A stretch of DNA of 37,726 nt from an uncultured Dorea sp. (GTDB lineage: Bacteria > Bacillota > Clostridia > Lachnospirales > Lachnospiraceae), in contig CAMSTW010000033.1 in NCBI GenBank assembly GCA_947063855.1, forward strand, positions 1 to 37,726, in the 5' to 3' direction. The notes under the pieces are model-generated. The model made no database searches. It was not told the origin of the DNA and worked only from the letters and a program-made list of their open reading frames with translations. A program made the position numbers and the translations under genes. Shown here one piece after another: positions 1 through 37,726 of this stretch; the first letter of the stretch is position 1, and each line of letters opens with the position of its first letter.

Positions 1-26
1 GCTAAAATAATACCTACTGCTCTCAT
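1..26 (-). CDS. glgD: GlgD-like glucose-1-phosphate adenylyltransferase regulatory subunit, first 8-9 codons only
   Basis: An ATG at 26 (minus) overlaps the glgC stop codon in an ATGA arrangement. The visible codons read MRAVGIILA, which fits the nucleotide-binding start of the GlgD paralogue that usually follows glgC in Firmicutes. GlgD is the non-catalytic or weakly catalytic partner of GlgC in a heteromeric ADP-glucose pyrophosphorylase. Only about nine residues lie in the window, so the call rests on the start sequence, the translational coupling to glgC and the known glgC-glgD order. Confidence 0.7.
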
Positions 27-1297
27 ACTCGTCCACCTGCCTTTATCAATGTCTCACCGCTTGCCAGTACACCATTCGGATAGTCCTCCCCGGATGTCAC
101 ACCGCTGATGGCAGTATTCTTCCCAACCTGTACTCCGTCCGGTATCACAGAATTCTCTCCGACCGTAACCAGACCGAAGGAATAGATCGCCGGCTTCTGC
201 TTATTCGGCACATCGCTGCCGATTCCCAACGTCACATGGTCCCCGATCCTGCAGTTCTCTGCGACGATGGACTTATCCATAACACATCCCCTGCCGATAC
301 AGACATCCTTCATAATGATAGAATCCCTGACCACCGTGCCTTCCTCAATCGTCACGCCTGAGCCGATCACACAGTTGTGCACCTCCCCGCAGATCTCCGA
401 GCCGTTGCCGATGATGCTTCTGTCTACCACGGCCTGTCCGGAAATATACTGCGGAGGCAGAATCCCGCTGTTGGTATAGATCTTCCAGTACTCTTCATAC
501 AGGTTGAACTCCGGAATAATGTCGATGAGCTCCATGTTCGCTTCCCAGTAAGAGCCCAGAGTCCCTACATCCTTCCAGTAACCATTATACTCGTATGCAA
601 ATAATCTCTGCCCATTCTCATGGCAGTACGGAATGATATGCTTTCCAAAATCACACCCCGGCACATCCTTAAGCGTCACCAACGCCTCCTTAAGCACTTC
701 AAAGCTGAAGATGTAGATACCCATGGACGCCAGATTACTCTTAGGCTCCGGCGGCTTCTCCTGGAACTCCGTGATCTTGCCTCCGTTGTCTGTGACAACG
801 ATACCGAACCGGCTGGCTTCTTCCTTAGGCACCGGCATGGCGGCAATCGTAACGTCTGCCTGATTCTCTTTATGGTAGTCCAGCATAACCTCATAATCCA
901 TCTTATAGATATGGTCGCCTGACAGGATCAGCACATAATCCGGATTAAAGGTCTCCATATAATCCAGATTCTGATAGATTGCATTGGCCGTACCTGTATA
1001 CCACTCACTGCTGCTGCTTTTCTCATAGGGCGGCAGAATCGTTACTCCACCGAAATTACGATCCAGATCCCATGGAATACCGATTCCAATATGTGTATTC
1101 AATCGTAATGGCTGATATTGCGTTAGCACTCCGACAGTATCAATTCCTGAGTTAATGCAGTTGCTGAGCGGGAAATCAATGATCCTGTACTTACCTCCAA
1201 AAGCAACGGCTGGCTTGGCCACTTTTGCCGTGAGAACGCCCAGTCTGCTTCCCTGGCCGCCTGCCAGCAGCATTGCTATCATCTCTTTTTTTCTCAT
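23..1297 (-). CDS. glgC: Glucose-1-phosphate adenylyltransferase GlgC
   Basis: Makes ADP-glucose and pyrophosphate from glucose 1-phosphate and ATP, the committed step of bacterial glycogen synthesis in the cytoplasm. The 424-residue protein has the nucleotidyltransferase loop GGQGSRL at residues 13-19, the conserved [10 protein letters not shown] near 33-42, and [10 protein letters not shown] at 126-135 containing the metal-binding Asp. The last ~130 residues carry hexapeptide-type repeats of a left-handed beta-helix. I chose the ATG at 1297 rather than an upstream in-frame ATG because AAGGGGTGAT lies just before it and homology begins there; the upstream codons overlap the promoter. It is translationally coupled to glgD at the window edge. 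Confidence 0.96.
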
Positions 1298-1328
1298 GTC
1301 ATCACCCCTTCTCAGTAATTTATAATCT

Positions 1329-1357
1329 ATTATACCACAGATTTTCCATATAGTGAA
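1329..1357 (-). promoter_or_regulatory. Sigma-A-type promoter of glgC
   Basis: On the minus strand, TTCACT (1352-1357) and TATAAT (1329-1334) are separated by 17 bp, with a TG one base upstream of the -10 (extended -10). It lies about 30 bp before the glgC start and faces away from murC. Confidence 0.65.
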
Positions 1358-1422
1358 CAATATTTACAACAAATTCAAATATTATGTTAATATTTTATTA
1401 AAATATAACAAAAAAATTCGTC

Positions 1423-1451
1423 TTGGATTTTTTACCATATATGTATATAAT
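1423..1451 (+). promoter_or_regulatory. Sigma-A-type promoter of murC
   Basis: TTGGAT (1423-1428) and a perfect TATAAT (1446-1451) are 17 bp apart. The murC Shine-Dalgarno GAGGAAGG follows just before the ATG at 1501. The interval 1298-1500 therefore holds two divergent promoters in AT-rich DNA. Confidence 0.65.
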
Positions 1452-1500
1452 AATATGAAAAGAAAACTATTATTATGACTATATTTGAGGAAGGTGTCTT

Positions 1501-2880
1501 ATGTATAAAATTAATTTCAAACAACCTGTACATGTTCATTTCATCGGTATCGGAGGCATCAGCATGAGCGGTCTCGCCGAGATCCTGTTAAAAGAAGGCT
1601 TCCGGATCTCCGGCTCTGATAATAAGGAATCCGCCCTGACCGGACACCTTCAGAAGATGGGCGCGGATATATTCTACGGACAGAAGGCTTCTAATATTAT
1701 TCCCGGGATCGATGTGGTGGTATACACGGCGGCGATCCATCCGGATAATGACGAGTATCAGGAGGCCGTAAGGCAGGGACTTCCGATGCTGAGCCGCGCG
1801 CAGCTTCTTGGTCAGCTGATGACCAATTACGATACATCCGTTGCGGTGGCCGGGACACACGGCAAGACCACGACGACTTCCATGCTCTCTCACATACTTC
1901 TTGCAGGCAGAAAGGATCCTACCATATCCGTGGGCGGTATCCTCAAGGCGATCGGAGGCAATATCCGGGTCGGCGGATCAGAGGTGTTCGTCACCGAGGC
2001 CTGCGAGTATACCAACAGCTTCCTGCACTTCTTCCCGAAGATCGGCGTCATCCTGAACATTGATGCGGATCATCTGGATTTTTTCAAGGACCTTGACGAT
2101 ATCCGGGATTCCTTCCACAGATTCGCCATGCTTCTGCCAGAGGACGGGACTCTGATCATCAACGGTTCCATTCCGGATCTTTCAGGCATTACAGAGGGAC
2201 TTGCATGCAGGATTATCACCTATGGAGACGACAGCTCCATGGATTATTATGCCGCTGATATTTCCTATGACGAGCTTGGCGAGGCGTCCTTTGACCTGGT
2301 AAAGCACGGTACGGTGATCGACAGGGTATCTCTGTCTGTCAGCGGCGGGCATAATGTATCCAATGCATTGGCGGCCATAGCCGCCGCCGATCTTCTGGGT
2401 GTCCCGCTTACCGATACCAAGGCGGGGCTTAAGGATTTCCACGGAACCGACCGGCGTTTCGAATACAAGGGAGAGGTGAACGGTATCACAGTGATTGACG
2501 ATTATGCCCACCACCCTACGGAGATCCGCGCATCCTTAGCCGCCGCGCGCAATTATCCGCACAGGGATATCTGGTGTATCTTCCAGCCTCACACCTATAC
2601 CCGGACGAAGGCTTTATTCCCGGAGTTCGTGGATGCTCTGTCATCCACCGGCCACATCATCCTGGCCGACATCTATGCCGCCCGCGAGACGGACACGCTG
2701 GGGATCTCTTCGAAGGATATCGCCGATGCATTAACCGGGAAAGGATGCGACGCATATTATTTCTCCTCTTTTGAAGAGATTGAAGATTTCTGTATGGAAA
2801 GATGCCAGAAGGGGGACTTGTTGATAACTATGGGCGCCGGAGACGTTGTAAATATTGGAGAGGCGCTTTTGAACCGTTAG
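1501..2880 (+). CDS. murC: UDP-N-acetylmuramate-L-alanine ligase MurC
   Basis: Adds L-alanine to UDP-N-acetylmuramate using ATP, the first peptide-forming step of peptidoglycan synthesis in the cytoplasm. The 459-residue length is typical. Visible Mur-ligase features are the N-terminal Rossmann motif GIGGISMSG at 16-24, the P-loop GTHGKTT at 118-124, the central EACEY and NIDADHLD motifs, DDYAHHP at 333-339 at the start of the C-terminal domain, and FQPHTYTRT shortly after. The start ATG has GAGGAAGG about 5 bp upstream. The next gene downstream belongs to DNA replication rather than to the mur cluster, so murC appears to be monocistronic or read through into the DnaD-like gene. Confidence 0.97.
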   Translation: MYKINFKQPVHVHFIGIGGISMSGLAEILLKEGFRISGSDNKESALTGHLQKMGADIFYGQKASNIIPGIDVVVYTAAIHPDNDEYQEAVRQGLPMLSRAQLLGQLMTNYDTSVAVAGTHGKTTTTSMLSHILLAGRKDPTISVGGILKAIGGNIRVGGSEVFVTEACEYTNSFLHFFPKIGVILNIDADHLDFFKDLDDIRDSFHRFAMLLPEDGTLIINGSIPDLSGITEGLACRIITYGDDSSMDYYAADISYDELGEASFDLVKHGTVIDRVSLSVSGGHNVSNALAAIAAADLLGVPLTDTKAGLKDFHGTDRRFEYKGEVNGITVIDDYAHHPTEIRASLAAARNYPHRDIWCIFQPHTYTRTKALFPEFVDALSSTGHIILADIYAARETDTLGISSKDIADALTGKGCDAYYFSSFEEIEDFCMERCQKGDLLITMGAGDVVNIGEALLNR

Positions 2881-2912
2881 TTATCCACATTTTCCACAGG
2901 ATTTTATCCACA
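2881..2912 (+). promoter_or_regulatory. Cluster of three DnaA-box-like 9-mers
   Basis: Two perfect TTATCCACA sequences (2881-2889 and 2904-2912) and an intermediate TTTTCCACA (2890-2898, 8 of 9) lie in the same orientation directly after the murC stop codon. TTATNCACA is the established DnaA recognition sequence. They sit about 50-85 bp upstream of the extended -10 element that precedes the DnaD-like gene. DnaA binding here is an inference. Confidence 0.6.
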
Positions 2913-2961
2913 AAAAACCTGATTTTTGACGCAAAAACTTCTTTTTTGCCTGTCCTTCTGG

Positions 2962-2970
2962 TGCTATAAT
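2962..2970 (+). promoter_or_regulatory. Extended -10 promoter element of the DnaD-like gene
   Basis: TGCTATAAT (TG plus -10 TATAAT at 2965-2970) lies about 57 bp before the chosen start. The -35 region is only a T-rich run ending in TTTTTG (2943-2948), so the extended -10 or an activator may compensate. Confidence 0.5.
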
Positions 2971-3026
2971 ATCTCTACGAGAACCGTAAGTATAACAATC
3001 CTGTGGGGGAGGATGGGTACAAGACC

Positions 3027-4241
3027 ATGACAAAGTTAACTTTAACGAACCGCGCGCAAGACACCACCGTACTTGAGAACGAGTTCATAGACCGTTATAT
3101 GATCCGGGCCAACGGGGAGTATGTCAAGATATATCTCCTGCTCCTGCGGCACCTGAACCGACCGGAGGGGATTCTGTCCATCCCTGAGATGGCCGATATC
3201 CTGGAATGTACCGAGAATGATATCCGGCGTGCATTAAGGTACTGGAAGCGCCAGGGACTTCTGGATTACTGTGAGCATCCGGCAAAAGACGCACACTCTG
3301 ACGCCCCGGCTGGCGCCAGATCACTGCCTGCGGCCGATTCTGCGGCCTGCCTGCCATACGCGAAGTCGGAAGGCCTGGATGAACCGCAATATGCGGCTGA
3401 CTCTGCCGCACCCTTTCTACATACGAAGACTGCCGGCACAGACAGACCGCGCCCTCATGCCGACGGCTTAGCATCTGCCCTGTCCGCAGAGGACGCAGAT
3501 ACGGACGGCTTCCGGCATGGTGAGGATGTAAAGAGCAGCGCCGGCGACACCGCCGCGTCCGTCCAGCAATACCGCAGCCGGAAGGAACGCAAGGAGTTCA
3601 AGGAGCTTCTGTTTGTCGCAGAGCAATATCTGTGTAAGACGCTGTCTTCTGCAGACATTGACAAGATTACCTATTTCTATGACACCTTGCATATGTCGGC
3701 CGAACTTATTGAGTATCTGATCGAGTATTGCGTGGAAAACGGTCATAAGAGTATGCATTACATACAGAAGGTGGCGCTGTCATGGTGCGAGCAGAAGATT
3801 ACCACCGTAGCCGCCGCCAAGTCCGGCACCGTACTGTATAACAAGAACTGCTACTCCATCCTGAACGCCTTTGGAATCAAGGGCCGCGCTCCGGCTGCCG
3901 CCGAGACTGCCTATATCAGGAAATGGAACGAGGAATACAGCTTTACCCTGGACATTATTCTGGAAGCCTGTAACCGCACCATGAATGCGATCCACCAGCC
4001 GAATTTCGAATATACGGATTCAATCCTGAAGAACTGGCTTAAGAAGAATGTCCGGAGCATCAAAGATATCGACACGGTAGACGCCGATTTCGCGAAGGAG
4101 AAGGAACGCAAGAAGAAGCTGACCGTCAAGACGGCGGACGGCCTTAAGAATAACAAGAGCACCAAAAGCAGCAAATTCAACAATTTTGCCGGCCGTTCCT
4201 ATGATATGGATTCACTGGAACGCCGGCTCGTACAGCAGTAG
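3027..4241 (+). CDS. DnaD-domain replication initiation/restart protein
   Basis: A 404-residue protein of the DnaB/DnaD primosome family, which remodels DNA and helps load the replicative helicase at oriC and at stalled forks. An N-terminal winged-helix-like region (about residues 1-85) is followed by a ~100-residue Ala/Asp-rich low-complexity linker. Two consecutive DnaD-type helical modules follow; the first contains YFYDTLHMS and the second contains NCYSILNAFGI and ends with ILKNWLKK. The start at 3027 (MTKLTLTNR) follows GGGGGAGG at a rather long spacing; an in-frame GTG at 3003 lacks a ribosome site. Nine bases downstream begins the helicase loader, the usual partner of such proteins. 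The linker is unusually long and is probably disordered. Confidence 0.88.
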   Translation: MTKLTLTNRAQDTTVLENEFIDRYMIRANGEYVKIYLLLLRHLNRPEGILSIPEMADILECTENDIRRALRYWKRQGLLDYCEHPAKDAHSDAPAGARSLPAADSAACLPYAKSEGLDEPQYAADSAAPFLHTKTAGTDRPRPHADGLASALSAEDADTDGFRHGEDVKSSAGDTAASVQQYRSRKERKEFKELLFVAEQYLCKTLSSADIDKITYFYDTLHMSAELIEYLIEYCVENGHKSMHYIQKVALSWCEQKITTVAAAKSGTVLYNKNCYSILNAFGIKGRAPAAAETAYIRKWNEEYSFTLDIILEACNRTMNAIHQPNFEYTDSILKNWLKKNVRSIKDIDTVDADFAKEKERKKKLTVKTADGLKNNKSTKSSKFNNFAGRSYDMDSLERRLVQQ

Positions 4242-4249
4242 GAGCGAAT

Positions 4250-5263
4250 ATGTCACTTTCTAATTCACAATACGACCAGATCATGCGTGCTTACGAGCAG
4301 CGGCAGCTGGATAATGAATACCGCTTAAGAGAGCGTTACAAGGAAGCTTATTCTCTGATTCCTTCCCTCGAGGAGCTTGACCACTCCATCTCTTCGCTGA
4401 GTGTCCGGCAGGCGCGCAGGCTCCTTGACGGGGATGACGAGGCGCTTCGCTCCCTGAAAGACGAACTCCATTCCCTGATTCACGACAAGCGTCTGTTGCT
4501 TAAGAAGCACGGACTTGGCGAGGACTATCTGGAACCTCATTATACCTGCCGGGACTGTCAGGATACCGGCTACATCGGGGATGAGAAGTGTCATTGCTTC
4601 AAGAAGGCGGTTATAGAACTTCTATATGAGCAGTCGAATCTGCAGGAGGTACTTGAGGAGGAGAATTTCTCTGCCTTTTCCATGGATTACTATTCCCGCA
4701 GCCACATCGACCCGCTGACCGGGAGAACTGCCCTGGAATCCATCCAGACTGCGCTCAAGGTCTGCCGCAGATTCGTTGATACCTTTGCAGAAGAATTTCA
4801 GAATCTCTTACTATATGGCGATACGGGCGTGGGCAAGACCTTCCTCTCCCACTGTATCGCGAAGGAACTGATAGACACCTCTTTTTCTGTCGTTTATTTT
4901 ACGGCCGCCCGGCTATTTGACGTATTTGCGGCGAATACCTTTGGCAGAAAGGAAGAGCAGGATTCACATGCTCATGAACATATCTATGACTGCGACCTTC
5001 TGATCATCGACGACCTTGGAACAGAGCTTCCGAATTCATTCACCATATCGCAGTTATTCATCTGCCTGAATGAACGAATCCTTCGGCAGAAACCAACGAT
5101 TATATCAACCAATCTTGCATTGGAGGATATACAATCCATCTATTCTGAGCGGACCTTCTCCCGGATCAGCAGTCATTACACGATCCTGCGCATGACCGGG
5201 GACGATATCCGTATCCAGAAAAAATTACTAAACCTGGGAGGTACTAATGATGCTACGCCGTAA
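4250..5263 (+). CDS. DnaI/DnaC-like helicase-loader ATPase
   Basis: A 337-residue AAA+ ATPase of the DnaC/DnaI/IstB type that loads the replicative helicase. The N-terminal part carries a probable zinc site C100-x2-C103 with C114-x-C116. The ATPase core has Walker A GDTGVGKT at 190-197 and Walker B DLLIIDDLG at 249-257. The RTFSRI segment near the C-terminus is the likely sensor/arginine-finger region. TAGGAG lies before the ATG. The gene follows the DnaD-like gene by 8 bp and overlaps prs by 17 bp, so all three are probably one transcript. IstB-type transposition helpers share this fold, but the zinc-binding N-domain, the DnaD neighbour and the absence of an istA gene favour a helicase loader. 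Confidence 0.92.
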   Translation: MSLSNSQYDQIMRAYEQRQLDNEYRLRERYKEAYSLIPSLEELDHSISSLSVRQARRLLDGDDEALRSLKDELHSLIHDKRLLLKKHGLGEDYLEPHYTCRDCQDTGYIGDEKCHCFKKAVIELLYEQSNLQEVLEEENFSAFSMDYYSRSHIDPLTGRTALESIQTALKVCRRFVDTFAEEFQNLLLYGDTGVGKTFLSHCIAKELIDTSFSVVYFTAARLFDVFAANTFGRKEEQDSHAHEHIYDCDLLIIDDLGTELPNSFTISQLFICLNERILRQKPTIISTNLALEDIQSIYSERTFSRISSHYTILRMTGDDIRIQKKLLNLGGTNDATP

Positions 5264-6440
5264 TGACCGTATCCTTGAAAACATACCGATCGGAGCTCTT
5301 GGAATCATTGCTCTTGACGGCTGCAAAGAGATGGGCAGCAAAGTGAACGATTATATCGTAAAGTGGCGCGCAGAAGAGGGACATGCCTTCAAAGATGATG
5401 TTGTGTATAACGGATATGAACGCGACACCTATCTGATTGATGCAAAGGTCCCCCGCTTTGGCTCCGGGGAAGCCAAAGGCATTATCAACGAATCCGTACG
5501 CGGAAAGGACGTCTATCTCATGGTAGATGTCTGCAACTACAGTCTGACTTACTCATTAACCGGACATACCAACCATATGTCCCCCGACGACCATTATCAG
5601 AACCTGAAGCGGGTGATTGCCGCCGTCGGCGGCAAGGCAAGGCGGATCAATGTGATCATGCCATTCTTATACGAGAGCCGGCAGCATAAGCGGAGCAGCC
5701 GGGAGTCTCTGGACTGTGCGCTTGCACTTCAGGAGCTGGTGCGCATGGGAGTGGATAATATCATCACCTTTGACGCCCATGACCCGCGGGTCCAGAATGC
5801 GATCCCGCTGAACGGATTCGAAACAGTGCGGCCGACCTATCAGTTTATCAAGGGGTTACTGCGCCGTTTTGACGATCTGCAGATTGACAGCGATCATATG
5901 ATGGCCATCAGTCCGGATGAAGGCGCTACCGGACGCGCCGTCTATCTTGCCAGTGTCATGAACCTTGACATGGGCATGTTCTATAAGCGCCGTGATTATA
6001 CGAGGATCGTGGACGGCCGCAACCCGATCGTAGCCCATGAGTTCCTGGGGGCTTCCGTAGAGGGCAAGGATATGATCATACTGGATGATATGATCTCCTC
6101 CGGCGACAGCATCCTGGATGTGGCGCGCCAGCTCAAGCAGCGCAAGGCAAGAAGGATCTTCGCCGCCGCTACCTTCGGACTGTTCACCAACGGTCTGGAG
6201 AAGTTTGACAAGGCGTATGAAGAAGGCAGCCTGGACGCCGTTCTCACCACCAATCTGATCTACCAGACGCCGGAGCTTCTTGAGCGGCCGTATTATATCA
6301 ACTGTGATATGAGTAAGTATATTGCCCTCATGATCGACACGTTGAATCATGACGGCTCTATCAGCAGTATCCTGAACCCGGTTGACCGCATCCATCATGT
6401 GATCAATAATTATAATAACCATCTTGAGATTCCATCTTAG
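5247..6440 (+). CDS. prs: Ribose-phosphate pyrophosphokinase (PRPP synthetase)
   Basis: Makes PRPP and AMP from ribose 5-phosphate and ATP, the precursor for nucleotides, histidine and tryptophan. The 397 residues contain the tandem phosphoribosyltransferase fold. The C-terminal PRPP-binding loop ILDDMISSGDS is at about 278-288, preceded by the DAHDPRVQNAI segment characteristic of Prs. It is longer than the ~315-residue Bacillus enzyme; long forms of about 390 residues are known in Lachnospiraceae. The ATG at 5247 lies inside the end of the helicase-loader gene, 5 bp behind GGGAGG, which suggests translational coupling. A strong terminator follows. Confidence 0.93.
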   Translation: MMLRRNDRILENIPIGALGIIALDGCKEMGSKVNDYIVKWRAEEGHAFKDDVVYNGYERDTYLIDAKVPRFGSGEAKGIINESVRGKDVYLMVDVCNYSLTYSLTGHTNHMSPDDHYQNLKRVIAAVGGKARRINVIMPFLYESRQHKRSSRESLDCALALQELVRMGVDNIITFDAHDPRVQNAIPLNGFETVRPTYQFIKGLLRRFDDLQIDSDHMMAISPDEGATGRAVYLASVMNLDMGMFYKRRDYTRIVDGRNPIVAHEFLGASVEGKDMIILDDMISSGDSILDVARQLKQRKARRIFAAATFGLFTNGLEKFDKAYEEGSLDAVLTTNLIYQTPELLERPYYINCDMSKYIALMIDTLNHDGSISSILNPVDRIHHVINNYNNHLEIPS

Positions 6441-6441
6441 G

Positions 6442-6546
6442 ATTTGCGGCTGCCTGCTGCAGAGACTCCGTCACAGGTCGATGTGTTCGAGCACGCCGTC
6501 CGGCAAGGCATATTTGCGGCTGCCTGCTGCAGAGACTCCGTCACAG
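6442..6546 (+). repeat. Two copies of a 35-bp perfect direct repeat (period 70 bp)
   Basis: Positions 6442-6476 and 6512-6546 are identical over 35 bp, starting ATTTGCGGCTGCC and ending CTCCGTCACAG, separated by a 35-bp spacer. The first copy begins immediately after the prs stop codon and the second ends just before the terminator. The repeat is GC-rich and contains CTGCAG. It matches no insertion-sequence terminus I can name. Confidence 0.9.
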
Positions 6547-6563
6547 AGGCAGCCTTCAGCAAA

Positions 6564-6611
6564 AACAGCCTGTGTACCGAACATTCATTTCCAATACACA
6601 GGCTGTTTTCA
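6564..6611 (+). terminator. Bidirectional rho-independent terminator after prs
   Basis: A 13-bp perfect stem (6564-6576 with 6595-6607, AACAGCCTGTGTA and its complement) encloses an 18-nt loop, followed by T residues on the plus strand and preceded by AAAAA, which gives a U-tail on the minus strand. It lies between convergent prs and the YhaN-like gene and can serve both. Confidence 0.8.
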
Positions 6612-6683
6612 TTTACTGCCAATCCTTGCTGTTCATATATGGATATCTCCTACATCCGTTATTCATACATTGCGGCACACAGA

Positions 6684-8231
6684 TTACACATTAATCCCGC
6701 GAAACGCGATCCCCATCTTCTCAAGCAGTCTTGCCTCTCTCTTCTGGCAGGTAAAGATGAGCACCTGTTTCCGGTTCTCGGACAGCCATCGGAGCGTATT
6801 CCCAAGCCGTACGTCGTCATAATGGACAAATGTATCATCCAGTATCACGGGATATTCCTCTTCATGGAGCACATGGCTTGCCGCCATCCGCAGTGCAAAA
6901 TAGATCTGTTCGACCGTACCTCTGCTCAGCTGTTCCATCGGAATCCTTCTGCCCTCCTTCATAACGCTCATATGAAGACCTTCTCCGATCAGAAGCCTTG
7001 TATATTTCCCATCTGTGATATACGTAAGAATCTCGGACGCCTTGCCGGTAAGCCGGTCCTCCAGCTGATCCTGCAGTTCGCCGGACAGTTCATTCAGCTT
7101 ATCTGCCGCCAGACGAAGCGCCAACCTTCTCTTATCATACTCTCTGTAATCCTCACTGACCTCATCAAGGTCGTCAAGCTGCTCCCGCAGATTGCCATAC
7201 TGTGTCTTCTTCTCCCGCAGCTCTTCACCCACATGCGCCTGCTCCCACAGAAGCTTCTCCATGGGTATCTTCTCCTCCTCAGGCGTAATCTCCTCGAGAA
7301 TAATCTCCGGCGGCGTCTTCTCCTGCTTCTTTCCTACTTTCATGCGGTTCCAGACGTACAGCCCGCAGGTCAGGAACAGTATGATCGAGACCAGATAATT
7401 CCACGGCTTTGCGATCAGGATAAATGCGAGAACAACGATTCCGATAAATACAAGGATCTCTACCGGATGTATCCGCCATTTCTCCGGCCGCAGTTCGTCA
7501 ATCACCCGCCTGCTCTCCGTCTCCTCCTGCCCGGCCGCCTCCTGCCTGTGCCGGATCTCCTCGGCAATACGGTTATGCTCTTCCTCCAGCCGGTGCACAT
7601 CCCGCCACACATAGGATGCTTCCTGCTCCATCCGCTCCCTTGCGGCCTGCTTCGCAATCAGCGAATCCTTGATCTTACGTTCCAGGGTCTTCTGCTTCTC
7701 ATCCAGATTACGCAGGGTCTTCTCCAGATTGAACTCGCTGTTCCCCGTCGCATAGTAATTTGTCGCATAATTCTTAAACTCTGCCGCAAGCGACTTCCCG
7801 GTCTCTATCTTAAGCTGGCCTACCGAAACGGTATTCTCATAGTTTCCGGCGTTCAGTCCCCCCAGAATCATCTCAAGATCCCCGTCCGCAACCGACAGCA
7901 ATTCGCCGTCGTCCTCACAGACCAGCTCCGCCTTCTTCGTATATTTATCAAAGTTCCTGTCTATCCGGAAGGTCTTTCCCCCGCTTACGAACTTAAGCGA
8001 GCCGGAATAATGCCCCGGATTCTTCCATGGCTCATAAGTGCTGAATGTATCATGAACAGACGCCCGCCCGCGGCCTCTCTCCATCCCAAAGAGCATACCT
8101 TTGATAAACGTATGGAGCGTCGACTTACCGGACTCATTCTCGCCGTACAGGATGTTGATCCCGTCCCCTGTACGGAAGCTTTGATCTGCAAATTTCCCAA
8201 AATTATTAAGTATTAGTTCCTGAATCTTCAT
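6684..8231 (-). CDS. YhaN/SbcC-like SMC-type ATPase with central membrane segments
   Basis: An SMC/RecN-type ATPase whose closest architectural relatives are YhaN and SbcC, which act with an SbcD-like nuclease on DNA ends. Walker A GENESGKST is at residues 30-38, the ABC signature LSRGTVEQ near 435, and Walker B YPVILDDTF near 465. A short coiled-coil-like region around 170-245 is followed by two hydrophobic segments at about 257-297, as expected of the membrane-associated YhaN group rather than cytosolic SbcC. At 515 residues it is much shorter than SbcC or B. subtilis YhaN (about 960), with most of the coiled-coil arm missing. Its start overlaps the nuclease gene by 26 bp behind a GGAGA ribosome site. 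Confidence 0.85.
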   Translation of the reverse strand: MKIQELILNNFGKFADQSFRTGDGINILYGENESGKSTLHTFIKGMLFGMERGRGRASVHDTFSTYEPWKNPGHYSGSLKFVSGGKTFRIDRNFDKYTKKAELVCEDDGELLSVADGDLEMILGGLNAGNYENTVSVGQLKIETGKSLAAEFKNYATNYYATGNSEFNLEKTLRNLDEKQKTLERKIKDSLIAKQAARERMEQEASYVWRDVHRLEEEHNRIAEEIRHRQEAAGQEETESRRVIDELRPEKWRIHPVEILVFIGIVVLAFILIAKPWNYLVSIILFLTCGLYVWNRMKVGKKQEKTPPEIILEEITPEEEKIPMEKLLWEQAHVGEELREKKTQYGNLREQLDDLDEVSEDYREYDKRRLALRLAADKLNELSGELQDQLEDRLTGKASEILTYITDGKYTRLLIGEGLHMSVMKEGRRIPMEQLSRGTVEQIYFALRMAASHVLHEEEYPVILDDTFVHYDDVRLGNTLRWLSENRKQVLIFTCQKREARLLEKMGIAFRGINV

Positions 8232-9366
8232 TTCTTGTCTCCATCAACGCCTGCACTCCCTCGCACAGCGCCATGTATTCCACACTGTCCTCCTCATAAT
8301 CCATCAGACTCTCAATATATCTCCCAAGGATATCCCTGCGGTTCTGCTTCAGCAGCTTCGCAAAATCATAAGCCGGCTTCGTGGCGTCCGACAGATCTGT
8401 GATATTCCCATAGGTATCCATACCCGTCAGGTCAAATTGTATATCCGGATCCCGGAATCCCTTCAGCAGGATCTTGTAGATATTCTGTATTCCCCTGTCC
8501 TCAATCATAGTCCGAATCCGTTTCTTAAGTTCATGTCCGGTCATGTGCTTCTCTACCGGCACTTCCATATGCACATATTCCCTGACCGCGCAGGGTACGA
8601 AACGAATCTGGCACCCTTTTCGCGTCAGTTCCCCCTCTATATAGCCATGCGGCCCGGTATCGTTCTTATCAACCGGCTCCGGCGCGCCTGCATAAGCCAT
8701 CCGGCTTCTATGCCACGCCTCAAATCCGCCTGCACTTATATCTTTGCCAGCTTCACTTTGCCTCTCCGGCTTTGGCATCACGCCCTCCAGACTGTCATCC
8801 AGATCGCAGGGCTTATGGATGTGTCCCAGCGCAACATAATCATATCCAAGCGACAGAAGCTTCTTCCTCTGAATCGGTATATGCTTCCCGTCGCCTCCGT
8901 GTGCCAGAAGAATCTCATGCCGGCAGATGCCCTCTGGCGCCGCACTGTCATACACACTCTCACAGATCTCCTTCGCATGATAACTCATCCCGTAGACCGC
9001 CAGCGGCAGCCCCGGTATCTCCACCGCTGTAACCTGGCGGCTCAGTATCATATGCACGTTAGGCGCCCATTCAAAAGTCCTGTAATAAGAGTCCCTTTTC
9101 AGGTAATCATGGTTGCCTGCGGCCAGAACCACCTGTGTGTGTGTCAGTGTCCCAAAGAGGTAGTTCACTTCCTTAAGCTCCCTCAGAAGCGGCTGACGGT
9201 GGAACAGATCGCCTGCAATCAATAAAAGGTCTGCCTTCTTCTCATTGCAGACCTCCATGATCCTTGACAGACTGTTCCAGACTTCCCTTTCCCTCTTTGC
9301 GCTGTATGAGCTTCCGGCGTCCGGTTTTGCTCCCAAATGCACGTCTGCGATGTGTATGAACCTCAT
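8206..9366 (-). CDS. YhaO/SbcD-like metallophosphoesterase (DNA nuclease subunit)
   Basis: A calcineurin-type phosphoesterase of the SbcD/Mre11/YhaO group, the probable nuclease partner of the ATPase encoded next. The metal-ligand motifs are all present: D8-x-H10 in IADVHLG, GD53 in IAGDLFH, N85-H86 in AGNHD, then LLAHGG and GHIHKP. The 386-residue protein starts at the ATG at 9366, behind AAGGAG; longer in-frame extension into the kinase gene has no support. The first ~41 codons overlap the 3' end of the upstream histidine kinase gene in another frame, so expression is probably coupled to that system. Confidence 0.9.
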   Translation of the reverse strand: MRFIHIADVHLGAKPDAGSSYSAKREREVWNSLSRIMEVCNEKKADLLLIAGDLFHRQPLLRELKEVNYLFGTLTHTQVVLAAGNHDYLKRDSYYRTFEWAPNVHMILSRQVTAVEIPGLPLAVYGMSYHAKEICESVYDSAAPEGICRHEILLAHGGDGKHIPIQRKKLLSLGYDYVALGHIHKPCDLDDSLEGVMPKPERQSEAGKDISAGGFEAWHRSRMAYAGAPEPVDKNDTGPHGYIEGELTRKGCQIRFVPCAVREYVHMEVPVEKHMTGHELKKRIRTMIEDRGIQNIYKILLKGFRDPDIQFDLTGMDTYGNITDLSDATKPAYDFAKLLKQNRRDILGRYIESLMDYEEDSVEYMALCEGVQALMETRNEDSGTNT

Positions 9367-10510
9367 CTGTTGCTCCTTCTTCCTTCTCTGTCTTAAGCGG
9401 CAGGTCCACGATAAACTGTGTCCTGATGTCGTCGCTTCTGGCACGGATCCTTCCGCCGTGCAGCTCTACGATCTCCTTCGCTATGGCAAGGCCAAGCCCC
9501 GCGCCTCCGGTCCCGCTGGAACGCGAGCCGTCCACGCGGTAGAACTTCTCGAAGATCGTCTGCAGCATGTTCCCCGGTATCTTGTCTCCCTGATTCATGA
9601 ATACAATCTCCACATCCCGGTTCTTCATCTGCGCGTCAATCTGGATCTTCGTATTCTCATAGCAATACGCAATCGCATTTCTCAATATATTATCAAATAC
9701 TCTGGCAAGCTTGTCCGGATCCCCGTACACCACCAGATTCTCTTCTACATGTACCTCGCAGGACAGATGCTTCTCCTGCAGGACGCCGTATAATTCATCT
9801 GCCAGCTGTTCCAGCATAAACGACAGATTGATCTCTATCGCTTCCAGCTCGATATCCTGGAAATTATAACGTGTAATATCAAAAAATTCATTGATCAGCT
9901 CGCCAAGCCTGATCGACTTCTCCAGAGCGATATGGGTATACTTGACCCGGTCTTCCTCCGGCATGTCCCCGCGGCTGTCCAGCATACTTAAATACGCTAC
10001 GATCGAGGTCAGCGGGGTCTTAAGGTCATGGGCAAGAAAAAGCACAAGGTCATTCTTCTTCTTCTCCCCTTCCTCCGCCTCGATCTCCTGACGCTTCAGC
10101 GTCGCTTTGATCTCATTCAGACGTATCTCGATGGGCTTAAGCTCCGTGATCAGGTGAATCGGCTTCGTGGATTCTGACAGGATATTCTCTATCCCGTCCC
10201 CAATCTGATCCACATACTTCATCATCTTAGACAGCGCCACGTAATAAAACATGGCAAAAAGAAGCAGAAATCCAACGATAATGAAGAACATCTTGTTATT
10301 CCCGATCAGCTTCCAGTATAACTTGATCGCGCTGCTCTCTTTCATCCCCAGAGACATCACAAACTCCACGAACATCTCTGCGAAGCTGTCATTATAGATA
10401 CCGTCAATCACATAATTGAGGATAAATCCGCCCACCAGCACCGTCAGGGCCGTAACCAGGACTGTCTGGAGCAATATGCTGAACTTAAGCTTACGATAAT
10501 TATTCTTCAA
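9242..10510 (-). CDS. VanS-like sensor histidine kinase
   Basis: A membrane sensor kinase strongly reminiscent of the vancomycin-resistance sensor VanS. Two transmembrane helices (about 11-33 and 75-94) flank a ~40-residue extracytoplasmic loop. The H-box reads LAHDLKTPLTS with phospho-His161, and DPDKLARVFDNIL (N-box) and GGAGLGLAIAKEI (G-box) match the VanS pattern. The start is TTG at 10510; no ATG fits, and GGAGTAGGG lies upstream. It overlaps the regulator gene by 11 bp. About 48 C-terminal residues beyond the kinase core overlap the YhaO-like gene. No vanH, vanA or vanX homologue is in the window, so the ligand and target are unknown. Confidence 0.88.
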   Translation of the reverse strand: MKNNYRKLKFSILLQTVLVTALTVLVGGFILNYVIDGIYNDSFAEMFVEFVMSLGMKESSAIKLYWKLIGNNKMFFIIVGFLLLFAMFYYVALSKMMKYVDQIGDGIENILSESTKPIHLITELKPIEIRLNEIKATLKRQEIEAEEGEKKKNDLVLFLAHDLKTPLTSIVAYLSMLDSRGDMPEEDRVKYTHIALEKSIRLGELINEFFDITRYNFQDIELEAIEINLSFMLEQLADELYGVLQEKHLSCEVHVEENLVVYGDPDKLARVFDNILRNAIAYCYENTKIQIDAQMKNRDVEIVFMNQGDKIPGNMLQTIFEKFYRVDGSRSSGTGGAGLGLAIAKEIVELHGGRIRARSDDIRTQFIVDLPLKTEKEEGATDEVHTHRRRAFGSKTGRRKLIQRKEGKGSLEQSVKDHGGLQ

Positions 10511-11189
10511 TCTTATACCCTACTCCCCAGACTGTCTTGATGAAATCCGACTTCCCGGTAGGCGCGCTCATCTTCTCCCGAAGATGCCGGATATGCACCA
10601 TCACCGTATTATTGCTGTTCTTATAGTACTTCTCGTTCCACACCTTCTCAAACAATTCTTCCGAACTGATGACCTTGCCCCGGTTCTCGCAGAGAAGCCA
10701 GAGGATATCGAACTCGATCGGCGTAAGCGTGAGGGGCACCTCATTATAGACACATTCATGAGAGTTCCGGTTCAGCAGAAGTCCCCCAAAATCTATCACA
10801 TCCCCCTCTTCCTTTCCGCCGTCGTTGTACTGGGTATAACGGCGGATCTGCGCCTTCACCCGGGCAACCAGTTCCAACGGGTTGAAGGGCTTGGGAATAT
10901 AATCGTCCGCTCCCAGCGTAAGCCCCGTGATCTTGTCCATATATTCTGTCTTGGCCGTCAGCATAATGACCGGAAATGTGTATTTCTCACGAATCATCTT
11001 AAGAAGCTGGAACCCGTCAATATCCGGAAGCATGATATCCAGTATCGCCAGATCGATCTTCTTGCTGCGGATACAGTTAAGCGCGTCCTCGCCGGTATAG
11101 AACTTGAACACGCTGTACTGGTCGTTCTGGAGATATAATTCAATTACATCCGCGATTTCTCTTTCGTCATCTACTACTAAAATATTCAT
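10500..11189 (-). CDS. VanR-like OmpR-family response regulator
   Basis: A 229-residue transcription regulator with an N-terminal receiver and a C-terminal winged helix. The acidic pocket is D7-D8, the phospho-acceptor is D51 (AILDIMLPD) and the conserved Lys is K100 (KPFNPLEL). The output domain ends with HIRHLREKM and VWGVGYKIEE, very like VanR. AGAGG precedes the ATG. It is encoded directly before its cognate kinase and about 80 bp behind asnS on the same strand; I see no clear separate promoter, so asnS read-through is possible. Without resistance genes nearby, the regulon cannot be named. Confidence 0.92.
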   Translation of the reverse strand: MNILVVDDEREIADVIELYLQNDQYSVFKFYTGEDALNCIRSKKIDLAILDIMLPDIDGFQLLKMIREKYTFPVIMLTAKTEYMDKITGLTLGADDYIPKPFNPLELVARVKAQIRRYTQYNDGGKEEGDVIDFGGLLLNRNSHECVYNEVPLTLTPIEFDILWLLCENRGKVISSEELFEKVWNEKYYKNSNNTVMVHIRHLREKMSAPTGKSDFIKTVWGVGYKIEE

Positions 11190-11269
11190 CTTTAACCTCT
11201 TGCATCTTACTTGGAAACTGTCCGGTACTCCGGCCGCGAAGCAGCCCTCCTGACCTGTCAGCGCTTTTT

Positions 11270-12661
11270 CTATAATTCGCAGTTATTCACAGTACGGGGG
11301 AACGGCACTACGTCACGGATATTGCTCATTCCGGTAAGGTACATCACACACCTCTCGAAGCCCAGTCCGAATCCGGCGTGGCGGGTGGAGCCGTATCTGC
11401 GCAGGTCAAGGTAGAACTTATAATCCTCTTCCTTCATCCCCATCTCCTTGATCCTTGCAAGCAGCTTGTCATAATCATCTTCTCTCTGGCTGCCGCCGAT
11501 GATCTCTCCGATCCCCGGAACCAGACAGTCGACCGCCGCCACCGTCCTGCCGTCCTCGTTCTGCTTCATGTAGAACGCCTTGATCTCCTTCGGATAATCG
11601 GTCACAAAGACCGGACGCCCGAACACTTCTTCGGTAAGATAGCGCTCATGCTCCGTCTGGAGATCCGCTCCCCAGGATACCTTATATTCAAAATTCTCAT
11701 TGTTCTTCTCAAGGATCTTAATCGCCTCGGTGTAGGTCACGCGCGCGAAATCCGACGACGCCACGTTATGCAGACGCTCAAGCAGTCCCTTATCCACAAA
11801 AGAGTTGAAGAAATTCATCTCTTCCGGCGCTTCCGCCAGCACATAGTTAATGACATACTTAAGCATAGACTCTGCCAGCATCATATCGTCGTCCAGATCC
11901 GCGAAGGCAATCTCCGGCTCAATCATCCAGAACTCCGCCGCATGTCTGGTGGTGTTGGAATTCTCCGCCCGGAACGTAGGCCCAAAGGTATATACATTAC
12001 GGAATGCCTGCGCATAAGTCTCGGCGTTCAGCTGTCCGCTCACGGTCAGGCTTGTCTCCTTGCCAAAGAAGTCCTGTGAATAGTCTATCGCTCCATCCTC
12101 CGTCCTTGGGACATTCTCCAGGTCCAGTGTCGTTACACGGAACATCTCTCCTGCCCCCTCACAGTCGCTTCCGGTAATCAGCGGCGTATGCACATAGACG
12201 AATCCCCTCTCCTGGAAGAACTTATGCAGCGCATAGGCGGTCAGCGACCGCACACGGAACACAGCCTGGAACGTATTCGTCCTTGGTCTTAAGTGGGAAA
12301 TGGTTCTCAGATATTCGAAGCTGTGGCGCTTCTTCTGCAGAGGATAATCCGGCGCGGACGCGCCTTCAATCTCCACCGTATCCGCCTGTATCTCAAACGG
12401 CTGCTTCGCCTGCGGGGTTGCGACCAGCGTGCCTGTCACGATAACTGCCGCGCCCACATTCAGCCTGGAGATCTCTGCAAAATTCTCCATCTTATCATGA
12501 TACACGATCTGCAGAGGCTCAAAGAATGTACCGTCATTCAGTACGATGAATCCAAATGCCCTGGAATCCCTGATGCTGCGCACCCATCCGCCGACTGTAA
12601 CCTCCTGATCCAGATATTTATCCTTGTTCTTGTATAACTCCTTGATTGTGGTCAACTCCAT
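11270..12661 (-). CDS. asnS: Asparaginyl-tRNA synthetase
   Basis: Charges tRNA-Asn with asparagine. The 463-residue class IIb enzyme has an N-terminal OB-fold anticodon-binding domain ([17 protein letters not shown] near the start), motif 2 with [11 protein letters not shown] beginning about residue 230, and motif 3 [13 protein letters not shown] near the C-terminus followed by VVPFPRT. The motif-2 [15 protein letters not shown] segment separates it from AspRS and LysRS. AAAGGAG lies 7-9 bp before the ATG. The leader of about 110 nt has no T-box specifier or T-box sequence that I can find. Confidence 0.96.
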
Positions 12662-12773
12662 ATCTTTGTTCTCCTTTTTGATTTCGTCTTTTTTATCATT
12701 CTCAATTCGTTCTTTCGCATTATCATTTGATATCCCGGCCTTCTATTCTGCCGGTTTCCGCACTATGTTCTCT

Positions 12774-12802
12774 ATTATAACACACCCTGTCCGGATTGGA
12801 AA
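12774..12802 (-). promoter_or_regulatory. Sigma-A-type promoter of asnS
   Basis: On the minus strand, TTTCCA (12797-12802), a 17-bp spacer and TATAAT (12774-12779) with an extended TG. A short CCGGC/GCCGG hairpin (12735-12754) lies in the transcribed leader. Confidence 0.6.
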
Positions 12803-12810
12803 GGCAGACC

Positions 12811-12839
12811 TTGATTTTTCCCATCTTCCATGTTATACT
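12811..12839 (+). promoter_or_regulatory. Sigma-A-type promoter of queT
   Basis: TTGATT (12811-12816), a 17-bp spacer and TATACT (12834-12839) with TG at 12831-12832. It is back-to-back with the asnS promoter and fires into the structured leader. Confidence 0.65.
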
Positions 12840-12847
12840 TTCAATCG

Positions 12848-12998
12848 TCGTAAAGCCCGTTGGGAACCAAGGTCTATAGGGCTTTTTGGCGGTCACCGCC
12901 GTTATGAGAAGACAGCAAAGACATCCGCCGGATATCTTTGCTGCCCGCTAAGGCGCGAGTGTTCGAGACCTTCCACTCGTAAAACAAAACTAAAGGAG
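12848..12998 (+). ncRNA. Structured queT leader, probable preQ1-sensing riboswitch (class uncertain)
   Basis: About 150 nt lie between the queT promoter and its ribosome site. Visible pairings are AAAGCCC (12852-12858) with GGGCTTT (12879-12885), a GGCGG/CCGCC hairpin near 12888-12900, CAGCAAAGA (12913-12921) with TCTTTGCTG (12935-12943), and CGAGTG (12956-12961) with CACTCG (12974-12979). AAGGTCT in the first loop (12869-12875) is the exact complement of AGACCTT in the last loop (12966-12972), so a long-range loop-loop pairing is possible. CCTT there could also pair with the AAGG of the ribosome site at 12992-12998. All three preQ1 riboswitch classes are known upstream of queT; the size resembles class III, but I could not match a consensus. 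Confidence 0.65.
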
Positions 12999-13005
12999 AA
13001 AAAAC

Positions 13006-13503
13006 ATGAAAAAATCAAACACAGCTTATCTAAGCCAGGCAGCCATGATCGCTGCCATCTATGTGGTGCTCACCTATGTATTCGCACCATTTTCTTTCGG
13101 AGAGATCCAGGTAAGAATCGCAGAAGCGCTTACCATCCTCCCTGTATTTACCCCCGCCGCCGTTCCCGGCCTGTTCATCGGCTGTCTGACCGGCAATATC
13201 TTAGGCGGAGCCGTACTCCCGGATATTATCTTCGGAAGTATCGCTACCCTGATCGGGGCGTTCTGTACTTATCAGCTTCGCAATCAACCCCCGATACTGG
13301 CGCCGCTTCCGCCGATCCTCGCGAACACAGTCATCGTACCGTTCGTGCTGCGCTTCGCCTACGGAGCCGCGCTCCCTATTCCATTCATGATGCTGACCGT
13401 AGGTATCGGCGAAGTCCTGTCCTGCGGTGTTCTGGGCATGGTTCTCTACTGCGCGCTGGGAAGATACAAGAACCTCCTCTTCCTCCCCGCCAGAAGATCC
13501 TGA
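13006..13503 (+). CDS. queT: QueT-family queuosine-precursor transporter
   Basis: A 165-residue membrane protein of the QueT family, the substrate-binding S-component for an ECF-type uptake system that imports queuosine precursors such as preQ0/preQ1. About five to six hydrophobic segments are visible, with the conserved region GEIQVRIAEALTILP near residues 32-46, followed by GLFIGCLTGNILGG, typical of the family. AAAGGAG lies 7 bp before the ATG. No ECF energizing module is nearby, so it must share one encoded elsewhere. The structured leader suggests control by its own substrate. A terminator follows 30 bp after the stop. Confidence 0.92.
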   Translation: MKKSNTAYLSQAAMIAAIYVVLTYVFAPFSFGEIQVRIAEALTILPVFTPAAVPGLFIGCLTGNILGGAVLPDIIFGSIATLIGAFCTYQLRNQPPILAPLPPILANTVIVPFVLRFAYGAALPIPFMMLTVGIGEVLSCGVLGMVLYCALGRYKNLLFLPARRS

Positions 13504-13532
13504 ACTACGATGAATTTTCCTTCTTAAAGCAT

Positions 13533-13562
13533 AGGGCAGCGTCATAATCCCGCTGCCCTTTT
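13533..13562 (+). terminator. Rho-independent terminator of queT
   Basis: A 9-bp stem AGGGCAGCG/CGCTGCCCT (13533-13541 with 13551-13559) with a 9-nt loop and a TTTT run. No gene or further structure was seen between it and the next gene end at 13632. Confidence 0.88.
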
Positions 13563-13631
13563 ATCCGCACTTCCCATCTATACAAAATCAATCCCCCCGC
13601 AGCAAGCTGCAAGGATCGGCAGTCTGCCTGT

Positions 13632-16070
13632 TCACCCTATATACGTATTCCCGCTCCCCGCCGTCATCTGGTCCATCTCCCCCAGCGGCACCGACCGTCT
13701 CTCGTTACTGCCCACATCAATATAGATTGCCGTGTTCTCCATATATCCGACCAGCACGACTGCATTCTGTGCATCCAGCATCCCGATCACCGGAATATCC
13801 TTGTCAAGAAGATACTTAAGCTCATCCACATTTAAGCCCGTCAGGTTCAGGCATCTTCCTCCATTCAAGTCCTTCACGATATCGGCAGGCGCCTCTTTCG
13901 CCCGCAAGCGGCTGACCATATTCTCAAGTATCCCGTCCTTGCCTTCAACAATATGCTGCCGGCTTTGGTTACCCTGTTCCCAGATATACGACATCCTGGC
14001 GTCTACAACACTTCCGCCGTATTCTTCCGCCTTTCGGACCGCCTCCCCGGCATGTTCAAAGATCCCCTTAAGCTCCCCGTGTCCATACACATAATACTTC
14101 TCCCCGCGGTCAAGCTCGTCAAAATTAATCGTCTCCGGATCCTCGAACAGGATCTGCTTTGGCTTGAGAACCCTGGGCCGTTTATCCGATATCCCGTCAC
14201 GGTAAGCCAGCCTTACCTGCGTCTCCTTAAGCTCCGTCACATATGTCTCTGCAGAAATATTACCCTCCGGCTTCTCTGCATTGTTCGTAATATAATCCGA
14301 AGCCACGCCGCTGTAGGTCTCGCCTTCCTTAACCGCCCGGTTTAGGGTAACCATCGTATCGTCAAACGCAACCGACAGTACGTAGACGCCCTCCGCCTGA
14401 TAGGTCTTTACAATCTTACTCTTCTTATCCTGGATCTCGATCTTATACATCGGCACCACTGTCTCCCCGGATACCGTCCTTCCTGTATCCGCAGTCTTCG
14501 CAACTCCGTAGACAAAATCATCCTTAATGAATCCAAGGGGACGGATACATTCGTCCCCGGCACATTCCACCGTCCGCTCTTCCCCGGTCTCAAGGTCCTT
14601 CACCACGATCCTTGATGCCGAATCGAGTTCTCCTCCGTCCTGCCATGCCGCCAGACGTCCGTCTCCCGAGACCACATACTGGTCCTTCTTGAGATCTGCC
14701 GCAAGTTCACTGCTCTTATTTCTTACCGTATCATATTCATACAGCGCGCCGCCCGGCATCACATACAGCTTGTCCCTGCTGACGCTGTGGTATATCATGC
14801 TGCTCAGTTCGTGAACCGCATTCCCATAGGATCTGTTGCTGGAGATAAATACCTTCTCCTCCACGGAGTTCTTCTTCACATCATAATAGTAGACTGCCGC
14901 TCCAACCTCTCCTTCATGCGCTCCCCGGCTCATGTAGCCACACACGGCAAAGGTAAGGCCGCCCGCCTGATCCCCTGCCAGCAGCTTTATCTTATGATGC
15001 GGCGCCATGTTGCGTACATCACTGTTTTCCACATCTGAGAAACCGAACACCAGCGCCAGTTCATCCGTCTTTTTATTATAATTCCACAGCTCATTTGCCA
15101 CGACAAACGAGACTGCCGTCCCTTCCTCATTGACCAGATACGGGACATCCTCCGGTACAATCCCAAGCACCACGCCTGAACCGCCCAGAACATGCTTCGC
15201 GGCATCGAACACCTGCTCCATCGTTCTGTCATAGTCAAGAAGGTATGTTTTCTGCGCCGCCGGCGCATGGGTTACCCGGAAGAACTCCCGGACCTGGTAC
15301 TCATCTGTGTCGTTCTCTTCACCTTTGCACCGCACACGATAATCCAGAAGAACGGATACAGAACCGCCGTTGATCTCCTTGACGCTCCACCGCTCCCCTT
15401 TCTCGACCATCGGCTCAAGCCCTCCCCAGGACACATGGTCATAATCTGAATGAATCGTCACATGCTGCAGAGTTGTGTTATCCGCTTCGGGACTTGGCTC
15501 AATCGTGGTTCCAATCCCCGCGCCCTCTGCCTTGCTCATGGCATTCACGTGGAAATCCCTGATAAAATCCAGGCACTGCGCCATATCCGCATCCGCGGCG
15601 TCCGTAACCCGGGTATAGAAATACACGGACCGGCCGCCGGTATCCAGTACAATCTCCAGGATCTGCTCCACTCCCGTAATACTCACGCCGTTAAGATCAA
15701 CCGTAAAATTCTCACCGGACAGGTCAAGCGTCCCTTCCTTAAGCTTCTCCCTGCCATCCGTTGTATAGACCGTATAGACCGCCTTCTTGATCTCGTTATC
15801 ATATGCATGGACCGCGCCCTCCACCAGTCCGCCGTTCACCGGCGTGATCACATCCCGCATGGTCGATATATCCATCACCCTGGCATACCCGCCAAGCATA
15901 TTCAGCGTATACCCGTTATATGAAAATGATATCTGCGGATACGTAGCCGATCCCATATCCGCAGTCATATTGTCGTTCCCTTTATTCGTATAATAACTGA
16001 ACCCGATAACAGCGATGATAAATATCAGGATTAAAATTGCCGTATCCTTGAATCTCTTCTTCCAGCTCAT
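13632..16070 (-). CDS. Large membrane-anchored extracytoplasmic protein with degenerate C39-peptidase-like C-terminus
   Basis: The function is unknown. The 812-residue protein has one N-terminal membrane anchor (about residues 10-26) with basic residues before it, so most of it should lie outside the membrane. The middle (about 40-600) is rich in beta-strand-like segments, with a run resembling propeller or WD-like repeats (for example DGRLAAWQDGG). The last ~200 residues resemble the C39-like peptidase fold: LNLTGLNVDELKYLLDKD, then VIGMLDAQNAVVLVGY. Where active members have His before VVLxGY there is Asn, and no upstream CGP-type Cys motif is seen, so it is probably inactive. Its ATG overlaps the methyltransferase stop as ATGA. 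Confidence 0.75.
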   Translation of the reverse strand: MSWKKRFKDTAILILIFIIAVIGFSYYTNKGNDNMTADMGSATYPQISFSYNGYTLNMLGGYARVMDISTMRDVITPVNGGLVEGAVHAYDNEIKKAVYTVYTTDGREKLKEGTLDLSGENFTVDLNGVSITGVEQILEIVLDTGGRSVYFYTRVTDAADADMAQCLDFIRDFHVNAMSKAEGAGIGTTIEPSPEADNTTLQHVTIHSDYDHVSWGGLEPMVEKGERWSVKEINGGSVSVLLDYRVRCKGEENDTDEYQVREFFRVTHAPAAQKTYLLDYDRTMEQVFDAAKHVLGGSGVVLGIVPEDVPYLVNEEGTAVSFVVANELWNYNKKTDELALVFGFSDVENSDVRNMAPHHKIKLLAGDQAGGLTFAVCGYMSRGAHEGEVGAAVYYYDVKKNSVEEKVFISSNRSYGNAVHELSSMIYHSVSRDKLYVMPGGALYEYDTVRNKSSELAADLKKDQYVVSGDGRLAAWQDGGELDSASRIVVKDLETGEERTVECAGDECIRPLGFIKDDFVYGVAKTADTGRTVSGETVVPMYKIEIQDKKSKIVKTYQAEGVYVLSVAFDDTMVTLNRAVKEGETYSGVASDYITNNAEKPEGNISAETYVTELKETQVRLAYRDGISDKRPRVLKPKQILFEDPETINFDELDRGEKYYVYGHGELKGIFEHAGEAVRKAEEYGGSVVDARMSYIWEQGNQSRQHIVEGKDGILENMVSRLRAKEAPADIVKDLNGGRCLNLTGLNVDELKYLLDKDIPVIGMLDAQNAVVLVGYMENTAIYIDVGSNERRSVPLGEMDQMTAGSGNTYIG

Positions 16071-17251
16071 CTATCGTTCCCTTCCTGCGCAAGCAGCTTT
16101 CCAAGCATCGGCGATACATGAAGAAACTCTTCACAGCGCCGTATTGCTTCCTGATTCTCCTTCCTCTTCCCGGTTCTGACTGCCCGGATCAGGATGTTCT
16201 TCGGCGTATGCTCCATGTCTATAAATTCCAGAATCTGCGTGTCATACCCTTCACGTTCCAGATACTGCGCCCGCAGGGCGTCCGTGAAAAGCGCCGCCGT
16301 CCGCTCCCTGATCAGACCGTATTGCAAGAGCGGCCTTAACACGTCACTGTCAATCTGCCCGTTCAGTTCGTGCTGGCAGCACGGCACAGACAGGATCACC
16401 TTAGCTTCCCATCCCACCGCTTTGGCCAGTGCATAATCGGTCGCCGTATCGCAGGCATGGAGTGTAATCACCATATCCACCTGACTGACCCCTCTATAAT
16501 CGGCAATATTGCCCTCTAAGAAGGTCAGCTTCTCGTAGCCGTATTTTCTGCCCAGTTCATTGCAGTGACGGATGACCTCTTTCTTAAGATCCAGCCCGAT
16601 TACCCGGATATCATAATTCTTCAGCTCATGGAGATAATAGTACACGGCAAAGGTCAGGTACGACTTCCCGCACCCGAAATCCAGAATCGTAAGCTCTCTG
16701 TCCCTGTCAAGCTGCGGCAGGATATCCTCTATGAATTCCAGAAACCGGTTGACCTGACGGAACTTGTCCGTCCTTGCACGTACAATCTTCCCGTCCTCTG
16801 TCATAACCCCCAGATCCTGAAGGAACGGGACCGGGATCCCCTCTTCCAGAATATAACGCTTCCTGCGGTCATGCCCCCTGTCAACCTCTCTGCACACGGT
16901 TTGCTGTGCCTTTTGCTTCACCGTGACCTTTCCTTTCTTGCTTACCAGCACCGTGTACAGATATCCCGTCGTCGTAAGCTGCATCTGCCGCATATTCTCC
17001 ATATATCCCGTCAACAGAGCGCACGCCTCCCCCGACGCCACATTCTGATGGAATGCCTGATTGTTTTGCAGCGTCTCAATCTGGAACAGCAGTCGTTCCC
17101 CCTTAAGCAGCGGACGCACCCGGACCTTCGTCATCCCGTCCTTCTTCCTGGGGTTACTGAGAACCGCCGATATAAATTCTATGTTTAGATTATCCTGTAA
17201 TAACTCTCTTAATTCACTCATAATATCATTATTGTAATGTTTTTTCGACAT
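16067..17251 (-). CDS. SAM-dependent methyltransferase (Methyltransf_32-like), substrate unknown
   Basis: A 394-residue class I methyltransferase-like protein. The SAM-binding motif I reads LDFGCGKSYLT near residue 188, followed by VIGLDLKKEV (motif II), HACDTATDYAL and SVPCCQHEL. This combination fits the Methyltransf_32 group (related to the GSTCD C-terminal domain), whose substrate is generally unassigned, probably RNA. The N-terminal ~150 residues are a separate, poorly recognised domain. The ATG at 17251 lacks a clear Shine-Dalgarno; an in-frame ATG at 17221 (MSELRELL) is an alternative, also without one. It is coupled by overlap to the 812-residue protein downstream. Confidence 0.8.
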   Translation of the reverse strand: MSKKHYNNDIMSELRELLQDNLNIEFISAVLSNPRKKDGMTKVRVRPLLKGERLLFQIETLQNNQAFHQNVASGEACALLTGYMENMRQMQLTTTGYLYTVLVSKKGKVTVKQKAQQTVCREVDRGHDRRKRYILEEGIPVPFLQDLGVMTEDGKIVRARTDKFRQVNRFLEFIEDILPQLDRDRELTILDFGCGKSYLTFAVYYYLHELKNYDIRVIGLDLKKEVIRHCNELGRKYGYEKLTFLEGNIADYRGVSQVDMVITLHACDTATDYALAKAVGWEAKVILSVPCCQHELNGQIDSDVLRPLLQYGLIRERTAALFTDALRAQYLEREGYDTQILEFIDMEHTPKNILIRAVRTGKRKENQEAIRRCEEFLHVSPMLGKLLAQEGNDR

Positions 17252-17334
17252 GAGTGCAAGCCATTTCGCATGGTTTTCTTTTCAGATGATCCGGCAGGCG
17301 CCGCAGAGCCGGTGCGGCCGCACGGCAGAAGGGA

Positions 17335-19944
17335 CTATCCGGATTGCCGAGGAAATGTGATGGTAACCCGGAACAGATCTCCGTCCAGATACAGTTCGAA
17401 CCGCCCCCCCTGCATCTCAGTCAGGGTCTTGGCAATGGAAAGCCCAAGTCCGCTTCCTTCCGTCCCTCTGGATATATCCCCCCGGATGAACCGTTCCGTC
17501 AGCTCATCAGCCGGGATGTTCAGCGGCTGGTCTGAGATATTCTTCAGGCTGAACACCGCGCAGTGCTCCGCCGTATAGAGGTCCGCGTAGACCCTCGTCC
17601 CCTTCATCGCATATTTCGCCGCATTATTGTAGATATTCGCAAGTATACGCCACAACTGCCTGCCGTCTACACGGATGATCAGCTCCTCATCCGGCAGGGT
17701 CATCACCTCGTTAAGCTCCTGTGCCTTGAACTTCTCCGCAAACTCTCCGCTGGTCTGCTGTATCATCTCAACAAAATTAATATCCATATACTCAAGAGTA
17801 ATATTTCCCGAGCTTACCTTGGACGCTTCCACCACGTCCTCCGTCAGTGTCTTGAGGCGCTGTGACTTCTCTTCCAGTACTTCGATATACCGCCTAAGCT
17901 TCGGATCTTCAAAATCCTCCTGCTTCAGAAGGCTTACATAATTGATGATAGAGGTCAGCGGCGTCTTGATGTCGTGAGATACATTGGTAATAAGATCCGT
18001 CTTAAGACGCTCGCTCTTCACACTCTTGGCCAGAGCAGTGTCAAGCCCCTGTCCGATGGAGTTGATCTTCTCCGCGATACTTCTCTGCTCCTCCCCCAGA
18101 CCGTTAAGCGGTATCTTATAATCCACCTCGCCTCCGGCAATCTTCTTTACCCCGGTATCAATCCGCTGTCTTCCGACCGCCTGCCGGATCAGATAGATGA
18201 ATATCACCGTCTCTCCCGCGAACATCATAAGAATCGCCAGCCCGCTTCCGTTTCGCAGTACCGCAATCCAGTGGACGGCCACAAAGAGTCCGAACACCAG
18301 GACCGCCTTCCAGACCGCATGCAGATTGCCCGACGCCATCCTTGCAAATGCGATCAGGCTTCTAAGAATACTGTTCTTCCACATCGTCCCGGCTTTCAGC
18401 CTTCTCACCAGACTCAGATATCCCATAAGGAACATTCCGCAGGTATATACCGCCATGGCTGCCGCATACAGCAGATTCCCATATATCCAGGTGCCTCCGT
18501 AATATCCCGCATCACTCTCTGCCATCATGGCTTCGCCATAATATGACAGTTCCCGGAGCATCACCGGGGAATTGCCGGCCGCGATTCCTATCACAGCCAT
18601 CGGAACCACCCACAGAACGATTACGGCGGCTGCCGCCGCCTCCGTCTTCCATTCGTCAAACCAGCTCAGGTGCAGCTGCTCATCCAGATTGTTCCGTCCC
18701 GCCACTGCCGTCAGCCAGATTAATATAACAAAGAACAGAATCCCCGACAGAATCACCAGTGCAGACATCCAGTACACGGCCGGCATGTATCTGTCATAGG
18801 TATCCGCCTCCATATAGAACGTATCCTTAATCGGATACTCTGTATCTACGCCTACGGCAAAGACAAACCTTCTCTTCTCCCCGCTCATGCCTCTGATCTC
18901 ATTTCGAAAATCCTGGGCGGAAATGTCCTTAATATTGGACTCAAAATCCTCAAGCTCAGGCCTTACAAGCGCATATTTCCCCAGCTTCCTGAACTGGTCC
19001 AGGTTCTTCTCAAGTCTCGAATACTCCGCATATTCTCTCCGGTTCGTGTACACCTGTCCTGTCTGCGTATCTGCAAACAGATATGCCAGATTCGTATCGC
19101 CCTCTTTATAAGCGTCCGCCTGTTTGTCATAGAAAATCTTCTGGTCGCCCAGTATATAGACCGTATTCATCAGCATATCGTAGATGTCATTCAGGCGTCC
19201 GTTCCACACAGGATTGTCATTGGCCACCTGCATCACGCTCTGCGCCCCGGCCGGAGGGTACTTCTCCTCTATCCATCTGCCGTCATAGCTCCAGCAGTCG
19301 ATATACACAACCTTCCCTTCCCTGTCCTGAAGTCCCTTGAAAGGCGTGTCTGCGACATTCTCAAAGCTTCCGTCGCACAGCTCGTTCAGAATATCCTCTT
19401 CGGAGATCCCCGAATCATCTGTCACAATCACAAACCGCAGTTCCCCGCTGTCAATCATTCTCCTGAATTCACTGTAGTAGTAATAGTGGTAAGTATCGTC
19501 AGATTTTTTACATACGATGATATTATCCTCTATCTGTCCCTGTTCCGAATAAGGATCGTATCCCTCTTTGATCCAGCTTTCTCCCCATTCGCTGAGATCC
19601 CCCAGCCGGTACGCCAGTCCGTTAAAGTCTCCTTCAAAATCCTCCATCCCCTCCACATATCTCTGGATGTCTATGAGCTTATCCGGATCATAGACGCCGT
19701 CGGTCTCGAACAATTCACGCCTTCTAAGTCCCTCCAGCAGCTCGATGCTTGTATTAAGCAGTTCTCCCCGAAAACGGCTTGTATCCTCGTACCTGCGGGG
19801 CATTTTCCCTGACATCACTTCATCCCACAGTACCGGATATGCCGTAAGCCACAGATAACTTACGACAGCCGCCGCCAGAAGCACGTGCTCCAGAACAATC
19901 AGAACCCCTTTCGTAAGCATTGACTTATACCATTGACGCTTCAT
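17335..19944 (-). CDS. Large multi-span sensor histidine kinase
   Basis: An 869-residue kinase. One helix near residues 15-37 precedes a ~340-residue extracytoplasmic domain, then several transmembrane helices between about 390 and 590. A HAMP-like linker (GGEVDYKIPLNGLGEE) follows. The kinase core has SHDIKTPLTSIINYVSLL with phospho-His657, an N-box around RILANIYNNAAKYA and a G-box GTEGSGLGLSIAKTL. AAGGGGG lies just before the ATG. The unusually large outer domain suggests a protein or cell-wall ligand, but nothing identifies it. It is encoded 12 bp behind its response regulator, and the methyltransferase and 812-residue protein follow on the same strand after an 83-bp gap. Confidence 0.9.
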   Translation of the reverse strand: MKRQWYKSMLTKGVLIVLEHVLLAAAVVSYLWLTAYPVLWDEVMSGKMPRRYEDTSRFRGELLNTSIELLEGLRRRELFETDGVYDPDKLIDIQRYVEGMEDFEGDFNGLAYRLGDLSEWGESWIKEGYDPYSEQGQIEDNIIVCKKSDDTYHYYYYSEFRRMIDSGELRFVIVTDDSGISEEDILNELCDGSFENVADTPFKGLQDREGKVVYIDCWSYDGRWIEEKYPPAGAQSVMQVANDNPVWNGRLNDIYDMLMNTVYILGDQKIFYDKQADAYKEGDTNLAYLFADTQTGQVYTNRREYAEYSRLEKNLDQFRKLGKYALVRPELEDFESNIKDISAQDFRNEIRGMSGEKRRFVFAVGVDTEYPIKDTFYMEADTYDRYMPAVYWMSALVILSGILFFVILIWLTAVAGRNNLDEQLHLSWFDEWKTEAAAAAVIVLWVVPMAVIGIAAGNSPVMLRELSYYGEAMMAESDAGYYGGTWIYGNLLYAAAMAVYTCGMFLMGYLSLVRRLKAGTMWKNSILRSLIAFARMASGNLHAVWKAVLVFGLFVAVHWIAVLRNGSGLAILMMFAGETVIFIYLIRQAVGRQRIDTGVKKIAGGEVDYKIPLNGLGEEQRSIAEKINSIGQGLDTALAKSVKSERLKTDLITNVSHDIKTPLTSIINYVSLLKQEDFEDPKLRRYIEVLEEKSQRLKTLTEDVVEASKVSSGNITLEYMDINFVEMIQQTSGEFAEKFKAQELNEVMTLPDEELIIRVDGRQLWRILANIYNNAAKYAMKGTRVYADLYTAEHCAVFSLKNISDQPLNIPADELTERFIRGDISRGTEGSGLGLSIAKTLTEMQGGRFELYLDGDLFRVTITFPRQSG

Positions 19945-19956
19945 ATATCCCCCTTT

Positions 19957-20652
19957 CTACAGCTTCTCCACCTTATAACCGACTCCCCACACCACCTTGA
20001 GGTAGCGTGGCTCCTTCGGATTGATCTCTATCTTCTCACGGATATGCCTGATATGGACCGCAACCGTGTTGTCCACGCCGATGGCGTCCTCGTTCCAGAT
20101 ATTCTCATAGATCTGGTCGATGGAAAAAACCTTTCCCTGATTCTTCATCAGCAACAACAGGATGTTGTACTCGATCGGCGTAAGCCTGACCGGTTCGCCG
20201 TCCACCGTCACCTCTTTCAGATCGTCGTTGATGGCAAGGCCCCCCACCTCATATACCGCCTGGTTCGAATGTTCAGCCGTACTTCCAAGCTGTGTATACC
20301 GGCGCAGCTGGGACTTGACTCTGGCTACCAGTTCCAGAGGGTTGAAGGGCTTGGTCACATAGTCGTCCGCCCCCACGTTTAGTCCCAGTATCTTGTCCGC
20401 ATCCTCTGATTTGGCGGACAGGATAATGATCGGCATATTGTTCTGTTCCCGGATCTTAAGGGTAGCCCTGATTCCATCAAGCTTAGGCATCATCACGTCG
20501 ATCACCAGAAGATCTACCGTATGTTCCTTAAGCACCTTCAGCGCCTCCTCGCCGTCATACGCTTTCAATACCCGATACCCCTCCTGGGTCAGGTAAATGT
20601 CTATAGCTTCCACAATCTCTCTGTCATCATCACATACTAATATCTTAGACAT
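19957..20652 (-). CDS. OmpR-family response regulator
   Basis: A 231-residue receiver plus winged-helix regulator paired with the large kinase. The acidic pocket is D8-D9-D10, the phospho-acceptor D52 (VIDVMMPKLDG), and KPFNPLEL carries the conserved Lys. The output domain ends HIRHIREKIEI and VWGVGYKVEKL. It has a near-perfect Shine-Dalgarno, GGGAGGTGATG, before the ATG. Its promoter region is shared with the divergent Spo0A-like gene and includes one TTCTTAAG (20717-20724), the same core as in the triple repeat at 21262-21291, so that array may be its target or a site for autoregulation; this is an inference. Confidence 0.93.
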   Translation of the reverse strand: MSKILVCDDDREIVEAIDIYLTQEGYRVLKAYDGEEALKVLKEHTVDLLVIDVMMPKLDGIRATLKIREQNNMPIIILSAKSEDADKILGLNVGADDYVTKPFNPLELVARVKSQLRRYTQLGSTAEHSNQAVYEVGGLAINDDLKEVTVDGEPVRLTPIEYNILLLLMKNQGKVFSIDQIYENIWNEDAIGVDNTVAVHIRHIREKIEINPKEPRYLKVVWGVGYKVEKL

Positions 20653-20671
20653 CTTTCATCACCTCCCTTAT

Positions 20672-20700
20672 ACTATACAAGAATATCAATTAATTTTTAA
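20672..20700 (-). promoter_or_regulatory. Promoter of the response regulator/kinase operon
   Basis: On the minus strand, TTAAAA (20695-20700), a 17-bp spacer and TATAGT (20672-20677). It is weaker than consensus. The Spo0A-box array lies about 90-155 bp upstream of its predicted start. Confidence 0.45.
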
Positions 20701-20754
20701 GGTCTAATTGCGCAAATTCTTAAGATATTATGAAATTTCCTTTCCAATTCTAAA

Positions 20755-20821
20755 TGTCGGATAATGTCGAAGGATGTCGAAAAATGTCACTTTATGCCGA
20801 AAAATTACTGTATTTGTCACA
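20755..20821 (+). promoter_or_regulatory. Tandem array of Spo0A-box-like heptamers at exact 10-bp spacing
   Basis: The Spo0A box consensus is TGTCGAA. Heptamers begin at 20755 (TGTCGGA, 6/7), 20765 (TGTCGAA, 7/7), 20775 (TGTCGAA, 7/7), 20785 (TGTCACT, 4/7), 20795 (TGCCGAA, 6/7), 20805 (TTACTGT, degenerate) and 20815 (TGTCACA, 5/7). The 7-bp box plus 3-bp gap matches the tandem arrangement reported for Spo0A dimers. The last box ends about 39 bp before the predicted start of transcription of the Spo0A-like gene, a position suited to activation. Confidence 0.8.
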
Positions 20822-20847
20822 TTTTATTCTACACCCGTTATTTTCGT

Positions 20848-20853
20848 TATAAT
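20848..20853 (+). promoter_or_regulatory. -10 element of the Spo0A-like gene
   Basis: A perfect TATAAT. The corresponding -35 position (20825-20830, TATTCT) is poor, which fits a promoter depending on an activator bound at the adjacent box array. Confidence 0.55.
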
Positions 20854-20907
20854 GGGCTGTGTAGCATGCTTTTGTTTCTCAAAACGTAAGGCAATCGAGG
20901 ATTTACT

Positions 20908-21258
20908 ATGTTGAACACGGATATAGAATTTTTAATACGTTCACTTGGCATTGGCGCCACTTACCGTGGATACCGTTATCTGAGCTACGGACTACAATTA
21001 TGTCTGGAAAATGAAGATTACCTCCTCTCCGTCAGCAAGTTGTTATACCCACAGATTGCAGAACATTATTACACAACGAGCAGCAGTGTTGAGAGGGATA
21101 TCCGTACTGTTATCAAAGTGTGCTGGGACAGAGGAGATCAGAAACTCTTACAAGATATTGCATTGAGACCCTTATGCAACCGGCCTGCATCCGGCGAGTT
21201 TTTTGACATCCTTACTGCGCATTTGAAACATAAATCAATATCTACATCTTCGATTTAA
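20908..21258 (+). CDS. Stand-alone Spo0A C-terminal DNA-binding domain (no receiver)
   Basis: A 116-residue protein that aligns over its whole length with the effector domain of Spo0A, the master regulator of sporulation. Marks are LGIGATYRGYRYL (11-25 region, matching GVPAHIKGYLYL), SKLLYPQIAEHYYTT (43-57) and the recognition-helix segment SSSVERDIRTVIKVCW (58-73). The key VERxIR residues E62, R63 and R66 are kept, while the positions I recall as Arg211 and His218 in B. subtilis are Ser60 and Thr67. There is no receiver domain upstream; the ATG follows a CGAGG site by 7 bp. It should bind Spo0A-type boxes without phosphorylation control. The box array before it suggests autoregulation. It is not a truncated pseudogene by appearance, since it has its own promoter and start. 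Confidence 0.88.
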   Translation: MLNTDIEFLIRSLGIGATYRGYRYLSYGLQLCLENEDYLLSVSKLLYPQIAEHYYTTSSSVERDIRTVIKVCWDRGDQKLLQDIALRPLCNRPASGEFFDILTAHLKHKSISTSSI

Positions 21259-21261
21259 AGT

Positions 21262-21291
21262 TTCTTCGCAAGTTCTTAAGCCCTTCTTAAG
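21262..21291 (+). promoter_or_regulatory. Triple 11-bp direct repeat, response-regulator-type binding array
   Basis: TTCTTCGC (21262), TTCTTAAG (21273-21280) and TTCTTAAG (21284-21291) recur every 11 bp, the spacing at which OmpR/PhoB-type regulators bind in tandem. It starts just after the Spo0A-like stop codon. A TATACT at 21344-21349 is a possible -10 downstream. Confidence 0.55.
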
Positions 21292-21355
21292 GATCTTCCT
21301 TTTTCTTTTATGGAATCCTCATACTTTGGACATAATTATCTCTTATACTTGTATT

Positions 21356-21505
21356 CAGATAGTTGGCCGCGGCCACTATCTCCCCTCAACAAAGTACCGC
21401 ATCAGCAAGGTTGTCAGGATGATGCGCACTTTACTCTCATTCCTTTAGATTAGATAATAACAGCGAACCCCGCCGGCCCTATGGTCCGCGGGGTTTCGTT
21501 GTTTC
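21356..21505 (+). ncRNA. Candidate small RNA between a repeat-controlled promoter and a terminator
   Basis: The interval between the 11-bp repeats and the terminator has no convincing ORF; the longest ATG frame lacks a ribosome site. It begins with a hairpin (21357-21381, AGATAGT... pairing with ACTATCT around GGCCGCGGCC, one bulge) and ends in the terminator hairpin. A transcript of about 145 nt is predicted if TATACT at 21344 works. This is inference from layout only. Confidence 0.35.
21461..21505 (+). terminator. Strong terminator, probably bidirectional
   Basis: CGAACCCCGC (21464-21473) pairs with GCGGGGTTTCG (21488-21498), and the inner GGCC/GGTCC and outer AACA/TTGTT extend the stem. 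A T-rich tail follows on the plus strand. It stands between the Spo0A-like locus and the convergent phosphopantetheinyl transferase gene. Confidence 0.85.
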
Positions 21506-21511
21506 TGTAAT

Positions 21512-22132
21512 TCATAGCACAAGTATATGCAGCTCCCTGTCAATATCCGGATCCGTCGTGCACACCGCAATCTTCACGGCTATATCCTCACCGTCATATT
21601 CCTGGTAAATATACTTCTCCGCATATTCTTCCGGCTTCTTTACCAGCACCGGCGTACGGTCCTCCCACCCGATCTCAAAAGAATCGAGTTCCATCGCCAT
21701 TCCCTTACGCGTCGCTTTCATGAAGCTCTCCTTTAACACCCAGTAACGGCAGAACAACTGCGCCCTGTCCGCCTCCTTCTCTCCCATAATATGTTCATAC
21801 TCTCTTGGACAGAAGAATCTTCTTGCCACTGCGGCCTTAAATTCCCCATCCTCCTCCAGATCACACCCGACCTTCGCCTGCGGTCTGTCACTGAACGCAC
21901 AGAGAACATATTTCCCGGAATGCGACAGATTATACACTGCGTCCCCGGGCAGTCCATACATCTCCTTCACCCGGCTCCAGAGACTCCACACTCCCGCGCT
22001 CTGCGCCTTCCCCTTTGGCATCCTCATCCGGTCCGCCTTCTCCCGCCGCCAGAGCGGCAGCCGCTCATAATACTTCTGATACGTTTCTTCTATTAATAGC
22101 GGCGTAATATCCGCCAGCCATACTCTGACCAT
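21512..22132 (-). CDS. 4'-phosphopantetheinyl transferase (Sfp-type)
   Basis: Transfers phosphopantetheine from coenzyme A to a conserved serine of carrier proteins of fatty-acid, polyketide or peptide synthesis. The 206 residues contain the family motifs: NLSHSGKYVLCA, the magnesium-binding VGCDLEE near residue 90, and FCRYWVLKESFMKA near 125-140, including the WxxKE signature. The length and motif spacing fit the Sfp/Gsp group rather than the ~125-residue AcpS. AGAGGTGA lies before the ATG, and a promoter is visible upstream. No carrier-protein or synthetase gene is in the window, so the substrate cannot be told. Confidence 0.93.
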   Translation of the reverse strand: MVRVWLADITPLLIEETYQKYYERLPLWRREKADRMRMPKGKAQSAGVWSLWSRVKEMYGLPGDAVYNLSHSGKYVLCAFSDRPQAKVGCDLEEDGEFKAAVARRFFCPREYEHIMGEKEADRAQLFCRYWVLKESFMKATRKGMAMELDSFEIGWEDRTPVLVKKPEEYAEKYIYQEYDGEDIAVKIAVCTTDPDIDRELHILVL

Positions 22133-22174
22133 TTTCTTTCACCTCTTAAAGCCATCCTTCATCACTTTTCCCCC

Positions 22175-22203
22175 ATTATACACCTTGTCGGCTGATTTGA
22201 TAA
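22175..22203 (-). promoter_or_regulatory. Promoter of the phosphopantetheinyl transferase gene
   Basis: On the minus strand, TTATCA (22198-22203), a 17-bp spacer and TATAAT (22175-22180). Confidence 0.55.
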
Positions 22204-22274
22204 CTGCCAATTTGCTCACACCGTCCTCATCCCACAAGTCATGCAAGAAAATGACAGAAATTTCTCCTATAATA

Positions 22275-22303
22275 TTGACAACCACGCTTTGCTGTTGTAG
22301 TAT
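22275..22303 (+). promoter_or_regulatory. Promoter of the aroF-aroB genes
   Basis: A perfect TTGACA (22275-22280), a 17-bp spacer and TAGTAT (22298-22303). The roughly 70-nt leader to the aroF start shows no T-box or obvious attenuator. Confidence 0.6.
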
Positions 22304-22382
22304 AAAATCTAGTTTTTCACACTTTAAACAGGTAAAATTTCACAGTATGAAGATGCATTTTACATATGGAGGATTACGGATT

Positions 22383-23396
22383 ATGATTATTGTATTAAAA
22401 CCGCGCTCTACCCATGACGATCTGTGCCGGGTAGAACAGATGATAAAAAGAAGAGGACTGGACACACATATCGTAGAAGGCTCTGACATGACCATCATCG
22501 GCTGTATCGGAGATACCACGCGGATTGATTCCAAGCTCTTTGAAGTAGACAAGGCCGTAGAGAAGGTCATGCATGTCCAGGAACCCTACAAGCTGGTGAA
22601 TCGTGCATTCCACCCGGAAGATTCCGTCGTCGATGTCTCCGGCGTCAGGATAGGCGGCGGGAATCTCGCCATGATCGCCGGTCCCTGTTCCGTAGAATCC
22701 TTTGAACAGGTACTTGAGATTGCCAGAGCCGTCAAGGCAAGCGGCGCCAATCTGTTAAGAGGCGGTGCGTTCAAGCCGCGTACCAGCCCCTATTCCTTCC
22801 AGGGCCTGGGCCTTGAGGGACTGGATATCCTGTGTGCAGTCAGAGAAGAGACCGGGCTTCCCATCGTGACGGAGCTGATGTCCCCGGACTATCTGGACGT
22901 CTTCAATGAAAAGGTCGACCTGATACAGATCGGCGCACGCAACATGCAGAATTTTGACCTGCTCAAGCAGTTAGGCCAGCTTAACCGTCCCATCCTCCTG
23001 AAGCGCGGACTGAACGCTACCTACGAAGAATGGATCATGTCCGCCGAGTACATCATGGCTTCCGGCAATGAGAACGTCATCCTCTGCGAGCGCGGCGTCC
23101 GTACCTTTGAATCCTACACAAGGAATACCCTGGATCTCCAGAGTATCCCCGTCGTGCGTAAGCTCACCCATCTGCCTGTTGTCGTGGATCCAAGCCACGC
23201 AGGCGGCAAATGGTGGCTGGTAGAGCCTATGGCGAAGGCTTCGATCGCCGCCGGCGCGGACGGTCTCATGATAGAAGTACATAATAATCCGGAATGTGCG
23301 CTGTGCGACGGCGCCCAGTCACTGAAGCCAGACAAATACAACGCCTTGATCCATGAGATTACCCAGATTGCCCGGGTAATCGAGAAGCGCATCTAA
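22383..23396 (+). CDS. aroF: 3-deoxy-7-phosphoheptulonate synthase (DAHP synthase, type I-beta)
   Basis: Condenses phosphoenolpyruvate and erythrose 4-phosphate into DAHP, the first step of the shikimate pathway. The 337-residue protein has an N-terminal ferredoxin-like regulatory domain (about 1-70, MIIVLKPRST to VMHVQEPYK), as in the Thermotoga-type enzymes, then the TIM-barrel core. Core motifs are MIAGPCSVES, LLRGGAFKPRTSPYSFQG, QIGARNMQNF, LLKRG and VVDPSHAGG. I chose the ATG at 22383 behind GGAGG (22368-22372), because the ~66 in-frame codons upstream cross the promoter and show no homology. aroB follows after 11 bp, so the two form an operon. The N-terminal domain suggests allosteric feedback by an aromatic amino acid. 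Confidence 0.94.
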   Translation: MIIVLKPRSTHDDLCRVEQMIKRRGLDTHIVEGSDMTIIGCIGDTTRIDSKLFEVDKAVEKVMHVQEPYKLVNRAFHPEDSVVDVSGVRIGGGNLAMIAGPCSVESFEQVLEIARAVKASGANLLRGGAFKPRTSPYSFQGLGLEGLDILCAVREETGLPIVTELMSPDYLDVFNEKVDLIQIGARNMQNFDLLKQLGQLNRPILLKRGLNATYEEWIMSAEYIMASGNENVILCERGVRTFESYTRNTLDLQSIPVVRKLTHLPVVVDPSHAGGKWWLVEPMAKASIAAGADGLMIEVHNNPECALCDGAQSLKPDKYNALIHEITQIARVIEKRI

Positions 23397-23407
23397 GGGA
23401 GAGACTT

Positions 23408-24472
23408 ATGAAATTATATGTAGACTTAGGAAAAGACAGTTATCCTATTTATATTGAAAATGGTATATTGGCACGGGCAGGATCGTATATGCGGGAAGTA
23501 TTTGCCGGAAGGAAGATCATGATCATCTCCGATGACCATGTATTTCCCCATTATGGACAGCCGCTTATGAAACAGCTGTCCGCACAGTTTGAATGTCATC
23601 AGCTTGTGCTTCCCCACGGCGAGGAGACTAAGAGCTTCCAGACCCTTCCGTCCATCTATGCGGCCCTGCTTGAGGCAAAGATTACACGAAGCGACCTGAT
23701 TGTCGCACTGGGCGGCGGCGTGATCGGAGACCTGGCAGGCTTCGCGGCGGCAAGTTACTTAAGAGGCGTGAAACTGGTGCAGATCCCTACCTCCCTACTT
23801 GCCCAGGTGGATTCTTCTGTCGGCGGCAAGACTGCGGTGGATCTTCCCCAGGGAAAGAATCTGGTCGGCGCGTTCTTACAGCCGAAGCTGGTGCTGATAG
23901 ATCCGCTGGTATTAGACACGCTCCATAAGCGTTTTATCAATGACGGTATGGGCGAGGTGATCAAATACGGCTGTATCAGGGACGCCGGATTATTCCAGAT
24001 GCTGGAGTCCCACAGCTCATTTGACGATCTGAAGGAAGATCTGCCCGCCATCATCGGACGCTGTGTCGATATCAAGCGGATGGTCGTGGAGCATGACCAG
24101 TTCGATACCGGAGAACGTATGCTTCTGAACTTCGGCCATACCCTTGGCCATACCATAGAGCAGTACTATCACTACGGAAGAGAAAGCCACGGAGAGGCGG
24201 TTGCCATCGGCATGTACCAGATCACGAAGCTTTCTGAGGACGCCGGACTGACTGCCATGGGGACGTCCGCACGTATCCGGAAGCTGCTTCTAACCTACGG
24301 ACTTCCATGTGAATGTGGACTTCCACTCAGAGATCTGACCGGCGCTGTGGCTATAGATAAGAAGAACCTGAATAATAAGCTGAACGTGATTCTGCTGCAT
24401 GATATCGGCTCCTCCTATATCCATCCGACAACACTGGGATTTTTTAATCAGCAGGATTCCTATATGGTCTGA
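23408..24472 (+). CDS. aroB: 3-dehydroquinate synthase
   Basis: Converts DAHP to 3-dehydroquinate, the second shikimate-pathway step, with NAD and a divalent metal. The 354-residue protein carries the NAD-binding ALGGGVIGDLAGFAA, the substrate loop IPTSLLAQVDSSVGGKTAV, the metal ligand Glu in GMGEVIKYG, and the His ligands in LNFGHTLGHTIE and ESHGEAVAIGM. GGGAGAG lies 5 bp before the ATG. It is co-transcribed with aroF, giving consecutive steps in order. No other aro gene is in the window. Confidence 0.97.
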   Translation: MKLYVDLGKDSYPIYIENGILARAGSYMREVFAGRKIMIISDDHVFPHYGQPLMKQLSAQFECHQLVLPHGEETKSFQTLPSIYAALLEAKITRSDLIVALGGGVIGDLAGFAAASYLRGVKLVQIPTSLLAQVDSSVGGKTAVDLPQGKNLVGAFLQPKLVLIDPLVLDTLHKRFINDGMGEVIKYGCIRDAGLFQMLESHSSFDDLKEDLPAIIGRCVDIKRMVVEHDQFDTGERMLLNFGHTLGHTIEQYYHYGRESHGEAVAIGMYQITKLSEDAGLTAMGTSARIRKLLLTYGLPCECGLPLRDLTGAVAIDKKNLNNKLNVILLHDIGSSYIHPTTLGFFNQQDSYMV

Positions 24473-24480
24473 TAAATGCT

Positions 24481-24565
24481 TCCAATACAAAATATACATT
24501 CTGCACCGAAACCATAGATAATCACCTTGTACTCCCGGAATATTTCCGGGAGTACTCCAATACAA
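24481..24565 (+). repeat. Strong hairpin flanked by 10-bp direct repeats
   Basis: GTACTCCCGGAA (24529-24540) and TTCCGGGAGTAC (24544-24555) form a 12-bp perfect stem with a 3-nt loop, without a T-tail. TCCAATACAA occurs at 24481-24490 and again at 24556-24565, just before the SDR ribosome site. It may be an RNA processing or stabilising element, or a tiny insertion with target duplication. Confidence 0.6.
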
Positions 24566-24582
24566 GAAGGAGAATGACCCCC

Positions 24583-25326
24583 ATGAAATTAAAAGGAAAG
24601 ATTGCAATTATAACCGGAGCCGGAAAGGGTATCGGCAGGGAGGCGGCGCTGGCGATTGCCGGAGAGGGCGCAACCGTTGTAGCCGTTGCAAGAACCCAGG
24701 CCAACTTAGACGAGACCGTACAGATGATCCGTGACAACAAAGGCCAGGCCACATCCCTTTCCCATGACCTGACTATTGGTTCTGAAGTACAGGCAATGGT
24801 CGACACCGTGATGGAGACCTACGGAAGAATCGATATACTAATCAATAACGCCGGCGGTTACCCGTCAGAGATCTATAAGAATATCGAACATCAGGCCATC
24901 AAGCTCTGGGAATGGTCGGAAGATCAGTGGGACCAGATCATCAAGACGAACCTGCGCATCCCCTTTCTCTGTATGAACAAGATCCTCCCGATCATGATAC
25001 AGCAGAAAAGCGGAAAGGTTGTCAGCGTATCTTCCCGGATGGGGCGCATTGCCTCACAGATGGGCGCGTACGCCGTCGCCAAGGGAGGCATTATCACCAT
25101 GACCAAGACTGCCGCCATCCAGACCCAGGAATACGGTATCCAGGTGAACGCCGTATCTCCGGGGATTGTAGATACGCCGGGACAGCGGGTATATAACCAT
25201 TCGGTCGGACAGGACAATGTGTCCATGGGAAGTGCGGCCGACGTGGCGCAGGCCATCCTGTATCTGCTGTGCGACGCCCCGAAGGTCATGAACGGACAGT
25301 CGATCGACCTGTTTACAACTGTATAG
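24583..25326 (+). CDS. Short-chain dehydrogenase/reductase (FabG-like)
   Basis: An NAD(P)-dependent oxidoreductase of the classical SDR family; the substrate is unknown. Of its 247 residues, TGAGKGIG (11-18) forms the cofactor loop, NNAG lies near 89-92, and the catalytic triad is Ser150 (VVSVSSRMG), Tyr163 and Lys167 (YAVAK). The start at 24583 (MKLKGK) has AAGGAG 10 bp upstream; the in-frame ATG at 24574 is too close to that site. It follows aroB after a 110-bp gap with a hairpin, so its link to aromatic synthesis is uncertain. It resembles neither shikimate dehydrogenase nor the bile-acid dehydrogenases I can recall. Confidence 0.88.
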   Translation: MKLKGKIAIITGAGKGIGREAALAIAGEGATVVAVARTQANLDETVQMIRDNKGQATSLSHDLTIGSEVQAMVDTVMETYGRIDILINNAGGYPSEIYKNIEHQAIKLWEWSEDQWDQIIKTNLRIPFLCMNKILPIMIQQKSGKVVSVSSRMGRIASQMGAYAVAKGGIITMTKTAAIQTQEYGIQVNAVSPGIVDTPGQRVYNHSVGQDNVSMGSAADVAQAILYLLCDAPKVMNGQSIDLFTTV

Positions 25327-25375
25327 CCGATTTGTCTTCAAACTTCATTTTCGATTTGTTAACAATTAGTTTGCA

Positions 25376-25417
25376 TTTTAATCACACTTTTATCACAGTT
25401 TCTGCTTATACTATAAT
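25376..25417 (+). promoter_or_regulatory. Direct-repeat-controlled promoter
   Basis: TTTTAATCACA (25376-25386) and CTTTTATCACA (25387-25397) are adjacent 11-mers with 9 matches, as for an OmpR-type regulator, and they overlap a weak -35 (TTTATC, 25389-25394). TATAAT follows at 25412-25417 after a 17-bp spacer. Confidence 0.5.
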
Positions 25418-25440
25418 TGTCCGATAGATAAATCGGACAA
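25417..25440 (+). repeat. Perfect inverted repeat overlapping the predicted transcription start
   Basis: TTGTCCGAT (25417-25425) and ATCGGACAA (25432-25440) are exact complements around AGATAA. It begins in the last base of the -10 element, so it may be an operator or the 5' hairpin of a short RNA. Confidence 0.7.
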
Positions 25441-25468
25441 CAAAATTCTTTTTCATAACTTTTTCCTC

Positions 25469-25501
25469 AGGACTGCACTCCTCCCAATATGCAGTCCTTT
25501 T
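25469..25501 (+). terminator. Rho-independent terminator
   Basis: AGGACTGCA (25469-25477) and TGCAGTCCT (25490-25498) form a perfect 9-bp stem with a 12-nt loop, followed by TTTT. No ORF lies between the promoter at 25412 and this terminator, which leaves an ~80-nt transcript. Confidence 0.8.
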
Positions 25502-25520
25502 AAATTGCTCTTTTTCGGGG

Positions 25521-25613
25521 ATGTGTAAAAACGTAGGTGCAGTGGGCTGCATCTAGTACAGCATTGCAGAATTCACTGTTAATTATGCAACGCTGTACTA
25601 GGCTTTTACACAT
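25521..25613. repeat. Nested inverted-repeat element (three-way-junction shape)
   Basis: Outer arms ATGTGTAAAA (25521-25530) and TTTTACACAT (25604-25613) are perfect complements. Inside lie a TGCAG/CTGCA hairpin (about 25538-25551) and a 16-bp stem with one mismatch (25553-25568 with 25586-25601, CTAGTACAGC... type). Together they fold as a three-way junction on either strand. It occupies the rest of the 25327-25648 gap, in which I see no gene. It could be a MITE-like element or a structured RNA. Confidence 0.75.
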
Positions 25614-25648
25614 GTGCGATTGGGAAAGCAGGCCAGCGAAACGTACGG

Positions 25649-26674
25649 TTAATTCGTGTGGGTTATACCAGACCTGCGCCGCCCGGATACCCACATGTAG
25701 AGGAAAGACCACCCCACACAATGCCCGGCAAGAATCCCTATATCTTTCACCGCTTTTGCCCCGCCGCCTGCCGATAAGTCCAGAATCCCCTCAAACGTCG
25801 CCTGAGAAGGGACAAGATAACAGACTGCCGACAGAACCGGCTGGCTGATTCCCAAGATAAAGTCCAAAATCGGCACAGCCATGAACAGCAGCATTACCAC
25901 CTTAATATAGACCATACCTGTCATCAGTCCCTCCGACGCCCCGCCAATCAACATCCCCACCAGCGCCGAGACAAACACCGAGAGAACAATCAATGCCAGC
26001 ATTAGGAACATATTTTTCCAGGAAAACCGGAAACAAATACAAGCCGTAAGAACTGCCGACAGACATCCGAAGATAAATCCCACACTGATTTTCTGCACGA
26101 TATACTGTCTGCGGGTCATAGGCAAAATCTCGTTGACAAAAGCCACGCCGTCCTCCTTTTCGGAAATCATATTCATAGCGTTAAACGTACATCCCATAAA
26201 CATAGCCACAATCAATATGGCTGCCGCAAACATATCCCCAAGCCCCGCCATCACGCCGGGACGCTCCAAAATCTGAACCTTCGCCTCTGCCGCCTGATTT
26301 CTCCTTTCATAAAGCACAGGCAGCGTGTCGGCAGTCCTTAGGTATATCTCAAGCTCATCTCCGGACACCATCGTCCTGATACCATTCCCCGCTGTCTCTA
26401 CGCCAATCAGGTTCGTTGACGGCTCCTTCACCGCATCCGCCAGTTCCCCCGGCGTCCGATAGACCATAACCGTTCCGTAGCGATTTAGCCATGCGGCAGT
26501 ATGGGATGAAATCCCCTCCTCCAACACGCCAAAAGAAAGCGTTCCTCCCAGCGATGAAAAATCAATCTGTCCGGCAAGACCAAGCGCAGCCGCTACAATC
26601 ACAGGCAGCAAAAAGGTCATGAGACAGAATTTATCATGAAGTACACTTTTTAATTGATAACGCAGACCCTTCAT
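25649..26674 (-). CDS. ABC-2-type exporter permease, second subunit
   Basis: A 341-residue membrane protein with one N-terminal helix, a ~130-residue extracytoplasmic part and about five C-terminal helices (from FAAAILIVAMFMG onward), the usual ABC-2 layout. The cytoplasmic turn NEILPMTRRQYIVQK after the second helix is typical of this family. It starts one base after the stop of the first permease, and both begin with MKG, which suggests an ancient duplication, though their sequences are now quite different. With the ATPase it should form a heterodimeric exporter; the substrate (peptide or antibiotic) is unknown. Confidence 0.85.
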   Translation of the reverse strand: MKGLRYQLKSVLHDKFCLMTFLLPVIVAAALGLAGQIDFSSLGGTLSFGVLEEGISSHTAAWLNRYGTVMVYRTPGELADAVKEPSTNLIGVETAGNGIRTMVSGDELEIYLRTADTLPVLYERRNQAAEAKVQILERPGVMAGLGDMFAAAILIVAMFMGCTFNAMNMISEKEDGVAFVNEILPMTRRQYIVQKISVGFIFGCLSAVLTACICFRFSWKNMFLMLALIVLSVFVSALVGMLIGGASEGLMTGMVYIKVVMLLFMAVPILDFILGISQPVLSAVCYLVPSQATFEGILDLSAGGGAKAVKDIGILAGHCVGWSFLYMWVSGRRRSGITHTN

Positions 26675-26675
26675 A

Positions 26676-27668
26676 CTACCCCTCCCTTCTCATTTCCCTG
26701 CCGAACATGTATCGCGCTGCGGCAAACAAGACCGCAATCCCAGCCAGGCACCCCAGATAGTAACCAATATTTGCTTCCTGCATTTCAAAATATGCATTTT
26801 TTAATCCCATGTAAATGTGATAGAAGGGATGAAAGCGAATCCAATCCAATTTTACCGCTGTATTTGCCACTAAGAACACAGGCGTTGCTGCAAAAATCGC
26901 AATCACCAGATACGCAAGGGTAAACTGCCGGAAGTCTTTCAAAAGCAGGGCGCATACCAACCCGGTCAACGCCATGATAAGGGACAAAAGCGCCGTCTGA
27001 AGCAAAACTTGCGGCAATAGAGATACCGCATCCCTAACCCCTACCCCCAGCAATGTAAGCAACAGGGCAAATATCAAATCACACAATAGGAACAGCAAAA
27101 GCTTGGACAATAAAAACAAATTTTTCTGTATGGGAAGGACGGCATGAACACGGATGACTCCCATACTCTTTTCCTTGAACAATATCGCGGCAATCCCCAG
27201 AAACCCAACGGCTGCAATCTCAAAAAACAGCAATTCACAGGTAATCTCTTTCCTGGCTTTCTGCTCCGGCGTATTGGAACCGATGACCTTGGCACGCTCG
27301 CTTCCTGACGGTTCAAGAAGGGAAAGGGCATAATCAGCCCGGTGGCGGTCAATTTCTTCTGTTCGTCCATATAATATAAGTTGTGCTTCCCCGGTACTTG
27401 CGTCAATGCCGACAGCATTTGCGTCATGTAGAAGAGCCGCGTCCATTTCTTCCAAAGAATCCACCCGATGCAAAAGCCGGGAAGCATCCCCTTGCGTTCC
27501 TTGAGGGTCGTACAGATATACTTGGTATATCGGTTCTTCCATAAATCTGACGTACCCGAAATTGACATATAAAGTGTAGAGAATTAAAAATACCAGCGAC
27601 ATGGGGAAAAATTTCCCAGCCGCCATGAGCCAGACATCTTTTTTCAGCAGAGCGCGAAACCCTTTCAT
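26676..27668 (-). CDS. ABC-2-type exporter permease, first subunit
   Basis: A 330-residue ABC-2 permease. One helix near residues 20-40 is followed by an outer domain (about 42-145), then about five helices. The sequence HAVLPIQKNLFLLSK matches the cytoplasmic loop of drug and peptide exporters. Its ATG overlaps the ATPase stop as ATGA, so translation is coupled. It is the middle gene of the peptide-ATPase-permease-permease operon. Confidence 0.85.
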   Translation of the reverse strand: MKGFRALLKKDVWLMAAGKFFPMSLVFLILYTLYVNFGYVRFMEEPIYQVYLYDPQGTQGDASRLLHRVDSLEEMDAALLHDANAVGIDASTGEAQLILYGRTEEIDRHRADYALSLLEPSGSERAKVIGSNTPEQKARKEITCELLFFEIAAVGFLGIAAILFKEKSMGVIRVHAVLPIQKNLFLLSKLLLFLLCDLIFALLLTLLGVGVRDAVSLLPQVLLQTALLSLIMALTGLVCALLLKDFRQFTLAYLVIAIFAATPVFLVANTAVKLDWIRFHPFYHIYMGLKNAYFEMQEANIGYYLGCLAGIAVLFAAARYMFGREMRREG

Positions 27669-28516
27669 TCAGACAGCCCCCTTCCTGTATATTGGATGAA
27701 CACATCCTCCAGTGTCGGCTCCCCCGAATGAATACTCAGGATTTCGTCATGGGGGAACCGAACGCCCCCTTCCATCTCCGAAAGCTCCATCGTCCGCTCT
27801 TTCCGTTTTCCCCGGTATAGATAACTGACCAAAATACTCTGGCTGCTGTTTTGTTCTTTCAGATGTCCTGGCGTATCCAGCGCAACGATATTTCCGCCCG
27901 CTATGAATGCCACCCGGTCGCAAAGAAGGTCGGCATCCTGCATATTATGGGTCGTCAGAAATACGGTCGTCCCTTTCTTTCGCTCTTCCTCAATGATTCT
28001 GCGGAACAGGACTGCTCCGGAAGGGTCGAGCCCGCTGGTGGGTTCGTCCAGAAAGAGCAGTTTTGGATTGCTTAAAAGCGCCCTCGCCATGCTTACTCTC
28101 TGCCGCATCCCCTTTGAGTAAGAGGATACGGGCTTTTTGAGGAAATCTTTCTTAAATTCCAGTTCATCCAGTAATTCATCCACATTGCGGAGCTGATTTC
28201 GGGGATAAAATGAAGAAAAATAATTCAGATTATCCACTGCGCTTAGGTTCGCATACAGATATGGGAATTCAAACAAGACGCCAATTTTTTGGAAAAATTC
28301 CTGAGTATGTACTCCGGCAATATCCTGCCCGAACAAAGACACTTCGCCGCCATGCCCTTTCAGTATTCCGGTAAGAATCTTCTGGGTGGTGGATTTCCCG
28401 GAGCCGTTCGGACCCAGGAACCCAAAAATCTCTCCGTCGTTTACAGTAAAATTAAGACCGTGCAACGCCTGTTTACCCTTTTTGTAGGAAAATGTCAGGT
28501 CCTTTACATTAATCAT
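27665..28516 (-). CDS. ABC exporter ATP-binding protein
   Basis: A 283-residue ATPase driving the two ABC-2 permeases. Walker A GPNGSGKST is at 35-43, the signature is YSKGMRQR, and Walker B is LLFLDEPTSGLD with the downstream switch His in TTHNM. The C-terminal ~60 residues end with EPTLEDVFIQYTG, the usual end of drug/lantibiotic-type exporters. I chose the ATG at 28516 because GGGGTG lies 6 bp before it; in-frame starts at 28522 and 28537 are less well placed. The start overlaps the end of the small membrane peptide gene. Confidence 0.93.
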   Translation of the reverse strand: MINVKDLTFSYKKGKQALHGLNFTVNDGEIFGFLGPNGSGKSTTQKILTGILKGHGGEVSLFGQDIAGVHTQEFFQKIGVLFEFPYLYANLSAVDNLNYFSSFYPRNQLRNVDELLDELEFKKDFLKKPVSSYSKGMRQRVSMARALLSNPKLLFLDEPTSGLDPSGAVLFRRIIEEERKKGTTVFLTTHNMQDADLLCDRVAFIAGGNIVALDTPGHLKEQNSSQSILVSYLYRGKRKERTMELSEMEGGVRFPHDEILSIHSGEPTLEDVFIQYTGRGLSE

Positions 28517-28664
28517 CTTCATCACCCCATTTCCCACGCCGGTTATTCTGTTTCTCCTGCTGGCGGCGGCTCCACCATTTTACCCATTTTACCTTTAAGG
28601 GAATTATGACGACCAATATGATTATGATTAGAAGCCACCAATACCATTCCATGCCTGATAACAT
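28509..28664 (-). CDS. Hidden 51-residue single-span membrane peptide of the exporter operon
   Basis: A small ORF with a good Shine-Dalgarno (AGGAGG at 28675-28680, 10 bp before the ATG). It starts MLSGMEWYWWLLIIIILV, continues with a single hydrophobic helix (about residues 8-23) and then a strongly basic tail (KVKWVKWWSRRQ) ending in GDEDD. It is the first gene after the repeat-controlled promoter, and its stop overlaps the ATPase start in another frame, which supports expression. It has no signal-peptide cleavage motif or lantibiotic cysteines, so a small exporter subunit or regulator is more likely than an exported peptide. Function is inferred from context only. Confidence 0.72.
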   Translation of the reverse strand: MLSGMEWYWWLLIIIILVVIIPLKVKWVKWWSRRQQEKQNNRRGKWGDEDD

Positions 28665-28712
28665 CTCAAATTCGCCTCCTATTCATGGAAATATTTGTTT
28701 TGATGGCATTAG

Positions 28713-28765
28713 ATTATAGGATTGAAGTGAAATAGAAGTGCGATTCGTGTGAAGTTGATGTGAAA
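28713..28765 (-). promoter_or_regulatory. Exporter operon promoter with four 11-bp direct repeats
   Basis: On the minus strand the 11-mers TTTCACATCAA, CTTCACACGAA, TCGCACTTCTA and TTTCACTTCAA are contiguous (28765 down to 28722), then three bases, then TATAAT (28713-28718). The repeats replace a recognisable -35. This is the pattern of an OmpR-type activator bound in tandem; the response regulator at 29889-30551 is the obvious candidate. Confidence 0.7.
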
Positions 28766-28785
28766 TCAAAAAGGAAATCCCTATA

Positions 28786-29886
28786 TTAAGGAACCATCGG
28801 AAAACAGAAGAAAAATTCCACTCCCCCTCCCACATTTTGCACCCCATAATCGACATGGTACATAGATAAAATCTGCGCGGTAATGGCAAGCCCCAACCCG
28901 GAACCCTTGGATTTATTATCCGGGCTTCGGTAAAATTTGTCCCAAATCCTCGCAAGCTCCTCATCCTTCAATGGCAGGCATTGATTGAAAACAGCAAAAT
29001 GCACAAACTCCTTCTCACAACACACAGACAGCCGGATATCTCCGCCTGCCTGCACATATTTCTTCGCATTCCCAATCAGATTATTAAGCGCCTGCTCCAT
29101 CCGCTGCCGGTCGGCGCGCACAAAAACCCTCTCATCCGGAAGCTCATACCTTATTGGACGAAGTCCTCCCGCCCCCACAAAATCATCCGTCTCCGGCGCA
29201 TCAAGAAGCAGATGACCAGCCACCGTCTCCACCAACTCCACAAAATCAAACCGCTCCTCCGTAAGCTTTACTGCCCCGGCTTCCAGAGCCGATAAATCCA
29301 GCAAAGCTGCCAGCATGTCATCCATGCGCCCGGCGGCATCCAAAATCCCCTTCACATACCGCTTCTTTTTCTTATCCTCTGTCTCCTCTGAAATCCCTTC
29401 CGCATAAGCCCGGATAAGGCTTAGCGGAGTCTTCATCTCATGGGACAGGCTGTCCGCCAGCTCTTTCCTCTGTGCAAGCAGGATACGCTCCTGCTCCACA
29501 TCTTTCTCTAGCCGGGTATTTGCCGCTTCTAACTGATTAAGCGCCGAATGCAGGTTAGAAAACATCCGGTTCAAGCTCTGCGACAATTCACCAAATTCAT
29601 CCCCTGTATCAACATCACAATGTGCCGAAAAATCAAGCTCTGCCATCTGCCTTGCCGTTTCATTAATCCTGCCAAGGGGAGCCGAAATCAGCTTGCCAAG
29701 CAACACATCCACAGCCATAATCACCCCAACAAGCAGCACGAACCAAATCCAAAAACCGATGTCCCGGTTAACCGGCATCTCTTCTGTAATGAGATAAAAC
29801 AGCACGATTGCTCCGCCAGCCATCTTTGACAGCGCCATAGTCTTACTGCGCACCGTCCCCAAATCATAGAACCTTCCTCTCTTCAT
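28786..29886 (-). CDS. Sensor histidine kinase of the ABC-2 exporter system
   Basis: A 366-residue membrane kinase with two close transmembrane helices (about 22-35 and 45-66) and a very short outer loop, so it is probably an intramembrane-type sensor or works with the exporter. A HAMP domain (about 66-118) leads to the H-box SLSHEMKTPLSLIRAY with His149, the N-box NNLIGNAKKY and the G-box KGSGLGLAITAQIL. The ATG at 29886 follows GAGGTG by a suitable distance; a GTG two codons upstream is less well placed. It is 2 bp from the stop of its response regulator. Confidence 0.9.
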   Translation of the reverse strand: MKRGRFYDLGTVRSKTMALSKMAGGAIVLFYLITEEMPVNRDIGFWIWFVLLVGVIMAVDVLLGKLISAPLGRINETARQMAELDFSAHCDVDTGDEFGELSQSLNRMFSNLHSALNQLEAANTRLEKDVEQERILLAQRKELADSLSHEMKTPLSLIRAYAEGISEETEDKKKKRYVKGILDAAGRMDDMLAALLDLSALEAGAVKLTEERFDFVELVETVAGHLLLDAPETDDFVGAGGLRPIRYELPDERVFVRADRQRMEQALNNLIGNAKKYVQAGGDIRLSVCCEKEFVHFAVFNQCLPLKDEELARIWDKFYRSPDNKSKGSGLGLAITAQILSMYHVDYGVQNVGGGVEFFFCFPMVP

Positions 29887-29888
29887 GC

Positions 29889-30551
29889 TCACACCTCAAA
29901 CTTATATCCCGAACGAATCAAAGTCACGATATGATATCCTTCGTCCTTCATTTTCTGCCGCAACGTCTTGATATGCGTATCCACAGTCCGGGTATTTCCC
30001 TCGTACTCGTAGCCCCAGATGCGGTTCAATAGCTGCTCCCGGGAAAACACCTGATTTTTATTCTGCATGAACAGATGCAGCAGTTCAAACTCTTTGTGCG
30101 TCAGCTCCACTTCATTGCCATCTACCGTTACTCTGTGCGCCAAAGGCGACAAGACAATCCCTCCTGCCCTAAGCCCATCCTGTGAAATATTCCCTGTGCG
30201 TCGGAGCAGTGCGTTGACCTTTGCCAGAAGCAGCTTGAGGCTGAAGGGTTTCGTCACATAATCATCCGCTCCGTATTCATAACCTCTCAGCTTATCTTCC
30301 TCATCACTTTTCGCAGTCAGGAACAGAATCGGCAGATTTCCCATTTCCCGCGCCAGCTTACAGACCGAAAATCCGTCCAGATGGGGCATCATAATGTCCA
30401 GAACAGCCAAATCCACAGCATTATTTTTCAATGCCAGGGCTGCGTCCAAACCGTCGTCAGCGGTAATACAGGTATGCCCATTCCTCTTCATATAATCCAC
30501 AAGTATCTCCTGCATCTCTTTTTCGTCTTCCGCAATCAATATCGTTGCCAT
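29889..30551 (-). CDS. OmpR-family response regulator of the ABC-2 exporter system
   Basis: A 220-residue regulator with acidic pocket E8-D9, phospho-acceptor D52 (VLDIMMPHLDG) and KPFSLKLLLAK carrying the conserved Lys. The winged helix includes LTHKEFELL and ends TLIRSGYKFEV. The start at 30551 (MATILIAED) has GAGGTGATG upstream; 16 extra in-frame codons have no ribosome site. Its own promoter lies at 30600-30628. The four direct repeats before the exporter operon are its likely target. Confidence 0.92.
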   Translation of the reverse strand: MATILIAEDEKEMQEILVDYMKRNGHTCITADDGLDAALALKNNAVDLAVLDIMMPHLDGFSVCKLAREMGNLPILFLTAKSDEEDKLRGYEYGADDYVTKPFSLKLLLAKVNALLRRTGNISQDGLRAGGIVLSPLAHRVTVDGNEVELTHKEFELLHLFMQNKNQVFSREQLLNRIWGYEYEGNTRTVDTHIKTLRQKMKDEGYHIVTLIRSGYKFEV

Positions 30552-30599
30552 CAGCCCATCACCTCGCTTTAAGCGCCGGATGCAGCGCTTGATGAACAT

Positions 30600-30628
30600 A
30601 TTATAATGCCCACATGAAAATTCTGCAA
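30600..30628 (-). promoter_or_regulatory. Promoter of the response regulator/kinase pair
   Basis: On the minus strand, TTGCAG (30623-30628), a 17-bp spacer and TATAAT (30600-30605). A short AAGCGC/GCGCTT hairpin lies in the leader. Confidence 0.55.
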
Positions 30629-30652
30629 ATAAAAACTATCCCATTCTCTCGC

Positions 30653-33004
30653 CTACTCCCTGCTTATCGTCTCCACAACCGTCATCCTTTTTATCTGCCT
30701 CGCCGGATTAAGCACCGCCAGACATACCGAAGCAAGCATAACGAAGACAATCACCACCATTTCCCATCCCGGAAGGCTCCAGGCCTCTCCCCACCTATTG
30801 GTCACCAGAGTACGGAACATGAACCGGTTGAGCGGAAGACCTGCCAGATATCCGAAGATCACGCCGAAGACCGTATACGTCAGCGTTTCCCCCGTTACCA
30901 TTCGAATCAGCTGCCCCACGCTCATGCCGATCGCGCGCATCGCCCCATATTCCCGCATCCTTGCCGACACACTCATCCCAATACAGTTAATAATATTGAA
31001 AAATGCGATCAATGCTATCACCGCCAGGAACCCATAGAGGAAAACCGACATGGAAAAATATGCCCCTCTTACTTCCTGATTCCTCATCCGTTTATCCGAA
31101 AAATCATAATCCTCCCCGCATACCTGTCCCACAGCTTTACGGATTTCCTGCACCTGCGTATCTGTGACATCCTTCTCAAGCTGTATGTCGAGCGACGCGA
31201 AGCCCTTCTCCCCGGTCAGTTCCCGGAACATTTTCTCGGAACAGATGAGCGTATCTACCGAAGGATTCAGGACATCCGGCACACTCTCTATGATACCTGA
31301 CACATGGATCTTACGTTCCTTTCCGCCTGCCGTTACCAGAATATTGCTGCCGCATGCAAGTGTACGCTCCTCCAGAAATACAGAAAATACTCCCTTCCCA
31401 TCCAGCACCTCAGAAAGCTTGCCTTCAACCATCGTATCTTCTGCCATCCTTAGCTGCCGCTCATCATATGATATCAAAACCACGTCTTTTCCGTCTGCCG
31501 GCATGGTAAGGTATGCGTAGCCTTTCCGGAATATCCGCTTCACCCCCGGATACTCTTCCAAATCTTCAGCAAACTCTGCCGGAATCCGGTTCATTTCCTC
31601 CGATCCCACATTCACGGCAATATCAGGCGCCGAAGCGCGCAGCGGGGTGACGGCGTGGTGCATGAAGTCAATCAGCGTACCAAAGGACAGGAATAAGACG
31701 ATACTAAACGCAAAGGAACCCGCGACCAGGAAGAAATTCTTCTTGCTGCCGGACGCATGATGGATGCCCAGCGCCATATCCACCTTGAACAGCCTGGTAT
31801 GCGCCGCCCTCTTTGCCGCATGCACTGTCCCGGCATTTCCTGAGACTGCCGTAAGGGGCGAAACAGCCCCGGCACGTTTCGCAGGAGAACGCGCGGCCAG
31901 AAGAACCGTGACCAGCCCCATGAGAATCCCGGCTGCCGCTCCCAGCCAGCTAATCCCCAATACCGGCAGACCGTCGAACAGCCCCGGGCTTAAGAACCGC
32001 AGCATTCCACACAACGCCCATGTGACTGCCACTCCTGCCGCCACTCCCGCCGGGATTGCTTCTTTGCACCAGCTAAGAGCCTCTTTTCGCACAAAACGGA
32101 CGACTTGTTTCCCGGTCGCCCCGAGACAGCGCATCATCCCAAAAAATTCCGTGCGCCTTGCAATACTGCTGTTCATGCTTGCCGTTATCATAAAGATCCC
32201 GGCTATCATCACTAATACCGCCAGTATTCCTGCCAGCAGATAGAACGACAGCAGGTAGGAATCCCTGGTCTGAAGCATCAGCATCAGAACCTTCGTATTC
32301 TGCCGCACCTGCGCATCTTCAAGTTCAAACTGAGTACGAATCTCGCCGATTGCCTTCTGGATATTACAGAACTTCCGAAACTCGACATAATAGAGCATCT
32401 CCCTCGCCGCTCCTGTTCCTTCCGGGGATAATGCCAGAAATCCGTCGGTATTGAGAAACACACAGAACGCATCCAATTCTGCCGTCAGCGCCGTATTCTT
32501 TGCAATCCCGGTAATCTGGTACTGCCGGGCGTCCCCCTGGGGCGTGGTCATAGAAACCTTACCCCCAATCTGCATCCCAAGCCTGTCCATGGCATTTTCA
32601 TTCAGCGCAATCTCCCCTGCCGTTTCCGGAAATGTTCCTTCTAAGATCTCAGCATCCGGGAGCATTTCCTGAAATTCCTTGTCGAATCCGCAGATTCCCG
32701 TCTCGACTCCCTTTATCTGATAACCGCCCTCAAGATTGTAATTCAACGCGCCATAGCGGGCGATCTCCTTTACCTCGGGGCGTTCCCCAAGCAACGCTCC
32801 CTGCTCTTCATCCATCACGAACGCCGCATGCCAGCCGCCGTCTGTCTTGACTGCCTGAATATACTGAGAGCGCATCTCCATATCTGCCATCCCGAAGATT
32901 ACCGTTACCAGAAATACTGCCAGCACGATACAAAGCCGGGTCATACGGTTCTGTTTCCTGTGCTGCTTTGCCGAGATTTTGATTAAGTCCAGATAGTGTT
33001 TCAC
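30653..33004 (-). CDS. FtsX/MacB-type ABC exporter permease
   Basis: A 783-residue permease with two FtsX modules. Each has a membrane helix, a large outer domain and three helices; the first outer domain spans about 45-240 and the second about 455-650. The FtsX signatures are RRTEFFGMMRCLGATGKQV and MREYGAMRAIGMSVGQL. This duplicated eight-helix plan fits LolC/MacB-like or peptide-resistance exporters but not the ten-helix BceB type. It starts with GTG at 33004 overlapping the ATPase stop (GTGA), with GGGAGGTG upstream. Substrate is unknown; antimicrobial peptides or cell-envelope lipids are plausible. Confidence 0.9.
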   Translation of the reverse strand: MKHYLDLIKISAKQHRKQNRMTRLCIVLAVFLVTVIFGMADMEMRSQYIQAVKTDGGWHAAFVMDEEQGALLGERPEVKEIARYGALNYNLEGGYQIKGVETGICGFDKEFQEMLPDAEILEGTFPETAGEIALNENAMDRLGMQIGGKVSMTTPQGDARQYQITGIAKNTALTAELDAFCVFLNTDGFLALSPEGTGAAREMLYYVEFRKFCNIQKAIGEIRTQFELEDAQVRQNTKVLMLMLQTRDSYLLSFYLLAGILAVLVMIAGIFMITASMNSSIARRTEFFGMMRCLGATGKQVVRFVRKEALSWCKEAIPAGVAAGVAVTWALCGMLRFLSPGLFDGLPVLGISWLGAAAGILMGLVTVLLAARSPAKRAGAVSPLTAVSGNAGTVHAAKRAAHTRLFKVDMALGIHHASGSKKNFFLVAGSFAFSIVLFLSFGTLIDFMHHAVTPLRASAPDIAVNVGSEEMNRIPAEFAEDLEEYPGVKRIFRKGYAYLTMPADGKDVVLISYDERQLRMAEDTMVEGKLSEVLDGKGVFSVFLEERTLACGSNILVTAGGKERKIHVSGIIESVPDVLNPSVDTLICSEKMFRELTGEKGFASLDIQLEKDVTDTQVQEIRKAVGQVCGEDYDFSDKRMRNQEVRGAYFSMSVFLYGFLAVIALIAFFNIINCIGMSVSARMREYGAMRAIGMSVGQLIRMVTGETLTYTVFGVIFGYLAGLPLNRFMFRTLVTNRWGEAWSLPGWEMVVIVFVMLASVCLAVLNPARQIKRMTVVETISRE

Positions 33005-33684
33005 TTACACACACCTCCCAGCTCGCTAAGTTTCCCGTCCGATACCTGGAACACCCGGTCTGCCGATGCCGTCAGGTTCATATTGTGGGTAATCATCAGG
33101 ACTGTCTGCTGGTAATGCCGGGATGCCTTGCACAGAAGCTCCATCACGTCCTGACTGCTCTGGGAATCTAAATTTCCTGTGGGTTCGTCTGCCAAAACCA
33201 ACGCAGGATGTGTGATGAGCGCCCGCCCAATCGCCACCCGCTGCTGCTGCCCGCCGGATAACTGCCCGGGCAGATGTTTCCGTCGGTTCTTTAACCCAAG
33301 GACCTCCAGAATCTCGTCTACCCTCTCCTGGTCCGGTTTCTTATAATCCAGCAGAAGCGGAAACATAATATTCTGCTCCACGTCAAGCTCCTGGATGAGA
33401 TGGAAGGACTGGAAGATGAATCCAATATTCTGCCTTCGGAAAACTGTGCGTTCATTTTCCCCCATTGCGAATAAATCCCTTCCGCTTAGGAATACCTTTC
33501 CCTGGTCCGCAAAGTCAAGCCCGCCGATGCAGTTAAGGAGCGTGCTCTTTCCGGAGCCGGAAACTCCGACCACTGCGCCGAACTCGCCTCTTTCCATGGT
33601 GAATGATACTTGCTTTAACGCCTCCACCCGGGCTTCTCCCGCCCCGTAGACCTTGCTCAGGTTCTCTACTCTTAATATTTCCAC
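33001..33684 (-). CDS. MacB/LolD-type ABC exporter ATP-binding protein
   Basis: A 227-residue ATPase of the LolD/MacB group. Walker A GVSGSGKST is at 40-48, the signature is LSGGQQQR and Walker B is LVLADEPTGNLD; the GNLDS sequence after Walker B is characteristic of partners of FtsX-type permeases. The start is GTG at 33684 with AAGGTG 7 bp upstream. The gene is translationally coupled to its permease and driven from the promoter region that holds three TTACA-type dyads. Confidence 0.94.
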   Translation of the reverse strand: MEILRVENLSKVYGAGEARVEALKQVSFTMERGEFGAVVGVSGSGKSTLLNCIGGLDFADQGKVFLSGRDLFAMGENERTVFRRQNIGFIFQSFHLIQELDVEQNIMFPLLLDYKKPDQERVDEILEVLGLKNRRKHLPGQLSGGQQQRVAIGRALITHPALVLADEPTGNLDSQSSQDVMELLCKASRHYQQTVLMITHNMNLTASADRVFQVSDGKLSELGGVCK

Positions 33685-33716
33685 TGATTACACCTTGCCT
33701 TTCTTCGTTATTGTTG

Positions 33717-33722
33717 ATTATA
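33717..33722 (-). promoter_or_regulatory. -10 element of the MacB-type exporter operon
   Basis: A perfect TATAAT on the minus strand, with TTCATC (33740-33745) at 17 bp as a weak -35. The dyad array lies 17 bp further upstream. Confidence 0.5.
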
Positions 33723-33761
33723 TACCTTTTGCAGGCATAGATGAATCATAGCATTTTTATC

Positions 33762-33819
33762 TTACATTCCGGTGAATCGCACCTTACAAATCAGTAAGGT
33801 ACGCTTTACATCTATGTAA
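33762..33819. promoter_or_regulatory. Three TTACA-N4-TGTAA-like dyads at exact 22-bp spacing
   Basis: TTACATTCCGGTGA (33762-33775), TTACAAATCAGTAA (33784-33797) and TTACATCTATGTAA (33806-33819). The third is a perfect match to TNACA-N4-TGTAA, which I recall as the operator consensus of BceR-like regulators of peptide-antibiotic exporters. The array stands between divergent promoters; the third dyad covers the -35 of the plus-strand promoter. Confidence 0.7.
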
Positions 33820-33833
33820 CCTCTTGATATAAT
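33805..33833 (+). promoter_or_regulatory. Promoter of the small divergent gene
   Basis: TTTACA (33805-33810), a 17-bp spacer and TATAAT (33828-33833), a near-consensus promoter. Its -35 lies inside the third dyad, so the regulator that activates the exporter could repress this gene. Confidence 0.65.
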
Positions 33834-33880
33834 AAAAATATCAAAAAATACAACTACATTTTCAGAAAGCAGGTGAGCAT

Positions 33881-34045
33881 ATGCCAAGCGATAAAGAAAT
33901 GATTAATAATTTAATTGACAGTTATACCAGTTTACAGCGTATCAAAAAATCGGATGATACTGAAAAGGAGATTAATTATCAATTAAAGATATTAAAAGCA
34001 AAGCTCGAATCATTTGGAATTGTAACGACTGACTTAGATTTATAA
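33881..34045 (+). CDS. Hidden 54-residue helical protein, function unknown
   Basis: A small ORF starting MPSDKEMINNLIDSY, with an AGGTGA ribosome site 5 bp before the ATG and a near-consensus promoter 48 bp upstream. It is hydrophilic, with heptad-like leucine/isoleucine spacing in its middle (EINYQLKILKAKLESFG), which suggests a short coiled coil or helical hairpin. It has no membrane segment or signal peptide. Its AT-rich codon use differs from the GC-richer core genes of the window. I recognise no family. Its divergence from the exporter across a shared operator suggests a related regulatory or adaptor role, but this is only inferred. Confidence 0.65.
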   Translation: MPSDKEMINNLIDSYTSLQRIKKSDDTEKEINYQLKILKAKLESFGIVTTDLDL

Positions 34046-34130
34046 AAGCAACGTACCCTTGTGTATACTATCTCGTAATGCGATAAAGAAACTGCCCCTC
34101 TTTGCAGACGGAGGAAAAGTATGGTCGTAT

Positions 34131-34473
34131 ATGAAATTGATAGAATTACTGGAACACTACCCGTATCAGGAGTATTATGTCGCCATATTCCGCTGGGTAG
34201 AAGGCGGCTGCCTGTTCGACTATTGGAACTTTGAAAAATATGACAAGAACCCGGATATCATCAGTCCAGCCGTAAGGTTCAAGGAACTGCCCGCCCGGCA
34301 AAAGCTGTCGGCTGTAGAAGATATTTTTTCCTTTTTAGAGACAGCAGCAGCGAACCATTATGTTGCGGTAGACTTTTTACGACGGAAGCCTGATTTATAA
34401 TTTTGAGACAGATAAGATGACAATCATCAGAAGGAAGGGGCGTTTTACAACGCCCCCTTCTCTGCATTGTTAA
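34131..34473 (+). pseudogene. Truncated, frameshifted protein-kinase-like gene remnant
   Basis: The frame from MKLIELLEHYPYQEYY through FRWVEGGCLFDYWNFEKY to HYVAVDF resembles the N-lobe end and catalytic-loop region of a Lachnospiraceae protein-kinase-like family as I recall it. At a run of five T (34374-34378) the sequence shifts: the next frame reads YDGSLIYNFETDKMTI, which continues the family pattern, while the original frame stops at 34400. The shifted frame then ends at 34473 without the DFG-type motif or the C-lobe. The 5' portion is also missing. It is therefore a decayed fragment unless the T-run is a sequencing error, which would not restore the missing ends. Confidence 0.7.
34434..34460. 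terminator. GC-rich hairpin between convergent genes
   Basis: GAAGGGGCGTT pairs with AACGCCCCCTTC with a single bulge. It lies between the kinase remnant and the end of the sensor kinase gene. Neither strand has a good T-tail, so termination is uncertain. Confidence 0.4.
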
Positions 34474-34478
34474 AAAAT

Positions 34479-35705
34479 TTATCGATTCACAAAACTCATC
34501 CAGAAGACACTCCCCTCCCCCAAACTGCTCTCCACCGACAGATTTCCTCCCTGACCTTCTACAATCGACTTCGCCAACGACAGCCCAAGCCCCAAGCCCT
34601 GCCTGTTACCGGAAGCCTTGCTCCGGTAGAACTGCTTGAAAATATGATGGATATCCTCGCTTTTAATCCCGCGCCCGTCATCCTCTACACAGAGCCGGAA
34701 GACTGCCGGAGACTGTTTCCACGATACCCGTATCACCCCTCCCTTATCCGTATGATCCAGCGCATTTTTTACCAGATTCCCCACCGCCTCTTTCGTCCAC
34801 TGCGGGTCGCACAACAAGCTCTCCTTAGGCTCCCCCTCCATACGGATTTCTTTTCCTTCACACCTTGCCCTCTCCATCAAGTCTTCTACCGCCTGTTCCA
34901 CCATCTCTGAGACAAGACACTTACGTTTTTCAAATACAATATTTCCGGTATCCATCCGCGCCATCGTAAGCAGCGAACGAATCAACTGCTCCATCCTCTC
35001 CAAAGACAGGATGGATTTCCCTGCGAAATTCTCCACAGCCTCTTTATTCTCCGGCTCTTCCAGAATAATCTCCATATACATGCCCAACGCCGCAAGCGGA
35101 GTCTTAAGCTGGTGGGAAATATTCGATATCATATCTCTGAGAAATATCTTTGCCTTGTGCTCCATCTCACTCTTTGCCTGAAGAGACTGTGCAAGCTGCT
35201 CAATACTGCCGAACAACTGATAGATTGTCCCCGTCTCCCCCGACGGCAGATGCATGGCAAAACGGTTAGCGGCATACTGGTCAATCACCTTTCCCGCGTC
35301 TTCATAGACCCGCTCCCTGCCCCTAAAAAAATGCGCCGCTCCCACGAGTATGACCGCGGCAAATAAGATTCCTGCCCCAACCAAAATAAGAAGCAAAGTC
35401 ATGGACTCTGGCTCCGAAAGCATCAACCAATAACTCTTCGCCTGTTCTGTATGTCCGATTTTGCCAAGCAGTCTGGCTCCTTCCTCCGTCACTTCCCGAT
35501 TGTTCCATGCCGCAGCCACCACTGCTTTAGGAACCGACTCATGAAGCAGATAAGAAGCCGCGGCAAGTTCCCGCTCTGTTAATATCCTCCTGATACCCTG
35601 CGCCTGAAAAATCCCCCATACTCCCAGAAAGCAAACCTGCAAAATACATGCTGCCGCCAGAAACAAATAAAACCGCCGCGTCTGTCTTTCATATAGGAAA
35701 CCCAT
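34479..35705 (-). CDS. Sensor histidine kinase near the MacB-type exporter
   Basis: A 408-residue kinase with two transmembrane helices (about 12-34 and 103-124), an outer domain of ~65 residues and a HAMP-like linker. The H-box is SNISHQLKTPLAALGMY with His198, followed by KEAVGNLVKNALDH (N-box) and GLGLGLSLAKSIVE (G-box). The ATG at 35705 has AAGGAG 8 bp upstream; the GTG at 35723 overlaps the regulator's end and is less likely. The gene overlaps nothing else and ends at the convergent hairpin. With the regulator it probably controls the nearby exporter. Confidence 0.9.
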   Translation of the reverse strand: MGFLYERQTRRFYLFLAAACILQVCFLGVWGIFQAQGIRRILTERELAAASYLLHESVPKAVVAAAWNNREVTEEGARLLGKIGHTEQAKSYWLMLSEPESMTLLLILVGAGILFAAVILVGAAHFFRGRERVYEDAGKVIDQYAANRFAMHLPSGETGTIYQLFGSIEQLAQSLQAKSEMEHKAKIFLRDMISNISHQLKTPLAALGMYMEIILEEPENKEAVENFAGKSILSLERMEQLIRSLLTMARMDTGNIVFEKRKCLVSEMVEQAVEDLMERARCEGKEIRMEGEPKESLLCDPQWTKEAVGNLVKNALDHTDKGGVIRVSWKQSPAVFRLCVEDDGRGIKSEDIHHIFKQFYRSKASGNRQGLGLGLSLAKSIVEGQGGNLSVESSLGEGSVFWMSFVNR

Positions 35706-35710
35706 CCCCT

Positions 35711-36397
35711 TCACTCCTTCCACTGATAGCCGAATCCCCGGACGGTTTTCAGATGTTCCGGCTTCGACGGGTTCTTTTCCAGTTTTTCCCTGAGACGCCG
35801 GACGTATACCGACAAGGTATTATCGTCAACAAAATTCCCCGCCCCGTCCCACAGCTTATTAAGAATCATACTGCGGGTCAGGACTCTTCCGCTGTTTTTC
35901 AGGAACAGGCAAAGGAGCCTATATTCCGCACTGGTAAACTCTATGGGATCCTCTCCGAGAAATACCCTGCCTTCCGTAAGATTCACATACAGGCCGCCCG
36001 ACCGCAAGATGCTCTCCCCTGCGTCGTTTCGATTACTGCGGCGCAAAAGCGCCCGGATACGGGAACACAGTTCGCCTAATTTAAAGGGTTTTGTGATATA
36101 ATCATCCCCTCCGCAGTCCAGCCCCCGGATTACGCTGGTCTCCTCGTCAGACGCCGTAAGGAAAATGATGGGAACCAGGTTCCCTGATTCCCGTAACTTT
36201 TCGCACAATGTGAATCCATTTCCGTCCGGCAGCGTCACATCAAAGAGAAGCAAGTCAAAATCCTTAATTCTTGTAAGCAGTATCTCTGCCTCACAAAGAT
36301 TCCTCGCTATCTCTATATCAAATCCATTTTTCTTCAAAGAGTAAGCCAAACCGTCAATCAGGCTTGCATCATCCTCAAGAAGCAACAACTTCTGCAT
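35711..36397 (-). CDS. OmpR-family response regulator near the MacB-type exporter
   Basis: A 228-residue regulator with acidic pocket E8-D9-D10, phospho-acceptor D53 (LLFDVTLPDGNG), KPFKLGELCSR and a winged helix ending LKTVRGFGYQWKE. Its sequence is of the type that regulates peptide-resistance exporters. I chose the ATG at 36397 because GGAGGTG lies before it. It begins 20 bp behind the AAA/DUF4143 gene, so it may be co-transcribed with that gene or have a promoter inside it. The three dyads at 33762-33819 are its most likely binding site. Confidence 0.9.
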   Translation of the reverse strand: MQKLLLLEDDASLIDGLAYSLKKNGFDIEIARNLCEAEILLTRIKDFDLLLFDVTLPDGNGFTLCEKLRESGNLVPIIFLTASDEETSVIRGLDCGGDDYITKPFKLGELCSRIRALLRRSNRNDAGESILRSGGLYVNLTEGRVFLGEDPIEFTSAEYRLLCLFLKNSGRVLTRSMILNKLWDGAGNFVDDNTLSVYVRRLREKLEKNPSKPEHLKTVRGFGYQWKE

Positions 36398-36417
36398 CTC
36401 AAACACCTCCGCATTCT

Positions 36418-37611
36418 TCAAACACGCTCCATCAAGAATTTAACCGCATTCTTATGGATAATCCCATCCTGCGAAAAATCCATCTTATCCATGGAAATAA
36501 CATACTTGGGATAATTATCCTCAATCTTCCGAAACGCCCCAAACTCTCGCTCAACTACCGACTGGTCATAAAGATAATACGCCACCTGATAGTATTCCTT
36601 CTCCTGCCCTTTTACAGCCACAAAATCAATCTCGCCTTTGGGGAGCTTCCCCACAAAAACCTCATAACCTCTCGAAGACAGCTCATTAAACACTACATTC
36701 TCCAGCAAAGCCCCCATCTCCGACTTGAACCCGCTGTTATGGATCTTCCCCAGCCCCAAATCTGTAAGATAATACTTATCCAGCGTAGTCAGAAGTTGTT
36801 TCCCCCGAATATCATACCGCCGCGCTTTCGTCACAATTAACGACGTTATCATATGGTCAAGATAATTATACAGAGTCTCTGTCCCCACCTTACGGTTCAC
36901 GCTCTCAAAATACTTCGCAATTCCTTTTGCCGAAAACATCTGCGACGGGGTCTGGGTAAGATATTCAAATATACGGTTCAGCAAATCCACATCCTTCGCT
37001 CCCGTCCGCTGAACAATATCCCGCAATACAATCGAATTATACAAATCCCTCAGCATCGTCTCCATCTCCATCTCATTTTGAAGATGGAACCGCTGCGGCA
37101 TGCCTCCCCAAGTCAGATACTCCACCAGGTCTTCATCAGCCGGTTCCTCTAACTGTCTTATCTGGCAATATTCCCGGAAAGAAAACGGCACAATCTTAAA
37201 ACTTACATACCGCCCCGAAAGATAAGTCGCTAATTCTCCGGACAGCAGTTTTCCGTTCGACCCCGTAATAAAGATGCTCACATCCCAAGTCGCACGGAAA
37301 GAATTGATAACCAGCTCAAACTCATCTACCATCTGTATCTCATCAAAAAAAAGATAATACTTCTCTTCATTCACACGCCGCTCTACGACATAATCATATA
37401 ATGCCTGAGCGGTCCTGATATCAGAAAACTTGAAATCCTCAAAATTCATGTATAGAATCTGCTCATCCCTGATTCCTTTCTCTTTGATCTCTCCAATAAT
37501 CTGCCTGAGCAATACGGATTTACCGCACCTCCGGATGCCAATCAGGACCTTTATCAGCTCGCTTTCATAAAAAGGCCTGATTCTTTCGAGATAGCGTTCC
37601 CTCTTAACCAT
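36418..37611 (-). CDS. AAA_14/DUF4143-type ATPase
   Basis: A 397-residue protein of the large family with an N-terminal AAA ATPase and a C-terminal DUF4143 region. Walker A GIRRCGKS is at 25-32, Walker B YYLFFDEIQ near 85-93, and TGSNGKLL gives the sensor-1-like segment. The C-terminal half includes YLTDLGLGKIHN and the PD-(D/E)XK-like PKGEIDFVAVKG near 330, a nuclease-type motif. Members are common in accessory and mobile regions, and their job is unknown. GGGAGG lies before the ATG. An operator-like array lies directly upstream. Confidence 0.9.
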   Translation of the reverse strand: MVKRERYLERIRPFYESELIKVLIGIRRCGKSVLLRQIIGEIKEKGIRDEQILYMNFEDFKFSDIRTAQALYDYVVERRVNEEKYYLFFDEIQMVDEFELVINSFRATWDVSIFITGSNGKLLSGELATYLSGRYVSFKIVPFSFREYCQIRQLEEPADEDLVEYLTWGGMPQRFHLQNEMEMETMLRDLYNSIVLRDIVQRTGAKDVDLLNRIFEYLTQTPSQMFSAKGIAKYFESVNRKVGTETLYNYLDHMITSLIVTKARRYDIRGKQLLTTLDKYYLTDLGLGKIHNSGFKSEMGALLENVVFNELSSRGYEVFVGKLPKGEIDFVAVKGQEKEYYQVAYYLYDQSVVEREFGAFRKIEDNYPKYVISMDKMDFSQDGIIHKNAVKFLMERV

Positions 37612-37635
37612 ACTTTCGCCTCCCTTTTATTTTAC

Positions 37636-37708
37636 CGAAATAACTTTTGAGTTAGATTATTTATTTCGTTGAATCGAAATAAATAATATTTTTAATTAAC
37701 TTATTTCG
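37636..37708. promoter_or_regulatory. Symmetric CGAAATAA operator-like array before the ATPase gene
   Basis: CGAAATAA at 37636-37643 and 37675-37682 and its complement TTATTTCG at 37661-37668 and 37701-37708 make two nested inverted pairs around about 37672. The inner pair extends to a 13-bp perfect stem (37656-37668 with 37675-37687) around TTGAAT. A TATAAT-like -10 on the minus strand lies within the AT-rich DNA at the window edge. Confidence 0.65.
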
Positions 37709-37726
37709 ATTATATTATATTAATAA

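Follow-up and report, generated by a model that had tools for sequence, protein, structure and literature searches.

What does a Spo0A DNA-binding domain do when it is encoded without a receiver domain, by a gene that lies directly behind a row of Spo0A-binding sites (0A boxes)? We addressed this question for a locus in a 37,726-nucleotide stretch of DNA from an uncultured Dorea species (the window), and for its relatives in the genus and in the family Lachnospiraceae. To our knowledge, sporulation control in gut Lachnospiraceae has been little studied.

The stand-alone gene encodes a receiver-less Spo0A effector domain

The gene (20908..21258, + strand) is an open reading frame for a protein of 116 aa that matches the Pfam profile of the Spo0A effector domain. 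It is preceded by a probable ribosome-binding site, GAGGAT (20897..20902, +), recognised by its sequence and also the majority consensus of the aligned loci. Residues 7-106 of the protein aligned to positions 2-104 of the 104 positions of PF08769 (Spo0A_C) with 104.1 bits (cut-off 25, E 4.6e-30), and the Pfam search returned no match to a receiver domain. Against TIGR02875, the Spo0A equivalog model, the protein scored 79.3 bits, well short of the cut-off of 200, and matched only profile positions 148-258 of 262. Its PDB relatives were 1fc3 and 1lq1 (E about 2e-20), and the nearest named records came from Sporofaciens musculi, Dorea sp. 5-2 and related Lachnospiraceae. Judged by these matches the protein is, as originally predicted, a complete receiver-less Spo0A effector domain, distinct from Spo0A itself; a separate full-length Spo0A was found in the same genome on contig C101 (assembly of 136 contigs, 84% complete). 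In seven comparisons pN was about 0.09-0.11 and pS 0.73-0.85 (the latter near saturation), which indicates that the protein is under purifying selection. A structure prediction gave a mean pLDDT of 56.3 and was left out of the interpretation. The protein was also matched (1.5e-26) by phrog_24603, a phage family of unknown function with 111 positions; stand-alone Spo0A domains therefore seem to occur in phages as well.

A long array of 0A-type boxes at 10-bp intervals precedes the gene

Upstream of the gene, seven heptamer positions of the 0A-box type TGTCGAA follow one another every 10 bp (20755..20821, +): TGTCGGA at 20755, TGTCGAA at 20765 and 20775, TGTCACT at 20785, TGCCGAA at 20795, TTACTGT at 20805 and TGTCACA at 20815. 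The original prediction of two perfect and four partial heptamers (4-6 of 7) at exact 10-bp intervals was borne out, the seventh being a poor match (2 of 7). Tandem 0A boxes have a 10-bp spacing, as seen in the structure of a tandem site, and the TGTCGAA-type boxes found here have that same centre spacing. The chain score (log-odds) of the array was 27.1 at period 10 vs 7.1 at periods 8, 9, 11 and 12, and none of 300 dinucleotide shuffles equalled it. A scan of the whole window for two-box sites with 3 mismatches found 5 against 3.07 expected, a count reached by 22 of 100 shuffles. It is by its length and phase, rather than by its box pairs, that the array stands out.

We scored 47 upstream regions in the same way, 11 of them from the genus (L017, L018 and L019 being nearly identical). 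The set leaves out the mobile-type loci L023-L030, duplicate loci from two collections, receiver-truncated Spo0A genes, L113 (whose contig ends just upstream), L041, L166, L191 and L192. All 11 genus orthologues had the array, and in no case did any of 300 shuffles match the observed chain score, as had been expected of an array above chance. The mean chain score of the genus regions was 19.96 at period 10 and 6.8-7.0 at periods 7-9 and 11-13; the opposite strand averaged 5.86 and shuffled regions 4.38 (sd 0.36). The insignificant pair scan of the window, taken alone, would have allowed the array to be a product of chance or a low-complexity repeat. Conservation, period specificity and the shuffles rule this out for the genus, and we give it practically no credence.

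The array keeps a fixed register to a putative -10 element

The prediction that the gene has its own promoter held in part. A putative -10 element, TATAAT (20848..20853, +), was unchanged in 13/13 aligned loci, but no recognisable -35 lay at spacers of 16-18 bp, where the best matches in the 11 genus loci and L038 were 1-3 of 6 (chance mean 2.55). L039 and L116 had a 4-of-6 match at these spacers. At a 15-bp spacer a 5-of-6 match was present in L020, L013 and L022 (3/11 genus loci), and at 19 bp a 4-of-6 match in the near-identical L017-L019; some of the promoters may therefore work without an activator.

The register of the boxes was determined from an alignment of 11 loci (the window, nine genus orthologues and L038, with L017 omitted). 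The array positions lay 33, 43, 53, 63, 73, 83 and 93 bp upstream of TATAAT, and each locus had 2 to 5 in-register heptamers matching at least 5/7. The mean match was 4.6 of 7 in register and 0.94-1.97 in shifted registers. Positions 53 (6.36 of 7) and 73 (6.27 of 7) were strongest, and positions 93 (2.91 of 7) and 43 (3.27 of 7) weakest; the outermost, 93, was box-like in 3/11 loci, and at 43 a different word, TTAC, was retained. The TATAAT site is thus a putative promoter only. We infer that it is an activator-dependent sigma-A promoter, since the -10 is good, a consistent -35 is missing and boxes lie just upstream in fixed helical register.

Phased boxes mostly remain where the divergent neighbour differs

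On the other side of the array lies a divergent gene for a VanR-like OmpR-family response regulator (19957..20652, -), adjoined by a histidine kinase gene (17335..19944, -), both assigned by profile match. VanR and VanS were the closest models for the pair, at scores below their cut-offs. The regulator was 91-94% identical in the genus and L038 and 86-88% in L114 and L039, and the first 300 residues of the kinase were only 39-57% identical. The divergent regulator gene is the immediate neighbour in the genus, in L038 and in L114, so the array might serve this two-component system rather than the stand-alone gene. However, phased boxes still precede the stand-alone gene in L039 and L116, where a lysozyme-like gene (named by eye) intervenes, and in L118 and L178, where no VanR-like regulator was found in the fetched flanks. 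In addition, the boxes hold their fixed register to the -10 of the stand-alone gene, and words of another type, CTTAAG, lie upstream of the regulator. We therefore consider it very improbable that the array serves the VanR-like system, which is probably not part of the switch. The boxes mostly stay with the stand-alone gene when the divergent neighbour changes, and their position suits control of that gene. L115, in which the divergent neighbour is lysozyme-like (by eye), had one box only before the stand-alone gene.

Phased arrays occur outside the genus and before other genes

The expectation that the array would precede orthologues in related genomes, upheld in full within the genus, was upheld in about half of the cases outside it. 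Among 36 non-genus stand-alone Spo0A_C genes, mostly from the same family, 17 had p<=0.05 and 19 p>0.05 (p-values uncorrected, and the genes not independent, several coming from one genome). Eight of the 17 were at the test floor, and L115 and L130 were included through a single perfect box only. The mean chain score of the non-genus genes was 7.63 at period 10 vs 5.4-5.8 at other periods. Upstream of full-length spo0A (52 regions, guessed starts) there was a mild excess, i.e. 8.37 at period 10 vs 6.5-7.3.

An exclusive link between array and stand-alone gene had to be rejected, since triple arrays precede other genes in both the genus and the family. A family survey returned 18 triple-array rows in 12/397 genomes (reversed control 0), only 2 of which (in G000 and G007) precede a stand-alone gene; the other loci that were read (12 loci, with as much as 1.5 kb of flank) showed no Spo0A_C frame. 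Loosened to 2 mismatches, the triple pattern returned 32 rows in the genus, 12 of them at the stand-alone locus (reversed control 11), and the other sites included a comM-like gene and a small protein, both named by eye. All 5 zero-mismatch hits in the genus lay before the stand-alone gene, but as the pattern was written with the orthologues already in view they restate the conservation. For the two-box pattern, whose reversed control was poor and often above the real pattern, the 5 matches in 16 genomes without a Spo0A_C match vs 20 in 16 genomes with a strong Spo0A are only suggestive.

Two further sets of boxes were seen. A long phased 0A-type array with a TATAAT downstream precedes a gene for a 68-aa protein in L077 (~1491-1560; G006:C1:41466 on). 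G178 (1.5 Mb, 86% complete), which has one divergent Spo0A_C protein and gave no SpoIVA match, had 20 two-box matches vs 2 in the control; many of the matches (on C2, C11, C51, C57, C84, C85 and C125) fall in overlapping runs of phased 0A-type boxes.

The stand-alone gene usually accompanies sporulation genes

Within the genus, the stand-alone orthologue and full-length Spo0A were each found in 11/12 genomes, the misses being in G004 (62% complete) and G009 (80%). We also compared 33 hand-picked, and therefore non-random, genomes, 22 of which carried a stand-alone gene scoring 80 bits or more. SpoIVA was found in 20/22, the exceptions being G009 (80% complete) and G272, which ties the class to sporulation. 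Full-length Spo0A was found in 14 of the 22, a short-frame main-type Spo0A in G071, G097 and G098, only partial matches in G135 and G143, and none in G009, G076 and G272. G135 and G143 were considered as cases of a stand-alone gene kept after loss of full-length Spo0A, but this was rejected, as both have partial Spo0A_C matches (positions 1-30, and 1-80 plus 67-104), apparently from genes truncated where a contig stops. G076 encodes five short-frame proteins and SpoIVA.

G272, which is listed as 100% complete, had only a Spo0A_C protein of stand-alone size, with no match to full-length Spo0A or SpoIVA; a partner is therefore not always needed. Its gene (L169, on G272:C11) directly follows a recN-like gene (recN by eye), which is the usual neighbourhood of spo0A, and a four-position 0A array lies elsewhere in the genome.

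Other forms of the domain were also seen. Within the genus, L023-L030 form a second, distant group of stand-alone Spo0A_C genes, with scores reaching about 65 bits and possibly located on mobile elements; on the gene strand upstream of seven of these loci the only 6-of-7 box was GGTCGAA in L025. Spo0A_C was present in multiple copies in G096 (9 matches) and G309 (11). At ten loci from other genera of the family (L045, L057, L058, L060, L061, L064, L065, L071, L148 and L151) the open frames of main-type Spo0A were only 180-221 aa long. Their receiver is apparently truncated or degenerate, whereas the effector domain is intact, with FGYT present in 10/10. These receiver-truncated and multi-copy genes suggest that phosphorylation-independent readers of 0A boxes may be common in the family.

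Presumed DNA contacts are mostly retained and a putative activation segment is changed

We take E213, R214 and R217 of Spo0A to be the base-contacting residues. They were present in 42/48, 42/48 and 46/48 stand-alone proteins, respectively, and the window protein has VERDIR. Elsewhere in the recognition helix the stand-alone class differed from full-length proteins at 211 (R to S/C/N), 215 (A to D/N) and 218 (H to T), so that specificity may have shifted. These class-wide changes favour a reading in which only full-length Spo0A~P recognises the array, the stand-alone protein having drifted to other sites, its gene being just one more Spo0A target, with a regulon of its own. The triple arrays before other genes, the full-length Spo0A of nearly all genus genomes and the mild period-10 excess upstream of spo0A point the same way. 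However, the three contact residues are mostly kept, and G272 has a four-position array with only the stand-alone-size protein, although its helix is of the VERAIRY type. On balance we regard recognition by Spo0A~P only as unlikely.

The second difference lies further along the domain. Full-length proteins (n=57) retained F236 in 56, G237 in 57, Y238 in 57 and T239 in 53, whereas the stand-alone proteins (n=48) had F236 in 7, G237 in 23 and Y238 in 16, and 45/48 were missing residues 241-243, with gap placement around 236-243 uncertain, as it differs between two alignments. The window subfamily has IALRP-like letters where full-length Spo0A has FGYT (236-239), and the window protein has no F236-V240 segment, reading IALRPL there and missing 241-243. 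In B. subtilis Spo0A, substitutions at S231, F236 and V240 reportedly impair sigma-A activation and leave repression unimpaired, and we assume that the F236-V240 segment is needed for sigma-A activation.

A possible feedback element that competes for 0A boxes

The original prediction allowed the protein to act on Spo0A either as a competitor or as an amplifier. Our preferred reading, held tentatively and at a little under an even chance, is that a receiver-less Spo0A paralogue reads 0A boxes phosphate-free within a feedback loop, most likely a negative one in which it is the competitor. Early in sporulation, Spo0A~P would bind the array cooperatively and so switch on the activator-dependent sigma-A promoter. 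The stand-alone protein would then occupy 0A boxes, including those of its own array, and would compete with Spo0A~P, so that the Spo0A regulon would be damped or timed. The lack of a receiver, together with loss of a segment that in Spo0A serves sigma-A activation, makes the competitor role the most likely. The earlier suggestion that phosphorylation would not be needed finds support by analogy, since the DNA-binding domain of Spo0A, when isolated, needs no phosphorylation to bind 0A boxes (PMC3485338). Cooperative binding would be consistent with a model of the B. subtilis spo0A promoter in which attraction between occupied boxes is inferred (PMC12090719). In one model in that source the 0A boxes at B. 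subtilis spo0A are mainly repressive, so the position of the array alone is no proof of activation.

The alternative is an amplifier, i.e. a stand-alone protein that uses the array to activate its own promoter and also activates Spo0A targets, in a phosphate-free positive loop. The array is activator-like in its position and in fixed register with the -10, a -35 is lacking at 16-18 bp, and an isolated Spo0A domain is free of the inhibitory receiver (PMC3485338). Similarly wired autoregulated activators exist, e.g. VipR of B. thuringiensis, from an unrelated family (PMC9430311). Against this, the near-invariant F236-T239 segment is changed and residues 241-243 are lost, and a purely positive loop that receives no input would be prone to locking on. 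We therefore consider the amplifier fairly unlikely and the competitor more likely of the two.

Extending the competitor reading, one could propose a Lachnospiraceae class of phosphate-independent receiver-less Spo0A paralogues with self-addressed phased arrays, on which a cooperative filament would form along one face of the DNA and act as a brake or timer of sporulation. This extension is possible, but we regard it as doubtful. The locus joins a natural, conserved, receiver-less effector domain to a self-located, register-locked array. It offers a possible feedback element that can be tested directly, and a setting found in nature for the study of how Spo0A binds cooperatively to long arrays.

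Comparison with known systems

The Spo0A domain, 0A boxes, the use of tandem boxes and spo0A autoregulation are already known. The window protein shares with the effector domain of Spo0A from Bacillus and Clostridia (1lq1, 1fc3) the domain itself, the base-contacting residues and the box consensus. It differs in having no receiver, in the changed F236-T239 and missing 241-243, and in being encoded in addition to full-length spo0A. Like B. subtilis spo0A with its boxes 0A1-0A4, the locus has a Spo0A-type gene behind several 0A boxes; in PMC12090719, however, the regulator is full-length and phosphorylated and four sites are described, compared with up to six box-like positions in one 10-bp register here. 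The laboratory Spo0A-DBD proteins are likewise isolated domains that bind 0A boxes phosphate-free, but they are constructs (PMC3485338), whereas the stand-alone gene is natural and conserved. VipR also stands alone, is positively autoregulated and has a putative target that immediately precedes a sigma-A -10, but it belongs to another family, with AtxA/Mga homology, and its authors found no 0A box there (PMC9430311). A natural stand-alone Spo0A effector domain was not found among the titles and abstract openings listed in our literature search, whose scope leaves out most subscription journals, nor in the available parts of PMC6136694 and PMC3416734. In the literature searched we found no precedent for a natural stand-alone effector-domain gene with a phased, register-locked array.

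A candidate small RNA lies downstream

Directly downstream of the stand-alone gene (21270-21500, +) is a region with a CTTAAG-N5-CTTAAG direct repeat (21275..21291, +), recognised in the sequence, a conserved TATACT, a GATAGT/ACTATC hairpin, a stretch rich in C (CTCCCC), a second hairpin of variable sequence and a stem that resembles a terminator. From the alignment and the predicted structure, the conserved hairpins and this stem point to a candidate small RNA (21357..21500, +). Changes on both sides were seen in 12/28 pairs across 11 aligned loci, with 0/500 shuffles as high, the structure having been predicted from the same alignment that was used for this count. Sliding the pairs by -3 also gave 12, but with 37% of cells paired vs 90%. 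No Rfam family scored above threshold, the one match over the candidate reaching 17.5 bits vs 100 (E 0.032). A conserved word of the candidate, searched as a gapped pattern, was found in 11/12 genus genomes (22 rows, control 3; e.g. G000:C63:4968-4987). Nine of these genomes had it twice, so the candidate may have a second copy at another place in the genome.
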